A stretch of DNA of 42,232 bases, from contig NZ_JAUZEE010000018.1 in NCBI RefSeq assembly GCF_030705305.1, positions 1 to 42,232 on the forward strand. The letters are read 5' to 3'. The translations under genes were made by a program, and so were the position numbers. The notes under the pieces are model-generated. The model was not told the origin of the DNA. It saw only the letters and a program-made list of their open reading frames with translations, and did no database searches. Numbering within the stretch: the stretch's first letter is position 1; each line of letters starts with the position of its first letter. The stretch is from Leptothrix discophora (GTDB lineage: Bacteria > Pseudomonadota > Gammaproteobacteria > Burkholderiales > Burkholderiaceae_C). Positions 1-42,232 of this stretch are shown here, in pieces.

Positions 1-55
1 CACGATCCTTGCTTTCGCTTCGATGCGGTTCAAGATGAGTTGGCTGGACGCTTAC
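1..55 (-). mobile_element. Terminus of a second IS66-family element (rest lies outside the window)
   Basis: Read on the minus strand from position 55, the sequence begins GTAAGCGTCCAGCC and carries CATCTTGAA about 15 bp further in. The tnpA-side end of the complete element at 72-2907 begins GTGAGCGTCCAGCC and has the same CATCTTGAA at the same place. GTAAGCG is a common IS66 end. The fragment is therefore the tnpA-proximal end of another IS66-type element in the same orientation, running leftward out of the window. The 8 bp at 56-63 (CACCGGAC) would be its target duplication, but the far end is not visible. Confidence 0.7.
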
Positions 56-63
56 CACCGGAC

Positions 64-71
64 GGCCGATC
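64..71. repeat. 8-bp target site duplication, left copy
   Basis: GGCCGATC directly precedes the left inverted end of the IS66 element and is repeated exactly at 2908-2915 behind the right end. Eight bp is the known IS66 duplication length. Confidence 0.93.
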
Positions 72-90
72 GTGAGCGTCCAGTCCCCCC
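72..90 (+). repeat. IS66 terminal inverted repeat, tnpC side
   Basis: The first 12 bases, GTGAGCGTCCAG, are identical to the other terminus (2889-2907 read on the minus strand). Two of the next seven bases differ. Confidence 0.9.
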
Positions 91-107
91 AACTTGACGC
101 GGGTTGT

Positions 108-335
108 TCAATCGTCCGACGGGTTGATCTCGTCAGTCGTTTCGCCGGTGTCGAAGTACCTGGCGATGGCGCGGTCGAGGCGTTTGAGAAGGGCGGTGAG
201 CGTTTCGCCATCGCGGCGCACGAGCATGGCCAGCGCGTTGTGGCCATCGGCGGCGGTGGCCGCGCATTCGACGGAACCGATGGCGCCCAGTGTGATGTCG
301 CCGCCGTCTTCGATCAGTGCCTCGATGTTCTTCAT
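108..335 (-). CDS. IS66-associated small accessory protein (75 aa, function unknown)
   Basis: This small ORF sits behind tnpC inside the element. Its ATG (335-333) overlaps the original TnpC stop codon (334-332) as ATGA, which implies translational coupling to tnpC; another ATG lies 9 bp upstream at 344. The product is acidic at both ends and has no motif I can name. Similar short ORFs are often found after tnpC in proteobacterial IS66 copies; that is general knowledge and was not checked by search. Because TnpC now ends about 100 nt earlier at an amber codon, coupled translation of this ORF is probably reduced. Confidence 0.6.
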   Translation of the reverse strand: MKNIEALIEDGGDITLGAIGSVECAATAADGHNALAMLVRRDGETLTALLKRLDRAIARYFDTGETTDEINPSDD

Positions 336-436
336 GCCGTGCATTCTTCGGTGTTAGCCGGGCGCCAGCGATGCGGCAGCAGTTCCTCGATCCTGCTGTT
401 GAGCTGCGAGGGCAATCGCTGCAGCACGTCGCGCAA

Positions 437-2017
437 CTAGGCCCAGGGCTCGTGGCCGCACATCCGTGACGACTGCACCAGGCGCATCACCACGGCCGCC
501 CGATGCCCGGCCAGTTCGCTGCCCACGAACATCCAGGCCTTGCGTCCCATCGCCCAGGGCTTGATCTGCCGCTCCAGGTGGTTGTTGTCGATGGGCACCG
601 CGCCGTCATCCAGGTGATGCGTCAGCGCCGCCCAGTGCTTGAGCGTGTAGTCGATGGCCGCAGCCGTCGAGCCGCCATCGGCGACGCGGCGTCGCTCCAG
701 TTGCAGCCAAGCGCCGAGCTGCTCCCACAGCGGCTTGGCCAGTAGCTGGCGTTGCTGGCTTCGCTCGTCATCGCCCAGGCCGGAGAGTGCGCGCTCGACC
801 GCGTACAGGCTCGCGAAGCGCTGGATCGCCTCCTCGCCCACCGCGCTGGTGCCGGCCTTGGCCAATTCGTCGAACTTGCGCCGGGCGTGTGCCACGCAGG
901 CCGCTGCCCGACGCCCCGGCTGCAGCTGCTCGTCGAGCACCGCGTCGTAGGCCCCGTAGCGGTCGGTCAGCAGCGTGCCAGCCCAGGCAGGCAGCCCGGC
1001 ACGCTCGTCTGCGGCGAGGAAGGCGCGCGGGTACTGCGCCCCGCGTCCAGGGCAGAAGTCGTAGACCACGCCGGGGGTTGGGTCGTGGTGGCTCCTGGCA
1101 TAGGCCCAGACGTAGGCCTTGCGGGCCTTGCCGGCGCCAGGGTCCAAGAGCGCCACCGGCGTCTCGTCGCCGTGCAGTACCCGGCTGGCGAGCACGAAGC
1201 GCTTGTGCGCGTCGTACAGCGGCTGCAGCGCCGCGCCGGCTTGTCCGGCCCAGGCTGCCAGCGTCGAGCGCGGCGTGCGCACGCCACTTCTGGCGTTGAT
1301 GGCTTCCTGCCGGTAGTACGGCAGGTGGTCGGAGAAGCGGCAGATGAGGGTGTGGGCCAGCAGCCCGCTGGCGGCCAGACCGCCGTCGATCACCTCCGGG
1401 GCCGAAGCTTGCTGCTTCAAGGTCTGGCAGCAGCGGCAGGCCCACTTGCCGTAGATGTGGCGGTGCACGAAGAACTCGGCGGGCACGATGTCGAGCTTCT
1501 CGCTGATGTCCTCGCCGATGCGCGTCATCGGCCGGCCGCAGCCCTTGCTCGGGCAGGTGGTGTCTTCGGGTTCGTGGCGATGCTCGACGCGCCTGAGGTG
1601 CTCGGGCAGGGCCCGGCGCCGCAGGCGGCGCGGCGGAGCCTTCGGGGGCGTTTCTTGTCCTTTAGCAGCCTGCGCACCTTGAGCGCGCAGCGCATCGAGC
1701 TGGGTCTGCAAGCTGGCCTCGTCCTCGGCCAGCGTCTCCTCGAACAGGCGTCGCTGCTCGGCGCTCATGGTCTCGGTCTTGGCGCCGAACTTCCAGCGCT
1801 TCAAGCGCGCCAGTTCGAACTGGACCTTCTCCAGCCGGGCCTCGCGCAGCGCGAGCTCGCGGTCCTTGCGCTCGATCTCCCAGTCCTTGCGCTGCAACTC
1901 GCCAGCCTGCTGCTCGATGTGCCGCAGCATCTGCTGGGCCAGCGCCGCGACGGCTTCCGGCGCCAGACCTTGCAGGTCCTGCACCTTGAGGTCACGGATG
2001 TCGAGCATGCCCGGCAT
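437..2017 (-). CDS. tnpC: IS66 family transposase TnpC, C-terminus cut by an in-frame amber codon
   Basis: The DDE transposase of the IS66 element. An N-terminal coiled-coil-like region is followed by a cysteine-rich zinc-binding region (CPSKGCG, then CRCC) and the catalytic core, with Asp in HGDETP, Asp in LTDRYGAYD and Glu in NNHLERQIKP. The reading frame stops at TAG (439-437) right after GHEPWA. In the same frame it then continues for 34 codons, including ELLPHRW, a typical IS66 C-terminal motif, to TGA at 334-332. IS66 proteins normally have Tyr after PWA, so a TAC/TAT to TAG change is the simple explanation. Full length would be 561 aa from the ATG at 2017; the present product is 526 aa. 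The ATG at 2008 is an alternative start. An 8-bp hairpin (2009-2016/2020-2027) covers the start region. Confidence 0.9.
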   Translation of the reverse strand: MPGMLDIRDLKVQDLQGLAPEAVAALAQQMLRHIEQQAGELQRKDWEIERKDRELALREARLEKVQFELARLKRWKFGAKTETMSAEQRRLFEETLAEDEASLQTQLDALRAQGAQAAKGQETPPKAPPRRLRRRALPEHLRRVEHRHEPEDTTCPSKGCGRPMTRIGEDISEKLDIVPAEFFVHRHIYGKWACRCCQTLKQQASAPEVIDGGLAASGLLAHTLICRFSDHLPYYRQEAINARSGVRTPRSTLAAWAGQAGAALQPLYDAHKRFVLASRVLHGDETPVALLDPGAGKARKAYVWAYARSHHDPTPGVVYDFCPGRGAQYPRAFLAADERAGLPAWAGTLLTDRYGAYDAVLDEQLQPGRRAAACVAHARRKFDELAKAGTSAVGEEAIQRFASLYAVERALSGLGDDERSQQRQLLAKPLWEQLGAWLQLERRRVADGGSTAAAIDYTLKHWAALTHHLDDGAVPIDNNHLERQIKPWAMGRKAWMFVGSELAGHRAAVVMRLVQSSRMCGHEPWA

Positions 2018-2088
2018 CGTGCCGGGCGCGGCCACGCAGCACCATCGGCACAAGTGCCGTTGTCAGCGCGTGAGCGTCAGGCCCGCTG

Positions 2089-2430
2089 TCACGCCCGCGT
2101 GATGCACTGCATCTCGGGCAGGCGCTGCCAGGGCCGGCCCAGAACCAGGGCGTCGAACTGCGCGCGGCCGAGCGCCAGTCCGACAGGGGCGCCTGAGGCG
2201 ACACCGGCCCAAGTGAAGCGGCCGGCGTTGAGACCGCGCGCCTCGCACCACACGCCGAAGCCGTCGTGCACGAGCAGCTTGATGCGCGTGCCGCGCGCGT
2301 TGGCGAAGAGGTAACCGTGGTGGGCCTGGACGGCGCCGAAGACCTGCACGACGCGGGCCAGCAGCCGCTCAGGTCCGGCGCGCATGTCGATGGGCTCGAC
2401 GGCCAGCCACATCGCGTCGATGCGGATCAC
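2089..2430 (-). CDS. tnpB: IS66 family accessory protein TnpB (Orf2)
   Basis: The 113-aa product has the IS66 Orf2 pattern: a start with IDAMWLAVEPIDMRAG, then the conserved central region around GYLFANARGTRIKLLVHDGFG and a Trp-containing C-terminal part. Its ATG overlaps the tnpA stop as ATGA (2430-2427), so the two are probably translationally coupled. In studied IS66 elements TnpB is required with TnpA and TnpC for transposition, though its biochemical role is not well defined. The gene looks intact. About 70 bp separate it from tnpC. Confidence 0.92.
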   Translation of the reverse strand: MIRIDAMWLAVEPIDMRAGPERLLARVVQVFGAVQAHHGYLFANARGTRIKLLVHDGFGVWCEARGLNAGRFTWAGVASGAPVGLALGRAQFDALVLGRPWQRLPEMQCITRA

Positions 2431-2828
2431 CTCAGCAGCTCGTGCAGCCAGGCGGCGCAGTCGCCGGCGGCACTGACCGGCCAGGTCAACGTGATCGCCG
2501 TGGCGCCGCGCTGCAGCTCGATGCGGTTGTCGGCCAGCTGGGGCTGCGGCGTGGGCGCAGGCAGACCGACCGGAAGGAACAGAGCATCGCGTGGCGGCGC
2601 GTGTACTGGCTCGCCGGTGGTCTTGCTGATGGCTCCCGCCAACGGCTTCATCTCGGCCTCGCGCACCCAGCGACGCAACAGGTTGGCGTTGACGCCGTGC
2701 GCCATCGCCACGGCTGCCATCGACATGCCGGGCTGCATGCAGCTGGCCACTGCACGGGCCTTGAACTCGTCGCTGTGCAGGCGCCGCCGCCGACGTGGTC
2801 TCGATGGGTCCTCGGAGATAGTAGTCAC
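2427..2828 (-). CDS. tnpA: IS66 family accessory protein TnpA (Orf1), helix-turn-helix
   Basis: This small basic protein has an Arg-rich N-terminus and an HTH of the transposase-8/IS3-like type (SDEFKARAVASCMQPG, then ANLLRRWVREAE), typical of IS66 Orf1. I place the start at the GTG at 2828-2826 because a perfect 10-bp hairpin lies immediately upstream. The frame stays open to a TTG at 2885, close to the element end, so a longer form is possible. It overlaps tnpB by ATGA. The likely role is DNA binding at the element ends. Confidence 0.85.
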   Translation of the reverse strand: MTTISEDPSRPRRRRRLHSDEFKARAVASCMQPGMSMAAVAMAHGVNANLLRRWVREAEMKPLAGAISKTTGEPVHAPPRDALFLPVGLPAPTPQPQLADNRIELQRGATAITLTWPVSAAGDCAAWLHELLR

Positions 2829-2856
2829 GTGTCCACCAACAGTTATGGTGGACACG
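2828..2856. promoter_or_regulatory. 10-bp perfect hairpin at the tnpA start
   Basis: CGTGTCCACC (2828-2837) and GGTGGACACG (2847-2856) are exact reverse complements around a 9-nt loop. Read on the minus strand, the stem ends at the first base of the proposed GTG start of tnpA. It could block read-through translation or transcription entering the element from outside, a known protective device in insertion sequences. That role is inference. Confidence 0.6.
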
Positions 2857-2888
2857 AGGCTCCTATGCCGCAGCCGAGCATTCAAGAT

Positions 2889-2907
2889 GGGGCGGCTGGA
2901 CGCTCAC
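2889..2907 (-). repeat. IS66 terminal inverted repeat, tnpA side
   Basis: This is the inward-facing partner of 72-90. It lies upstream of tnpA, as expected for IS66 elements. Confidence 0.9.
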
Positions 2908-2915
2908 GGCCGATC
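2908..2915. repeat. 8-bp target site duplication, right copy
   Basis: GGCCGATC matches 64-71. Two bases of the duplication belong to the TGA stop codon of the pncC gene (2914-2916, minus strand), so the insertion fell at the stop codon but the duplication preserved it. Confidence 0.93.
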
Positions 2916-3429
2916 AGCGCAAGGCGTCGATCAGCCCGGTGAGCGCATGGCGCACGGTCTGACGGCGCACCGCCCGACGGTCACCGGCGAAGTGCCGGAC
3001 TTCGGTGTGGACGTGCCCGGGCAGCGACCAGCCGAACCAGACCGTGCCGACCGGCTTGGACGGCGAGCCGCCGGTCGGCCCCGCGATGCCGGTCACCGAC
3101 AGCGCGACCTGCGCCCGGCTGCGTGCCGCCGCGCCGCTCGCCATGGCCGCCGCGACCGGTTCGCTGACGGCGCCGTGCTGCGCGATCAGTTCGAGCGGGA
3201 CGCCCAGCAGTTCGCTTTTCGCCTCGTTGCTGTAAGTCACGAAGCCACGTTCGAGCCAGACGCTGGAGCCCGACAGCTCCGTGCAGGTCGCCGCGATCAA
3301 GCCGCCGGTACAGCTTTCGGCGCACGCCAGCATCCAGCCGCGCGCCAGCAGGTGCTGGCTCAACGATTGAGCCAGTGCCAACAACTCGTCGTCGCCGACG
3401 TCGAGCGAGGTCGCTGGTCCGTGGCTCAT
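2914..3429 (-). CDS. pncC: Nicotinamide-nucleotide amidohydrolase (CinA C-terminal family)
   Basis: A 171-aa stand-alone CinA C-terminal domain, the size of E. coli PncC, which deamidates nicotinamide mononucleotide to nicotinate mononucleotide in pyridine nucleotide salvage. The family signature is clear: ACAESCTGGLIAATCTELSGSS, GFVTYSNEAK, VSVTGIAGPTGG and KPVGTVWFGW. The N-terminal MoaB-like domain of long CinA proteins is absent. The ATG overlaps the pgpA stop as ATGA (3429-3426), placing it third in a thiL-pgpA-pncC operon. The IS66 element begins right behind its TGA stop; the product is intact but any native terminator has been pushed away. Confidence 0.93.
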   Translation of the reverse strand: MSHGPATSLDVGDDELLALAQSLSQHLLARGWMLACAESCTGGLIAATCTELSGSSVWLERGFVTYSNEAKSELLGVPLELIAQHGAVSEPVAAAMASGAAARSRAQVALSVTGIAGPTGGSPSKPVGTVWFGWSLPGHVHTEVRHFAGDRRAVRRQTVRHALTGLIDALR

Positions 3430-3986
3430 GCGTAGGCCCAGCCGCCGAGCAGGCGCTCCACCAAGGCCAGCACCAGCAGGCTGCAGCCCGCGGCGACCAG
3501 GTCATCGAAGATGATCCCGAAACCGCCGCGCCAGCCGCCGCCCTTGAAGACCTGATCGGCCCATCGCACCGGTCCGGGCTTGGCGGCGTCGAAGTAGCGG
3601 AACACCACGAAGGCCAGCAGCTGCATCTGCCAGCTCGACGGCGCGATCACCCAGAGGATCAGCCAGAAGGCCAGCACCTCGTCCCAGACGATGAAGCCGG
3701 GATCGGCGATTCCGGCATGCCGGGCGGTGACGGTGCAGGCCCACCAGCCGACTGGCAGCGACAGGCCGATCACCCATCCCCAGTCGGCCGGCGCGAGGAA
3801 GGCGCCCAGCACCAGCCATGCGACCCAGGCCCACAGCGTCCCGAAGGTGCCGGGCGCCTTCGGGCTCAGGCCGCTGCCGAAACCGAGTGCGATCAGGTGT
3901 GCTGGGTGCGACAGCATGAAGCGCCCGTCGACGGCCACACGCCGTGGCGTGCGAGGCTCGACATCGATGACCGGGTCGTCGCTCAT
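3426..3986 (-). CDS. pgpA: Phosphatidylglycerophosphatase A
   Basis: The 186-aa inner-membrane lipid phosphatase removes phosphate from phosphatidylglycerophosphate to give phosphatidylglycerol. It has the PgpA pattern: LIALGFGSGLSPKAPGTFGTL near residue 35, several hydrophobic segments, the acidic motif ADPGFIVWDEV and the C-terminal RYFDAAKPGPVRWADQVFKGGWRGGFGIIFDD region. The ATG overlaps the thiL stop (3986-3983, ATGA) and its own stop overlaps the pncC start. The thiL-pgpA pairing is common in proteobacteria and supports both names. Confidence 0.95.
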   Translation of the reverse strand: MSDDPVIDVEPRTPRRVAVDGRFMLSHPAHLIALGFGSGLSPKAPGTFGTLWAWVAWLVLGAFLAPADWGWVIGLSLPVGWWACTVTARHAGIADPGFIVWDEVLAFWLILWVIAPSSWQMQLLAFVVFRYFDAAKPGPVRWADQVFKGGGWRGGFGIIFDDLVAAGCSLLVLALVERLLGGWAYA

Positions 3987-4984
3987 GGCTGCGCTCCGCC
4001 CTCGGACCTGAAGTGGTCGTAGCTGGACCAGTGGCCCGAAAGCCGGACGCCATCGCCATCGCGCACGACCACGCCGGACGGTTCGGTGATGCGACCAATC
4101 GCATGCACGGCGACGCCAGCCTGGCGCGCGGCCTCGTGCACGGCGGCCTCGCGAGAAGGTGGCGCGGTGAACAGCAACTCGTAGTCGTCGCCACCGGCCA
4201 GCAGGCAACGCAGCACGGTCCGGGCAGGCAGGCCCGACAAGGCCGGGTGACGCGGCAATCGCTGGGCGTCGATCTCGGCACCCAGCGGCCGATCGAAACC
4301 CCGCGCCGCGCCAGAGCGCTCCAGCACGTGGCCGAGGTCGCCGATCAGCCCGTCGGAAAGGTCGATCGCGCTGCTGGCGACACCGCGCAGGGCCAGGCCC
4401 AGGCTGACCCGAGGCTGCGGATATTCCATCGCCAGCCGGCCGGCCTCGAACGACGCGCCCTCCAGCCGCAGCGTGCCACGCACGGCTTCGAGCCACAGCC
4501 GAGCGCGACCGGGCCAGCCGCTGACCCACAGTGCGTCGCCGGGCCGCGCGCCGCTGCGCAGCAGCGCCTGTCCGGGTGGCACCTGGCCCATCACCGTGAT
4601 GCCGACGGTGAGCGGCCCGGCGGTGGTGTCGCCGCCGACCAGTTCGATCGCATGGGCGTCGGCCAGCGCATGCAGTCCCGACGCGAAGGCCGCCAGCCAC
4701 GCATCGTCGACGCGCGGCAGCGCCAGCGAGAGGGTGTAGGCCATCGGTTCGGCGCCGCAGGCGGCCAGGTCGGACAGGTTGACCGCCAGCGCCTTGTGTC
4801 CAAGAGCCTGCGGGGCGACGGTCGACAGGAAGTGACGGCCCTCGACCAGCAGGTCGGTCGACACCGCCAGCTGCTGGCCCGGCGCGGGAGCCAGCAGGGC
4901 GCAGTCGTCGCCGACACCCAGCGGCTGGCGTTGCACCGGTCGATCGAAGTGGCGCCGGATCAGGTCGAATTCGCCCAGGGACAT
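3983..4984 (-). CDS. thiL: Thiamine-monophosphate kinase
   Basis: The 333-aa enzyme phosphorylates thiamine monophosphate to thiamine pyrophosphate, the last step of cofactor synthesis. It belongs to the PurM-like ATP-binding fold. Visible motifs are the N-terminal GEFDLIRRHF, GVGDDCALL, VSTDLLVEGRHF, HKALAVNLSDLAACGA, ELVGGDTTAGP and, near the C-terminus, GDDYELLFT. Length and start agree with the family. It leads the overlapping set thiL-pgpA-pncC. The 79 bp between it and the response regulator gene contain a GATAAT box, so it probably has its own promoter. Confidence 0.96.
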   Translation of the reverse strand: MSLGEFDLIRRHFDRPVQRQPLGVGDDCALLAPAPGQQLAVSTDLLVEGRHFLSTVAPQALGHKALAVNLSDLAACGAEPMAYTLSLALPRVDDAWLAAFASGLHALADAHAIELVGGDTTAGPLTVGITVMGQVPPGQALLRSGARPGDALWVSGWPGRARLWLEAVRGTLRLEGASFEAGRLAMEYPQPRVSLGLALRGVASSAIDLSDGLIGDLGHVLERSGAARGFDRPLGAEIDAQRLPRHPALSGLPARTVLRCLLAGGDDYELLFTAPPSREAAVHEAARQAGVAVHAIGRITEPSGVVVRDGDGVRLSGHWSSYDHFRSEGGAQP

Positions 4985-5021
4985 CGCATGGAGCGGCCGC
5001 GCCGCCTTTGCATAAAACCCG

Positions 5022-5027
5022 ATTATC
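5022..5027 (-). promoter_or_regulatory. Candidate -10 box for thiL-pgpA-pncC
   Basis: On the minus strand the sequence reads GATAAT, about 38 bp in front of the thiL ATG. This would give a leader of about 30 nt. No good -35 box is visible, so the call rests on the -10 and its placement. Confidence 0.35.
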
Positions 5028-5063
5028 GGCAGCGTCTCGATCCGCTCCGTGTGTCGTCCGCCC

Positions 5064-5714
5064 TCAACCCAGGCCGTGATCGCGCAGCAGGTTGGCCAGC
5101 TCGACGGCCGACTTCACGCCCATCTTGTCGAACACCCGCGAGCGGTGGACCTCGACGGTGCGCACGCTGATGTCCAGCGCATCGGCGATCAGCTTGTTGG
5201 GCTTGCCTTCGACGATCAGCCGCATGACCTCGCGCTCGCGTTCGGTCAGCTCCGACATGTCGCGCTCGACGCCGCGCACCGCCCGTCGCGCGGCCAGCGT
5301 GGCGGCGCTGGCCTGCAGGGCCTCGATCACGCGGTCGACCAGCGCGTTGTCCGAAAACGGCTTCTCGACGAAGTCGAAGGCCCCACGCTTGACCGCCGAG
5401 ACCGCCGTTCCGACGTCCGCATGACCGGTCAGAAAGATGACCGGCATGGCCTGGATCCAGCCGCGCTCGATCAGCCGCTCGAACAGCGCCATGCCGTTCA
5501 TGCCCGGCATGCGCATGTCCAGCAGCAGGCAGGCCGGCTCGTCGTCGCCGACGTCGCCGGCCTCGATCGCGGCGTCGAAGGCGTCGGCACTCGGGTAGAC
5601 GCGCGGCAGCAGGCGACGGCTGCGCAGCAGCCAGCCGAGCGCGTCGCGCAGGACCTCCTCGGCGTCGATGACGTGGACGGTGCCGGTGACCCCGGCGCGG
5701 ACGGACTGGTTCAT
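5064..5714 (-). CDS. Response regulator, FixJ/DctR type (receiver plus LuxR HTH), acidic pair incomplete
   Basis: The 216-aa protein has a receiver domain (about residues 12-125) and a LuxR-type helix-turn-helix (LTEREREVMRLIVEGKPNK, then DISVRTVEVHRSRVFDKMG, residues 155-200). The phosphoacceptor is Asp66 in LLLDMRMPGMNG, with Thr96 in FLTGH and Lys118 in VEKPF. The position normally holding the second Mg-binding acidic residue is Ala18 (VIDAEE, where relatives have DDE or DDD). Its start overlaps the sensor kinase stop (ATGA, 5714-5711), so the two are co-translated. The divergent malic enzyme gene suggests a role in C4-dicarboxylate use like DctR, but the target is not shown by the sequence. 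Confidence 0.9.
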   Translation of the reverse strand: MNQSVRAGVTGTVHVIDAEEVLRDALGWLLRSRRLLPRVYPSADAFDAAIEAGDVGDDEPACLLLDMRMPGMNGMALFERLIERGWIQAMPVIFLTGHADVGTAVSAVKRGAFDFVEKPFSDNALVDRVIEALQASAATLAARRAVRGVERDMSELTEREREVMRLIVEGKPNKLIADALDISVRTVEVHRSRVFDKMGVKSAVELANLLRDHGLG

Positions 5715-7792
5715 GGCGTGGGTCCTGTCGAATCGCTGGCGGCCGCGACATGCGGCGGCGTGGACGCAGCGGGCAAGGTGAAGCGGAAGATCGTGCCACG
5801 GCCTTCGCGGCCGGGCCCGAACGTGAGCGTGCCGCCATGCTGTTCGACCACCGTGCGGCACATCGACAGGCCAATGCCCATGCCCTCGGCCTTGGTCGTG
5901 AAGAAGGGCGTGAAGAGTTGCTGTGCAACCTCTGCCGGAATGCCGGGTCCGCTGTCCTCGACCCGGAAGGCGACCCAGCGTTCGTCGACCGCCTCGGCGC
6001 CCAGCGTGAGCAGGCGCTCGGTCTCGGGCGTGTCGGTCTCCATCGCCTGAAGGCCGTTGCGGGCGAGGTTCAGCAGCACCTGCTCGACCATGGTGCGATC
6101 GCAGCTGATGCGCGGGGGCGGCTGCGCCACGTCGACCTCGACCCGCGCGTGGCTGCGCCGGGCGGCCAGGCGCACCAGCGGCAGCACGGCCTCGATCGGC
6201 TCGTGCGCACGGACGTTCTCGCGCAGCCGTTCGCGCCGGCGCACGAACTGATGGACGCTGCGGATCACCCGTCCGGCCCGATCGGCCTGTTCGGCGACGC
6301 GGGCGAGGGCCTGCCGGATCATGTGCTGCGTCTGGGCATCCGCCGGCTCGTCGCCCGCACCTTCGGGCAGCAGGTTCAGCGAGCCATGCGCATAGCTGGC
6401 GATGGCCGCCAGGGGCTGGTTCAGCTCGTGGCTCAGGAGCGTGGCCATCTCGCCCATGGTGGCGAGGCGGGCGGTGGCCTGCAGCTTCTCCTGCTGCTGG
6501 CGCGTCAGGTCCTCGGCCCGGCGCTGCGCGGTCAGGTCCAGCACCGAGCTCATCCAGCCGCTGCGACGACCGCGGCTGTCGAGCAGCGGCGCCTCGAAGA
6601 TCAGCACCGGGAAGCGCTCGCCGTTGCGGCGCATGAAGATCGTCTCGTGGCCTTCGCGGGGCGGCGCGTCGCCGGCCTGGCGTTCGGCGTGGCGACGGCG
6701 GTAGGTCTCGCGCAGCTCCGGCGGCCAGTAGGGCGGCTGCTGGGCACCCAGCAGGTCCTGCTCGGACCACCCGACCATCTGGCAGAAGGCCGGGTTGACG
6801 TAGGTGATCGCACCGTCGAGCGTGCGGGCGCGCAGGCCCGTCACCAGCGAGTTCTCCATGGCCTTGCGAAAGGCCAGCGACTCGGCCAGCTCGCGCTCGG
6901 CAGCCGCCCGGCGCCGCACGTCATGGGCCAGCAGCCCGACCACCAGGAACAGCGCCGCCGACAGGCCCAGCACCAGCGAGGAACCCACGTGCGACAGCAG
7001 CGACGGCCTTGCCGAGGTGCTGTCCAGCCTCAGCAGCGCGGTGAAGTTGTCGAGATCGACCAGGCGCTCGGCACGGAAGGCGCCCAGGCCGCGCTGCGTG
7101 CCGGCGCGTGCGAGGCGGGTGCCGTCGCCTTCGACCAGGAGGACCTCATGGCCCTGCAGCAGCTCCGGCGGCAGGGCCTGCTCAAGCAGCGCCGCCAGCA
7201 GCGTCGTCGCGACCAGCACGCCGCGCACCTCGCCCTCGATGATCTGCGGCACGCACAGGTCGACCACCTCGCCGCCGAGGCCGCCCTGCCGCGGCACGAA
7301 GTAGCTGCGCGAGTGGATCGGGATGCCGAAGCGCTGGGCGGTCAGGCAGGCGGCCTCGGCGTCGGACTTCAACGCCTCGCGCGGCAAGGGGCCGGGCACG
7401 CTGGTGCGCAGGGCCGACTCGACCTGCGCACGCAGCTCGAAGCGGGCGTCGCGCCATTCGATCCGCACCAGCTCGGGCCGGCTTCGCAGCGTCTCGATCG
7501 CCTCGACATGGAAGCGCGCGGCGTCCAGCGGTGCCCACAGCAACTGCTGCAACGCGACGCTGGCATCGGCCAGCCGCCGCCGCACGTCCACCGCCGCCCG
7601 CGCCGTGGCCTGCTCGGTGGCGTCCTGCAGGCGATTGCGCTCGTTCTGCCAGGTCAGCCACAGCAGGCTGGACTCGACGGCGACCAGCAGCGCCGCCAGC
7701 AGCAGCCAGATGCCGACACGCCGCGAGGTCCAGCGCGGCCAGCGCGCACGCCGGCCGAAGGACTGCGAGAAGGGCAGGGCGAGACGGGACAT
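5711..7792 (-). CDS. Membrane sensor histidine kinase, DctS-like (periplasmic sensor, PAS, HisKA, HATPase)
   Basis: The 693-aa protein has a first membrane helix at about residues 27-48, a periplasmic sensor region of about 220 residues, and a second helix near 270-290 (LVLGLSAALFLVVGLL). A PAS domain follows (TYVNPAFCQMVGWSEQDLLG), then the phosphoacceptor His in LLSHELNQPLAAI (around residue 454), the N box VLLNLARNGLQAM, and the G boxes VEDSGPGIP and GMGIGLSMCRTVVE. This matches the DctS/TodS-like family that senses small organic acids. It overlaps its response regulator and diverges from maeB, which fits malate or another C4-dicarboxylate as signal; that is inference. Confidence 0.9.
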   Translation of the reverse strand: MSRLALPFSQSFGRRARWPRWTSRRVGIWLLLAALLVAVESSLLWLTWQNERNRLQDATEQATARAAVDVRRRLADASVALQQLLWAPLDAARFHVEAIETLRSRPELVRIEWRDARFELRAQVESALRTSVPGPLPREALKSDAEAACLTAQRFGIPIHSRSYFVPRQGGLGGEVVDLCVPQIIEGEVRGVLVATTLLAALLEQALPPELLQGHEVLLVEGDGTRLARAGTQRGLGAFRAERLVDLDNFTALLRLDSTSARPSLLSHVGSSLVLGLSAALFLVVGLLAHDVRRRAAAERELAESLAFRKAMENSLVTGLRARTLDGAITYVNPAFCQMVGWSEQDLLGAQQPPYWPPELRETYRRRHAERQAGDAPPREGHETIFMRRNGERFPVLIFEAPLLDSRGRRSGWMSSVLDLTAQRRAEDLTRQQQEKLQATARLATMGEMATLLSHELNQPLAAIASYAHGSLNLLPEGAGDEPADAQTQHMIRQALARVAEQADRAGRVIRSVHQFVRRRERLRENVRAHEPIEAVLPLVRLAARRSHARVEVDVAQPPPRISCDRTMVEQVLLNLARNGLQAMETDTPETERLLTLGAEAVDERWVAFRVEDSGPGIPAEVAQQLFTPFFTTKAEGMGIGLSMCRTVVEQHGGTLTFGPGREGRGTIFRFTLPAASTPPHVAAASDSTGPTP

Positions 7793-7963
7793 CGCGCCAG
7801 TATCCGGGCTGGTCCTGACCCGCCGCTAAGCAGTTCCTCGCATGGCAGCATCAGGCCGGCGCCGGACACTCCGTGTCGATCCGCCTCGGCAGGCATGCGC
7901 CAAACGCATGGCCGGATGCCGCAGGCCCATGCGCCCGAGTGCCCCGTGGCGATCGGGGCTTCC

Positions 7964-7969
7964 TAGAAT
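7964..7969 (+). promoter_or_regulatory. Candidate -10 box (TAGAAT) for maeB
   Basis: CCTAGAATC lies 80 bp in front of the maeB ATG. The same string occurs before rpe (34071) and before the small gene at 28576, suggesting a preferred -10 form in this genome. No clear -35 was seen. Confidence 0.4.
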
Positions 7970-8048
7970 CCACGCCCCCGTCGACTGATCTGCACGCGCA
8001 GCTCAACTCGCGCAGTCCAACGCCGTCTCCAGCCACAAGGTCCGATCC

Positions 8049-10343
8049 ATGTCGTCCTCCGAAGAGAAACGTGAACAGCTGCGCCGCAGCGCCCTCGAGT
8101 ACCACGAGTTTCCGACCCCCGGCAAGATCGCCATCTCGCCGACCAAGCAGCTGGTCAACCAGCGTGACCTGGCGCTGGCCTACTCGCCCGGCGTGGCCTA
8201 TGCCTGCGAGGAAATCGTCGAGGACCCGGCCAACGCCTTCCGCTACACCTCGCGCGGCAACCTCGTCGCCGTCGTCACCAACGGTACCGCCGTGCTGGGC
8301 CTGGGCGACATCGGCCCGCTCGCGTCCAAGCCGGTGATGGAAGGCAAGGGCGTCCTGTTCAAGAAGTTCGCCGGCATCGACGTGTTCGACCTCGAGATCG
8401 AGGAACGCAACCTCGACAAGCTGGTCGACGTGATCGCGGCGCTGGAGCCGACCTTCGGCGGCATCAACCTCGAGGACATCAAGGCGCCCGACTGCTTCTA
8501 CGTCGAACGCAAGCTGCGCGAGCGCCTGCGCATCCCCGTCTTCCACGACGACCAGCACGGCACCGCCATCGTCGTCGGCGCGGCCATGCTCAACGGCCTG
8601 AAGGTGGTCGGCAAGCGCATCGACGAGGTCAAGCTCGTGGCCTCGGGCGCCGGTGCCGCCGCGCTGGCCTGCCTGAACCTGCTGGTCAAGCTCGGCCTGC
8701 CGCGCAAGAACATCTGGGTGACCGACCTGGCCGGCGTGGTCTACGAAGGCCGCACCGAACTGATGGACCCGGACAAGGCCGAGTTCGCCCAGCCCACCGA
8801 CCTGCGCACGCTGCGCGAGGTCCTGGCCGGCGCCGACATCTTCCTGGGGCTGTCGGCCGGTGGCGTGCTCAAGGCCGACATGGTCGGCAGCATGGCCGCC
8901 AACCCCATCATCTTCGCGCTCGCCAACCCGACGCCGGAGATCATGCCGGAGGAGGTCAAGGCGGTCCGTGACGACGTCATCATGGCGACCGGCCGGACCG
9001 ACTACCCGAACCAGGTCAACAACGTCCTGTGCTTCCCCTACATCTTCCGGGGCGCGCTGGACTGCGGCGCGACGACCATCACCGACGAGATGGAGATCGC
9101 CGCCGTCCGCGCCATCGCCGAACTGGCCCAGGCCGAGCAGAACGACGTGGTGGCCGCCGCCTATGCCGGCGCGACGCTGAAGTTCGGCCCCGAATACCTG
9201 ATCCCCAAGCCCTTCGACCCGCGCCTGATGATGCAGATCGCGCCGGCCGTCGCGCTGGCGGCGGTCGAGTCGGGCGTGGCCACCCGTCCGATCGCCAACA
9301 TGGACGCCTACCGCGACAAGCTTCAGGCCTTCGTCTATGCGTCGGGCACGGTAATGAAGCCGATCTATGCGGTGGCCAAGCGTGCCAAGGCCCGCCGTGT
9401 CGCCTATGCCGAGGGCGAGGACCGCCGCGTGCTGCGCGCCGTGCAGGTGGTGGTCGACGAGGGCCTGGCCTACCCGGTGCTGGTCGGTCGCGGCAGCATC
9501 ATCCGCAGCCGCATCGAGCAGCTTGGCCTGCGCCTGGAAGAAGGCCGTGACTTCGAGATCGTCAACATCGACGAGGACACCCGCTACCGCGAGTTCTGGC
9601 AGACCTACCACGAGCTGATGGACCGCAAGGGCGTCACCGTGCAGCTGGCCAAGATCGAGATGCGCCGGCGCATGACGCTGATCGCGTCGATGCTGCTGCA
9701 CAAGGGGCATGTCGACGGTGTCATCTGTGGCACCTGGAGCAACACGGGCTATCACCTGCAGTACATCGACCCGGTGATCGGCCGCCGCCCGGGCGTCAAG
9801 ACCTATGCCTGCATGAACGGCCTGGTGCTGCCGGGCCGCCAGGTCTTCCTGGTCGACACCCACGTCAACTACGACCCGACCGCCGAGCAGCTCTGCGAGA
9901 TCACCGTGATGGCGGCCGAGGAGATGCTGCGCTTCGGCATCCAGCCGAAGGCGGCGCTGCTGTCGCACTCGAACTTCGGTTCGAGCAACCAGCCATCGGC
10001 GGTCAAGATGCGCGATGCGCTTGAGCTGATCCGCGAGAAGGCGCCCTGGCTGGAAGTCGACGGCGAGATGCACGGCGACACCGCGCTGGATCCGGTCTAC
10101 CGCAAGGAGCTGATGCCGCGCAGCGCGCTGACCGGCGAGGCCAACCTCCTGGTCCTGCCCAACATCGACGCGGCCAACATCAGCTACAACCTGCTGAAGA
10201 CGGCGGCTGGCGGCGGCATCGCGATCGGCCCGGTCCTGCTGGGCGCGGCCAAGCCGGTGCACATCCTGACGCCCTCGGCGACGGTGCGCCGCATCGTCAA
10301 CATGACCGCCCTGACGGTCGCGGACGCCAACGCCGCACGCTGA
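8049..10343 (+). CDS. maeB: NADP-dependent malic enzyme with C-terminal phosphotransacetylase-like domain
   Basis: The 764-aa protein matches the large MaeB class, which decarboxylates malate to pyruvate with NADP. The malic enzyme part (about 1-425) shows [23 protein letters not shown], the metal-binding [11 protein letters not shown], the nucleotide-binding [13 protein letters not shown] and [10 protein letters not shown]. From about residue 430 the sequence is phosphotransacetylase-like ([32 protein letters not shown]). In studied MaeB proteins this domain is regulatory, binding acetyl-CoA, and is not catalytic. It diverges from the two-component pair across 256 bp and is followed by a hairpin at 10359-10388. 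Confidence 0.97.
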
Positions 10344-10358
10344 GTGCGGTGCAGCATC

Positions 10359-10388
10359 GGGGCCGGCGCGCGGGATGCCGCTGGCCCC
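10359..10388 (+). terminator. Hairpin after maeB, probable terminator without U tract
   Basis: GGGGCCGGCG (10359-10368) pairs with CGCTGGCCCC (10379-10388) with one G-U pair and a 10-nt loop, 16 bp behind the maeB stop. No T run follows, so termination strength is uncertain. Confidence 0.45.
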
Positions 10389-10540
10389 AGCGTCGCGCTT
10401 CCTGCTGCGCTGCGGCACGCCCATGAACCGGACATGGCAATCCCGGTCGAGGTTTGCCACAACAAGCACGCAGTGAAAGTTTGCGCACGCTTACAAACCT
10501 CCGAAAGACCGTAGAAGCTGCTGAAAATTGAGGCAATCCC

Positions 10541-10569
10541 TTGAGCTTCAGGGCTCAAACGGATACCAT
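10541..10569 (+). promoter_or_regulatory. Candidate promoter with overlapping dyad before the ribonuclease gene
   Basis: TTGAGC (10541-10546) and TACCAT (10564-10569) are 17 bp apart and could be -35 and -10 boxes. TTGAGC also forms a perfect 6-bp dyad with GCTCAA (10553-10558), which could be an operator. The 5' leader would be about 58 nt. Confidence 0.35.
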
Positions 10570-10633
10570 CCGGCCTCAGTTTTCCAGGGTGCCCTCCGTG
10601 TTTCGAGGCCGGTTCATTCAAGGTGGTGCTTGC

Positions 10634-11080
10634 ATGTCACGGTGGTCGAGATTGGTGGCAGGTCGGGTGGCCCTGGCAGCGGTGGTCTCGTTCTCCGGTC
10701 TGGCTGGCGCATGGAGCGTCGTCGGCATCGGGCTCACGGCGACCCCTGTTGCGCAGGCCCGGGAAACCGCTCCGGCGGCAGTCACGCAAGCGGCTGTCGC
10801 GCTGTCCGAGTTGCCTCCCGAAGCCCGTCAAACGCATCGCCTCATCCTTGTCGGCGGTCCGTTTCCCTACCCGAACAAGGATGGTTCGGTGTTCGGCAAT
10901 CGCGAGCGAATGCTGCCCCGCGAGCCTCGAGGCTACTACCGTGAGTACACCGTGCCGACGCCTGGATCGCGAGATCGTGGCGCTCGGCGCATCGTGTGTG
11001 GCGGGAACCAACCCCGATCTCCGGATGTCTGTTACTACACCCAGGATCACTACACGAGCTTCAAGCGCATCGTGCAGTGA
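10634..11080 (+). CDS. Secreted guanyl-specific ribonuclease (barnase / RNase Sa family)
   Basis: The 148-aa precursor has a basic N-terminus, a hydrophobic segment and a likely signal cleavage after PVAQA (around residue 42). The mature part closely follows Streptomyces RNase Sa from memory: LPPEA, LILVGGPFPYP, FGNRE, GYYREYTVPTPGSRDRGARRI, DHYTSF. By this alignment the catalytic residues are Glu104, Arg115, Arg119 and His139, all present, so it should be active on RNA at G residues. Cys122 and Cys133 could form a disulfide. The ATG at 10634 has AAGGTGG 7 bp upstream. A barstar-type inhibitor gene follows 34 bp downstream. Base composition is lower in G+C than the flanking genes. Confidence 0.93.
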   Translation: MSRWSRLVAGRVALAAVVSFSGLAGAWSVVGIGLTATPVAQARETAPAAVTQAAVALSELPPEARQTHRLILVGGPFPYPNKDGSVFGNRERMLPREPRGYYREYTVPTPGSRDRGARRIVCGGNQPRSPDVCYYTQDHYTSFKRIVQ

Positions 11081-11114
11081 TCGAGGCGAGGACTGAAAGC
11101 GCTAAGAGATCATC

Positions 11115-11510
11115 ATGCTTCTGCAGACCGTGCGTCCCAACATCGTGCAGGCCATCCGGGCCTTCCGAGTGGACGATCTATTGGCGGCGGCCCAGACCAT
11201 GGGCCATCACTTCCTGTACGCCAACCTGGCTTCGGCGCAGACCAAGCAGGACGTGCTGGAAGGCATCGCCCAGGCTTTCCTGTTCCCGGCCCATTTCGGC
11301 AAGAACCTCGATGCCTTGCACGACTGCATGACCGATCTGGTCTACAAGTCGGGCGAGCAGGCAGGCTTTGTCGTGGTGCTCGAACAGCTGCCCGACAACC
11401 CTCGCTTCGACCGCGAGGTGCGTGAACAGGTGCTGGATGTCTTCCGGGACACGGCGGACTTCTGGGGGGAACGCAAGATACCCTTCAGATGCTTTTATTC
11501 TTTTCAGTAG
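11115..11510 (+). CDS. Barstar family ribonuclease inhibitor
   Basis: The 131-aa cytoplasmic protein carries the barstar core FGKNLDALHDCMTDLV. Asp66 and Asp70 correspond to barstar Asp35 and Asp39, the residues that block the ribonuclease active site. The C-terminal part (VVVLEQLPDN, VLDVFRDTADFW) also follows the fold. It is longer than classic barstar (about 90 aa) by an N-terminal extension of some 35 residues. It lies directly behind the ribonuclease gene and would protect the producing cell before export. The 3' end is A/T-rich and ends in a perfect hairpin that includes the stop codon. Confidence 0.93.
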   Translation: MLLQTVRPNIVQAIRAFRVDDLLAAAQTMGHHFLYANLASAQTKQDVLEGIAQAFLFPAHFGKNLDALHDCMTDLVYKSGEQAGFVVVLEQLPDNPRFDREVREQVLDVFRDTADFWGERKIPFRCFYSFQ

Positions 11511-11545
11511 CCCGCTCCCAGGACAACGGGCAATGGGAGCGGGCT
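11509..11545 (+). promoter_or_regulatory. 12-bp perfect hairpin at the barstar stop codon
   Basis: AGCCCGCTCCCA (11509-11520) and TGGGAGCGGGCT (11534-11545) are exact complements with a 13-nt loop. The left arm begins inside the barstar TAG. No T run follows, so a simple intrinsic terminator is unlikely. The right arm contains GGGAGCGG, a possible ribosome binding site for the small ORF at 11549, which the stem would hide unless a ribosome finishing barstar opens it. Confidence 0.6.
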
Positions 11546-11548
11546 GAA

Positions 11549-11680
11549 GTGGCCCCCATCGAGCAGCAGCCGGTCAAGCCGGCGCCGAAGCCGACGAAGA
11601 ATGCCGCGCCGACCTTCGCGCCGCACATGCCGCTGATGAGCAGCGCGTTCGACACCGCCAACTGGCTGGTCGCCGCCTGA
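11549..11680 (+). CDS. Possible small protein or gene remnant (43 aa), unrecognised
   Basis: From GTG 11549 there is a short frame rich in Pro, Lys and Ala (VKPAPKPTK) and ending in FDTANWLVAA. Almost every third codon position is G or C, as in the real genes of this window and unlike the neighbouring barstar end, so this frame looks coded or recently coded. It could be a small gene or the surviving 3' end of a gene replaced by the ribonuclease/inhibitor pair. The frame is open back to an ATG at 11489. I recognise no family. The remaining sequence up to rsmA (11681-11816) holds only hairpins. Confidence 0.35.
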   Translation: MAPIEQQPVKPAPKPTKNAAPTFAPHMPLMSSAFDTANWLVAA

Positions 11681-11719
11681 GCCATCTGGCTGGATCGATT
11701 CGGCATCGCTCGATGCCTT

Positions 11720-11742
11720 CGGGCGGTTGTCCAGACCGCCCG
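11720..11742 (+). other. 8-bp perfect hairpin
   Basis: CGGGCGGT (11720-11727) pairs with ACCGCCCG (11735-11742). A smaller dyad, GGCATCG/CGATGCC (11702-11708/11711-11717), lies just before it and a terminator just after, giving three hairpins in about 70 bp. Confidence 0.55.
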
Positions 11743-11749
11743 ACCCGAC

Positions 11750-11778
11750 AAGGCCCGCCTCGCGCGGGCCTTTTCTTT
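11750..11778 (+). terminator. Intrinsic terminator between the barstar region and rsmA
   Basis: AAGGCCCGC (11750-11758) pairs with GCGGGCCTT (11764-11772) around a 5-nt loop and is followed by TTCTTT. It faces plus-strand transcription from the ribonuclease/inhibitor region. The convergent rsmA gene ends at 11817, so the site may also work on that side, although the T run there is weak. Confidence 0.8.
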
Positions 11779-11816
11779 GGCCGATGCATGGCCCGTCTGT
11801 TCCCGAGGTTGACGCC

Positions 11817-12602
11817 TCAGGCCGACCCGCCCGGCTGGCCCAGCTCGACGGCCAGTGCGACGAACTCGGCCACCGGGACCTCCTCGGCGCGGCGCTGCAG
11901 GTCGAAGGCACTCTGGCTGCCGCGCTGTTCGAGCCAGCGCCCGAGGCTGTGTCGCAGCAGCTTGCGGCGCTGCGAGAAGGCCGAGGCGACCAGCTCGCCC
12001 AGCAGCTTGACGTCGATCGCCGGCGGTTGCGCCAGTGGCGTCATGCGGACCACCGCCGAGTCGACCCGCGGCGGTGGATCGAAGGACTCCGGCGGCACGT
12101 CCAGCAGCGACTCGATGTCGTAGCGCCATTGCAGCATCACCGACAGCCGGCCGTAGTCCTTCGAGCCAGGCGCGCTGGCCATGCGGTCGACGACTTCCTT
12201 CTGCAGCATGAAGTGCTGGTCCTCGACCACGTCGACGTGATCGAGCAGGTGGAACAGGATCGGGCTGGAGATGTTGTAGGGCAGGTTGCCGATCACGCGC
12301 AGCTTCTGGCCCGGGGCGCAGAGCTGTGTGGCCAGCGCGCTGAAATCGACCTTCAGCACGTCGGACTCGACCACCGTCAGCTCCGAGCGCTTGCGCAGCC
12401 GGGCGGCCAGGTCGCGGTCCAGCTCGACCACCGTCAGCTTCTCGCAGCGCGCCACCACCGGATCGGTCATCGCGCCCAGGCCGGGGCCGATCTCGACCAG
12501 TGCCTCGCCGGGCCGCGGATCGATGCTGCGCACGATGCGGTCGAGCAGGGCGGTGTCGACCAGGAAGTGCTGGCCGAAGCGTTTGCGGGCGATGTGTTTC
12601 AA
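11817..12602 (-). CDS. rsmA: 16S rRNA (adenine1518/1519-N6)-dimethyltransferase RsmA/KsgA
   Basis: The 261-aa enzyme dimethylates two adjacent adenosines in helix 45 of 16S rRNA. Motifs are [10 protein letters not shown] at the start, the SAM-binding [21 protein letters not shown], the catalytic [11 protein letters not shown] and the substrate region [12 protein letters not shown]. The start is the TTG at 12602-12600, placing [14 protein letters not shown] at the N-terminus as in relatives; the longer upstream frame has no such similarity. surA ends 46 bp upstream, and the order lptD-surA-rsmA is the usual proteobacterial arrangement (pdxA is not inserted here). Confidence 0.95.
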
Positions 12603-12648
12603 GCGGCGGTCCGGTGGACGTACGGGTGATCGAAAGGGACGCCGTGGC

Positions 12649-14013
12649 TCACAGGCCGGGCGGCTCGCGCAGCTCGACGTAGGCGCGGGCGCGCACCTCG
12701 CGGGCCCATTCGAGGTAGGTTTCCTCGTACTTCTGCTCGCGCAGCGCGGCCCGGGCCGCTTCACGCTGCTGGCGCACGTCCAGGCTGACCTGCTTGCGCT
12801 CCAGCACCTGGATCAGGTGCACGCCGAAGCGCGAGACCACCGGCGCCGACACCTCGTTGATCGCCAGCGACTGCATGACCTGCTCGAATTCCGGCACGAA
12901 CTGGCCGGGCGAGGCCCAGCCCAGGTCGCCGCCACCAGGTGCGCTGCCGTCTTCCGAGAACTGGCGCGCCAGTTCCTCGAAACGGACCCGTCCGGCGGCG
13001 ATGCGCTGGCGGAACTCCTCCATCCGGCGGACCACGACCGCCTCGTCGCTGCCGGGGCCGGGGCGCAGCAGGATGTGGCGGGCGCGGGTCTGTGTCACCG
13101 CCAGCGCGGCTTCGCGGCGCTCGACCAGCTTCAGGATGTGGAAGCCGGCGCCCGAGCGCACGACCTGCGGCGCGACCTCGCCAGCCAGCAACGGGCGCAC
13201 CGCGTCGACGAACAGGTCCGGCAGGGCGTCGCCGCGTCGCAGGCCCAGCTCGCCGTTGTTGGCCTTGGACGCGTCCGAGACCGACTTGACCAGCGCGCCA
13301 AAGTCCTCGCCCGCCTTCAACCGCTGCAGCAACGCGACGGCCTGGGCGCGGCGCGCGGCGGCATCGGCCGGCGTGGCGTTCTCGGGCACGGCCAGCAGGA
13401 TCTGCGCGATGTTGTATTCGTTGACCGCGCCGGCCTTCTCGCGCTCGGCGCTGAGCCAGTTCTCGATGTCGGCGTCGACGATGCGCAGGCGGGCCTGCAC
13501 ATCGCGCTCGCGCACCCGCTCCAGCACCATGCGGTCGCGCAGGGTGTCGCGGAAGCGGGCGTAGTCCTGGCCCTCGGCGCGCAGGCGGTCGCGCAGTTCG
13601 GCGACGCTCAGCTGGTTCTGCGCCGCGACGCTGGCCACCGTGCGGTCCAGCTCGGATTCGTCGACGCGCAGGCCGCTGTCGGCCGCGTGGGTCAGCTGGG
13701 CCCGTTCGTCGATCAGCTGGTCGAGCACCTCGCGCTGCAGCGTCTCGCGCGGCGGCAGGCGGGTGCCCGAGCGGCTGGCTTCGGCCTCGGTGCGCTGCAG
13801 GCGGGCCTGTACCTCGCTGTTGGTGACCAGCTCCCGGTTGACGATCGCGACGATGTAGTCGGCGCTGTGGCGCGGGCCTTCCTGGGCCACGCTGGCGCTG
13901 GTCTGGGCCTGGACGTCGCGGGCATGGACCAGCCACAGGGCGGCCACGAGGCAGGAGGACAGCGCGGCGAGGCGCAGGCCGGGACGGAAGGTCGAGCGGT
14001 CAGGAAGGTTCAT
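12649..14013 (-). CDS. surA: Periplasmic chaperone and peptidyl-prolyl isomerase SurA
   Basis: The 454-aa protein helps fold outer-membrane proteins. A signal peptide ([23 protein letters not shown]) is followed by the SurA N-terminal domain ([27 protein letters not shown]) and two parvulin domains, the first from about [15 protein letters not shown] and the second from about [11 protein letters not shown], containing [18 protein letters not shown] short C-terminal helix ends in ELREPPGL. It lies between lptD and rsmA on the same strand; LptD is a known SurA client in E. coli. Confidence 0.96.
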
Positions 14014-14061
14014 GCGCAGGGTCGTTCAGGTCGGCCGCGGCGACGGGCTGTCGGTCGGACT

Positions 14062-16689
14062 TCAGGGGAGCGGGCCGGCGGTGGAGCTGCCGGAGCTGGC
14101 GCCGGGCGACAGGCCGGTGTCGGCCTTCGGATCGCGCAGCAGCGTGTAGCCGGGGACATTGTCTTTCAAGACCCCGAGCGGGTTGGATCCCAGCCGCGAC
14201 AGGCCGACCAGCTCCAGCTGGAGCATCAGCTTGGTCGTCGCGGCGGTCTGGCCGGTGGACTGGCGCAGCGCGACCACCCGGCCGATCCAGCAGCCGGCGT
14301 CGTATTCGAGGCCGACGATGGCGCCGGAGATGCGCCGGTCGATCAGGCTGTAGTCGAGCCGGCCCACGCCGTAGAGCGTCCCGGTGCACGTCGATGCCGA
14401 TGTGCCGGTCCGGGCGGCGCCGCGCGCCTGTGCCACGGCGTCCTGTGCCGGCGTGCCCGTGGCGCTGGCGGGCACCAGGTCGCTCAACAGTCCCGGCAGC
14501 GGTCCGCGCAGCGGCCATTGCCAGCCCAGCGCGACCTGCTCGCTGGCGCCGCGCTGCAGGCGGTAGCTCAGCGAGGCGGTCCGGAACGGGCCGGGCGAAT
14601 AGCTCATGCTGTTGATGCTGCGTTCGACCTGGCGCGATTCCGGGCTGTACTGCACCGCCGAGTCGAACGACCAGTTGGGCACCGCGTTGAGCGTGCCCAG
14701 CAGGTAGAGGTCCGAATAGCCCTTGCGCGCCTGGCGTCCGTCCGGTGCGGCCTTGGGCTCGCTGAGCACATAGCGCTGGGCGATGCCCAGGCTGGCCAGC
14801 TGCGCGCCGTTGCCGGCGTCGAGGTAGCGCGAGCTGAGGCCGGCGGTGACCTGGTCGGCCTCCGAGACACGGTCGACGCCCGAGAACGCGTTGGGCGAGA
14901 ACAGGCTGTGGGCGTTCAGGTCGAGCCGGGCGCTGTCGAAGTTGGGCAGGCCCGTCAGGTCGCGCCAGGGCGTGTGCACGTAGAGCAGGCGCGGCTCCAG
15001 CGTCTGGGTCATGTCACGGCCGTAGACCTGGGTCGGGCGCTCCAGCGTCCAGGCGCTGTCCAGGCTGAAGGTCGGCACGGTGCGGCCGCCGCTGCGGCGA
15101 CCGTCGATCAGGGTGCCGTCGGTCTGGTAGTGCGCCGCGTTGAGGCTGGCACGCGGCGTGAGCTGCCAGCCGCCTTCGCCGATCGACCAGGCGACATCGC
15201 CCAGCAGATGGGCCCGCGAGCCGGTCATCAGGCCGTCCTGCACCCGGCTGAAGCGGTTGGCCTCGGTCTGCAGCGACCCGCTCAGGCCGCCGCGCTGGGC
15301 CCGCCACAGCGCGCCGACCTGCGGCTCGCGCTGGTAGGGCGCGACGATGGCGTCGGTGGCCACGCTGCTCTGCAGCACCTGCCAGTGCTGCACGCGGGCG
15401 TACAGCCACTGGTCGAGCTCGACCTCGTCGTCCGAGCGCAGCGAGCGGCGCTGGCGCAGCTGGGCCGATGACGCGAGCAGGCGCGGTGTCAGCGAGTCGA
15501 TGCCGCGCAGGCCGTCCTTCCAGTAGGCGTTGTCGGAGACGCGCAGCGTGCGCCAGTCGTAGCTCCAGCCACCGTCGGCCGTGTCACCGCGATCGTCGTG
15601 GCCGGCCTCACCGAGACGGCCGGACTGCCGCCAGGCCAGCGACCAGCGCTGGGTGTCGGTGACGCGGTCCTTCGGCAGCCACGAACCGGCCAGCGTGCCG
15701 CCGAAGTCGTCGCGCAGGTAGCGGAACTCGGTGTCGACCGCCACACCTCGCTTGAGCGACAGGTAGGGCGTGATCGTGGCGTCGTGGGACGGCGCGATGT
15801 TCCAGTAGTACGGCACGCCCAGTTCGAGGCTGCTGGTGCTGGCGAGGTTGATGTGCGGCGGCAGCCAGCCGGACTTGCGCGCGTCGGTGACCGGGAAGCT
15901 GAGCACCGGCCAGGCCAGGATGGGCACGTCGAAGAAGCGCAGCACGGCGCCCTCGGCGAGGCCCTCGTTGGCCTCGAAGTCCAGCCGCACGCGGCGGGCC
16001 GAGAGCTGCCACGGCACGGTCTGGCCCGGGTCGACCTCGCAGCTGCTGTAGGTCGCGCCGAGCACGACCATGCGGTCCTTGCCGAGGAAGTCGATGCGCT
16101 CGGCGCCGCCGCCAGCCTGGGTCCGGGCGAAGTGGAACTTCGGGTTCAGGAACCAGCCTTCGGATTCGCGCGTGTCGACATCGATCTCGCTGCCGCTGTA
16201 GTAATCCTGGCCGCGCCACATCTCGACCGAGCCGATCGCGCGCAGGCGATCGGTCGGGTAGCGGTACTCGAGCTCGTCGGCCTGCACGGTCAGGTCGTCG
16301 CGCTGCAGCCGCACGTCGCCGCGCGCCTGCAGGCTCTGGCCAGTCTCGCCGGACAGGCGGTCGGCCTCGACGACGATGCGGTCCGCCGTGTTGCGCTCGC
16401 CGGGGCCGGCCGGCGCCGTCATCGGCCGCAGCCCGCCGCGCGAGGCGCGTCGCCAGTTGACGATGCGGCAGGCCTGCGCTGGGGTGACGATCTGGCTGGA
16501 CGCGCTCGGCGCACCGGGCGAGTTGGGCGTGTTGGGCGTGTTGGGCGCCGATGCGCCGGCCACCTCGTCGGCATGGGCCGGGTCGCCGGCCAGGGTGGCG
16601 AGCGTGGCCAGCGCAGCCAGCGTGAGGTGGCTCAGGCGCAGGTCACGGGGCGGGGACGATCGGGGATGTCGGCGGCGGCAGGCAGGCAC
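14062..16689 (-). CDS. lptD: LPS-assembly protein LptD
   Basis: The 875-aa outer-membrane protein inserts lipopolysaccharide into the outer leaflet together with LptE. A signal peptide ends near PAHADE. An LptA/OstA-like domain follows (IVVEADRLSGETGQSLQARGDV, DELEYRYPTDRLRAIGSV), then a large beta-barrel. Four Cys are visible (CRIVNW, SSCEVD, STCTG, AGCWIG), consistent with the two long-range disulfides of LptD. The start is not obvious: the GTG at 16689 gives an Arg-rich n-region before the hydrophobic stretch, and no ATG is available in this frame. A 9-bp tandem repeat (16522-16548) encodes a PNTPNTPN linker behind the signal peptide. Confidence 0.94.
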   Translation of the reverse strand: MPACRRRHPRSSPPRDLRLSHLTLAALATLATLAGDPAHADEVAGASAPNTPNTPNSPGAPSASSQIVTPAQACRIVNWRRASRGGLRPMTAPAGPGERNTADRIVVEADRLSGETGQSLQARGDVRLQRDDLTVQADELEYRYPTDRLRAIGSVEMWRGQDYYSGSEIDVDTRESEGWFLNPKFHFARTQAGGGAERIDFLGKDRMVVLGATYSSCEVDPGQTVPWQLSARRVRLDFEANEGLAEGAVLRFFDVPILAWPVLSFPVTDARKSGWLPPHINLASTSSLELGVPYYWNIAPSHDATITPYLSLKRGVAVDTEFRYLRDDFGGTLAGSWLPKDRVTDTQRWSLAWRQSGRLGEAGHDDRGDTADGGWSYDWRTLRVSDNAYWKDGLRGIDSLTPRLLASSAQLRQRRSLRSDDEVELDQWLYARVQHWQVLQSSVATDAIVAPYQREPQVGALWRAQRGGLSGSLQTEANRFSRVQDGLMTGSRAHLLGDVAWSIGEGGWQLTPRASLNAAHYQTDGTLIDGRRSGGRTVPTFSLDSAWTLERPTQVYGRDMTQTLEPRLLYVHTPWRDLTGLPNFDSARLDLNAHSLFSPNAFSGVDRVSEADQVTAGLSSRYLDAGNGAQLASLGIAQRYVLSEPKAAPDGRQARKGYSDLYLLGTLNAVPNWSFDSAVQYSPESRQVERSINSMSYSPGPFRTASLSYRLQRGASEQVALGWQWPLRGPLPGLLSDLVPASATGTPAQDAVAQARGAARTGTSASTCTGTLYGVGRLDYSLIDRRISGAIVGLEYDAGCWIGRVVALRQSTGQTAATTKLMLQLELVGLSRLGSNPLGVLKDNVPGYTLLRDPKADTGLSPGASSGSSTAGPLP
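16522..16548. repeat. Three tandem 9-bp units in lptD
   Basis: GTTGGGCGT occurs twice in a row, then once with the last base changed. On the minus strand it encodes Asn-Thr-Pro units after the signal peptide, so copy-number change would keep the frame. Confidence 0.8.
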
Positions 16690-16776
16690 GGGGGACGGGC
16701 GCCATCGGGCGCAATCTGGCGGTTGGCCGCTGCGGTCCGGCCCAGGGCGGGCAGGGGAGCCGCGAGCCCGGCTCGC

Positions 16777-16782
16777 TAAAAT
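16777..16782 (+). promoter_or_regulatory. Candidate -10 box (TAAAAT) for the amgK-benE transcript
   Basis: TAAAAT lies in the 225-bp region between the divergent lptD and amgK genes and is the best -10 match there. A convincing -35 was not seen. Confidence 0.3.
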
Positions 16783-16914
16783 CGGGCGATTATTCCATGC
16801 AGGTCCTGGCCGGCCGGTGACTGCGCCGCCCCCCAGGCCCGGTGCCAGGACGGAGCCATCGATCCCGGCCTGCCGCCCCACCGATCGCCACCGCGGTCTC
16901 GCCGCGACCCACCC

Positions 16915-18039
16915 GTGACCCCTTCCGACACGCCCGATTTCCACCCGGACGCCATCACCTGGTCCGATCCGGCCCGGCAAGCTGCCTTCGGCTCCTGGCT
17001 CGCCGCGCTGGCTCCGCGCCACGCCCTGCAGCCGCAGACCCTCGCGCCGGCCAGCGCCGACGCCAGCTTCCGGCGCTACTTCCGGCTGCAGGGCGAGGCA
17101 GACGGCCACGCCGCGACCTTCATCGTGATGGACGCGCCGCCGGCCGTCGAGGACAACCGCGCCTACGTCGACATCGCCGCGCTGCTGTGCCGGGCTGGCC
17201 TGAACGTGCCGCAGGTGCTGGACTGGCAGGTCGAGCACGGCTTCCTCCTGATCAGCGACCTGGGCCGGCGCACCTACCACGCCGAGTTGCTGTCGCTGGA
17301 CCTTGAGCAGGGCGCCCACCAGCGCCGCGCCGACGGCCTCTACCGCGACGCCCTCGCCACGCTGGTGACGCTGCAGGGCATCGCCGTGCCGGAAGCGCTG
17401 CCGCGCTACGACGCCGCGATGGTGCGGCGTGAACTGGACCTCTTCCCCGAGTGGTACATCGCCCGCCACCAGGGCATGACGCTGGACGATCGCCAGCAGC
17501 AGGGCCTGAACCGGGCCTTCGAGCAGATCACCCACGTCTTCACCTCGCAGGCCCAGGTGCTGGTGCACCGCGACTTCCACAGCCGCAACCTGATGGTCTG
17601 CGCGCCGGTCGAGACCGACGGCGCCGGACCGGCTCCCAACCCCGGCCTGCTGGACTTCCAGGGCGCGGTGCTCGGGCCGGTCGCCTATGACCTGGTCTCG
17701 CTGCTGCGCGACGCCTACCTCGACTGGGACGAGGCCCAGCAGATCGACTGGGCGGCGCGCTACTGGGAACGCGCCCGCCGGGCCGGCGTGCCGGTGCCCG
17801 ACGACTTCGGCACCTACTGGCGCGACCTCGAATGGACCGGCCTGCAGCGCCACCTGAAGGTGCTGGGCATCTTCGCCCGGCTGTCGCACCGCGACGGCAA
17901 GCACGGCTACCTCGCCGACCTGCCGCGGGTCTGGCGCCAGGCCCATCACGTGGCGATGCGCTATTCGGTGCTGACGCCGCTGGCGCGCCTGCTGGAGGCG
18001 CTGGCCAAGGTCGAGGCGCGTGACGGCTACACGTTCTGA
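16915..18039 (+). CDS. amgK: Aminoglycoside phosphotransferase-like sugar kinase, AmgK type
   Basis: The 374-aa protein has the APH kinase fold: ASADASFRRYFRL with YFR near the nucleotide site, IVMDAPPAVEDNRAYV, the catalytic loop VHRDFHSRNLMV and metal-binding Asp in LLDFQGAVLGPVAYDLVSLL. Divergence from lptD is typical of AmgK, the anomeric kinase that phosphorylates N-acetylmuramate and GlcNAc in cell-wall recycling. AmgK normally works with the uridylyltransferase MurU encoded directly after it; here benE follows instead. The start is a GTG at 16915. The AmgK name is inference from context and fold. Confidence 0.85.
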   Translation: MTPSDTPDFHPDAITWSDPARQAAFGSWLAALAPRHALQPQTLAPASADASFRRYFRLQGEADGHAATFIVMDAPPAVEDNRAYVDIAALLCRAGLNVPQVLDWQVEHGFLLISDLGRRTYHAELLSLDLEQGAHQRRADGLYRDALATLVTLQGIAVPEALPRYDAAMVRRELDLFPEWYIARHQGMTLDDRQQQGLNRAFEQITHVFTSQAQVLVHRDFHSRNLMVCAPVETDGAGPAPNPGLLDFQGAVLGPVAYDLVSLLRDAYLDWDEAQQIDWAARYWERARRAGVPVPDDFGTYWRDLEWTGLQRHLKVLGIFARLSHRDGKHGYLADLPRVWRQAHHVAMRYSVLTPLARLLEALAKVEARDGYTF

Positions 18040-19234
18040 GCCGGGTCCCGCGCCGCGTAGCTTCCTGGCCGACCTGTCGCTGCCGGCCGTCGTGGCCGGG
18101 TTCGTCGCGGTGCTGGTGGGCTACACCAGCTCGGTCGTGATCGTCTTCCAGGCCGCCCGGTCGCTCGGCGCGACGCCGGCCCAGCTGGCCTCGTGGCTGC
18201 TGGCGCTGGGCCTGGGCATGGGGCTGACCAGCATCGGCCTGAGCCTGCACCACCGCCGCCCGGTGCTGACGGCCTGGTCGACGCCGGGCGCTGCGCTGGT
18301 CGCCTCGGCCGCCGCCGGCATGGACGGCATCACGATGGCCGAGGGCATCGGCGCCTTCATGCTCTGCGCCGCCGCGATCGCGCTGGCGGGCTGGTCCGGC
18401 GTGTTCGAGCGCGTGATGGACCGGCTGCCGCAGCCCATCGCCGCCGCGCTGCTCGCCGGCGTGCTGACCCGCTTCGCGCTCGACGCCTTCGTGGCCCTGC
18501 GCACCGACCTGGCGCTGGTCGGCGGGATGTTGCTTGTCTACCTGCTCGGCCGCCGGCTGTGGCCGCGGTATGCCGTGCCGATCGTGCTGCTGGCGGGACT
18601 GGCCATCGCCGGCAGTCTCGGGCAGCTGCGCTGGGACGCCGTTTCGGCCCAGGCCGCCTGGCCCGTCTGGACCACGCCCGAGTTCAGCGTCCGGGCGCTG
18701 GTCGGGCTGGCGCTGCCGCTGTTCGTCGTCACCATGGCCTCGCAGAACCTGCCGGGCGTGGTGGCGCAGCGGGCGGCCGGCTACGACACGCCGGTCTCGT
18801 CGGTCATCGGCCTGACCGGGCTGGTGAGCTTCGTGCTGGCGCCCTTCGGCGGCTACAGCTTCAACCTCGCGGCGATCACCGCGTCGATCTGCATGGGCCG
18901 CGAGGCCCACGAGGACCCGGCGCGGCGCTACACCGCCGCCGTCATGGCCGGCGTCTTCTACCTGCTGATGGCGCTCGCCGGCGGCGCGGTGGTGGGGCTG
19001 CTGGCGGCCTTCCCGAAGGCGTTGCTGATGGCTGTCGCCGGCCTGGCACTGCTGGGCACGATCGGCGGCGGACTCGCGGCCGCACTGGGTGACCTGCGCT
19101 GGCGCGAGCCGGCGCTGGTCACCTTCCTCGTCACGCTCAGCGGCGTCAGCCTGGCCGACATCGGCTCGGCCTTCTGGGGCGTCGTCGCCGGCACGATCGC
19201 GGTCGCTGTGCAAAACTGGCGCGCTCGCCCCTGA
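18020..19234 (+). CDS. benE: Benzoate/H+ symporter family transporter
   Basis: The 404-aa integral membrane protein has about 12 hydrophobic segments and the BenE pattern: LPAVVAGFVAVLVGYTSSVVIVFQAA at the N-terminus, PVLTAWSTPGAAL, VTMASQNLPGVV and PFGGYSFNLAAITASICMG. BenE proteins are proton symporters for benzoate in aromatic-degrading bacteria, but no benzoate catabolism genes are nearby, so the substrate is open. The GTG start lies inside the amgK end (20-nt overlap), implying coupled expression. The next gene, gshB, begins 21 bp downstream. Confidence 0.92.
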   Translation: MTATRSEPGPAPRSFLADLSLPAVVAGFVAVLVGYTSSVVIVFQAARSLGATPAQLASWLLALGLGMGLTSIGLSLHHRRPVLTAWSTPGAALVASAAAGMDGITMAEGIGAFMLCAAAIALAGWSGVFERVMDRLPQPIAAALLAGVLTRFALDAFVALRTDLALVGGMLLVYLLGRRLWPRYAVPIVLLAGLAIAGSLGQLRWDAVSAQAAWPVWTTPEFSVRALVGLALPLFVVTMASQNLPGVVAQRAAGYDTPVSSVIGLTGLVSFVLAPFGGYSFNLAAITASICMGREAHEDPARRYTAAVMAGVFYLLMALAGGAVVGLLAAFPKALLMAVAGLALLGTIGGGLAAALGDLRWREPALVTFLVTLSGVSLADIGSAFWGVVAGTIAVAVQNWRARP

Positions 19235-19255
19235 CCCCTCGCCTGATTGCCCACC

Positions 19256-20206
19256 ATGGACCTGCTGTTCGTCGCCGACCCGATCGAGACCTTCAAGACC
19301 TACAAGGACTCGACCTTCGCGATGATGCGCGAGGCCGCGCGGCGCGGTCACGGCATCCTGGCCTGCGAGCCGCGTGATCTGGTCTGGCAGCACGGCGGCC
19401 GGGTGGTCGCCCGCAACACCCGCACGCTGGCGCTGACCGGCGACGCCGAGGCCTGGTACCTCGTCACCGAGACCGACACCGTCGCGCTGGCCGACGTGGG
19501 CGCGGTGCTGATGCGCAAGGACCCGCCCTTCGACGCCGAATACGTCTACGCCACCCACCTGCTGCAACAGGCCGAGCGCGAGGGTGCGCGGGTCTTCAAC
19601 CGGCCGCAGGCGCTGCGCGATCACCCCGAGAAACTGGCCATCCTCGAGTTCCCGCAGTACACCGCGCCGACGCTGGTGACGCGCGACGCGCAGGCCATCC
19701 GCGAGTTCCACGCCGAGCACGGCGACATCATCCTGAAGCCACTCGACGGCATGGGCGGCATGGGCATCTTCCGGGTCGGACCGGACGGGCTGAACCTCGG
19801 CTCCATCATCGAGACGCTGAACCGCGAGGGCGCCCAGACCGTGATGGTGCAGCGCTACCTGCCGGCCATCGTCGACGGCGACAAGCGCGTGCTGCTGATC
19901 GGTGGCGTGCCCGTGCCCTACTGCCTGGCGCGCATCCCCCAGGGCAGCGAGATCCGCGGCAACCTGGCCGCAGGCGGCAAGGGCGTCGCCCGTCCGCTGA
20001 GCCCGCGTGACCGCGAGATCGCCGAGGCGCTCGGGCCGATCCTGGTCGCCCGCGGGCTGCTGCTGGTCGGCCTGGACGTGATCGGCGACAGCCTGACCGA
20101 GATCAACGTCACCAGCCCGACCTGCTTCCAGGAAATCACCGACCAGACCGGCTGCGACGTCGCCGCGCTCTACGTCGACGCGCTGGAAGCCGCGCTGCGG
20201 GCCTGA
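19256..20206 (+). CDS. gshB: Glutathione synthetase
   Basis: The 316-aa ATP-grasp ligase joins gamma-glutamylcysteine and glycine. Motifs follow E. coli GshB: FVADPIETFKTYKDSTFAMM at the N-terminus, VLMRKDPPFDAEYVYAT, FNRPQALRDHPEKLA, ILKPLDGMGGMGIF, EIRGNLAAGGKGVARPL and INVTSPTCFQEI at the C-terminus. I chose the ATG at 19256, which begins MDLLFVAD as in relatives; a TTG three codons upstream is less likely. gshA is not in the window. It probably shares a transcript with amgK and benE. Confidence 0.97.
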   Translation: MDLLFVADPIETFKTYKDSTFAMMREAARRGHGILACEPRDLVWQHGGRVVARNTRTLALTGDAEAWYLVTETDTVALADVGAVLMRKDPPFDAEYVYATHLLQQAEREGARVFNRPQALRDHPEKLAILEFPQYTAPTLVTRDAQAIREFHAEHGDIILKPLDGMGGMGIFRVGPDGLNLGSIIETLNREGAQTVMVQRYLPAIVDGDKRVLLIGGVPVPYCLARIPQGSEIRGNLAAGGKGVARPLSPRDREIAEALGPILVARGLLLVGLDVIGDSLTEINVTSPTCFQEITDQTGCDVAALYVDALEAALRA

Positions 20207-20298
20207 CCGAGCCCGGCAAATCTGGTACCCAGGCCTGCATGTCGGGGGTATGACGTGGCCCGGCTTCCACAGGCAGGGGGCCGCGACGCAGTTCCGAA

Positions 20299-20327
20299 TT
20301 GACGCACGCTGGACGGCGGCTCAGTAT
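20299..20327 (+). promoter_or_regulatory. Candidate promoter for the 90-aa gene
   Basis: TTGACG (20299-20304) and CAGTAT (20322-20327) are 17 bp apart in the 218-bp gap after gshB. The -35 is good and the -10 poor. Confidence 0.3.
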
Positions 20328-20424
20328 CACGGAGTCGGGCCCTGGGGCCAGTCCCGGGGCAGTTCGCACCAGGTGTCACGACGACGTGACCGCCTCTCGC
20401 GAACCTAACCAGGAGCTCTCCGCT

Positions 20425-20697
20425 GTGCAAGCCTTCCCCTATGCGGCGCCTCGATACCAGATCCGCCTGACGCGGGTGGACGATCCCTCCCTGTCCGACC
20501 CCGCCGATCCGATGGGCCTTGCCCGTGGCCGGGTTGTCGGCCTGCGCACCGCCACCGTGTTCCTCGAACCCCAGGAAGCCGATCAGGTCCTGAACGAATG
20601 GCTGGCCGGCGGCGACGGCGAGCGCTCGGTACGCTGGCGCGGCGACGTCGTTCCGATGTTCGAGAGCCCGGCGACCAGCGTGCCCGCCACCAGCTGA
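20425..20697 (+). CDS. Conserved-looking 90-aa protein, function unknown
   Basis: The start is a GTG at 20425 with AGGAG about 10 bp upstream. The product begins with an aromatic, basic stretch (FPYAAPRYQIRLTRVDD). It then has GRVVGLRTATVFLEPQEADQVLNEWL and SVRWRGDVVPMFESP. It has no signal peptide or membrane segment and is probably a small soluble cytosolic protein. I do not recognise the family. A methyltransferase gene and the second infA follow on the same strand, but the 250-bp gap argues against a tight operon. Confidence 0.75.
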   Translation: MQAFPYAAPRYQIRLTRVDDPSLSDPADPMGLARGRVVGLRTATVFLEPQEADQVLNEWLAGGDGERSVRWRGDVVPMFESPATSVPATS

Positions 20698-20949
20698 CCT
20701 GAACAGTCCCCTGTCGCCGCTCGGGTTTCCGGCCAGACGTCGCCTGGGGTGGCCGTGTACACTTCCGCGCCTTCCGGGAAGTCCATTGCCCGGCAGGTCA
20801 TCCACCGTTTTGCCTCGCGTGTCTGCCTTTCGGCGCGCATGACGTCCGCCCCTTGGCGCTCATGCGAGATCGATCTGACCGTCGCGTCTGCCGCACAGCG
20901 TCGATCCACAGACGGTCCGGTCCCAGATCCGTCTCAGCGAGGAGCCCCG

Positions 20950-21654
20950 TTGCCGGGTTACCAGGTCAAGTTCGAACAGGTCGAGGTCACAGGCGTGGCC
21001 GACCTCCACATCCGGTCCCTTCGGGATCGCCAGCAGTACGCCGACCCCGACGGCGCGGCCGAGGCCATCGGCATCTCGACGGCCGCCTGGCCGCTGTTCG
21101 GACTGGTCTGGCCTTCATCCCAGGAACTGGCTTCGGTCGTGGCGCGCCGTCCGGTGCAGGTCGACGAAGGCATTCTCGAGATCGGCTGCGGCCTGGCACT
21201 GGCCAGCCTGGTCTGCCACCGCCGCGGCGCACGCGTCACGGCCAGTGACTGCCACCCCCTGACGCAGAAGTTCCTCGACGAGAACGTGCGCCTGAACGGC
21301 TTGGAGCCGATGCGCTATCGCCATGGCGACTGGGCCGCGCCCCAGGACGCCGACCTCACGCCCAGCTGCGACCAGGGTGCGCGCCTGCAGGGGCGCTACG
21401 AACTCATCATGGGCAGCGACGTGCTCTACGAGCGCGACGAAGGCGGCCAGCTTGCCGGCTTCATCGAGCGCCATGCCTCGGCGGTCGGCGAAGTGCTGAT
21501 CGTCGACCCGAACCGCGGCAACCGCAGCCCTTTCCACCGCCGCATGGACGCGCTGGGCTACGACCTCGACGAGACCGTGCTGCACGGCGGTCCCGACGTC
21601 CGCGCCGGCTACCGCGGCCGCCTGCTTCACTACCGCCGCAGCCTGTCGTCCTGA
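20950..21654 (+). CDS. Class I SAM-dependent methyltransferase (Methyltransf_16-like)
   Basis: The 234-aa protein has a Rossmann-type SAM-binding core: motif [15 protein letters not shown], acidic loop [17 protein letters not shown], and the post-core [19 protein letters not shown], where GSDVLY resembles the METTL21/lysine methyltransferase group. An N-terminal region ([20 protein letters not shown]) is also typical of that group. The start is a TTG at 20950 with AGGAG 5 bp upstream; the frame is open further upstream but without a better ribosome site. It lies 47 bp in front of infA, so a translation-related substrate is conceivable but not shown. Confidence 0.85.
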
Positions 21655-21701
21655 ACGACGTCGGCCGCACCACCTCACACATCGACACGAAGGAGCCTCA
21701 T

Positions 21702-21983
21702 TTGGCCAAGGAAGAACTCATTGAAATGCACGGTCAGGTCACCGAAGTCCTGCCCGACTCGCGCTACCGCGTCACGCTGGACAACGGCCACATCCTGGTC
21801 GCCTACACCTCCGGCAAGATGCGCAAGCACCACATCCGCATCCTGGCGGGCGACGCGGTGTCCCTGGAACTGTCGCCCTACGACCTGAGCAAGGGCCGCA
21901 TCACCTTCCGCCACATCGAGCGCCGTGCGCCCGGCACCGGCGGACCCCAGGGTGGTGGTTCCGGCGCACGGCGCTCGCGCTGA
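21702..21983 (+). CDS. infA: Translation initiation factor IF-1, long paralogue
   Basis: The 93-aa protein has the complete IF-1 OB-fold core ([59 protein letters not shown]) plus a 20-residue Gly/Arg-rich tail ([14 protein letters not shown]) beyond the usual 72 aa. The start is a TTG with AAGGAG 6 bp upstream. Betaproteobacteria often carry one infA in the ribosomal protein cluster and another elsewhere; this isolated copy would be the second. The tail could add RNA binding. Confidence 0.93.
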
Positions 21984-22139
21984 TGCCGGGTCTGGCGTCT
22001 CGTCGGGCGCCTCGTCCCACGCACCGCGTGCGCTGAATCTGCGCGGCTTCTGAGCAGCATCTGAGCGGCATCCGAGCGACATCAGCGCCGCCCTACCCGA
22101 GCCCGTGCCCATGGCTGGCCTCGCCGGGGCCTTCGCGAC

Positions 22140-22910
22140 ATGAACCTGACCGACGCTCTCCTGCTGCTCTGCGCCGCCTTCGGTGCGGGCGTGCTCAACG
22201 CCATCGCCGGCGGTGGCAGCTTCCTGACCTTTCCCGCGCTGGTCTGGACCGGCGTGCCGCCGATCGCGGCCAACGCGACCAGCGCGGTCGCGGTCTCGCC
22301 CGGCTACCTGGGCAGCGCACTGGGTTTCCGGGCCGAGCTGGCCGCGTTGCCGCGCTCGCTGCTGTGGCGTGAAGGTCTGATCTGCAGCGCGGGTGGCGTG
22401 GCCGGTGCGCTGCTGCTGCTGGTGACGCCGGCCAAGGTCTTCTCCGCGCTGGTGCCGTGGCTGCTGCTGTTCGCCACGGTCGTGTTTGCGGTCGGACCGC
22501 GCCTGATGACCGGCTGGCGATCACGAACGGGCGCCAATGGCCCGGCCGCAGCGTCGCCGACCGCCTGGCCGCGCACGCTGGGCCTGCTGCTCGTGTCGGT
22601 CTACGGCGGCTACTTCAACGGTGGCCTGGGCATCCTGCTGATGGCGCTCTACACGCTGGCCGGCGAGGCCCGCATCCACACCGCCAACGCGCTGAAGAAC
22701 CTCAACTCGCTGCTGCTGTCGCTCTTGAGCGTGGCGGCCTTCGCCTGGGCCGGTGCAGTGCACTGGCCGCAGGCACTGCTGATGATGGTCGCGGCGACAG
22801 CCGGCGGCTTCGGTGGCGCGCGCATCGCCCGCCGCCTGCCGGCCGCCTGGGTGCGCGGCATCGTGATCGTCACCGGCGTGGTGATGTCGATCGCCTTCTT
22901 CCTGCGCTGA
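22140..22910 (+). CDS. Sulfite exporter TauE/SafE family membrane protein
   Basis: The 256-aa protein has about eight hydrophobic segments and the paired glycine-rich motifs of the TauE/SafE family: GAGVLNAIAGGGSFLTFPAL near residue 20 and GGYFNGGLGILLMALY near 155. Family members export sulfite, sulfoacetate or other organosulfur anions, but many have no assigned substrate and no sulfur genes are adjacent. The start is the ATG at 22140 without a strong ribosome site. It converges with the oxidoreductase gene, with only 24 bp between stops. Confidence 0.9.
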   Translation: MNLTDALLLLCAAFGAGVLNAIAGGGSFLTFPALVWTGVPPIAANATSAVAVSPGYLGSALGFRAELAALPRSLLWREGLICSAGGVAGALLLLVTPAKVFSALVPWLLLFATVVFAVGPRLMTGWRSRTGANGPAAASPTAWPRTLGLLLVSVYGGYFNGGLGILLMALYTLAGEARIHTANALKNLNSLLLSLLSVAAFAWAGAVHWPQALLMMVAATAGGFGGARIARRLPAAWVRGIVIVTGVVMSIAFFLR

Positions 22911-22934
22911 GCCGGATCGGCCACCCGCTGCGGA

Positions 22935-25900
22935 TCAGGCCCGCTGGCCGTGGGCGACCGGCGCCTGGCCTGGCGCGATCGACGGATCGCGCCAGCGCGC
23001 CATCGCCGCGTCCCAGCGTTCGCGCACCGCCCCCAGGTTCTTGGCCTTGACGTGGCCGTAGCCGCGGATGCCGTCGGGCAGCTGCGCGATCTCGACCGCC
23101 ATGGCCAGCCGCTCGGCCGTCAGACCGGCGATCAGCTGCTCGACCGTCGCGCGGTACTCGCCGATCAGCGCCCGTTCGGTGCGCCGTTCCTCGCTGCGCC
23201 CGAAGGGATCGAAGGCGGTCCCCCGCAGGAACTTCAGCCGGGCCAGCCACGGCAGGGCCCGGTGCATCCAGGGCCCGAAGGCGGTCTTGACCGGCTGGCC
23301 CTGCGCGTCGGTGCGGCCCAGGATCGGCGGCGCGAGGTGGTGGACGATGCGCACGTCGCCCTCGAACATCGCCGCGATGCGGGCGTCGAAGGCCGGATCG
23401 GCATGCAGCCGCGCGACCTCGTACTCGTCCTTGTAGGCCATCAGCTTGTGCAGGTTGCGGGCGACCGCCTCGGTCAGCCGTGTGCTGCCCAGCGGCGCCT
23501 CGGCGGCGCGCACGCACTCGACCAGCTCGCGGTAGCTGCGCGCCCAGGCGGCGTCCTGGAAGTCGGTCAGGGCCTGGACGCGGGTGGCGATCAGCTCGTC
23601 GAGCGACGGACGCTTGACGAACTGGATCACCTGCGCCCCCGTGCTGCCACCGGCCCGCGCGCCGACGTCGGCCAGGTCGACGGCGCAGCGCCGGCCCCAT
23701 TCAAAGGCGGCCAGGTTGTTGGCGACCTGGGTGCCGTTCAGCTCGATCGCGCGGCGCAGCGCGGCCCGGCTGAGCGGGATGCGGCCGTGCTGCCAGGCAT
23801 GGCCCAGCAGCAGCGGGTTGGTGTAGATCGAGTCGCCCAGCAGCTGTGTGGCGATCGTCTCGGCATCGAAGGCGACCACCTGGTCGGCGCCGACGGTGGC
23901 GCGCAGCGCGCGCTCGCAGGCTTCCGCCGGGAAGGCCCAGTCGCGGTCGTGGACCAGCGATGCGGTCGGCGTGCGGTGGGTGTTCAGCGTGATCCAGGTG
24001 CGACCCTCGGCCATCACCGAGACGGTCTCCTTCTTGGCCGCGACGATGCCGTCGCAGGCGATCACCAGGTCGGCCTTGGCGGTGTCGACCTTGGTGGTGT
24101 GCAGCGCGTCGGCCCGCTCGGCGATCTGGATGTGGCTCCAGGTCGCACCGCCCTTCTGCGCCAGGCCGGCCGAGTCCTGCGTGACCACGCCCTTGCCGTC
24201 CAGGTGCGCGGCCATGCCCAGCAGCTGGCCGATGGTGATGACGCCGGTGCCGCCGACGCCGGCGACCACGATGCCCCAGGCCTCGGTGGCCACCGGCAGG
24301 CGTGGCTCGGGCAGCGGCGGCAGGCTGTCCGGATCGACGCGGGTGTCCTTTTTCGGCTTGCGCAGCTGGCCGCCCTCGACCGTCACGAAGCTTGGGCAGA
24401 AGCCCTTCACGCAGGAAAAATCCTTGTTGCAGGTGCTCTGGTTGATGCGGCGCTTGCGGCCGAAGGGCGTCTCCACCGGCTCGACCGAGAGGCAGTTGCT
24501 TTGCGTCGAGCAGTCGCCGCAGCCTTCGCAGACGGCCTCGTTGATGACAACGCGGCGGGCCGGGTCGACCATCGTGCCGCGCTTGCGGCGACGTCTCTTT
24601 TCGGTCGCGCAGGTCTGGTCGTAGATCAGCACGGTGCAGCCGGCAAGTTCGCGCAACTCTCGCTGCACGGCGTCGAGTTCGTCGCGGTGGCGGATCGTCA
24701 CGCCCGGTGCGAGACGGGCCTTGATCGCCGCGTCGTCGGTGTAGCGGGCCGGGTCGTCGGTCACGACGACGATGCGGCGCACGCCCTCGGCCTCCAGCTC
24801 GCGCGACATCTCGGGCACCTTCAGCGTGCCGTCGACGGGCTGGCCGCCGGTCATCGCGACGGCGTCGTTGAACAGGATCTTGTAGGTGATGTTCACGCCG
24901 GCGGCGATGCTCTGGCGCACCGCCAGCAGGCCGGAGTGGTAGTAGGTGCCGTCGCCCAGGTTGGCGAACACGTGCGGCTCGGTCGTGAACGGCGCCTGGC
25001 CGACCCAGGGCACGCCCTCGCCGCCCATCTGCGTGTAGGTGTGGGTCTCGCGGTCCATCCACAGCGCCATGAAGTGGCAGCCGATGCCGGCCATCGCGCG
25101 CGAGCCGTCCGGCACGCGGGTGCTGGTGTTGTGCGGGCAGCCGCTGCAGAACCACGGCGTGCGTTCGCCGGTCTCCACGCGCGGCGCCTCGAGCGAGCGC
25201 TCCTTGGCGTCGATCACGGCCAGGCGCTGCTGCATGCGCGCGGCGATGTCCTCGGGCACGCCCAGCCGGGTCAGGCGCTTGGCAATGGCCTTGGCGATCA
25301 GGGCGGGCGTCAGGTCCAGCGTGGCGCGCAGCAGGCCGTTGGCGCTGGGGTTGGGCCGGCTCCACTCGCCGCCGCTGTGGTCGCCCTCGACCTCGTCGAA
25401 CTTGCCGACCACGTCCGGACGCACGTCGGCACGCCAGTTGTAGAGCTCCTCCTTGAGCTGGTACTCGATGACCTGGCGCTTCTCCTCGACCACCAGGATT
25501 TCCTGCAGCCCGGTGGCGAAGGCGCGCGTGACGGTCGCCTCCAGCGGCCAGACCACGCCGACCTTGTGCAGCCGGATGCCCACGCGCCGGCAGGCCGACG
25601 CGTCCAGGCCCAGGTCCGCGAGCGCCTGGCGGGTGTCGTTGTAGGCCTTGCCGCTGGCCATGATGCCCAGCCGCGCATCGGGCGTGTCGATCACGGTGTG
25701 GTTCAGGCGGTTGGCGCGCACGTAGGCCAGCGCGGCGTACCACTTGTGGTTCATCAGCCGGGCTTCCTGCTCGACCCGGTCGTCCGGCCAGCGGATGTGG
25801 ACGCCACCGGGCGGCATCGCGAAGTCCTCGGGCAGCACGATGCGCACGCGGTCCGGGTCGATCTCGACCGAGGTCGCGCTCTCGACCACTTCCTGGATCG

Positions 25901-26444
25901 TCTTCATCGCCGACCAGACGCCGGCGTAGCGGCTCATGGCCAGCGCGTGCAGGCCCATGTCGAGGATCTCCTGCACGCTGGCCGGGAAGAACACCGGCAG
26001 GCCGCAGGCCTTGAAGATGTGGTCGCTCTGGTGCGCGGCGGTGCTGCTCTTGGCAACGTGGTCGTCGCCGGCGATCGCCAGCACACCGCCGTGGCGGGCC
26101 GTGCCGGCCATGTTGGCGTGCTTGAAGACGTCGCTGCAGCGGTCCACGCCCGGCCCCTTGCCGTACCAGATGCCGAACACGCCGTCGTGCTTGCGCCGGC
26201 TCGGGTCCAGGTCCAGTTGCTGGCTGCCCCAGACGGCGGTGGCGGCGAGTTCCTCGTTGACGCCCGGCTGGAAGACGATGTTCTGCTTCGCGAGATGCGC
26301 CTTGGCCTGCCACAGCGCCTGGTCGTAGCCGCCCAGCGGGCTGCCCCGGTAGCCGCTGATGAAGCCGGCGGTGTCGAGCCCGGCGCGCGCATCGCGCAGC
26401 TGCTGCAGCATCGGCAGGCGGACCAGCGCGTGGGTGCCGCTCAT
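22935..26444 (-). CDS. Indolepyruvate ferredoxin oxidoreductase family protein, N-terminus lost to a frameshift
   Basis: The 1169-aa fused 2-oxoacid oxidoreductase begins here at an internal ATG. Visible are ISGYRGSPLGGYDQ, the TPP-domain region CSGCPHNTSTRVPDGS and GDGTYYHSGLLAV, two ferredoxin-type clusters (CEGCGDCSTQSNC; CNKDFSCVKGFCP) and the gamma domain VVAGVGGTGVITIGQLLG. Proteins of this class degrade aromatic amino acids via arylpyruvates to acyl-CoA. The expected start (MNAPLPDAVRRALEAV, then VTLDDKYTLASGRAF) is encoded from the ATG at 26535, but in another frame, because the C run after codon 3 has seven instead of six C. The divergent Lrp/AsnC gene is the likely regulator. Confidence 0.9.
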   Translation of the reverse strand: MSGTHALVRLPMLQQLRDARAGLDTAGFISGYRGSPLGGYDQALWQAKAHLAKQNIVFQPGVNEELAATAVWGSQQLDLDPSRRKHDGVFGIWYGKGPGVDRCSDVFKHANMAGTARHGGVLAIAGDDHVAKSSTAAHQSDHIFKACGLPVFFPASVQEILDMGLHALAMSRYAGVWSAMKTIQEVVESATSVEIDPDRVRIVLPEDFAMPPGGVHIRWPDDRVEQEARLMNHKWYAALAYVRANRLNHTVIDTPDARLGIMASGKAYNDTRQALADLGLDASACRRVGIRLHKVGVVWPLEATVTRAFATGLQEILVVEEKRQVIEYQLKEELYNWRADVRPDVVGKFDEVEGDHSGGEWSRPNPSANGLLRATLDLTPALIAKAIAKRLTRLGVPEDIAARMQQRLAVIDAKERSLEAPRVETGERTPWFCSGCPHNTSTRVPDGSRAMAGIGCHFMALWMDRETHTYTQMGGEGVPWVGQAPFTTEPHVFANLGDGTYYHSGLLAVRQSIAAGVNITYKILFNDAVAMTGGQPVDGTLKVPEMSRELEAEGVRRIVVVTDDPARYTDDAAIKARLAPGVTIRHRDELDAVQRELRELAGCTVLIYDQTCATEKRRRRKRGTMVDPARRVVINEAVCEGCGDCSTQSNCLSVEPVETPFGRKRRINQSTCNKDFSCVKGFCPSFVTVEGGQLRKPKKDTRVDPDSLPPLPEPRLPVATEAWGIVVAGVGGTGVITIGQLLGMAAHLDGKGVVTQDSAGLAQKGGATWSHIQIAERADALHTTKVDTAKADLVIACDGIVAAKKETVSVMAEGRTWITLNTHRTPTASLVHDRDWAFPAEACERALRATVGADQVVAFDAETIATQLLGDSIYTNPLLLGHAWQHGRIPLSRAALRRAIELNGTQVANNLAAFEWGRRCAVDLADVGARAGGSTGAQVIQFVKRPSLDELIATRVQALTDFQDAAWARSYRELVECVRAAEAPLGSTRLTEAVARNLHKLMAYKDEYEVARLHADPAFDARIAAMFEGDVRIVHHLAPPILGRTDAQGQPVKTAFGPWMHRALPWLARLKFLRGTAFDPFGRSEERRTERALIGEYRATVEQLIAGLTAERLAMAVEIAQLPDGIRGYGHVKAKNLGAVRERWDAAMARWRDPSIAPGQAPVAHGQRA

Positions 26445-26521
26445 GAAGGCGCGGCCGCTGGCGAGCGTGTACTTGTCGTCGAGCGTGACGGCTTCCAGGG
26501 CGCGGCGGACGGCGTCGGGCA

Positions 26522-26528
26522 GGGGGGG
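26522..26528. other. Seven-G tract carrying the frameshift in the oxidoreductase gene
   Basis: The plus strand has AGGGGGGGC, so the minus strand has seven C between codon 3 and the rest of the gene. With six C the natural start at 26535 joins the 1169-aa frame without any stop. With seven, the start codon leads into a meaningless frame and the true frame has a TGA just upstream. Confidence 0.9.
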
Positions 26529-26665
26529 CGTTCATGGCGGGCTCCAGCGGGGGCGGAATGCGCAAAGTCTAGGCAGAGTGGCCCGACAGGTGTTTTCCTT
26601 CTTTGCGTCTGTCGACAGGTTGACGGCAAGAAATAAGATCGAAACCGTCATCTGGAGAATCAGCC

Positions 26666-27238
26666 TTGCCAGAATCCACCATCCAAGGGAAAACCCGCAA
26701 TCCTGCCGCCGAGGCGGTGTCCGATCCGGCCGAGCTGGCCCACGGTGCCGCGCTGGACCGCTACGACGTCGCCATCCTGGGGGAGCTGCAGCGCGACGCG
26801 CGGCTGTCGAACGCCGAGCTGGCCACGCGCATCGGCCTGTCGGCCGCGCCGACCTGGCGGCGCGTGCGCTGGCTGGAGCAACAGGGCTACATCACCGGCT
26901 ACCGGGCCGAGATCGACCGGCGCCGCATCGGCCTGGGCGTGCTGGCCTTCGTGCGCATCGACGCCGACCGCAACGACGCCGAGGCGACCCGGGCGCTCGA
27001 GGCCGCGATCCGCGCCTTGCCCGAGGTGCTGTCCTGCCACTTCATCAGCGGCACCGGCACCTTCGAGGCCCAGGTTGTCGCGACCGACATCGACGCCTAT
27101 TCGCGCTGGGTGCGGGAAACCTTGTTCAACCTGCCGCACGTGAAGGACATGCACACCAGCTTCTCGCTCGGCGAGGTCAAGACCGGCCACCTGCTGCCGT
27201 TGACCCACCTGCACGTCCCGTCGCGCGGTCCGGGTTGA
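26666..27238 (+). CDS. Lrp/AsnC family transcriptional regulator
   Basis: The 190-aa protein has an N-terminal winged HTH (LDRYDVAILGELQRDARLSNAELATRIGLSAAPTWRRVRWLEQQGYI, about residues 30-75, in the family order) and a C-terminal RAM/Lrp ligand-binding domain (VLAFVRIDADR, VLSCHFISGTGTFEAQVVATDIDAY). An extra 28 residues precede the HTH. The start is a TTG with GGAG about 8 bp upstream. It diverges from the indolepyruvate oxidoreductase gene. Lrp-type control of such genes by an amino acid such as Phe or Trp is common, so local regulation is likely. The GACGG/CCGTC dyad (about 26622-26650) in between could be part of its site. Confidence 0.93.
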   Translation: MPESTIQGKTRNPAAEAVSDPAELAHGAALDRYDVAILGELQRDARLSNAELATRIGLSAAPTWRRVRWLEQQGYITGYRAEIDRRRIGLGVLAFVRIDADRNDAEATRALEAAIRALPEVLSCHFISGTGTFEAQVVATDIDAYSRWVRETLFNLPHVKDMHTSFSLGEVKTGHLLPLTHLHVPSRGPG

Positions 27239-27269
27239 ACCCCGCGCAGGACGGCCGCGCCTCAGGCGC

Positions 27270-28586
27270 TCAGCGCGGCCACAGCGCCCACAGCCGGAGC
27301 GGCTGCTTGGTGCGGCCGGCGCGGTCCTCGGCGCCGTCGCCCCAGCCCCAGTAGTAGTCGGCGCGGACCGCACCGACGATGGCGCTGCCGGTGTCCTGCG
27401 CCACCACCAGGCGCTGCAGCGGACGCGCCGGTGGGGGGTTGAGCGACCAGGGCTGCGGCTCGGTCGAGGCCAGCCAGACGGGCGTGCCGTAGGGGATGCT
27501 TTCCTTGTCGACCGCGATCGATCGGCCCGGCGTCAGCGGCACGCCCTGGGCACCGACCGCGCCGATGGTCGGGTCAGGCAGGGGCTCCTCGCGGAAGAAG
27601 ACGTAGCGCGGGTTGACGTTGACCAGCTCGCGCACGCGCTGCGGGTGGGCTCGGGCCCAGTCGCGGATCGCCGGCCAGTTGGCCTGTTCCAGCGTGAACG
27701 CGCCCTGCTGCACCAGCCAGCGGCTCAGCGGCACGAAGGGGTGGTCGTTGTTGGCCGCGTAGGCCAGGCGGACCATGCGCTTGCGGCCGTCCGGCTCGGT
27801 CAGCATCAGGCGGCCGGAGCCCTGCACCTGCACCAGCGTCGCGTCCAGCGGATCGGCGATCCAGGCGATCGCCTTGCCCCTGAGCGCGTCGAGCGCGGCC
27901 GGCAGGGTCTCGATCTGGGCGCGTGTGTACCAGGGCTTGCGCGTGGCCAGGTCGGCCGGTGGCGCGTACAGCGGCACGGTCTGGCGGGCGGTGCGCACGC
28001 GGCTGGCCTCGATCAGCGGCTCGAAGTAGCCGGTCATCAGGCCGTCGACCTGGCCGGCCGGACCCTCGACCCGCCAGGGCTGCAGGCGGCTGGTCAGGAA
28101 CTGGCGGATGCGGGCCTCGTCGGCGCCGGGGCCGATGGCGCGGGCCGCGTCGCAGACCGGTGCCCAGGCCACCTGGAAGACGCTGGCCGGCGCGGCGTTG
28201 AGCGCCACCGGCTGCAGCGCCGCCGGTGGCGGGCCGACCCGTTCGCAGCTGCGCAGCAGCGCCGGCCAGGCCAGCGTCAGGCTGTCCTCGTTCCAGCCGG
28301 GCAGGGCGTTCCAGTCGGCCCGCACCCAGCGGCCGCGGCCGGTCGGGCGTGTGGCCTCGGGGCCGGCCGTGGCTTCCGGGCTGGTGGTCGCGGCCGGCGT
28401 GGGCGAGCTGGTGACCGGTGTCTCGACCGGCGCGGCCGGTCCTTCCGGTGCCGGGGTGGTGCAGCCGGCCAGGGCCAGCAGGCTGCCTAGAATCGCGCCG
28501 CCCGCGACGCCGCGCAGCCTTTGCTGCGAGGTCCGCCAGGACGGGAAGAGCTCGTGGAGCGGGAAGGAAACGGACATGTGGCTCAT
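27270..28586 (-). CDS. mltA: Membrane-bound lytic murein transglycosylase A
   Basis: The 438-aa lipoprotein cleaves peptidoglycan glycan strands, forming anhydromuramic ends. The N-terminus has a lipobox (LLALAGC, Cys near residue 42) followed by a Pro/Ala/Thr-rich linker. The MltA domain (DGLMTGYFEPLIEASR, ATRKPWYTRAQIE) and 3D domain (GRSIAVDKESIPYGTPVWL, AQDTGSAIVGAVRADYYWGWG) are complete; Asp in AQDTGSA is the expected catalytic residue. A second ATG at 28577 shares bases with the start codon of the small plus-strand gene at 28576. It converges with the Lrp gene. Confidence 0.95.
   Translation of the reverse strand: MSHMSVSFPLHELFPSWRTSQQRLRGVAGGAILGSLLALAGCTTPAPEGPAAPVETPVTSSPTPAATTSPEATAGPEATRPTGRGRWVRADWNALPGWNEDSLTLAWPALLRSCERVGPPPAALQPVALNAAPASVFQVAWAPVCDAARAIGPGADEARIRQFLTSRLQPWRVEGPAGQVDGLMTGYFEPLIEASRVRTARQTVPLYAPPADLATRKPWYTRAQIETLPAALDALRGKAIAWIADPLDATLVQVQGSGRLMLTEPDGRKRMVRLAYAANNDHPFVPLSRWLVQQGAFTLEQANWPAIRDWARAHPQRVRELVNVNPRYVFFREEPLPDPTIGAVGAQGVPLTPGRSIAVDKESIPYGTPVWLASTEPQPWSLNPPPARPLQRLVVAQDTGSAIVGAVRADYYWGWGDGAEDRAGRTKQPLRLWALWPR
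28488..28493 (+). promoter_or_regulatory. Candidate -10 box (TAGAAT) for the 39-aa membrane peptide
   Basis: CCTAGAATC lies inside the mltA signal-peptide region, 82 bp in front of the small gene at 28576, and is identical to the motif in front of maeB and rpe. If used, the transcript would run antisense to the mltA start. Confidence 0.35.
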
Positions 28587-28695
28587 TGTGCTGGAAGCCC
28601 TCGGGGCGGGCGCCCTGCTGGTCGGGATCGTCTGGTGGACGATGTTCTCCGGCCGTCGCGGCGGCGAGCGGGTCGACGACGACCGCCAGCCCTGA
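28576..28695 (+). CDS. 39-aa single-helix membrane peptide, function unknown
   Basis: ATG 28576 is preceded by GGGAAGGAAA, a good ribosome site. The product has one hydrophobic helix (WLIVLEALGAGALLVGIVWWTMF) followed by a charged tail with SGRRGGER and DDDRQP, so it should sit in the inner membrane with the tail inside. Its ATG and a possible mltA ATG share the palindrome ACATGT on opposite strands. No function is known to me. Its position suggests a link to mltA or cell-envelope work, which is speculation. Confidence 0.65.
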   Translation: MWLIVLEALGAGALLVGIVWWTMFSGRRGGERVDDDRQP

Positions 28696-28720
28696 GCCCG
28701 TCAGGCCCGCGCTGAAACGA

Positions 28721-28749
28721 CACGGCCCGCAGCGGGGCTGCGGGCCGTG
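28721..28749. terminator. 13-bp perfect hairpin, bidirectional terminator
   Basis: CACGGCCCGCAGC (28721-28733) pairs fully with GCTGCGGGCCGTG (28737-28749) around GGG. On the minus strand TCGTTTC follows, so it best serves the lipoprotein gene ending at 28809. It also lies 25 bp behind the small plus-strand gene. Confidence 0.8.
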
Positions 28750-28808
28750 AGGGTGGGTGAGGCGATCGCCGGATCAGGTCCGGTCGGCGGCCGGGACGCC
28801 GCGTGGCG

Positions 28809-31163
28809 TCACTTGGGCAGCGTGTTCCAGTGGCGCAGCAGCGTGCGCAGCGCCTCGGGCTTGTTCTGCGGCGCGGCACGGCCGGCCTGGTCGGCGGTGT
28901 TGTTGCCGTGGCAGGAGGCGCACACGCGCACCTCGCCGGGCTGGAAGGTCACCCAGACGCGTTCGCGGACGATGGCCGTGCCGGTCGTGTCGGTGGTCTG
29001 CCAGGTCAGCGCACGGCGGGCCGGCACGAAGGCGGCGGTCGAGCCGTCGGCGGCGATCTTCACGCTGCCGACCGGGCCGGAGGTGTTGGGCACGTTCTTG
29101 CCCGGTGCGTCGTGCATCGGCTGGGCGATCGGACGGCGACCGCTGCGGTTGGCGTAGCCGCGCACCTGGTCGGCCTGGAAGATCTGGTAGTGCGAGACGT
29201 CGTAGACCTTCCCGGCATTGCCCACCGTCCTGACGCCGCCGGGCACCTGCAGGTTGTACGGCTGCTGCTTGTCGGCGCGGTCGCGCGAGGTCTGGTTGCG
29301 CGTCACGATCAGCGCCAGGTTGTTGGTCTTCATCCAGTTGCGCAGGGCGGTCTCGTCGACGCCTTCCTCGGCCAGGATGGTCTTCTCGGGCGTCGGGATG
29401 GCCGGGGCGCTGCGGCTGGCCGGGCGCAGGCGGGCGACCACCTCGACCGGCTCCAGTTCCCAGAGCTTGCCGGTGTAGGACCGCAGCGCGTCCGGGTCCC
29501 ACCAGCTGACGGTCTTGACGATGCCGCCGGTGACCGACGTGCCGGCGGTGTAGCGCGCAGCCGTCGCGTTCCAGGCCAGCTGCTTGAGCGTGAACTCGAC
29601 GCTGGTGGGCGTGCCCAGCGTGGTGCTCGGCGTGTGCACCGCCACCATCTGGCCGTCGCTCAGCGGCAGCGGGTTGCGGAAGCGGCCGCCGGCGTTGGCC
29701 GGATCGGTCACGTCGACCACCGCCATCTGCTCGGGATTCATCCCGACATAGCCCTGGAAACGCACGATCTGGTTCGCGCCGAGGTCGGCGAATTCACGTC
29801 CGTAGATGGCGTAGAAGGTGCCCGGGTTGAGCGGATCCTCGCGCAGCTGGAACAGGCCGCCGTCGCCACGGATGAGCTTGCGGTTGAGCGTGAAACCAGC
29901 GCTGGCGTAGTCCAGCAGCGAACTGTCGGTACTGAAGGAGCGCGTGAAGCTGCCGAGCTGGAATTCATGCCGGCCGACGTGGTTGAGGGTTTCCTCGTCG
30001 GTGCCGTCCTCGTTGACCTGCCACGGCGTGAAGATGTTGTAGGTATGTCCGTTGACCGTGCCGTAGGCGCTGGTGCTGGCCGCGCGGGTTTCCGGGAAGT
30101 ATTCGGCCGGGCTCGCCAGCCTGGCGGCGCTGGCCGATTCGTCGGCCATGTTGTAGTGGCCGTAGGTGCCGGCGTCGGCCTGCTGGTCGCGCTGCAGGTG
30201 GTCCCAGCGGGTGTAGATGACGCGGCCGGCGCTGTCGATGAAGGGCGAGAAGGCGCCGCTGACCGCGTGGTTGACCAGGCGCAGGTCACCGGTGGCCGGG
30301 GCCAGGCTCCAGATGCCGGTGTTGGTCGCCGTGCTCTCGTACTCGTCGAGCTGCGGGTAAAGGTGGGCCTCGCCGCTGCGCGGGCGGTCGGAGGTGAACA
30401 GCACGCGGTCGTCGGTGCCATACAGCGGCGAGACGTTGTTGTAGGTCGCCGGCTGGTTGGCGACCTTGGTGATGCGGACCCCCTCGCCCTTGCCCAGGCC
30501 GCTGACCTCGTAGATCTGCCAGTGGGTGCTCACGCTCACGTACTGCCGCGTCGGTGCGCCGATCACCATGCTGAAGAGCGCCTTGGTGCCGCTCCAGTGC
30601 ACCGTCGGTTCGCGCACCGCGATCGCGTTGGCGCCCTGCAGGCCGGCCATGCCGTAGCCGGCTTCCTGGGTCAGGTTGCGCAGCGTGCCGTCCGGGTAGC
30701 GGATCATCAGATCGCCGCCGCGCGGGCTCAGCTGGATCGAGGACAGGTGGTTGGCGAAGGTCCCCACGCGCGACGAGAAGTCCGACGAGGTCGGCACCTG
30801 GGTCACGAACAGGATCGGGTTCTTGACCGTCGACAGCGTGCTGCCGGGGATGGGCGCCGGCGCTGGGGCCGGGGCCGGGGCTGGTGTGGGAGCCGGTGCG
30901 GGTGCGGGTGCAGGGGCCGGGGCCGGAGCGGGAGCGGGAGCGGGAGCGGGAGCCGGAGCCGGTGCCGGTGCCGGTGCACGGCGACGCCGCAGCGCCTCGG
31001 CGTCCGGCGTGCCGTCGACGGTCGAGGCGGTCGCATCGGTCGTGCCGGTGTCGGCCGAGCCGCCGCCGCAGCCACTTAGCAGCGCGGCCGACGAGGCCAG
31101 GGCTGCGAGGGCCCAGAGGGCGTGCAGCTGGCGCAGCCGGGCGTTCGTGGGGGTCGGATTCAT
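28809..31163 (-). CDS. Large lipoprotein with Ala-Pro tract and C-terminal CxxCH heme motif (HzsA-related)
   Basis: A 784-aa protein starts at the ATG at 31163 with a signal sequence and lipobox ALLSGC (Cys32). A spacer with about 22 X-Pro dipeptides follows, then a region with beta-propeller-like repeats (PLYGTDDRVLFTSDRPR, FIDSAGRVIYTRWDHLQRD). The C-terminal part carries a single c-type heme site, CASCHGNN (Cys748, Cys751, His752 approximately). This layout is that of proteins annotated as HzsA-related, after the alpha subunit of hydrazine synthase, but no hydrazine genes are present. The role is unknown, perhaps an outer-membrane-anchored redox or binding protein. It is flanked by a strong terminator and a 320-bp upstream gap. 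Confidence 0.8.
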   Translation of the reverse strand: MNPTPTNARLRQLHALWALAALASSAALLSGCGGGSADTGTTDATASTVDGTPDAEALRRRRAPAPAPAPAPAPAPAPAPAPAPAPAPAPAPTPAPAPAPAPAPIPGSTLSTVKNPILFVTQVPTSSDFSSRVGTFANHLSSIQLSPRGGDLMIRYPDGTLRNLTQEAGYGMAGLQGANAIAVREPTVHWSGTKALFSMVIGAPTRQYVSVSTHWQIYEVSGLGKGEGVRITKVANQPATYNNVSPLYGTDDRVLFTSDRPRSGEAHLYPQLDEYESTATNTGIWSLAPATGDLRLVNHAVSGAFSPFIDSAGRVIYTRWDHLQRDQQADAGTYGHYNMADESASAARLASPAEYFPETRAASTSAYGTVNGHTYNIFTPWQVNEDGTDEETLNHVGRHEFQLGSFTRSFSTDSSLLDYASAGFTLNRKLIRGDGGLFQLREDPLNPGTFYAIYGREFADLGANQIVRFQGYVGMNPEQMAVVDVTDPANAGGRFRNPLPLSDGQMVAVHTPSTTLGTPTSVEFTLKQLAWNATAARYTAGTSVTGGIVKTVSWWDPDALRSYTGKLWELEPVEVVARLRPASRSAPAIPTPEKTILAEEGVDETALRNWMKTNNLALIVTRNQTSRDRADKQQPYNLQVPGGVRTVGNAGKVYDVSHYQIFQADQVRGYANRSGRRPIAQPMHDAPGKNVPNTSGPVGSVKIAADGSTAAFVPARRALTWQTTDTTGTAIVRERVWVTFQPGEVRVCASCHGNNTADQAGRAAPQNKPEALRTLLRHWNTLPK
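30847..30978. repeat. Degenerate hexanucleotide repeat, 22 units, encoding the Ala-Pro tract
   Basis: Units of the form GGNGCN follow each other without gap, including four identical GGAGCG units and one GGTGTG unit that gives Thr. The array encodes X-Pro dipeptides in the lipoprotein. As six is a multiple of three, expansion or loss keeps the frame and alters only spacer length. Confidence 0.9.
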
Positions 31164-31484
31164 CGGGTATCCCTGTGTGATTCGTGGCGCGCTGCCGGAT
31201 CGCCGCGCAGCGCTGTGCATGAACCTCACTATCGACCGGCCGCTCGCCTCGGCCGTAACGAAAGGAATCCCCCCGGCATCCCTTACCAATACTTGCAGCT
31301 TCGAAAGAATTGCAAATACCGGCGGGTGCCTGGGTGATGAATTCGTGGAATCGTTCGCAGTTCTGCGGGGTTTTCGCGCCGAATCTGTCGCAGGAGTTTG
31401 CCGGCTTGCTCCGGAACGTGTTGCCGGTGGTTTGCCGCGCCGCCTCGCCGATACAGCCGGGAAACGACTCGGGTTTCGACCGGC
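31164..31484. other. 320-bp non-coding region of low G+C
   Basis: Between the lipoprotein gene and gcr there is no credible gene. Short open frames on both strands lack ribosome sites and have codon use unlike the neighbours. The stretch is visibly richer in A/T than the rest of the window. It holds a candidate promoter and, next to the gcr stop, a short CCGG...CCGG dyad. I see nothing else in it. Confidence 0.6.
31286..31315 (-). promoter_or_regulatory. Candidate promoter for the lipoprotein gene
   Basis: On the minus strand TTGCAA (31315-31310) and TATTGG (31291-31286) are 18 bp apart, giving a leader of about 115 nt. The spacer contains the palindrome TTCGAA. Confidence 0.3.
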
Positions 31485-33620
31485 TTAATCCGGCGATCGA
31501 TCGCTTGACAGGATCGACGGTGGCTGGGTCGTCAGGTGGTCGGCCACCGGCCCGTCGGGCGGGCGCAGGAAGCTCATCGGCTGCCGGCGCAGGCGGGCCA
31601 CCAGGGCGGCCTGCAGGCGTCCGCGGTCCTGCAGGCGCAGGCCGCGCGAGCGCATCGCCACCCGGAAAGCGAGCGCGAAGCTCACCAGCAGGTTGAGCGC
31701 GCCGACCAACGGCACGGCCGCGAGGCACCACCAGAAGCCGGGCTCGCGCAGCACCGCCCAGCCCAGCGCACCGGCCGCCGCGGCGATCTGGCCCGCGCCC
31801 AGCGTGACGTGGCGGACCTCCAGAGGCAGGCCGAAGAACAGGGCCAGCGCCGGCAGCAGGCCCAGCATCAGGCCCAGCGACACGTTGGCTGCCAGGCCGG
31901 AGATGCTGCTGCGCCACCAGCGTGCCCAGCGCTGCGCCCGGGCCTGTCCAAGCAGCTGGACGATGCGCGGGTTCCACGCGATGGCGCTGTCGATGCGGTG
32001 CAGCACGAAGGCGTTCTCGACCCAGCCGGCGATCAGGCTGGAGCCGAACAGCAGCACGCCGGTGAAGGCGGCGAACAGCAGCGTCGGGCCGATCAGGGTC
32101 AGGCTGCGCAGGATATAGCGCGCCTCTTCCACGCCGATGGCGGGCCGGCCGAAGACCCAGGTCGACAGCAGCTGCAGCGCCAGCACCACCGGCACGACCG
32201 CTGCGAGGTTGCCGACGATGCCGGCGATCTGGCTGCGGATCAGGTGGGTGACCTCGTCGACGAAGGACTCGACCTGGTGATCGTCCAGGCTGCCGCCCTC
32301 GAGCTTGGCGGCCATGGCCGGCGCGGTCATCGCCGGCTGCTTGGTCGCCAGCGTCCAGCCCAGCAGCTGGATCAGCACGAAGCTGCCGGCGTAGTTGATG
32401 CCGGCCCAGAAGCCACCCCAGAAGGCCGAGAAGCCGAGCGCGCCGAGGGCCGACTTCAGCAGCGTCGTGCCGGCCACCACCGCGCCGCCGCCCAGGGCGC
32501 GGCCCAGCATCTGGCGGTATTCGGCCCGGTTGCGGGTGATGTAGTGCTCGCCGGTCTCGGCGCTGCGTTCGGTGACCTTGCGCGCCAGCAGCGAGTAGTG
32601 GCGCGCGAACAGCCGCCGCAGACCGCGCCGGTCCTGCACCGCCTGGGCCAGCTCGACCACCAGGCCAGGCCAGTCGCGCTCGGGCTGCGGGCTGGTCAGC
32701 AGCGTCAGCAGGGTCTCGATGCGGCGCACCCGCTCGCGCAGCTGGGCGATCTCGAACACCACGTCGACCGAGACGCCGCTCTCCTCCAGGTGGGCGCGGA
32801 CCGAATCGGCCGCGCGTCGGCAGGCCTGCAGCTGGATGCGCAGCGCGTCGGCCTGGCGCTGCAGCCGATCCGGGTCGGCATGACCGTCCAGGTCAGCGAT
32901 GTCGGCCAGGTGCTGCGCGCTCTGCGCCAGGTGGTGGAAGGGCCGCTGCGCCAGCAGGCGCTCGTCCATGCGCGGGCGCAGCGTGCCCGACAGGCCGGAG
33001 GCGCGCACCTGCGCGGCCAGCAGCTGGATCGAGTCGAGCACCGCGCCGCGCCAGTGCGCCGACAGGTCCTCGTCAACCAGCAGCCGGGCCAGCCGGCGCC
33101 AGGTGACCGCGTCGACCTGGCCCAGCCAGCGGGCGTCGTCGCGGTGGCGGAAGACCAGCTGGAACAGCTCGCCCAGGTCGGCCGTGTCGGGCGTGCCCGG
33201 CAGCAGGGCGCGGCGCAGGCGCTGGCCGAGTTCGCTGGCCAGCGAGGCGCGCGGCGCGAAGCCGAAGTCGGCCAGCAGGGCGGCCACGTCGGTGCCGGTC
33301 AGGGCCGAGCGCAGCAGCTGGCGCACCGGCGTCGCATGGTGCGGATGGCGTTCCAGCACGTTGAGCAGGTGACGCAGACGGCGCAGCGGCCAGGGGCTGG
33401 ATTCGCCGCCGACGGTGTCGATCACGCCGGGCTGGGTGCGGATGTCGGCGCGCGACTCGTTGCGTCCGCCCGGTTGCGGCGGGGCGCTGCGCAGCCACTC
33501 GACCAGCCGGATCAGCCAGAGGTGCCGCTCGGGGCGACTGGCGCGGGCGTCGGCGGCGTTGAGCAGCGCGGTCAGGTCCCACACCCGCAGGGACCAGCGT
33601 CGACGAAGGTTGCCGATCAA
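31485..33620 (-). CDS. gcr: Gcr family membrane protein (annotated elsewhere as site-specific recombinase)
   Basis: The 711-aa protein has a soluble, helix-rich N-terminal half and a C-terminal half with about six to seven hydrophobic segments (GFWAGINYAGSFVLIQLLGW; LAAVVPVVLALQLLSTWVF; TLLFAAFTGVLLFGSSLIAGW; LGLMLGLLPALALFFG; LAAVPLVGALNLLVSFALAF). The family is called site-specific recombinase Gcr from early work in Neisseria, but no recombinase catalytic motif (Tyr or Ser type) is visible and the topology is that of an integral membrane protein, so the name is probably misleading. The start is a TTG overlapping the apaG stop (TTGA, 33620-33617), so the two are translationally coupled. Confidence 0.85.
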   Translation of the reverse strand: MIGNLRRRWSLRVWDLTALLNAADARASRPERHLWLIRLVEWLRSAPPQPGGRNESRADIRTQPGVIDTVGGESSPWPLRRLRHLLNVLERHPHHATPVRQLLRSALTGTDVAALLADFGFAPRASLASELGQRLRRALLPGTPDTADLGELFQLVFRHRDDARWLGQVDAVTWRRLARLLVDEDLSAHWRGAVLDSIQLLAAQVRASGLSGTLRPRMDERLLAQRPFHHLAQSAQHLADIADLDGHADPDRLQRQADALRIQLQACRRAADSVRAHLEESGVSVDVVFEIAQLRERVRRIETLLTLLTSPQPERDWPGLVVELAQAVQDRRGLRRLFARHYSLLARKVTERSAETGEHYITRNRAEYRQMLGRALGGGAVVAGTTLLKSALGALGFSAFWGGFWAGINYAGSFVLIQLLGWTLATKQPAMTAPAMAAKLEGGSLDDHQVESFVDEVTHLIRSQIAGIVGNLAAVVPVVLALQLLSTWVFGRPAIGVEEARYILRSLTLIGPTLLFAAFTGVLLFGSSLIAGWVENAFVLHRIDSAIAWNPRIVQLLGQARAQRWARWWRSSISGLAANVSLGLMLGLLPALALFFGLPLEVRHVTLGAGQIAAAAGALGWAVLREPGFWWCLAAVPLVGALNLLVSFALAFRVAMRSRGLRLQDRGRLQAALVARLRRQPMSFLRPPDGPVADHLTTQPPSILSSDRSPD

Positions 33621-33991
33621 TGCAGCGCGTGCGCCTGACCGAGCTCGAAGGCCGGGATCGGGGCCTCGAACCAGTGGGCGTCCTCGGTGATGCAGAAGTA
33701 GGTGCCGCGCATGCGCCCGTGCGGTGTCGCCAGCCGGGTCCAGCTGGTGTATTCGAAGCGCTCGCCGGGCCGCAGCATCGGCTGGTGGCCGACGACGCCC
33801 AGGCCGCGCACCTCCTCGGTGTGGCCGGCGGCATCGCTGATCAGCCAGTGACGGCCGATCAGCTGCGCCGGCACGTCGCCGCTGTTGCTGATCACGATGG
33901 TGTACGCGTAGGCGTAGACGCCGCGCGCCGGGTCGGATTGTTCGGCAAGGAATTCCGTCTTCACCGAACAGCTGAAGGAGGGTGCGCTCAT
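33617..33991 (-). CDS. apaG: ApaG protein
   Basis: The 124-aa single-domain beta-sandwich protein (DUF525) shows YAYAYTIVISNSGDVPAQLIGRHW, GHTEEVRGLGVVGHQP, the GERFEYTSWTRLATPHGRMRGTY stretch and a C-terminal F.APIPAFELG. ApaG is linked to Co2+/Mg2+ resistance in Salmonella, but its biochemical role is unsettled. Another ATG lies four codons upstream (34003). Its stop overlaps the gcr start. It diverges from rpe across 93 bp. Confidence 0.95.
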   Translation of the reverse strand: MSAPSFSCSVKTEFLAEQSDPARGVYAYAYTIVISNSGDVPAQLIGRHWLISDAAGHTEEVRGLGVVGHQPMLRPGERFEYTSWTRLATPHGRMRGTYFCITEDAHWFEAPIPAFELGQAHALH

Positions 33992-34072
33992 GCGGCGGAT
34001 CATAGTGCGGCGACGTTTTCAGACCGTGACCGTGTGCAATCGCTCACGTTCGCGCCGCGCCGGTGGCGTCCC

Positions 34073-34078
34073 TAGAAT
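34073..34078 (+). promoter_or_regulatory. -10 box (TAGAAT) placed 6 bp before the rpe start codon
   Basis: CCTAGAATC is the same string seen before maeB and the 39-aa gene. With the usual 6-7 bp to the transcription start, the mRNA would begin at the rpe ATG (34085), giving a leaderless message. No ribosome site is visible between the box and the ATG. Confidence 0.5.
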
Positions 34079-34084
34079 CTGCGG

Positions 34085-34780
34085 ATGCCTGCCACCACCG
34101 CCGCCCACGCGCGCATCGCGCCCTCCATCCTCTCGGCCGATTTCGCCCGCCTGGGCGACGAGGTCCGCCACGTGCTAGCCGCCGGCGCCGACTGGATCCA
34201 TTTCGACGTGATGGACAACCACTACGTCCCCAACCTGACCTTCGGGCCGATGGTCTGCCAGGCGCTGAAGAAGCACAGCGTCAAGCCCGACGGCACGCCC
34301 GCGCCGATCGACGTGCACCTGATGGTCAGCCCGGTCGACGAGCTGGCGCTGGCCTTCGCCAAGGCCGGCGCCGACCTGGTCAGCTTCCACCCGGACGCCA
34401 GCACCCACGTCGACCGCACGCTGCAGCTGATCAAGGGCGCCGGCTGCCAGGCCGGCCTGGTCTTCAACCCGGCGGCCAGCCTGGACGTGCTCGAGTACGT
34501 GCTCGACAAGGTCGACCTGATCCTGATCATGAGCGTCAACCCCGGCTTCGGCGGCCAGAGCTTCATCGACGGCGCGCTGCGCAAGATCGAGCGGGCCCGC
34601 CGGCTGATCGACGCCAGCGGCCGCGACATCCGCCTGGAGGTCGACGGCGGCATCAAGGTCGACAACATCCGGCGCGTCGCCGATGCGGGTGCCGACACCT
34701 TCGTGGCGGGCAGCGCGATCTTCAACGCGCCCGACTACAAGGCCGTCATCGACGCGATGCGCGCCGAGCTGGCCCGGTGA
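34085..34780 (+). CDS. rpe: Ribulose-phosphate 3-epimerase
   Basis: The 231-aa TIM-barrel enzyme interconverts ribulose 5-phosphate and xylulose 5-phosphate. Motifs: [17 protein letters not shown] at the start, the metal-binding [42 protein letters not shown], and the phosphate-binding LEVDGGIK and VAGSAIF. The stop overlaps the GTG start of gph. In betaproteobacteria rpe and gph commonly precede the trp genes, as here. Confidence 0.97.
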
Positions 34781-35460
34781 GCCGCACCGTCCCGACGCTG
34801 CAGGGCCGGCCGATCGAGGCGGCCATCGTCGACCTCGACGGGACGATGGTCGACACGCAGGGCGACTTCGTCGTCGCGCTGGGCCGCATGCTGGCCGAAC
34901 TGGGCCTGCCGGGCGTGGACCGCGACTTCGTCTCGCGCACGGTCGGCAAGGGCAGCGAACACCTGATCCGCCGCACGCTGGCGCAGGTCGGCGCGGCCGA
35001 TGTCGATGCGCTCTACGAGCCGGCCTGGGCGGCCTACCAGCGGCACTACCTCGCCATCAATGGCGCGCATTCGGACGTCTATCCCGGCGTCGTCGAGGGC
35101 CTCGCGAAGCTGCGCGCGCTCGGCCTGCCGCTGGCCTGCCTGACCAACAAGCCCGGCGACTTCGCCCGGCCGCTGCTGGCGATCAAGGGGCTGGACGGCC
35201 ACTTCGTGCAGGTCTTCAGCGGCGATGCCTTCGCGCGCAAGAAGCCCGATCCGCTGCCGCTGATCGAGACCTGCCGGGCGCTCGGCAGCGTGCCGTCGCG
35301 CACGCTGATGCTGGGCGATTCGCGCAACGATGCCGAGGCCGCGCACGCCGCCGGCTGCCCGGTCGTGCTGATGCGCTACGGCTACAACCACGGCGAACCG
35401 ATCGAGGCCGTGCCCGCGCTGGCCCACCTTGACCGGCTCGACGCGCTGGCCTTCGACTAG
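34777..35460 (+). CDS. gph: Phosphoglycolate phosphatase
   Basis: A 227-aa HAD-superfamily hydrolase that removes 2-phosphoglycolate. Motif I is [10 protein letters not shown] with the nucleophile Asp, motif II Thr in CLTNKP, motif III Lys in ARKKPDP and motif IV GDSRND. A helical cap domain lies between motif I and II. The GTG start overlaps the rpe stop (GTGA). The stop codon is followed after 11 bp by a short ORF that appears to be a trp leader peptide, so the promoter of that leader would lie at the gph end. Confidence 0.95.
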
Positions 35461-35471
35461 ACTTTGCGACC

Positions 35472-35561
35472 ATGTTCCGCTCTCGGAAACGGACCCTCGT
35501 CCGTCACCTCATCACGCTGCCCGGGTCGCATGACCGGGGAGCCTGGCCCTGGCGTCGCTGA
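35472..35561 (+). CDS. trpL: Candidate trp leader peptide (29 aa, two Trp codons near the end)
   Basis: ATG 35472 opens a 29-codon frame that ends in Ala-Trp-Pro-Trp-Arg-Arg and TGA. The Trp codons are at 35544-35546 and 35550-35552. It lies about 200 bp in front of trpE with no other gene between. Tandem or near-tandem Trp codons just before a stop are the mark of trp attenuator leaders in enterobacteria and rhizobia. Two exclusive pairings follow (35574-35580 with 35601-35607, and 35599-35607 with 35630-35638). The N-terminal part is Arg-rich. No clear ribosome site precedes the ATG; a weak TAGACT box (35458) would make the message nearly leaderless. Function is inferred from position and pattern only. 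Confidence 0.6.
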   Translation: MFRSRKRTLVRHLITLPGSHDRGAWPWRR

Positions 35562-35638
35562 GCCGCGCCGGTCGCGTGGCCGCCTGCTGAAGCGCAGCGC
35601 GCCACGCCGATCCGCTTCGAGCCACCCACGCGTGGCGC
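35549..35638 (+). promoter_or_regulatory. Candidate trp attenuator with alternative pairings
   Basis: Segment 1 (35549-35554, over the second Trp codon) pairs with 35566-35571 (6 bp, one G-U). Segment 2, GCGTGGC (35574-35580), pairs exactly with segment 3, GCCACGC (35601-35607). Segment 3, extended as GCGCCACGC (35599-35607), pairs exactly with segment 4, GCGTGGCGC (35630-35638). Pairings 2:3 and 3:4 exclude each other. No T run follows segment 4, so the end effect could be Rho-dependent termination or control of trpE translation. Confidence 0.5.
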
Positions 35639-35764
35639 CGAGACCGGATCCGCACCCTCGGCGGTGCATCCCCACCCGCATCAACCGACCGTCCGGACCG
35701 TCCGCGTCGCCAGGCCCCAGGGGCCGCGATGCGCGACCCGGCGGTGCGTCCCAGGAGCCGACAC

Positions 35765-37252
<1,488 letters not shown>

Positions 37253-37269
37253 GCGCGAAGGGGAACGAC

Positions 37270-37848
37270 ATGCTGCTGATGATCGACAACTACGACTCCT
37301 TCACCTTCAACCTTGTGCAGTACTTCGCCGAGCTGGGCGAGGACGTGCGGGTTCACCGCAACGACGAGATCACGCTGGCCGGGATCGAGGCGATGAAGCC
37401 GGACCGGCTGGTGCTGTCGCCGGGCCCGTGTTCGCCGGCCGAGGCGGGCATCTGCATCGACAGCATCCGGCATTTCGCCGGCAGGCTGCCCATCCTCGGC
37501 GTGTGCCTGGGCCACCAGAGCATCGGCGCGGCGCTGGGCGGCAACATCGTGCGGGCGCAGGTCCAGATGCACGGCAAGACCGAGACCATCACGACCGACC
37601 AGCAGGGCGTCTTCGCCGGCCTGCCCGAGCGCTTCAGCGTCGTGCGCTACCACTCGCTGGCGATCGAGCGCGCGACGCTGCCGGCCGAACTGGTCGTCAC
37701 CGCCACCAGCGCCGACGGCGAGATCATGGGCGTGCGCCACCGCACGCTGCCGATCGAGGGCGTGCAGTTCCACCCCGAGTCCATCCTCAGCGAACACGGC
37801 CACGCGATGCTGAGGAACTTCCTCGAACAGGGCCGCGTGAGCGCCTGA
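37270..37848 (+). CDS. trpG: Anthranilate synthase component II (glutamine amidotransferase)
   Basis: The 192-aa class I glutamine amidotransferase supplies ammonia to TrpE. Catalytic Cys is in [12 protein letters not shown], with His in [27 protein letters not shown] and LSPGPCSP are typical. Start ATG 37270 has AAGGGGAA upstream. It lies 17 bp behind trpE. It could also serve PabB for folate, as TrpG does in many bacteria. Confidence 0.97.
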
Positions 37849-37861
37849 ACCGGAAGCCGTC

Positions 37862-38944
37862 ATGACCACCATCGACCTGCGCAGCGACACCGTCACCCGC
37901 CCGACCCCGGCGATGCGCGAGGCGATGGCCCGTGCAAGCGTCGGCGACGACGTCTTCGGCGACGACCCCAGCGTCAACGCGCTGCAGGAACGCATGGCCG
38001 CGCTGGCCGGCTTCGAGGCCGCGCTGTTCATGCCCTCGGGCACGCAGAGCAACTTCTGCGCGCTGCTGGCGCATTGCCAGCGCGGCGACGAGTACCTGGT
38101 TGGCCAGCTCGCCCACACCTACCGCTACGAGGGCGGTGGCGCTGCGGTGCTGGGCAGCATCCAGCCGCAGCCGCTGACGCAGGACGCGCAGGGTCGGATG
38201 TCGCTGGCCGACATCGCCGCAGCGATCAAGCCCGACGACGCCCACTTCGCCCGCAGCCGCCTGCTGTGCCTGGAGAACACCTGGAACGGCCACGTCATGC
38301 CGGCCGGCTACCTGGCCGAGGCGACCGCGCTGGCGCGCTCGCGTGGCCTGGCCTGCCACCTGGACGGCGCGCGGGTCTTCAACGCGGCGGCGGCCGACGC
38401 CGGGCCGGGTGGCGACATCACGGCCGCGCTGCGCGGGATCACGCGGCACTTCGACAGCGTCTCGATCTGCTGCTCGAAGGGTCTGGGCGCGCCGATCGGC
38501 TCGGTGCTGTGCGGCAGCCGCGAGCTGATCGGGCGGGCCCACCGCATCCGCAAGATGGCCGGCGGCGGCCTGCGCCAGGCCGGCCTGCTGGCCGCCGCGA
38601 TCGACCATGCGCTGGACCACCACGTCGAGCGCCTGCACGACGACCACCGGCTGGCGCGCCGGCTGGCCGACGGGCTGGCCGGCATCGACGGCCTGACGGT
38701 GCGCAGTGCCGCCACCAACATCGTTTTCGTCGACGTGGCCGATGGCCGCGGGCCGGCGCTGCTGGCCTGGCTGGCCGAGCGCCACATCCTGGCCACCGGC
38801 CTGATCGGCCTGCGCTTCGTCACCCACCTGGACGTCGACGAAGCCGGCATCGACGCCACCGTCGCGGCGGTGCGGTCCTTCTTCATCGCCGGTGCGAACG
38901 CCGAAACCGACTGCGCCGAGGCGCGCCCCGCTTCCCCGTATTGA
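37862..38944 (+). CDS. ltaE: Low-specificity L-threonine aldolase
   Basis: The 360-aa PLP-dependent enzyme cleaves threonine or allo-threonine to glycine and acetaldehyde. It begins [20 protein letters not shown] and has [49 protein letters not shown] and the Schiff-base lysine in [16 protein letters not shown]. It is inserted between trpG and trpD with only 13 and 23 bp of spacing, so it should be transcribed with the trp genes, an unusual neighbour as it has no role in tryptophan synthesis. A role in glycine/serine supply (serine is the TrpB substrate) is speculation. Confidence 0.95.
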
Positions 38945-38967
38945 CCTCCACACGAACCGAGTCCGCC

Positions 38968-40005
<1,038 letters not shown>

Positions 40006-40015
40006 GGTCGATGCC

Positions 40016-40810
40016 ATGAGTGACATCCTCCAGACCATCGTTGCCACCAAGCACGAAGAGATCGCCGCTGGCCGGTTGCTGCGCAGCGAGGCGTCCTGGC
40101 GCGAGGAGGCCGAGGCGCGCGGTGCCGACACCCGCGGCTTCGTCGCCGCGCTTCGCGCCAAGGTCGCCGCCGGCCAGGCCGCCGTGATCGCCGAGGTCAA
40201 GAAGGCCAGCCCGAGCAAGGGCGTGATCCGGGCCGACTTCCGCCCGGCCGAGATCGCCGCCAGCTACGCCCGCCACGGCGCAGCCTGCCTGAGCGTGCTG
40301 ACCGACGCGCCGTATTTCCAGGGCTCGGCCGATTGCCTGCGCGCTGCCCGCGCGGCCTGCGCGCTGCCGGTCCTGCGCAAGGACTTCATGGTCGACGCCT
40401 ACCAGGTCCACGAGGCCCGCGCGATGGGCGCGGACTGCATCCTGCTGATCGCGGCCTGCCTGGACGATGCGCAGATGGCCGACCTCGAGGCGGTCGCGAT
40501 GGCGCATGGCATGGACGTGCTGGTCGAGGTCCACGACGGCGCCGAGCTGCAGCGCGCGCTGCGCCTGAAGACGCCGCTGGTGGGCATCAACAACCGCAAC
40601 CTGCGCACCTTCGAGGTCACGCTCGAGACCACGCTGGGCCTGCTGGCCGAGGTGCCGTCCGACCGCCTGCTGGTGACCGAGTCCGGCATCCTTGGCCCGA
40701 CCGACGTGCAGCGCATGCGCGCGGCCGCCGTGCACGCCTTCCTGGTCGGCGAGGCCTTCATGCGCGCCGACGACCCGGGCGCGGCGTTGGCCGCGCTGTT
40801 CGCCGGCTGA
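40016..40810 (+). CDS. trpC: Indole-3-glycerol phosphate synthase
   Basis: The 264-aa TIM-barrel enzyme closes the indole ring. It begins [18 protein letters not shown] and has [69 protein letters not shown] and a C-terminal [10 protein letters not shown]. It is a single enzyme, not fused to TrpF, as usual outside enterobacteria. trpF, trpB and trpA are not in this window. ung begins 5 bp behind its stop. Confidence 0.97.
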
Positions 40811-40814
40811 CCGG

Positions 40815-41573
40815 GTGGTCCAGCAAGCCCTGGGGCTGGACGAGGGCCCGTCGTCCGACAACCGCCTGCGCCAGCCGCTGCGCGCGGCCTTCGAGGCGGT
40901 CTCACCGGCCTGGCGTGCGGTCACCGACGCCTGGCTGGCGACACCGGCTGGCGCGGCACTGTGCGCGGCAGTCGATGCGCGGGTCGCGGCGGGGGCGGTG
41001 GTCTACCCGGCCCATCCGCTGCGGGCGCTGGAGCGCGGCGGGCCGGCCGACGTCCAGGTCGTCATCCTCGGCCAGGACCCGTACCACGGTCCGGGCGAGG
41101 CCGAAGGGCTGGCCTTCTCGGTCGCGCCGGGCGTGCGCATCCCGCCCAGCCTGCGCAACATCCACGCCGAACTGCAGCGAGAACTCGGCCATGCGCCACC
41201 ACGTCATGGCAGCCTGGCAGCCTGGACCGGGCAGGGCGTGCTGCTGCTCAACACCTGTCTCACGGTCGAGGCCGACCGGCCGGCGAGCCACGCCAGGCTC
41301 GGCTGGCAGGGGCTGACGGATGCGGTGATCGCCGCGCTGGCCGCAGACACCGCGCCCAAGGTCTTCCTGCTGTGGGGCGCGCATGCGCAGGCCAGGCAGG
41401 TGCTGATCGACGGGCACGGGGCCGGGCGGCATGCGGTGCTGGCGTCGAACCACCCGTCGCCGCTGTCGGCCCGGCGTCCGCCGGTGCCCTTCGTCGGCAG
41501 CGCGCCCTTCGGTCGCGCCGATGCGTGGCTGCGCTCGCAAGGGCGTCCAGGCGTCGACTGGCGCTTGCGTTGA
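40815..41573 (+). CDS. ung: Uracil-DNA glycosylase
   Basis: The 252-aa family 1 enzyme removes uracil from DNA. Catalytic Asp is in VVILGQDPYHGPGEAEGLAFSV, the uracil-binding region in VLLLNTCLTV and catalytic His in SNHPSPLS; FVGSAPFGRADAWL closes the protein. The GTG start at 40815 has only a weak ribosome site, and lies 5 bp behind trpC, so coupling to trpC translation is probable. The N-terminus is about 25 residues longer than E. coli Ung. A hairpin follows the stop. Confidence 0.94.
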   Translation: MVQQALGLDEGPSSDNRLRQPLRAAFEAVSPAWRAVTDAWLATPAGAALCAAVDARVAAGAVVYPAHPLRALERGGPADVQVVILGQDPYHGPGEAEGLAFSVAPGVRIPPSLRNIHAELQRELGHAPPRHGSLAAWTGQGVLLLNTCLTVEADRPASHARLGWQGLTDAVIAALAADTAPKVFLLWGAHAQARQVLIDGHGAGRHAVLASNHPSPLSARRPPVPFVGSAPFGRADAWLRSQGRPGVDWRLR

Positions 41574-41579
41574 GCCGCC

Positions 41580-41616
41580 GCGACAGGGCGACGTCGAACC
41601 GACATCGTCCTGTCGC
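41580..41616 (+). terminator. 12-bp hairpin after ung, probable end of the trp transcript
   Basis: GCGACAGGGCGA (41580-41591) pairs with TCGTCCTGTCGC (41605-41616) with a single G-U pair and a 13-nt loop, 6 bp behind the ung stop. No T run follows. Confidence 0.5.
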
Positions 41617-41652
41617 AAGACCGCCTCATCATCACGATCGTGCTGCGGGGTG

Positions 41653-41680
41653 TTGCAAGAACTAAATCGCGTGATAAACT
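41653..41680 (+). promoter_or_regulatory. Promoter for the tRNA-Tyr-Gly-Thr-tuf transcript
   Basis: TTGCAA (41653-41658) and TAAACT (41675-41680) are 16 bp apart; transcription would begin about 8 bp in front of tRNA-Tyr. The CGCGGGCTCGC stretch after the -10 is GC-rich, as expected for a discriminator under stringent control. Confidence 0.6.
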
Positions 41681-41694
41681 CGCGGGCTCGCTCC

Positions 41695-41780
41695 GGAGGG
41701 GTGCCCGAGTGGCTAAAGGGGGCAGACTGTAAATCTGTTGGCTTACGCCTACGCTGGTTCGAATCCAGCCTCCTCCACCA
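41695..41780 (+). tRNA. tRNA-Tyr (anticodon GTA)
   Basis: The 86-nt gene has acceptor GGAGGGG paired with CTCCTCC (one G-U), a long variable arm typical of tRNA-Tyr, anticodon GTA at 41729-41731, the T arm GCTGG-TTCGAAT-CCAGC and an encoded CCA end. Confidence 0.97.
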
Positions 41781-41882
41781 GAGCGGACTCATTCGACAGG
41801 ATGATCCCGAAGATCGTGGCGGTGTCGCCAGGGTCCTCGGGGTCGTCTTCAAGATGGGTTGCGGACCGGTTGTTTGGGTCGG

Positions 41883-41956
<74 letters not shown>

Positions 41957-42041
41957 GCGCCGACGTGGGCTGTGGTGGGTCGTGAAGTGTGGTGATGCGT
42001 CGGCATCGGTTTGTGCGTCCAGCGTGCAAACCTGTGTCGAT

Positions 42042-42116
<75 letters not shown>

Positions 42117-42178
42117 TCTTCTTTACTTCTCTTCTTTCTTGCTCGATCGCGTGATCGGCGCAATCAGGAGCTCTGAGC

Positions 42179-42232
42179 ATGTCTAAAGAAAAGTTTGAAC
42201 GGACCAAGCCGCACGTCAACGTCGGCACGATC
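42179..42232 (+). CDS. tuf: Elongation factor Tu, first 18 codons (cut by window end)
   Basis: ATG 42179 has AGGAG 8 bp upstream and encodes MSKEKFERTKPHVNVGTI, the N-terminus of EF-Tu, which delivers aminoacyl-tRNA to the ribosome. The frame is open at the window edge. It is probably co-transcribed with the three tRNA genes. Confidence 0.95.
   Translation, partial: MSKEKFERTKPHVNVGTI

Follow-up and report, generated by a model that had tools for sequence, protein, structure and literature searches.

In the trpL leader of Escherichia coli, cognate codons in the leader peptide and mutually exclusive foldings are placed upstream of trpE. In translational attenuation of the ermC type, the position of the ribosome on the leader peptide sets access to the ribosome-binding site (RBS) with a drug as the signal, and in E. 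coli tnaC a Rho-dependent leader-peptide control is induced by free tryptophan. For Sinorhizobium meliloti, excerpts from one report describe a trpL transcript that begins at the trpL AUG and is leaderless, a trp unit that is not under transcription repression by tryptophan, an end of transcription between trpL and trpE(G) when tryptophan is available, and action of rnTrpL and peTrpL in trans (PMC7298713). According to excerpts from a regulon survey, TrpR occurs in gammaproteobacteria only (PMC5343134), and excerpts from a survey of Rfam motifs that included Burkholderia and Ralstonia state that amino acid attenuators may have arisen in gammaproteobacteria with few transfers (PMC3766115). Neither these excerpts nor those from two further sources (PMC4833913, PMC2965389) describe a betaproteobacterial trp leader. 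The first-pass annotation of the locus studied here held that nothing had been described in this lineage, which agrees with the open-licence literature that we searched; large result sets were covered in part, most subscription journals lie outside that literature, and an earlier mention of a betaproteobacterial trp leader may exist.

We analyzed a stretch of 42,232 nucleotides from Leptothrix discophora (NZ_JAUZEE010000018.1; the whole stretch is called the window below). In it, trpE, encoding anthranilate synthase component I (35765..37252, + strand, GTG start), is preceded on the same strand by a 29-codon ORF, trpL (35472..35561), with the predicted leader peptide MFRSRKRTLVRHLITLPGSHDRGAWPWRR. 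The first-pass annotation had described this ORF as having its sole two Trp codons four and two residues before the end, and this can be read directly from the sequence: they encode residues 25 and 27 and begin at 35544 and 35550, within the stretch TGG CCC TGG (35544..35552, + strand) that we presume to be the sensor. A -10 box, TAGACT (35458..35463, + strand), overlaps the stop codon of gph and is the presumed trpL-trpE promoter. From the trpL stop codon to trpE runs a C-rich structured spacer of 203 nt (35562..35764, + strand), which includes the trpE Shine-Dalgarno (SD) sequence AGGAG (35753..35757, + strand), 7 nt before the GTG at 35765. Folding of 35472-35790 gave a z of -2.35, and the architecture downstream of trpL is poorly conserved. 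The next gene after trpE is trpG. Between trpG and trpD, the trp cluster contains a further gene (37862-38944) that, from its sequence, is presumably an L-threonine aldolase gene, and elsewhere in the window a lipoprotein-like gene on the minus strand (28809-31289) encodes an extended Ala-Pro repeat towards the N-terminus of its product.

The TrpR family was over the cut-off in none of 40 relatives, with one match below the cut-off in genome G003 (the control was positive in E. coli and Bacillus subtilis), and TRAP was not found in the window's own genome (control positive in B. subtilis). The Rfam family Trp_leader (RF00513) had no match at the gathering score in the window, in which only tRNAs were found, or in 9 relatives, and in 35400-35850 relaxing the E-value limit to 10 still left Rfam without a match. 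The coverage of T-boxes was that of these Rfam scans, which took in the window and 9 loci.

A comparison of the Trp codons in related genomes, as the first-pass annotation had suggested, found them conserved. Within the genus, every one of the 13 genomes examined has the trpL ORF with its Trp codons, and of 139 loci fetched from the same family 129 have, ahead of trpE, a leader ORF that starts with ATG and encodes Trp-x-Trp. These loci were picked through trpE with the leader ignored and are a subset of the genomes with a trpE match; trpE matched in 60 of 60 genomes searched, the window's own among them. Because W-x-W was the leader-finding rule, TGG at both sites in 129 of 129 leaders is by construction, and the choice of ATG among leader candidates favoured those with TAnnnT upstream. 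Ten loci were without an ATG-started leader, or nine if L148 is counted, a locus with the same core in frame but no ATG at the expected place; TGGnnnTGGCG was not found in the remaining nine. The peptides typically end in DRGAWPWR followed by RR, RKP or other residues, and across the family leaders their N-terminal half and extreme end vary widely. The pattern CGGGGNGCNTGGCCNTGGCG (20 bases, 17 of them fixed) was found in 224 of 299 family genomes, mostly as a single copy; the reversed pattern, used as a control, was absent from the matches listed for these 299 genomes.

The -10 box reads TACACT in 102, TAAACT in 14 and TAGACT in 8 of the 129 family leaders. It stands 6-11 nt before the trpL ATG in 215 of 217 leaders, and both the box and this spacing are partly by construction since TAnnnT was favoured in the choice of ATG. 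The TGC before TACACT is not by construction: among 127 leaders aligned on the box, T occurs in 90% and G in 98% at the first two of these positions, and the window has TAGACT without the TG. There was no -35 signal (7 of 127 leaders versus 10 of 127 at a control spacing), an absence that is likewise not by construction. Only 2 of 129 trpL ORFs have an SD motif ahead of the start codon, versus 76 of 129 trpE genes. Because the -10 box lies near the ATG and an SD motif is almost absent, the trpL mRNA appears to be leaderless or nearly so, and trpL is probably translated from such an mRNA.

The nucleotide core around the Trp codons, CGGGGAGCCTGGCCCTGGCG, favours codons that are less frequent in trpE genes. 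Its Arg codon is CGG or CGA in 120 of 120 cases versus 12% in 54 trpE genes, and its Gly codon is GGA or GGG in 126 of 126 versus 11%, with GGA alone in 115 versus 1.5%; the Pro codon is CCC or CCT in 120 of 120 versus 40% in trpE genes, which is not by construction. The sequences are related, and the tiny p-values of these comparisons are not to be taken at face value. The core includes the rare codons CGG-GGA, and the usage of Arg, Gly and Pro codons reflects selection on the RNA.

Two features of the core fit such RNA-level selection. One is a possible hairpin, P1 (35534..35552, + strand), in which CCGGGG (35534-35539) pairs with CCCTGG (35547-35552), so that the first Trp codon lies in the loop and the second in the 3' arm. 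All six pairs are possible in 120 of 129 leaders; one pair is altered on both sides, from G-C to A-U, in 3 leaders, and another changes from G-U to A-U in 8. The other is an SD-like stretch within trpL, GGGGAG (35536..35541, + strand), 2 bases 5' of the first Trp codon. The energy of its duplex with the anti-SD is -7.1 kcal/mol in the 129 leaders versus -2.9 in synonymous recodings, for which the codon shares of Ala, Gln and Glu were guessed, and -6.0 for the trpE SD region. The purine run is present in all 16 sequence variants of the site, even those with changed amino acids: leaders in which Arg-Gly is replaced by Gln-Gly or Arg-Glu keep it (CAGGGGGC, CGGGAGGC), and the Arg-Glu ones lose one hairpin pair. 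A second possible hairpin (35549..35571, + strand) joins CTGGCG (35549-35554) to CGCCGG (35566-35571) with the stop codon in the loop and excludes P1. Visual inspection of the genus alignment brought it out, and aligned leaders from a subgroup with 37 members show it in the form CTGGC-GNAA-GCC(A/T)G.

We then asked how closely the core is tied to trpE in 84,980 species genomes, one per species, using TACACT, ATGTTC and the core as the pattern with free spacing and no requirement for a reading frame. At least 119 stretches matched. Among the 119 matches listed, trpE was directly downstream in 114, the contig end was too near in 5, and in none was trpE missing; the ORF was in frame in 114 of 114 of the matches listed, though the spacings were only 48, 51 and 60 nt. 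The 80 matches listed by name came mostly from Acidovorax, Comamonas, Hydrogenophaga, Rubrivivax, Roseateles, Ideonella, Rhodoferax, Polaromonas, Ramlibacter and alike, or from MAGs, with one MAG labelled Methylotenera and one Gammaproteobacteria among them. The TrpE nearest to that of the window among the matches listed was from MAG L212 (90.5%), followed by MAG L211 (83.0%) and Ideonella benzenivorans (80.0%), and TrpE of Rubrivivax gelatinosus shared 79.6%. When the core pattern was searched without its promoter part, 17 viral contigs (L315-L331) also matched, which may be host flanks or chance.

In other families of the order, a short Trp-rich ORF preceded trpE in 51 of 83 loci from 44 families. 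The rule called for an ATG start, at most 45 residues, two close Trp and a position within 330 nt 5' of trpE, and L061 was left out. The reverse strand gave 3 of 83, and 20 rounds of shuffling gave a mean of 4.65 and a maximum of 8; part of the 51 ORFs is surely chance. Many of these leaders end in W-R-W-R-R. Together with the conserved Trp codons in the genus and family and the position of 114 of the 119 listed matches before trpE, these ORFs support the proposal of the first-pass annotation that a trp leader peptide gene lies in front of trpE.

Among the short leaders of other families, 19 of 22 with W-Arg-W use CGA for the Arg between the two Trp, a codon absent from five trpE genes compared with those leaders. 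The resulting TGG-CGA-TGG creates an ATG across both Trp codons, and the ORF starting there often reaches the trpE start (L039, L042, L046, L348, L351, L354, L356, L358, L364, L372 and others), which may be chance or coupling. Two loci of family f8, L036 and L335, have leaders with four Trp, that of L036 being EAWLWRRWQSWTN. By eye, L036 also shows a terminator-like hairpin with a T run, and some relatives may for this reason use a classical outlet.

Given that the unit is real, we consider control of the trpE RBS the likeliest outlet, with about an even chance of being correct. A strong hairpin around the trpE SD was found in 54 of 213 leaders (4 of 217 without an SD having been dropped) versus a mean of 25 and a maximum of 36 in 500 rounds with swapped flanks, so about half of these hairpins are expected from swapped flanks. 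The SD lies in the loop and the arms covary (GAGCU/GGCUC, GGGCC/GGCCC), and a comparable hairpin was present at the SD of trpG in 2 of 92 cases. One leader segment is able to pair with the stop-codon region as well as with the RBS, and this dual pairing was better than with swapped stop-codon regions in 142 of 216 leaders (p = 1e-6) and better than with a swapped RBS in 121 of 216 (p = 0.011), after 26 near-duplicates among 243 leaders and one too-short leader had been dropped. The middle of the leader paired with the RBS alone did no better than swapped sequences (p = 0.58). In a scan of own versus swapped sequences over 149 pairs of scanning windows, the best three were a hairpin just after the stop codon (z -4.5), a hairpin just before trpE (z -3.0) and the 3' side of the first hairpin with the RBS (z -2.5). 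The p-values of the RBS analyses are uncorrected across several analyses, and the sequences are related.

Folding models of RBS accessibility did not distinguish a ribosome at the second Trp codon from one at the stop codon, with 46 of 129 leaders up and 41 down (p = 0.47). A separate analysis dropped 4 of 129 leaders that had no SD. In 32 short leaders of other families, hand-picked from the 51, the RBS was freed to the same extent whether the ribosome stood on the Trp codons or had reached the stop codon (0.51 and 0.51 versus 0.37). Masking the core left the RBS slightly freer than masking other stretches (p = 0.02) but not freer than masking a shuffled core (p = 0.35). As to mutually exclusive foldings, P1 and the possible hairpin that spans the stop codon exclude each other; the dual-pairing test was weakly positive and the accessibility models were not supportive.

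Two specific pairings with the RBS were considered and rejected. Pairing of the core with the trpE RBS as a switch had no general support in the duplex scan, and masking did not confirm it. A positional profile did show a small excess of about 1 kcal/mol for the core against the RBS over shuffled windows, with z -4.7 for one arm and -4.0 for the other, but the make-up of SD regions could explain it. When the 3' arm of the first hairpin was set against the RBS, 92 leaders showed no effect (own 10.50, swapped 10.41); 37 of 129 leaders had been dropped because they lack a good hairpin at that place. For the 32 leaders of the Arg-Lys subgroup the same pairing was weak, with 15 of 300 swaps reaching it, and the control with the 5' arm was negative.

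Rho-dependent attenuation is a possible but less likely reading. After release of the ribosome from trpL, the C-rich spacer would load Rho, and transcription would stop before trpE. Stalling on the Trp codons would let the ribosome prevent termination directly or by refolding. The base composition of the spacers is consistent with this, as indirect evidence. In the window, without the last 15 nt, C makes up 0.44 and G 0.34 of the spacer, and across leaders the spacers average 0.391 C and 0.306 G with more C than G in 199 of 215 (of 217 spacers, 2 were dropped as short), versus 0.327 C, 0.304 G and 57 of 97 in other 5' gaps (p = 1e-13). The control gaps came from the loci matching the species-wide pattern, with crude ORF calling; the G content of the spacers is as in these gaps, and only C is raised. 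The lack of a conserved intrinsic terminator would also suit Rho: none was found in the window by a terminator scan, and among 62 leaders 42 had no candidate by a loose rule and 20 had candidates at differing places. However, the spacers seem to be structured, since visual inspection suggests covarying hairpins in them, and in other families 24 of the 32 short leaders have no more than 60 nt between the stop codon and trpE. Because so short a stretch leaves too little room, we judge a usual Rho site before trpE unlikely in the short leaders. Provided that the unit is real, we tentatively rank Rho as the second likeliest outlet, and the RBS and Rho may also act in sequence.

It is improbable that a trans-acting RNA or a functional peptide is what the core hairpin and the Trp codons are for, whether this replaces cis control or adds to it. 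Conservation of the core goes well past what the codons need, and excerpts describing S. meliloti provide a precedent in rnTrpL and peTrpL, which act in trans (PMC7298713). However, the peptide is highly variable in its N-terminal half and at its end, and the element lies before trpE in all 114 judgeable cases among the matches listed.

The first-pass annotation had drawn a switch in 35574..35638 (+ strand), in which segment 2 (35574-35580, GCGTGGC) and segment 4 (35630-35638, GCGTGGCGC) compete for segment 3 (35599-35607, GCGCCACGC), and had suggested Rho or translation of trpE as its outlet. Read as classical attenuation, 2:3 would be the antiterminator and 3:4 the terminator. The segments do pair perfectly in the window, and a triple of 9 and 7 bp arose in only 5 of 1000 dinucleotide shuffles of the window leader. 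However, just 1 of the 129 family leaders, that of the window itself, has such a triple. An 8/7 triple occurred in 2 of 129 leaders, with 12 of 1000 shuffles matching it. When the requirement was loosened to 7/6, 13 of 129 leaders qualified, which is close to what shuffling gives (158 of 1000). The leader of the closest relative, L004, whose TrpE is 98% identical to that of the window, has no 9/7, 8/7 or 7/6 triple. Because the triple is rare in shuffles but confined to 1 of 129 leaders and absent from L004, it is unusual in the window yet no conserved element. The first-pass annotation was right that a U tract is missing, as the terminator scan of the window agreed, and the proposed switch between 2:3 and 3:4 could not be upheld; we regard classical attenuation of this form as very improbable. 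That trpL is not regulatory at all, being a chance ORF or a relic, is scarcely credible, as the conservation, the in-frame ORFs and the codon bias speak strongly against it.

Taken together, the comparative evidence suggests, with good confidence, that trpL-trpE is a tryptophan-responsive unit under ribosome-mediated leader-peptide control. The trp leader-peptide element is very probably true, and its tryptophan sensor part is well supported. As in leader-peptide attenuators, a short ORF with cognate codons, presumably translated, lies directly before a biosynthetic gene, and the intrinsic terminator that would form the outlet was not seen in the window or in most of the leaders scanned. We propose that transcription would start from the -10 promoter at or beside the trpL AUG and that a ribosome would translate trpL and, when charged tRNA-Trp is scarce, wait at the Trp-Pro-Trp codons, where the SD-like GGGGAG just upstream may help to hold it. 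Such a stalled ribosome, unlike one at the nearby stop codon, would change the folding of the leader RNA so that trpE is expressed, and ample tryptophan would shut trpE down. A fuller version of this proposal is speculative: trpL would be leaderless and carry a built-in ribosome brake, the internal GGGGAG conserved at the RNA level 2 bases before Trp-Pro-Trp; the position of the ribosome would control trpE without an intrinsic terminator; and the element, inherited from a trp leader already present in the ancestor of the betaproteobacterial order, would take the place of TrpR as the main tryptophan control.

If trpE is preceded by a Trp leader peptide in many families of the order, this would explain how tryptophan is sensed there. 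With its constrained 20 bases, an SD-like run before the Trp codons and a probably leaderless ORF, trpL would be a simple test bed for the tuning of a sensor ribosome by an internal SD, and trpL-trpE one for attenuation that works without a terminator.

Several features of this locus recur in the known systems. As in the ermC type, the position of the ribosome would set access to a downstream RBS, although the models gave no difference between Trp and stop positions here, and the signal would be starvation for the cognate codons rather than a drug. Like tnaC, the locus has a leader peptide, here with a C-rich spacer and no intrinsic terminator found; unlike tnaC, the expected signal is scarce charged tRNA-Trp, and the use of Rho is only proposed. 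With trpL of E. coli and other Gammaproteobacteria (RF00513) it shares cognate codons in the leader and trpE downstream, and exclusive foldings are expected here as well, but it differs in having no Rfam match, no U-tract terminator in the window, no SD for trpL and no TrpR over the cut-off in 40 relatives. It resembles trpL-trpE(G) of S. meliloti and other Alphaproteobacteria in that a short ORF whose Trp codons stand close to its end immediately precedes trpE, and the position of the -10 box and the scarcity of SD motifs would fit a start at the AUG as in the leaderless S. meliloti trpL. It is set apart from that system by the absence of an intrinsic terminator among our findings, by its W-P-W motif (W-R-W in other families) and by the strong constraint on the nucleotide core CGGGGAGCCTGGCCCTGGCG.
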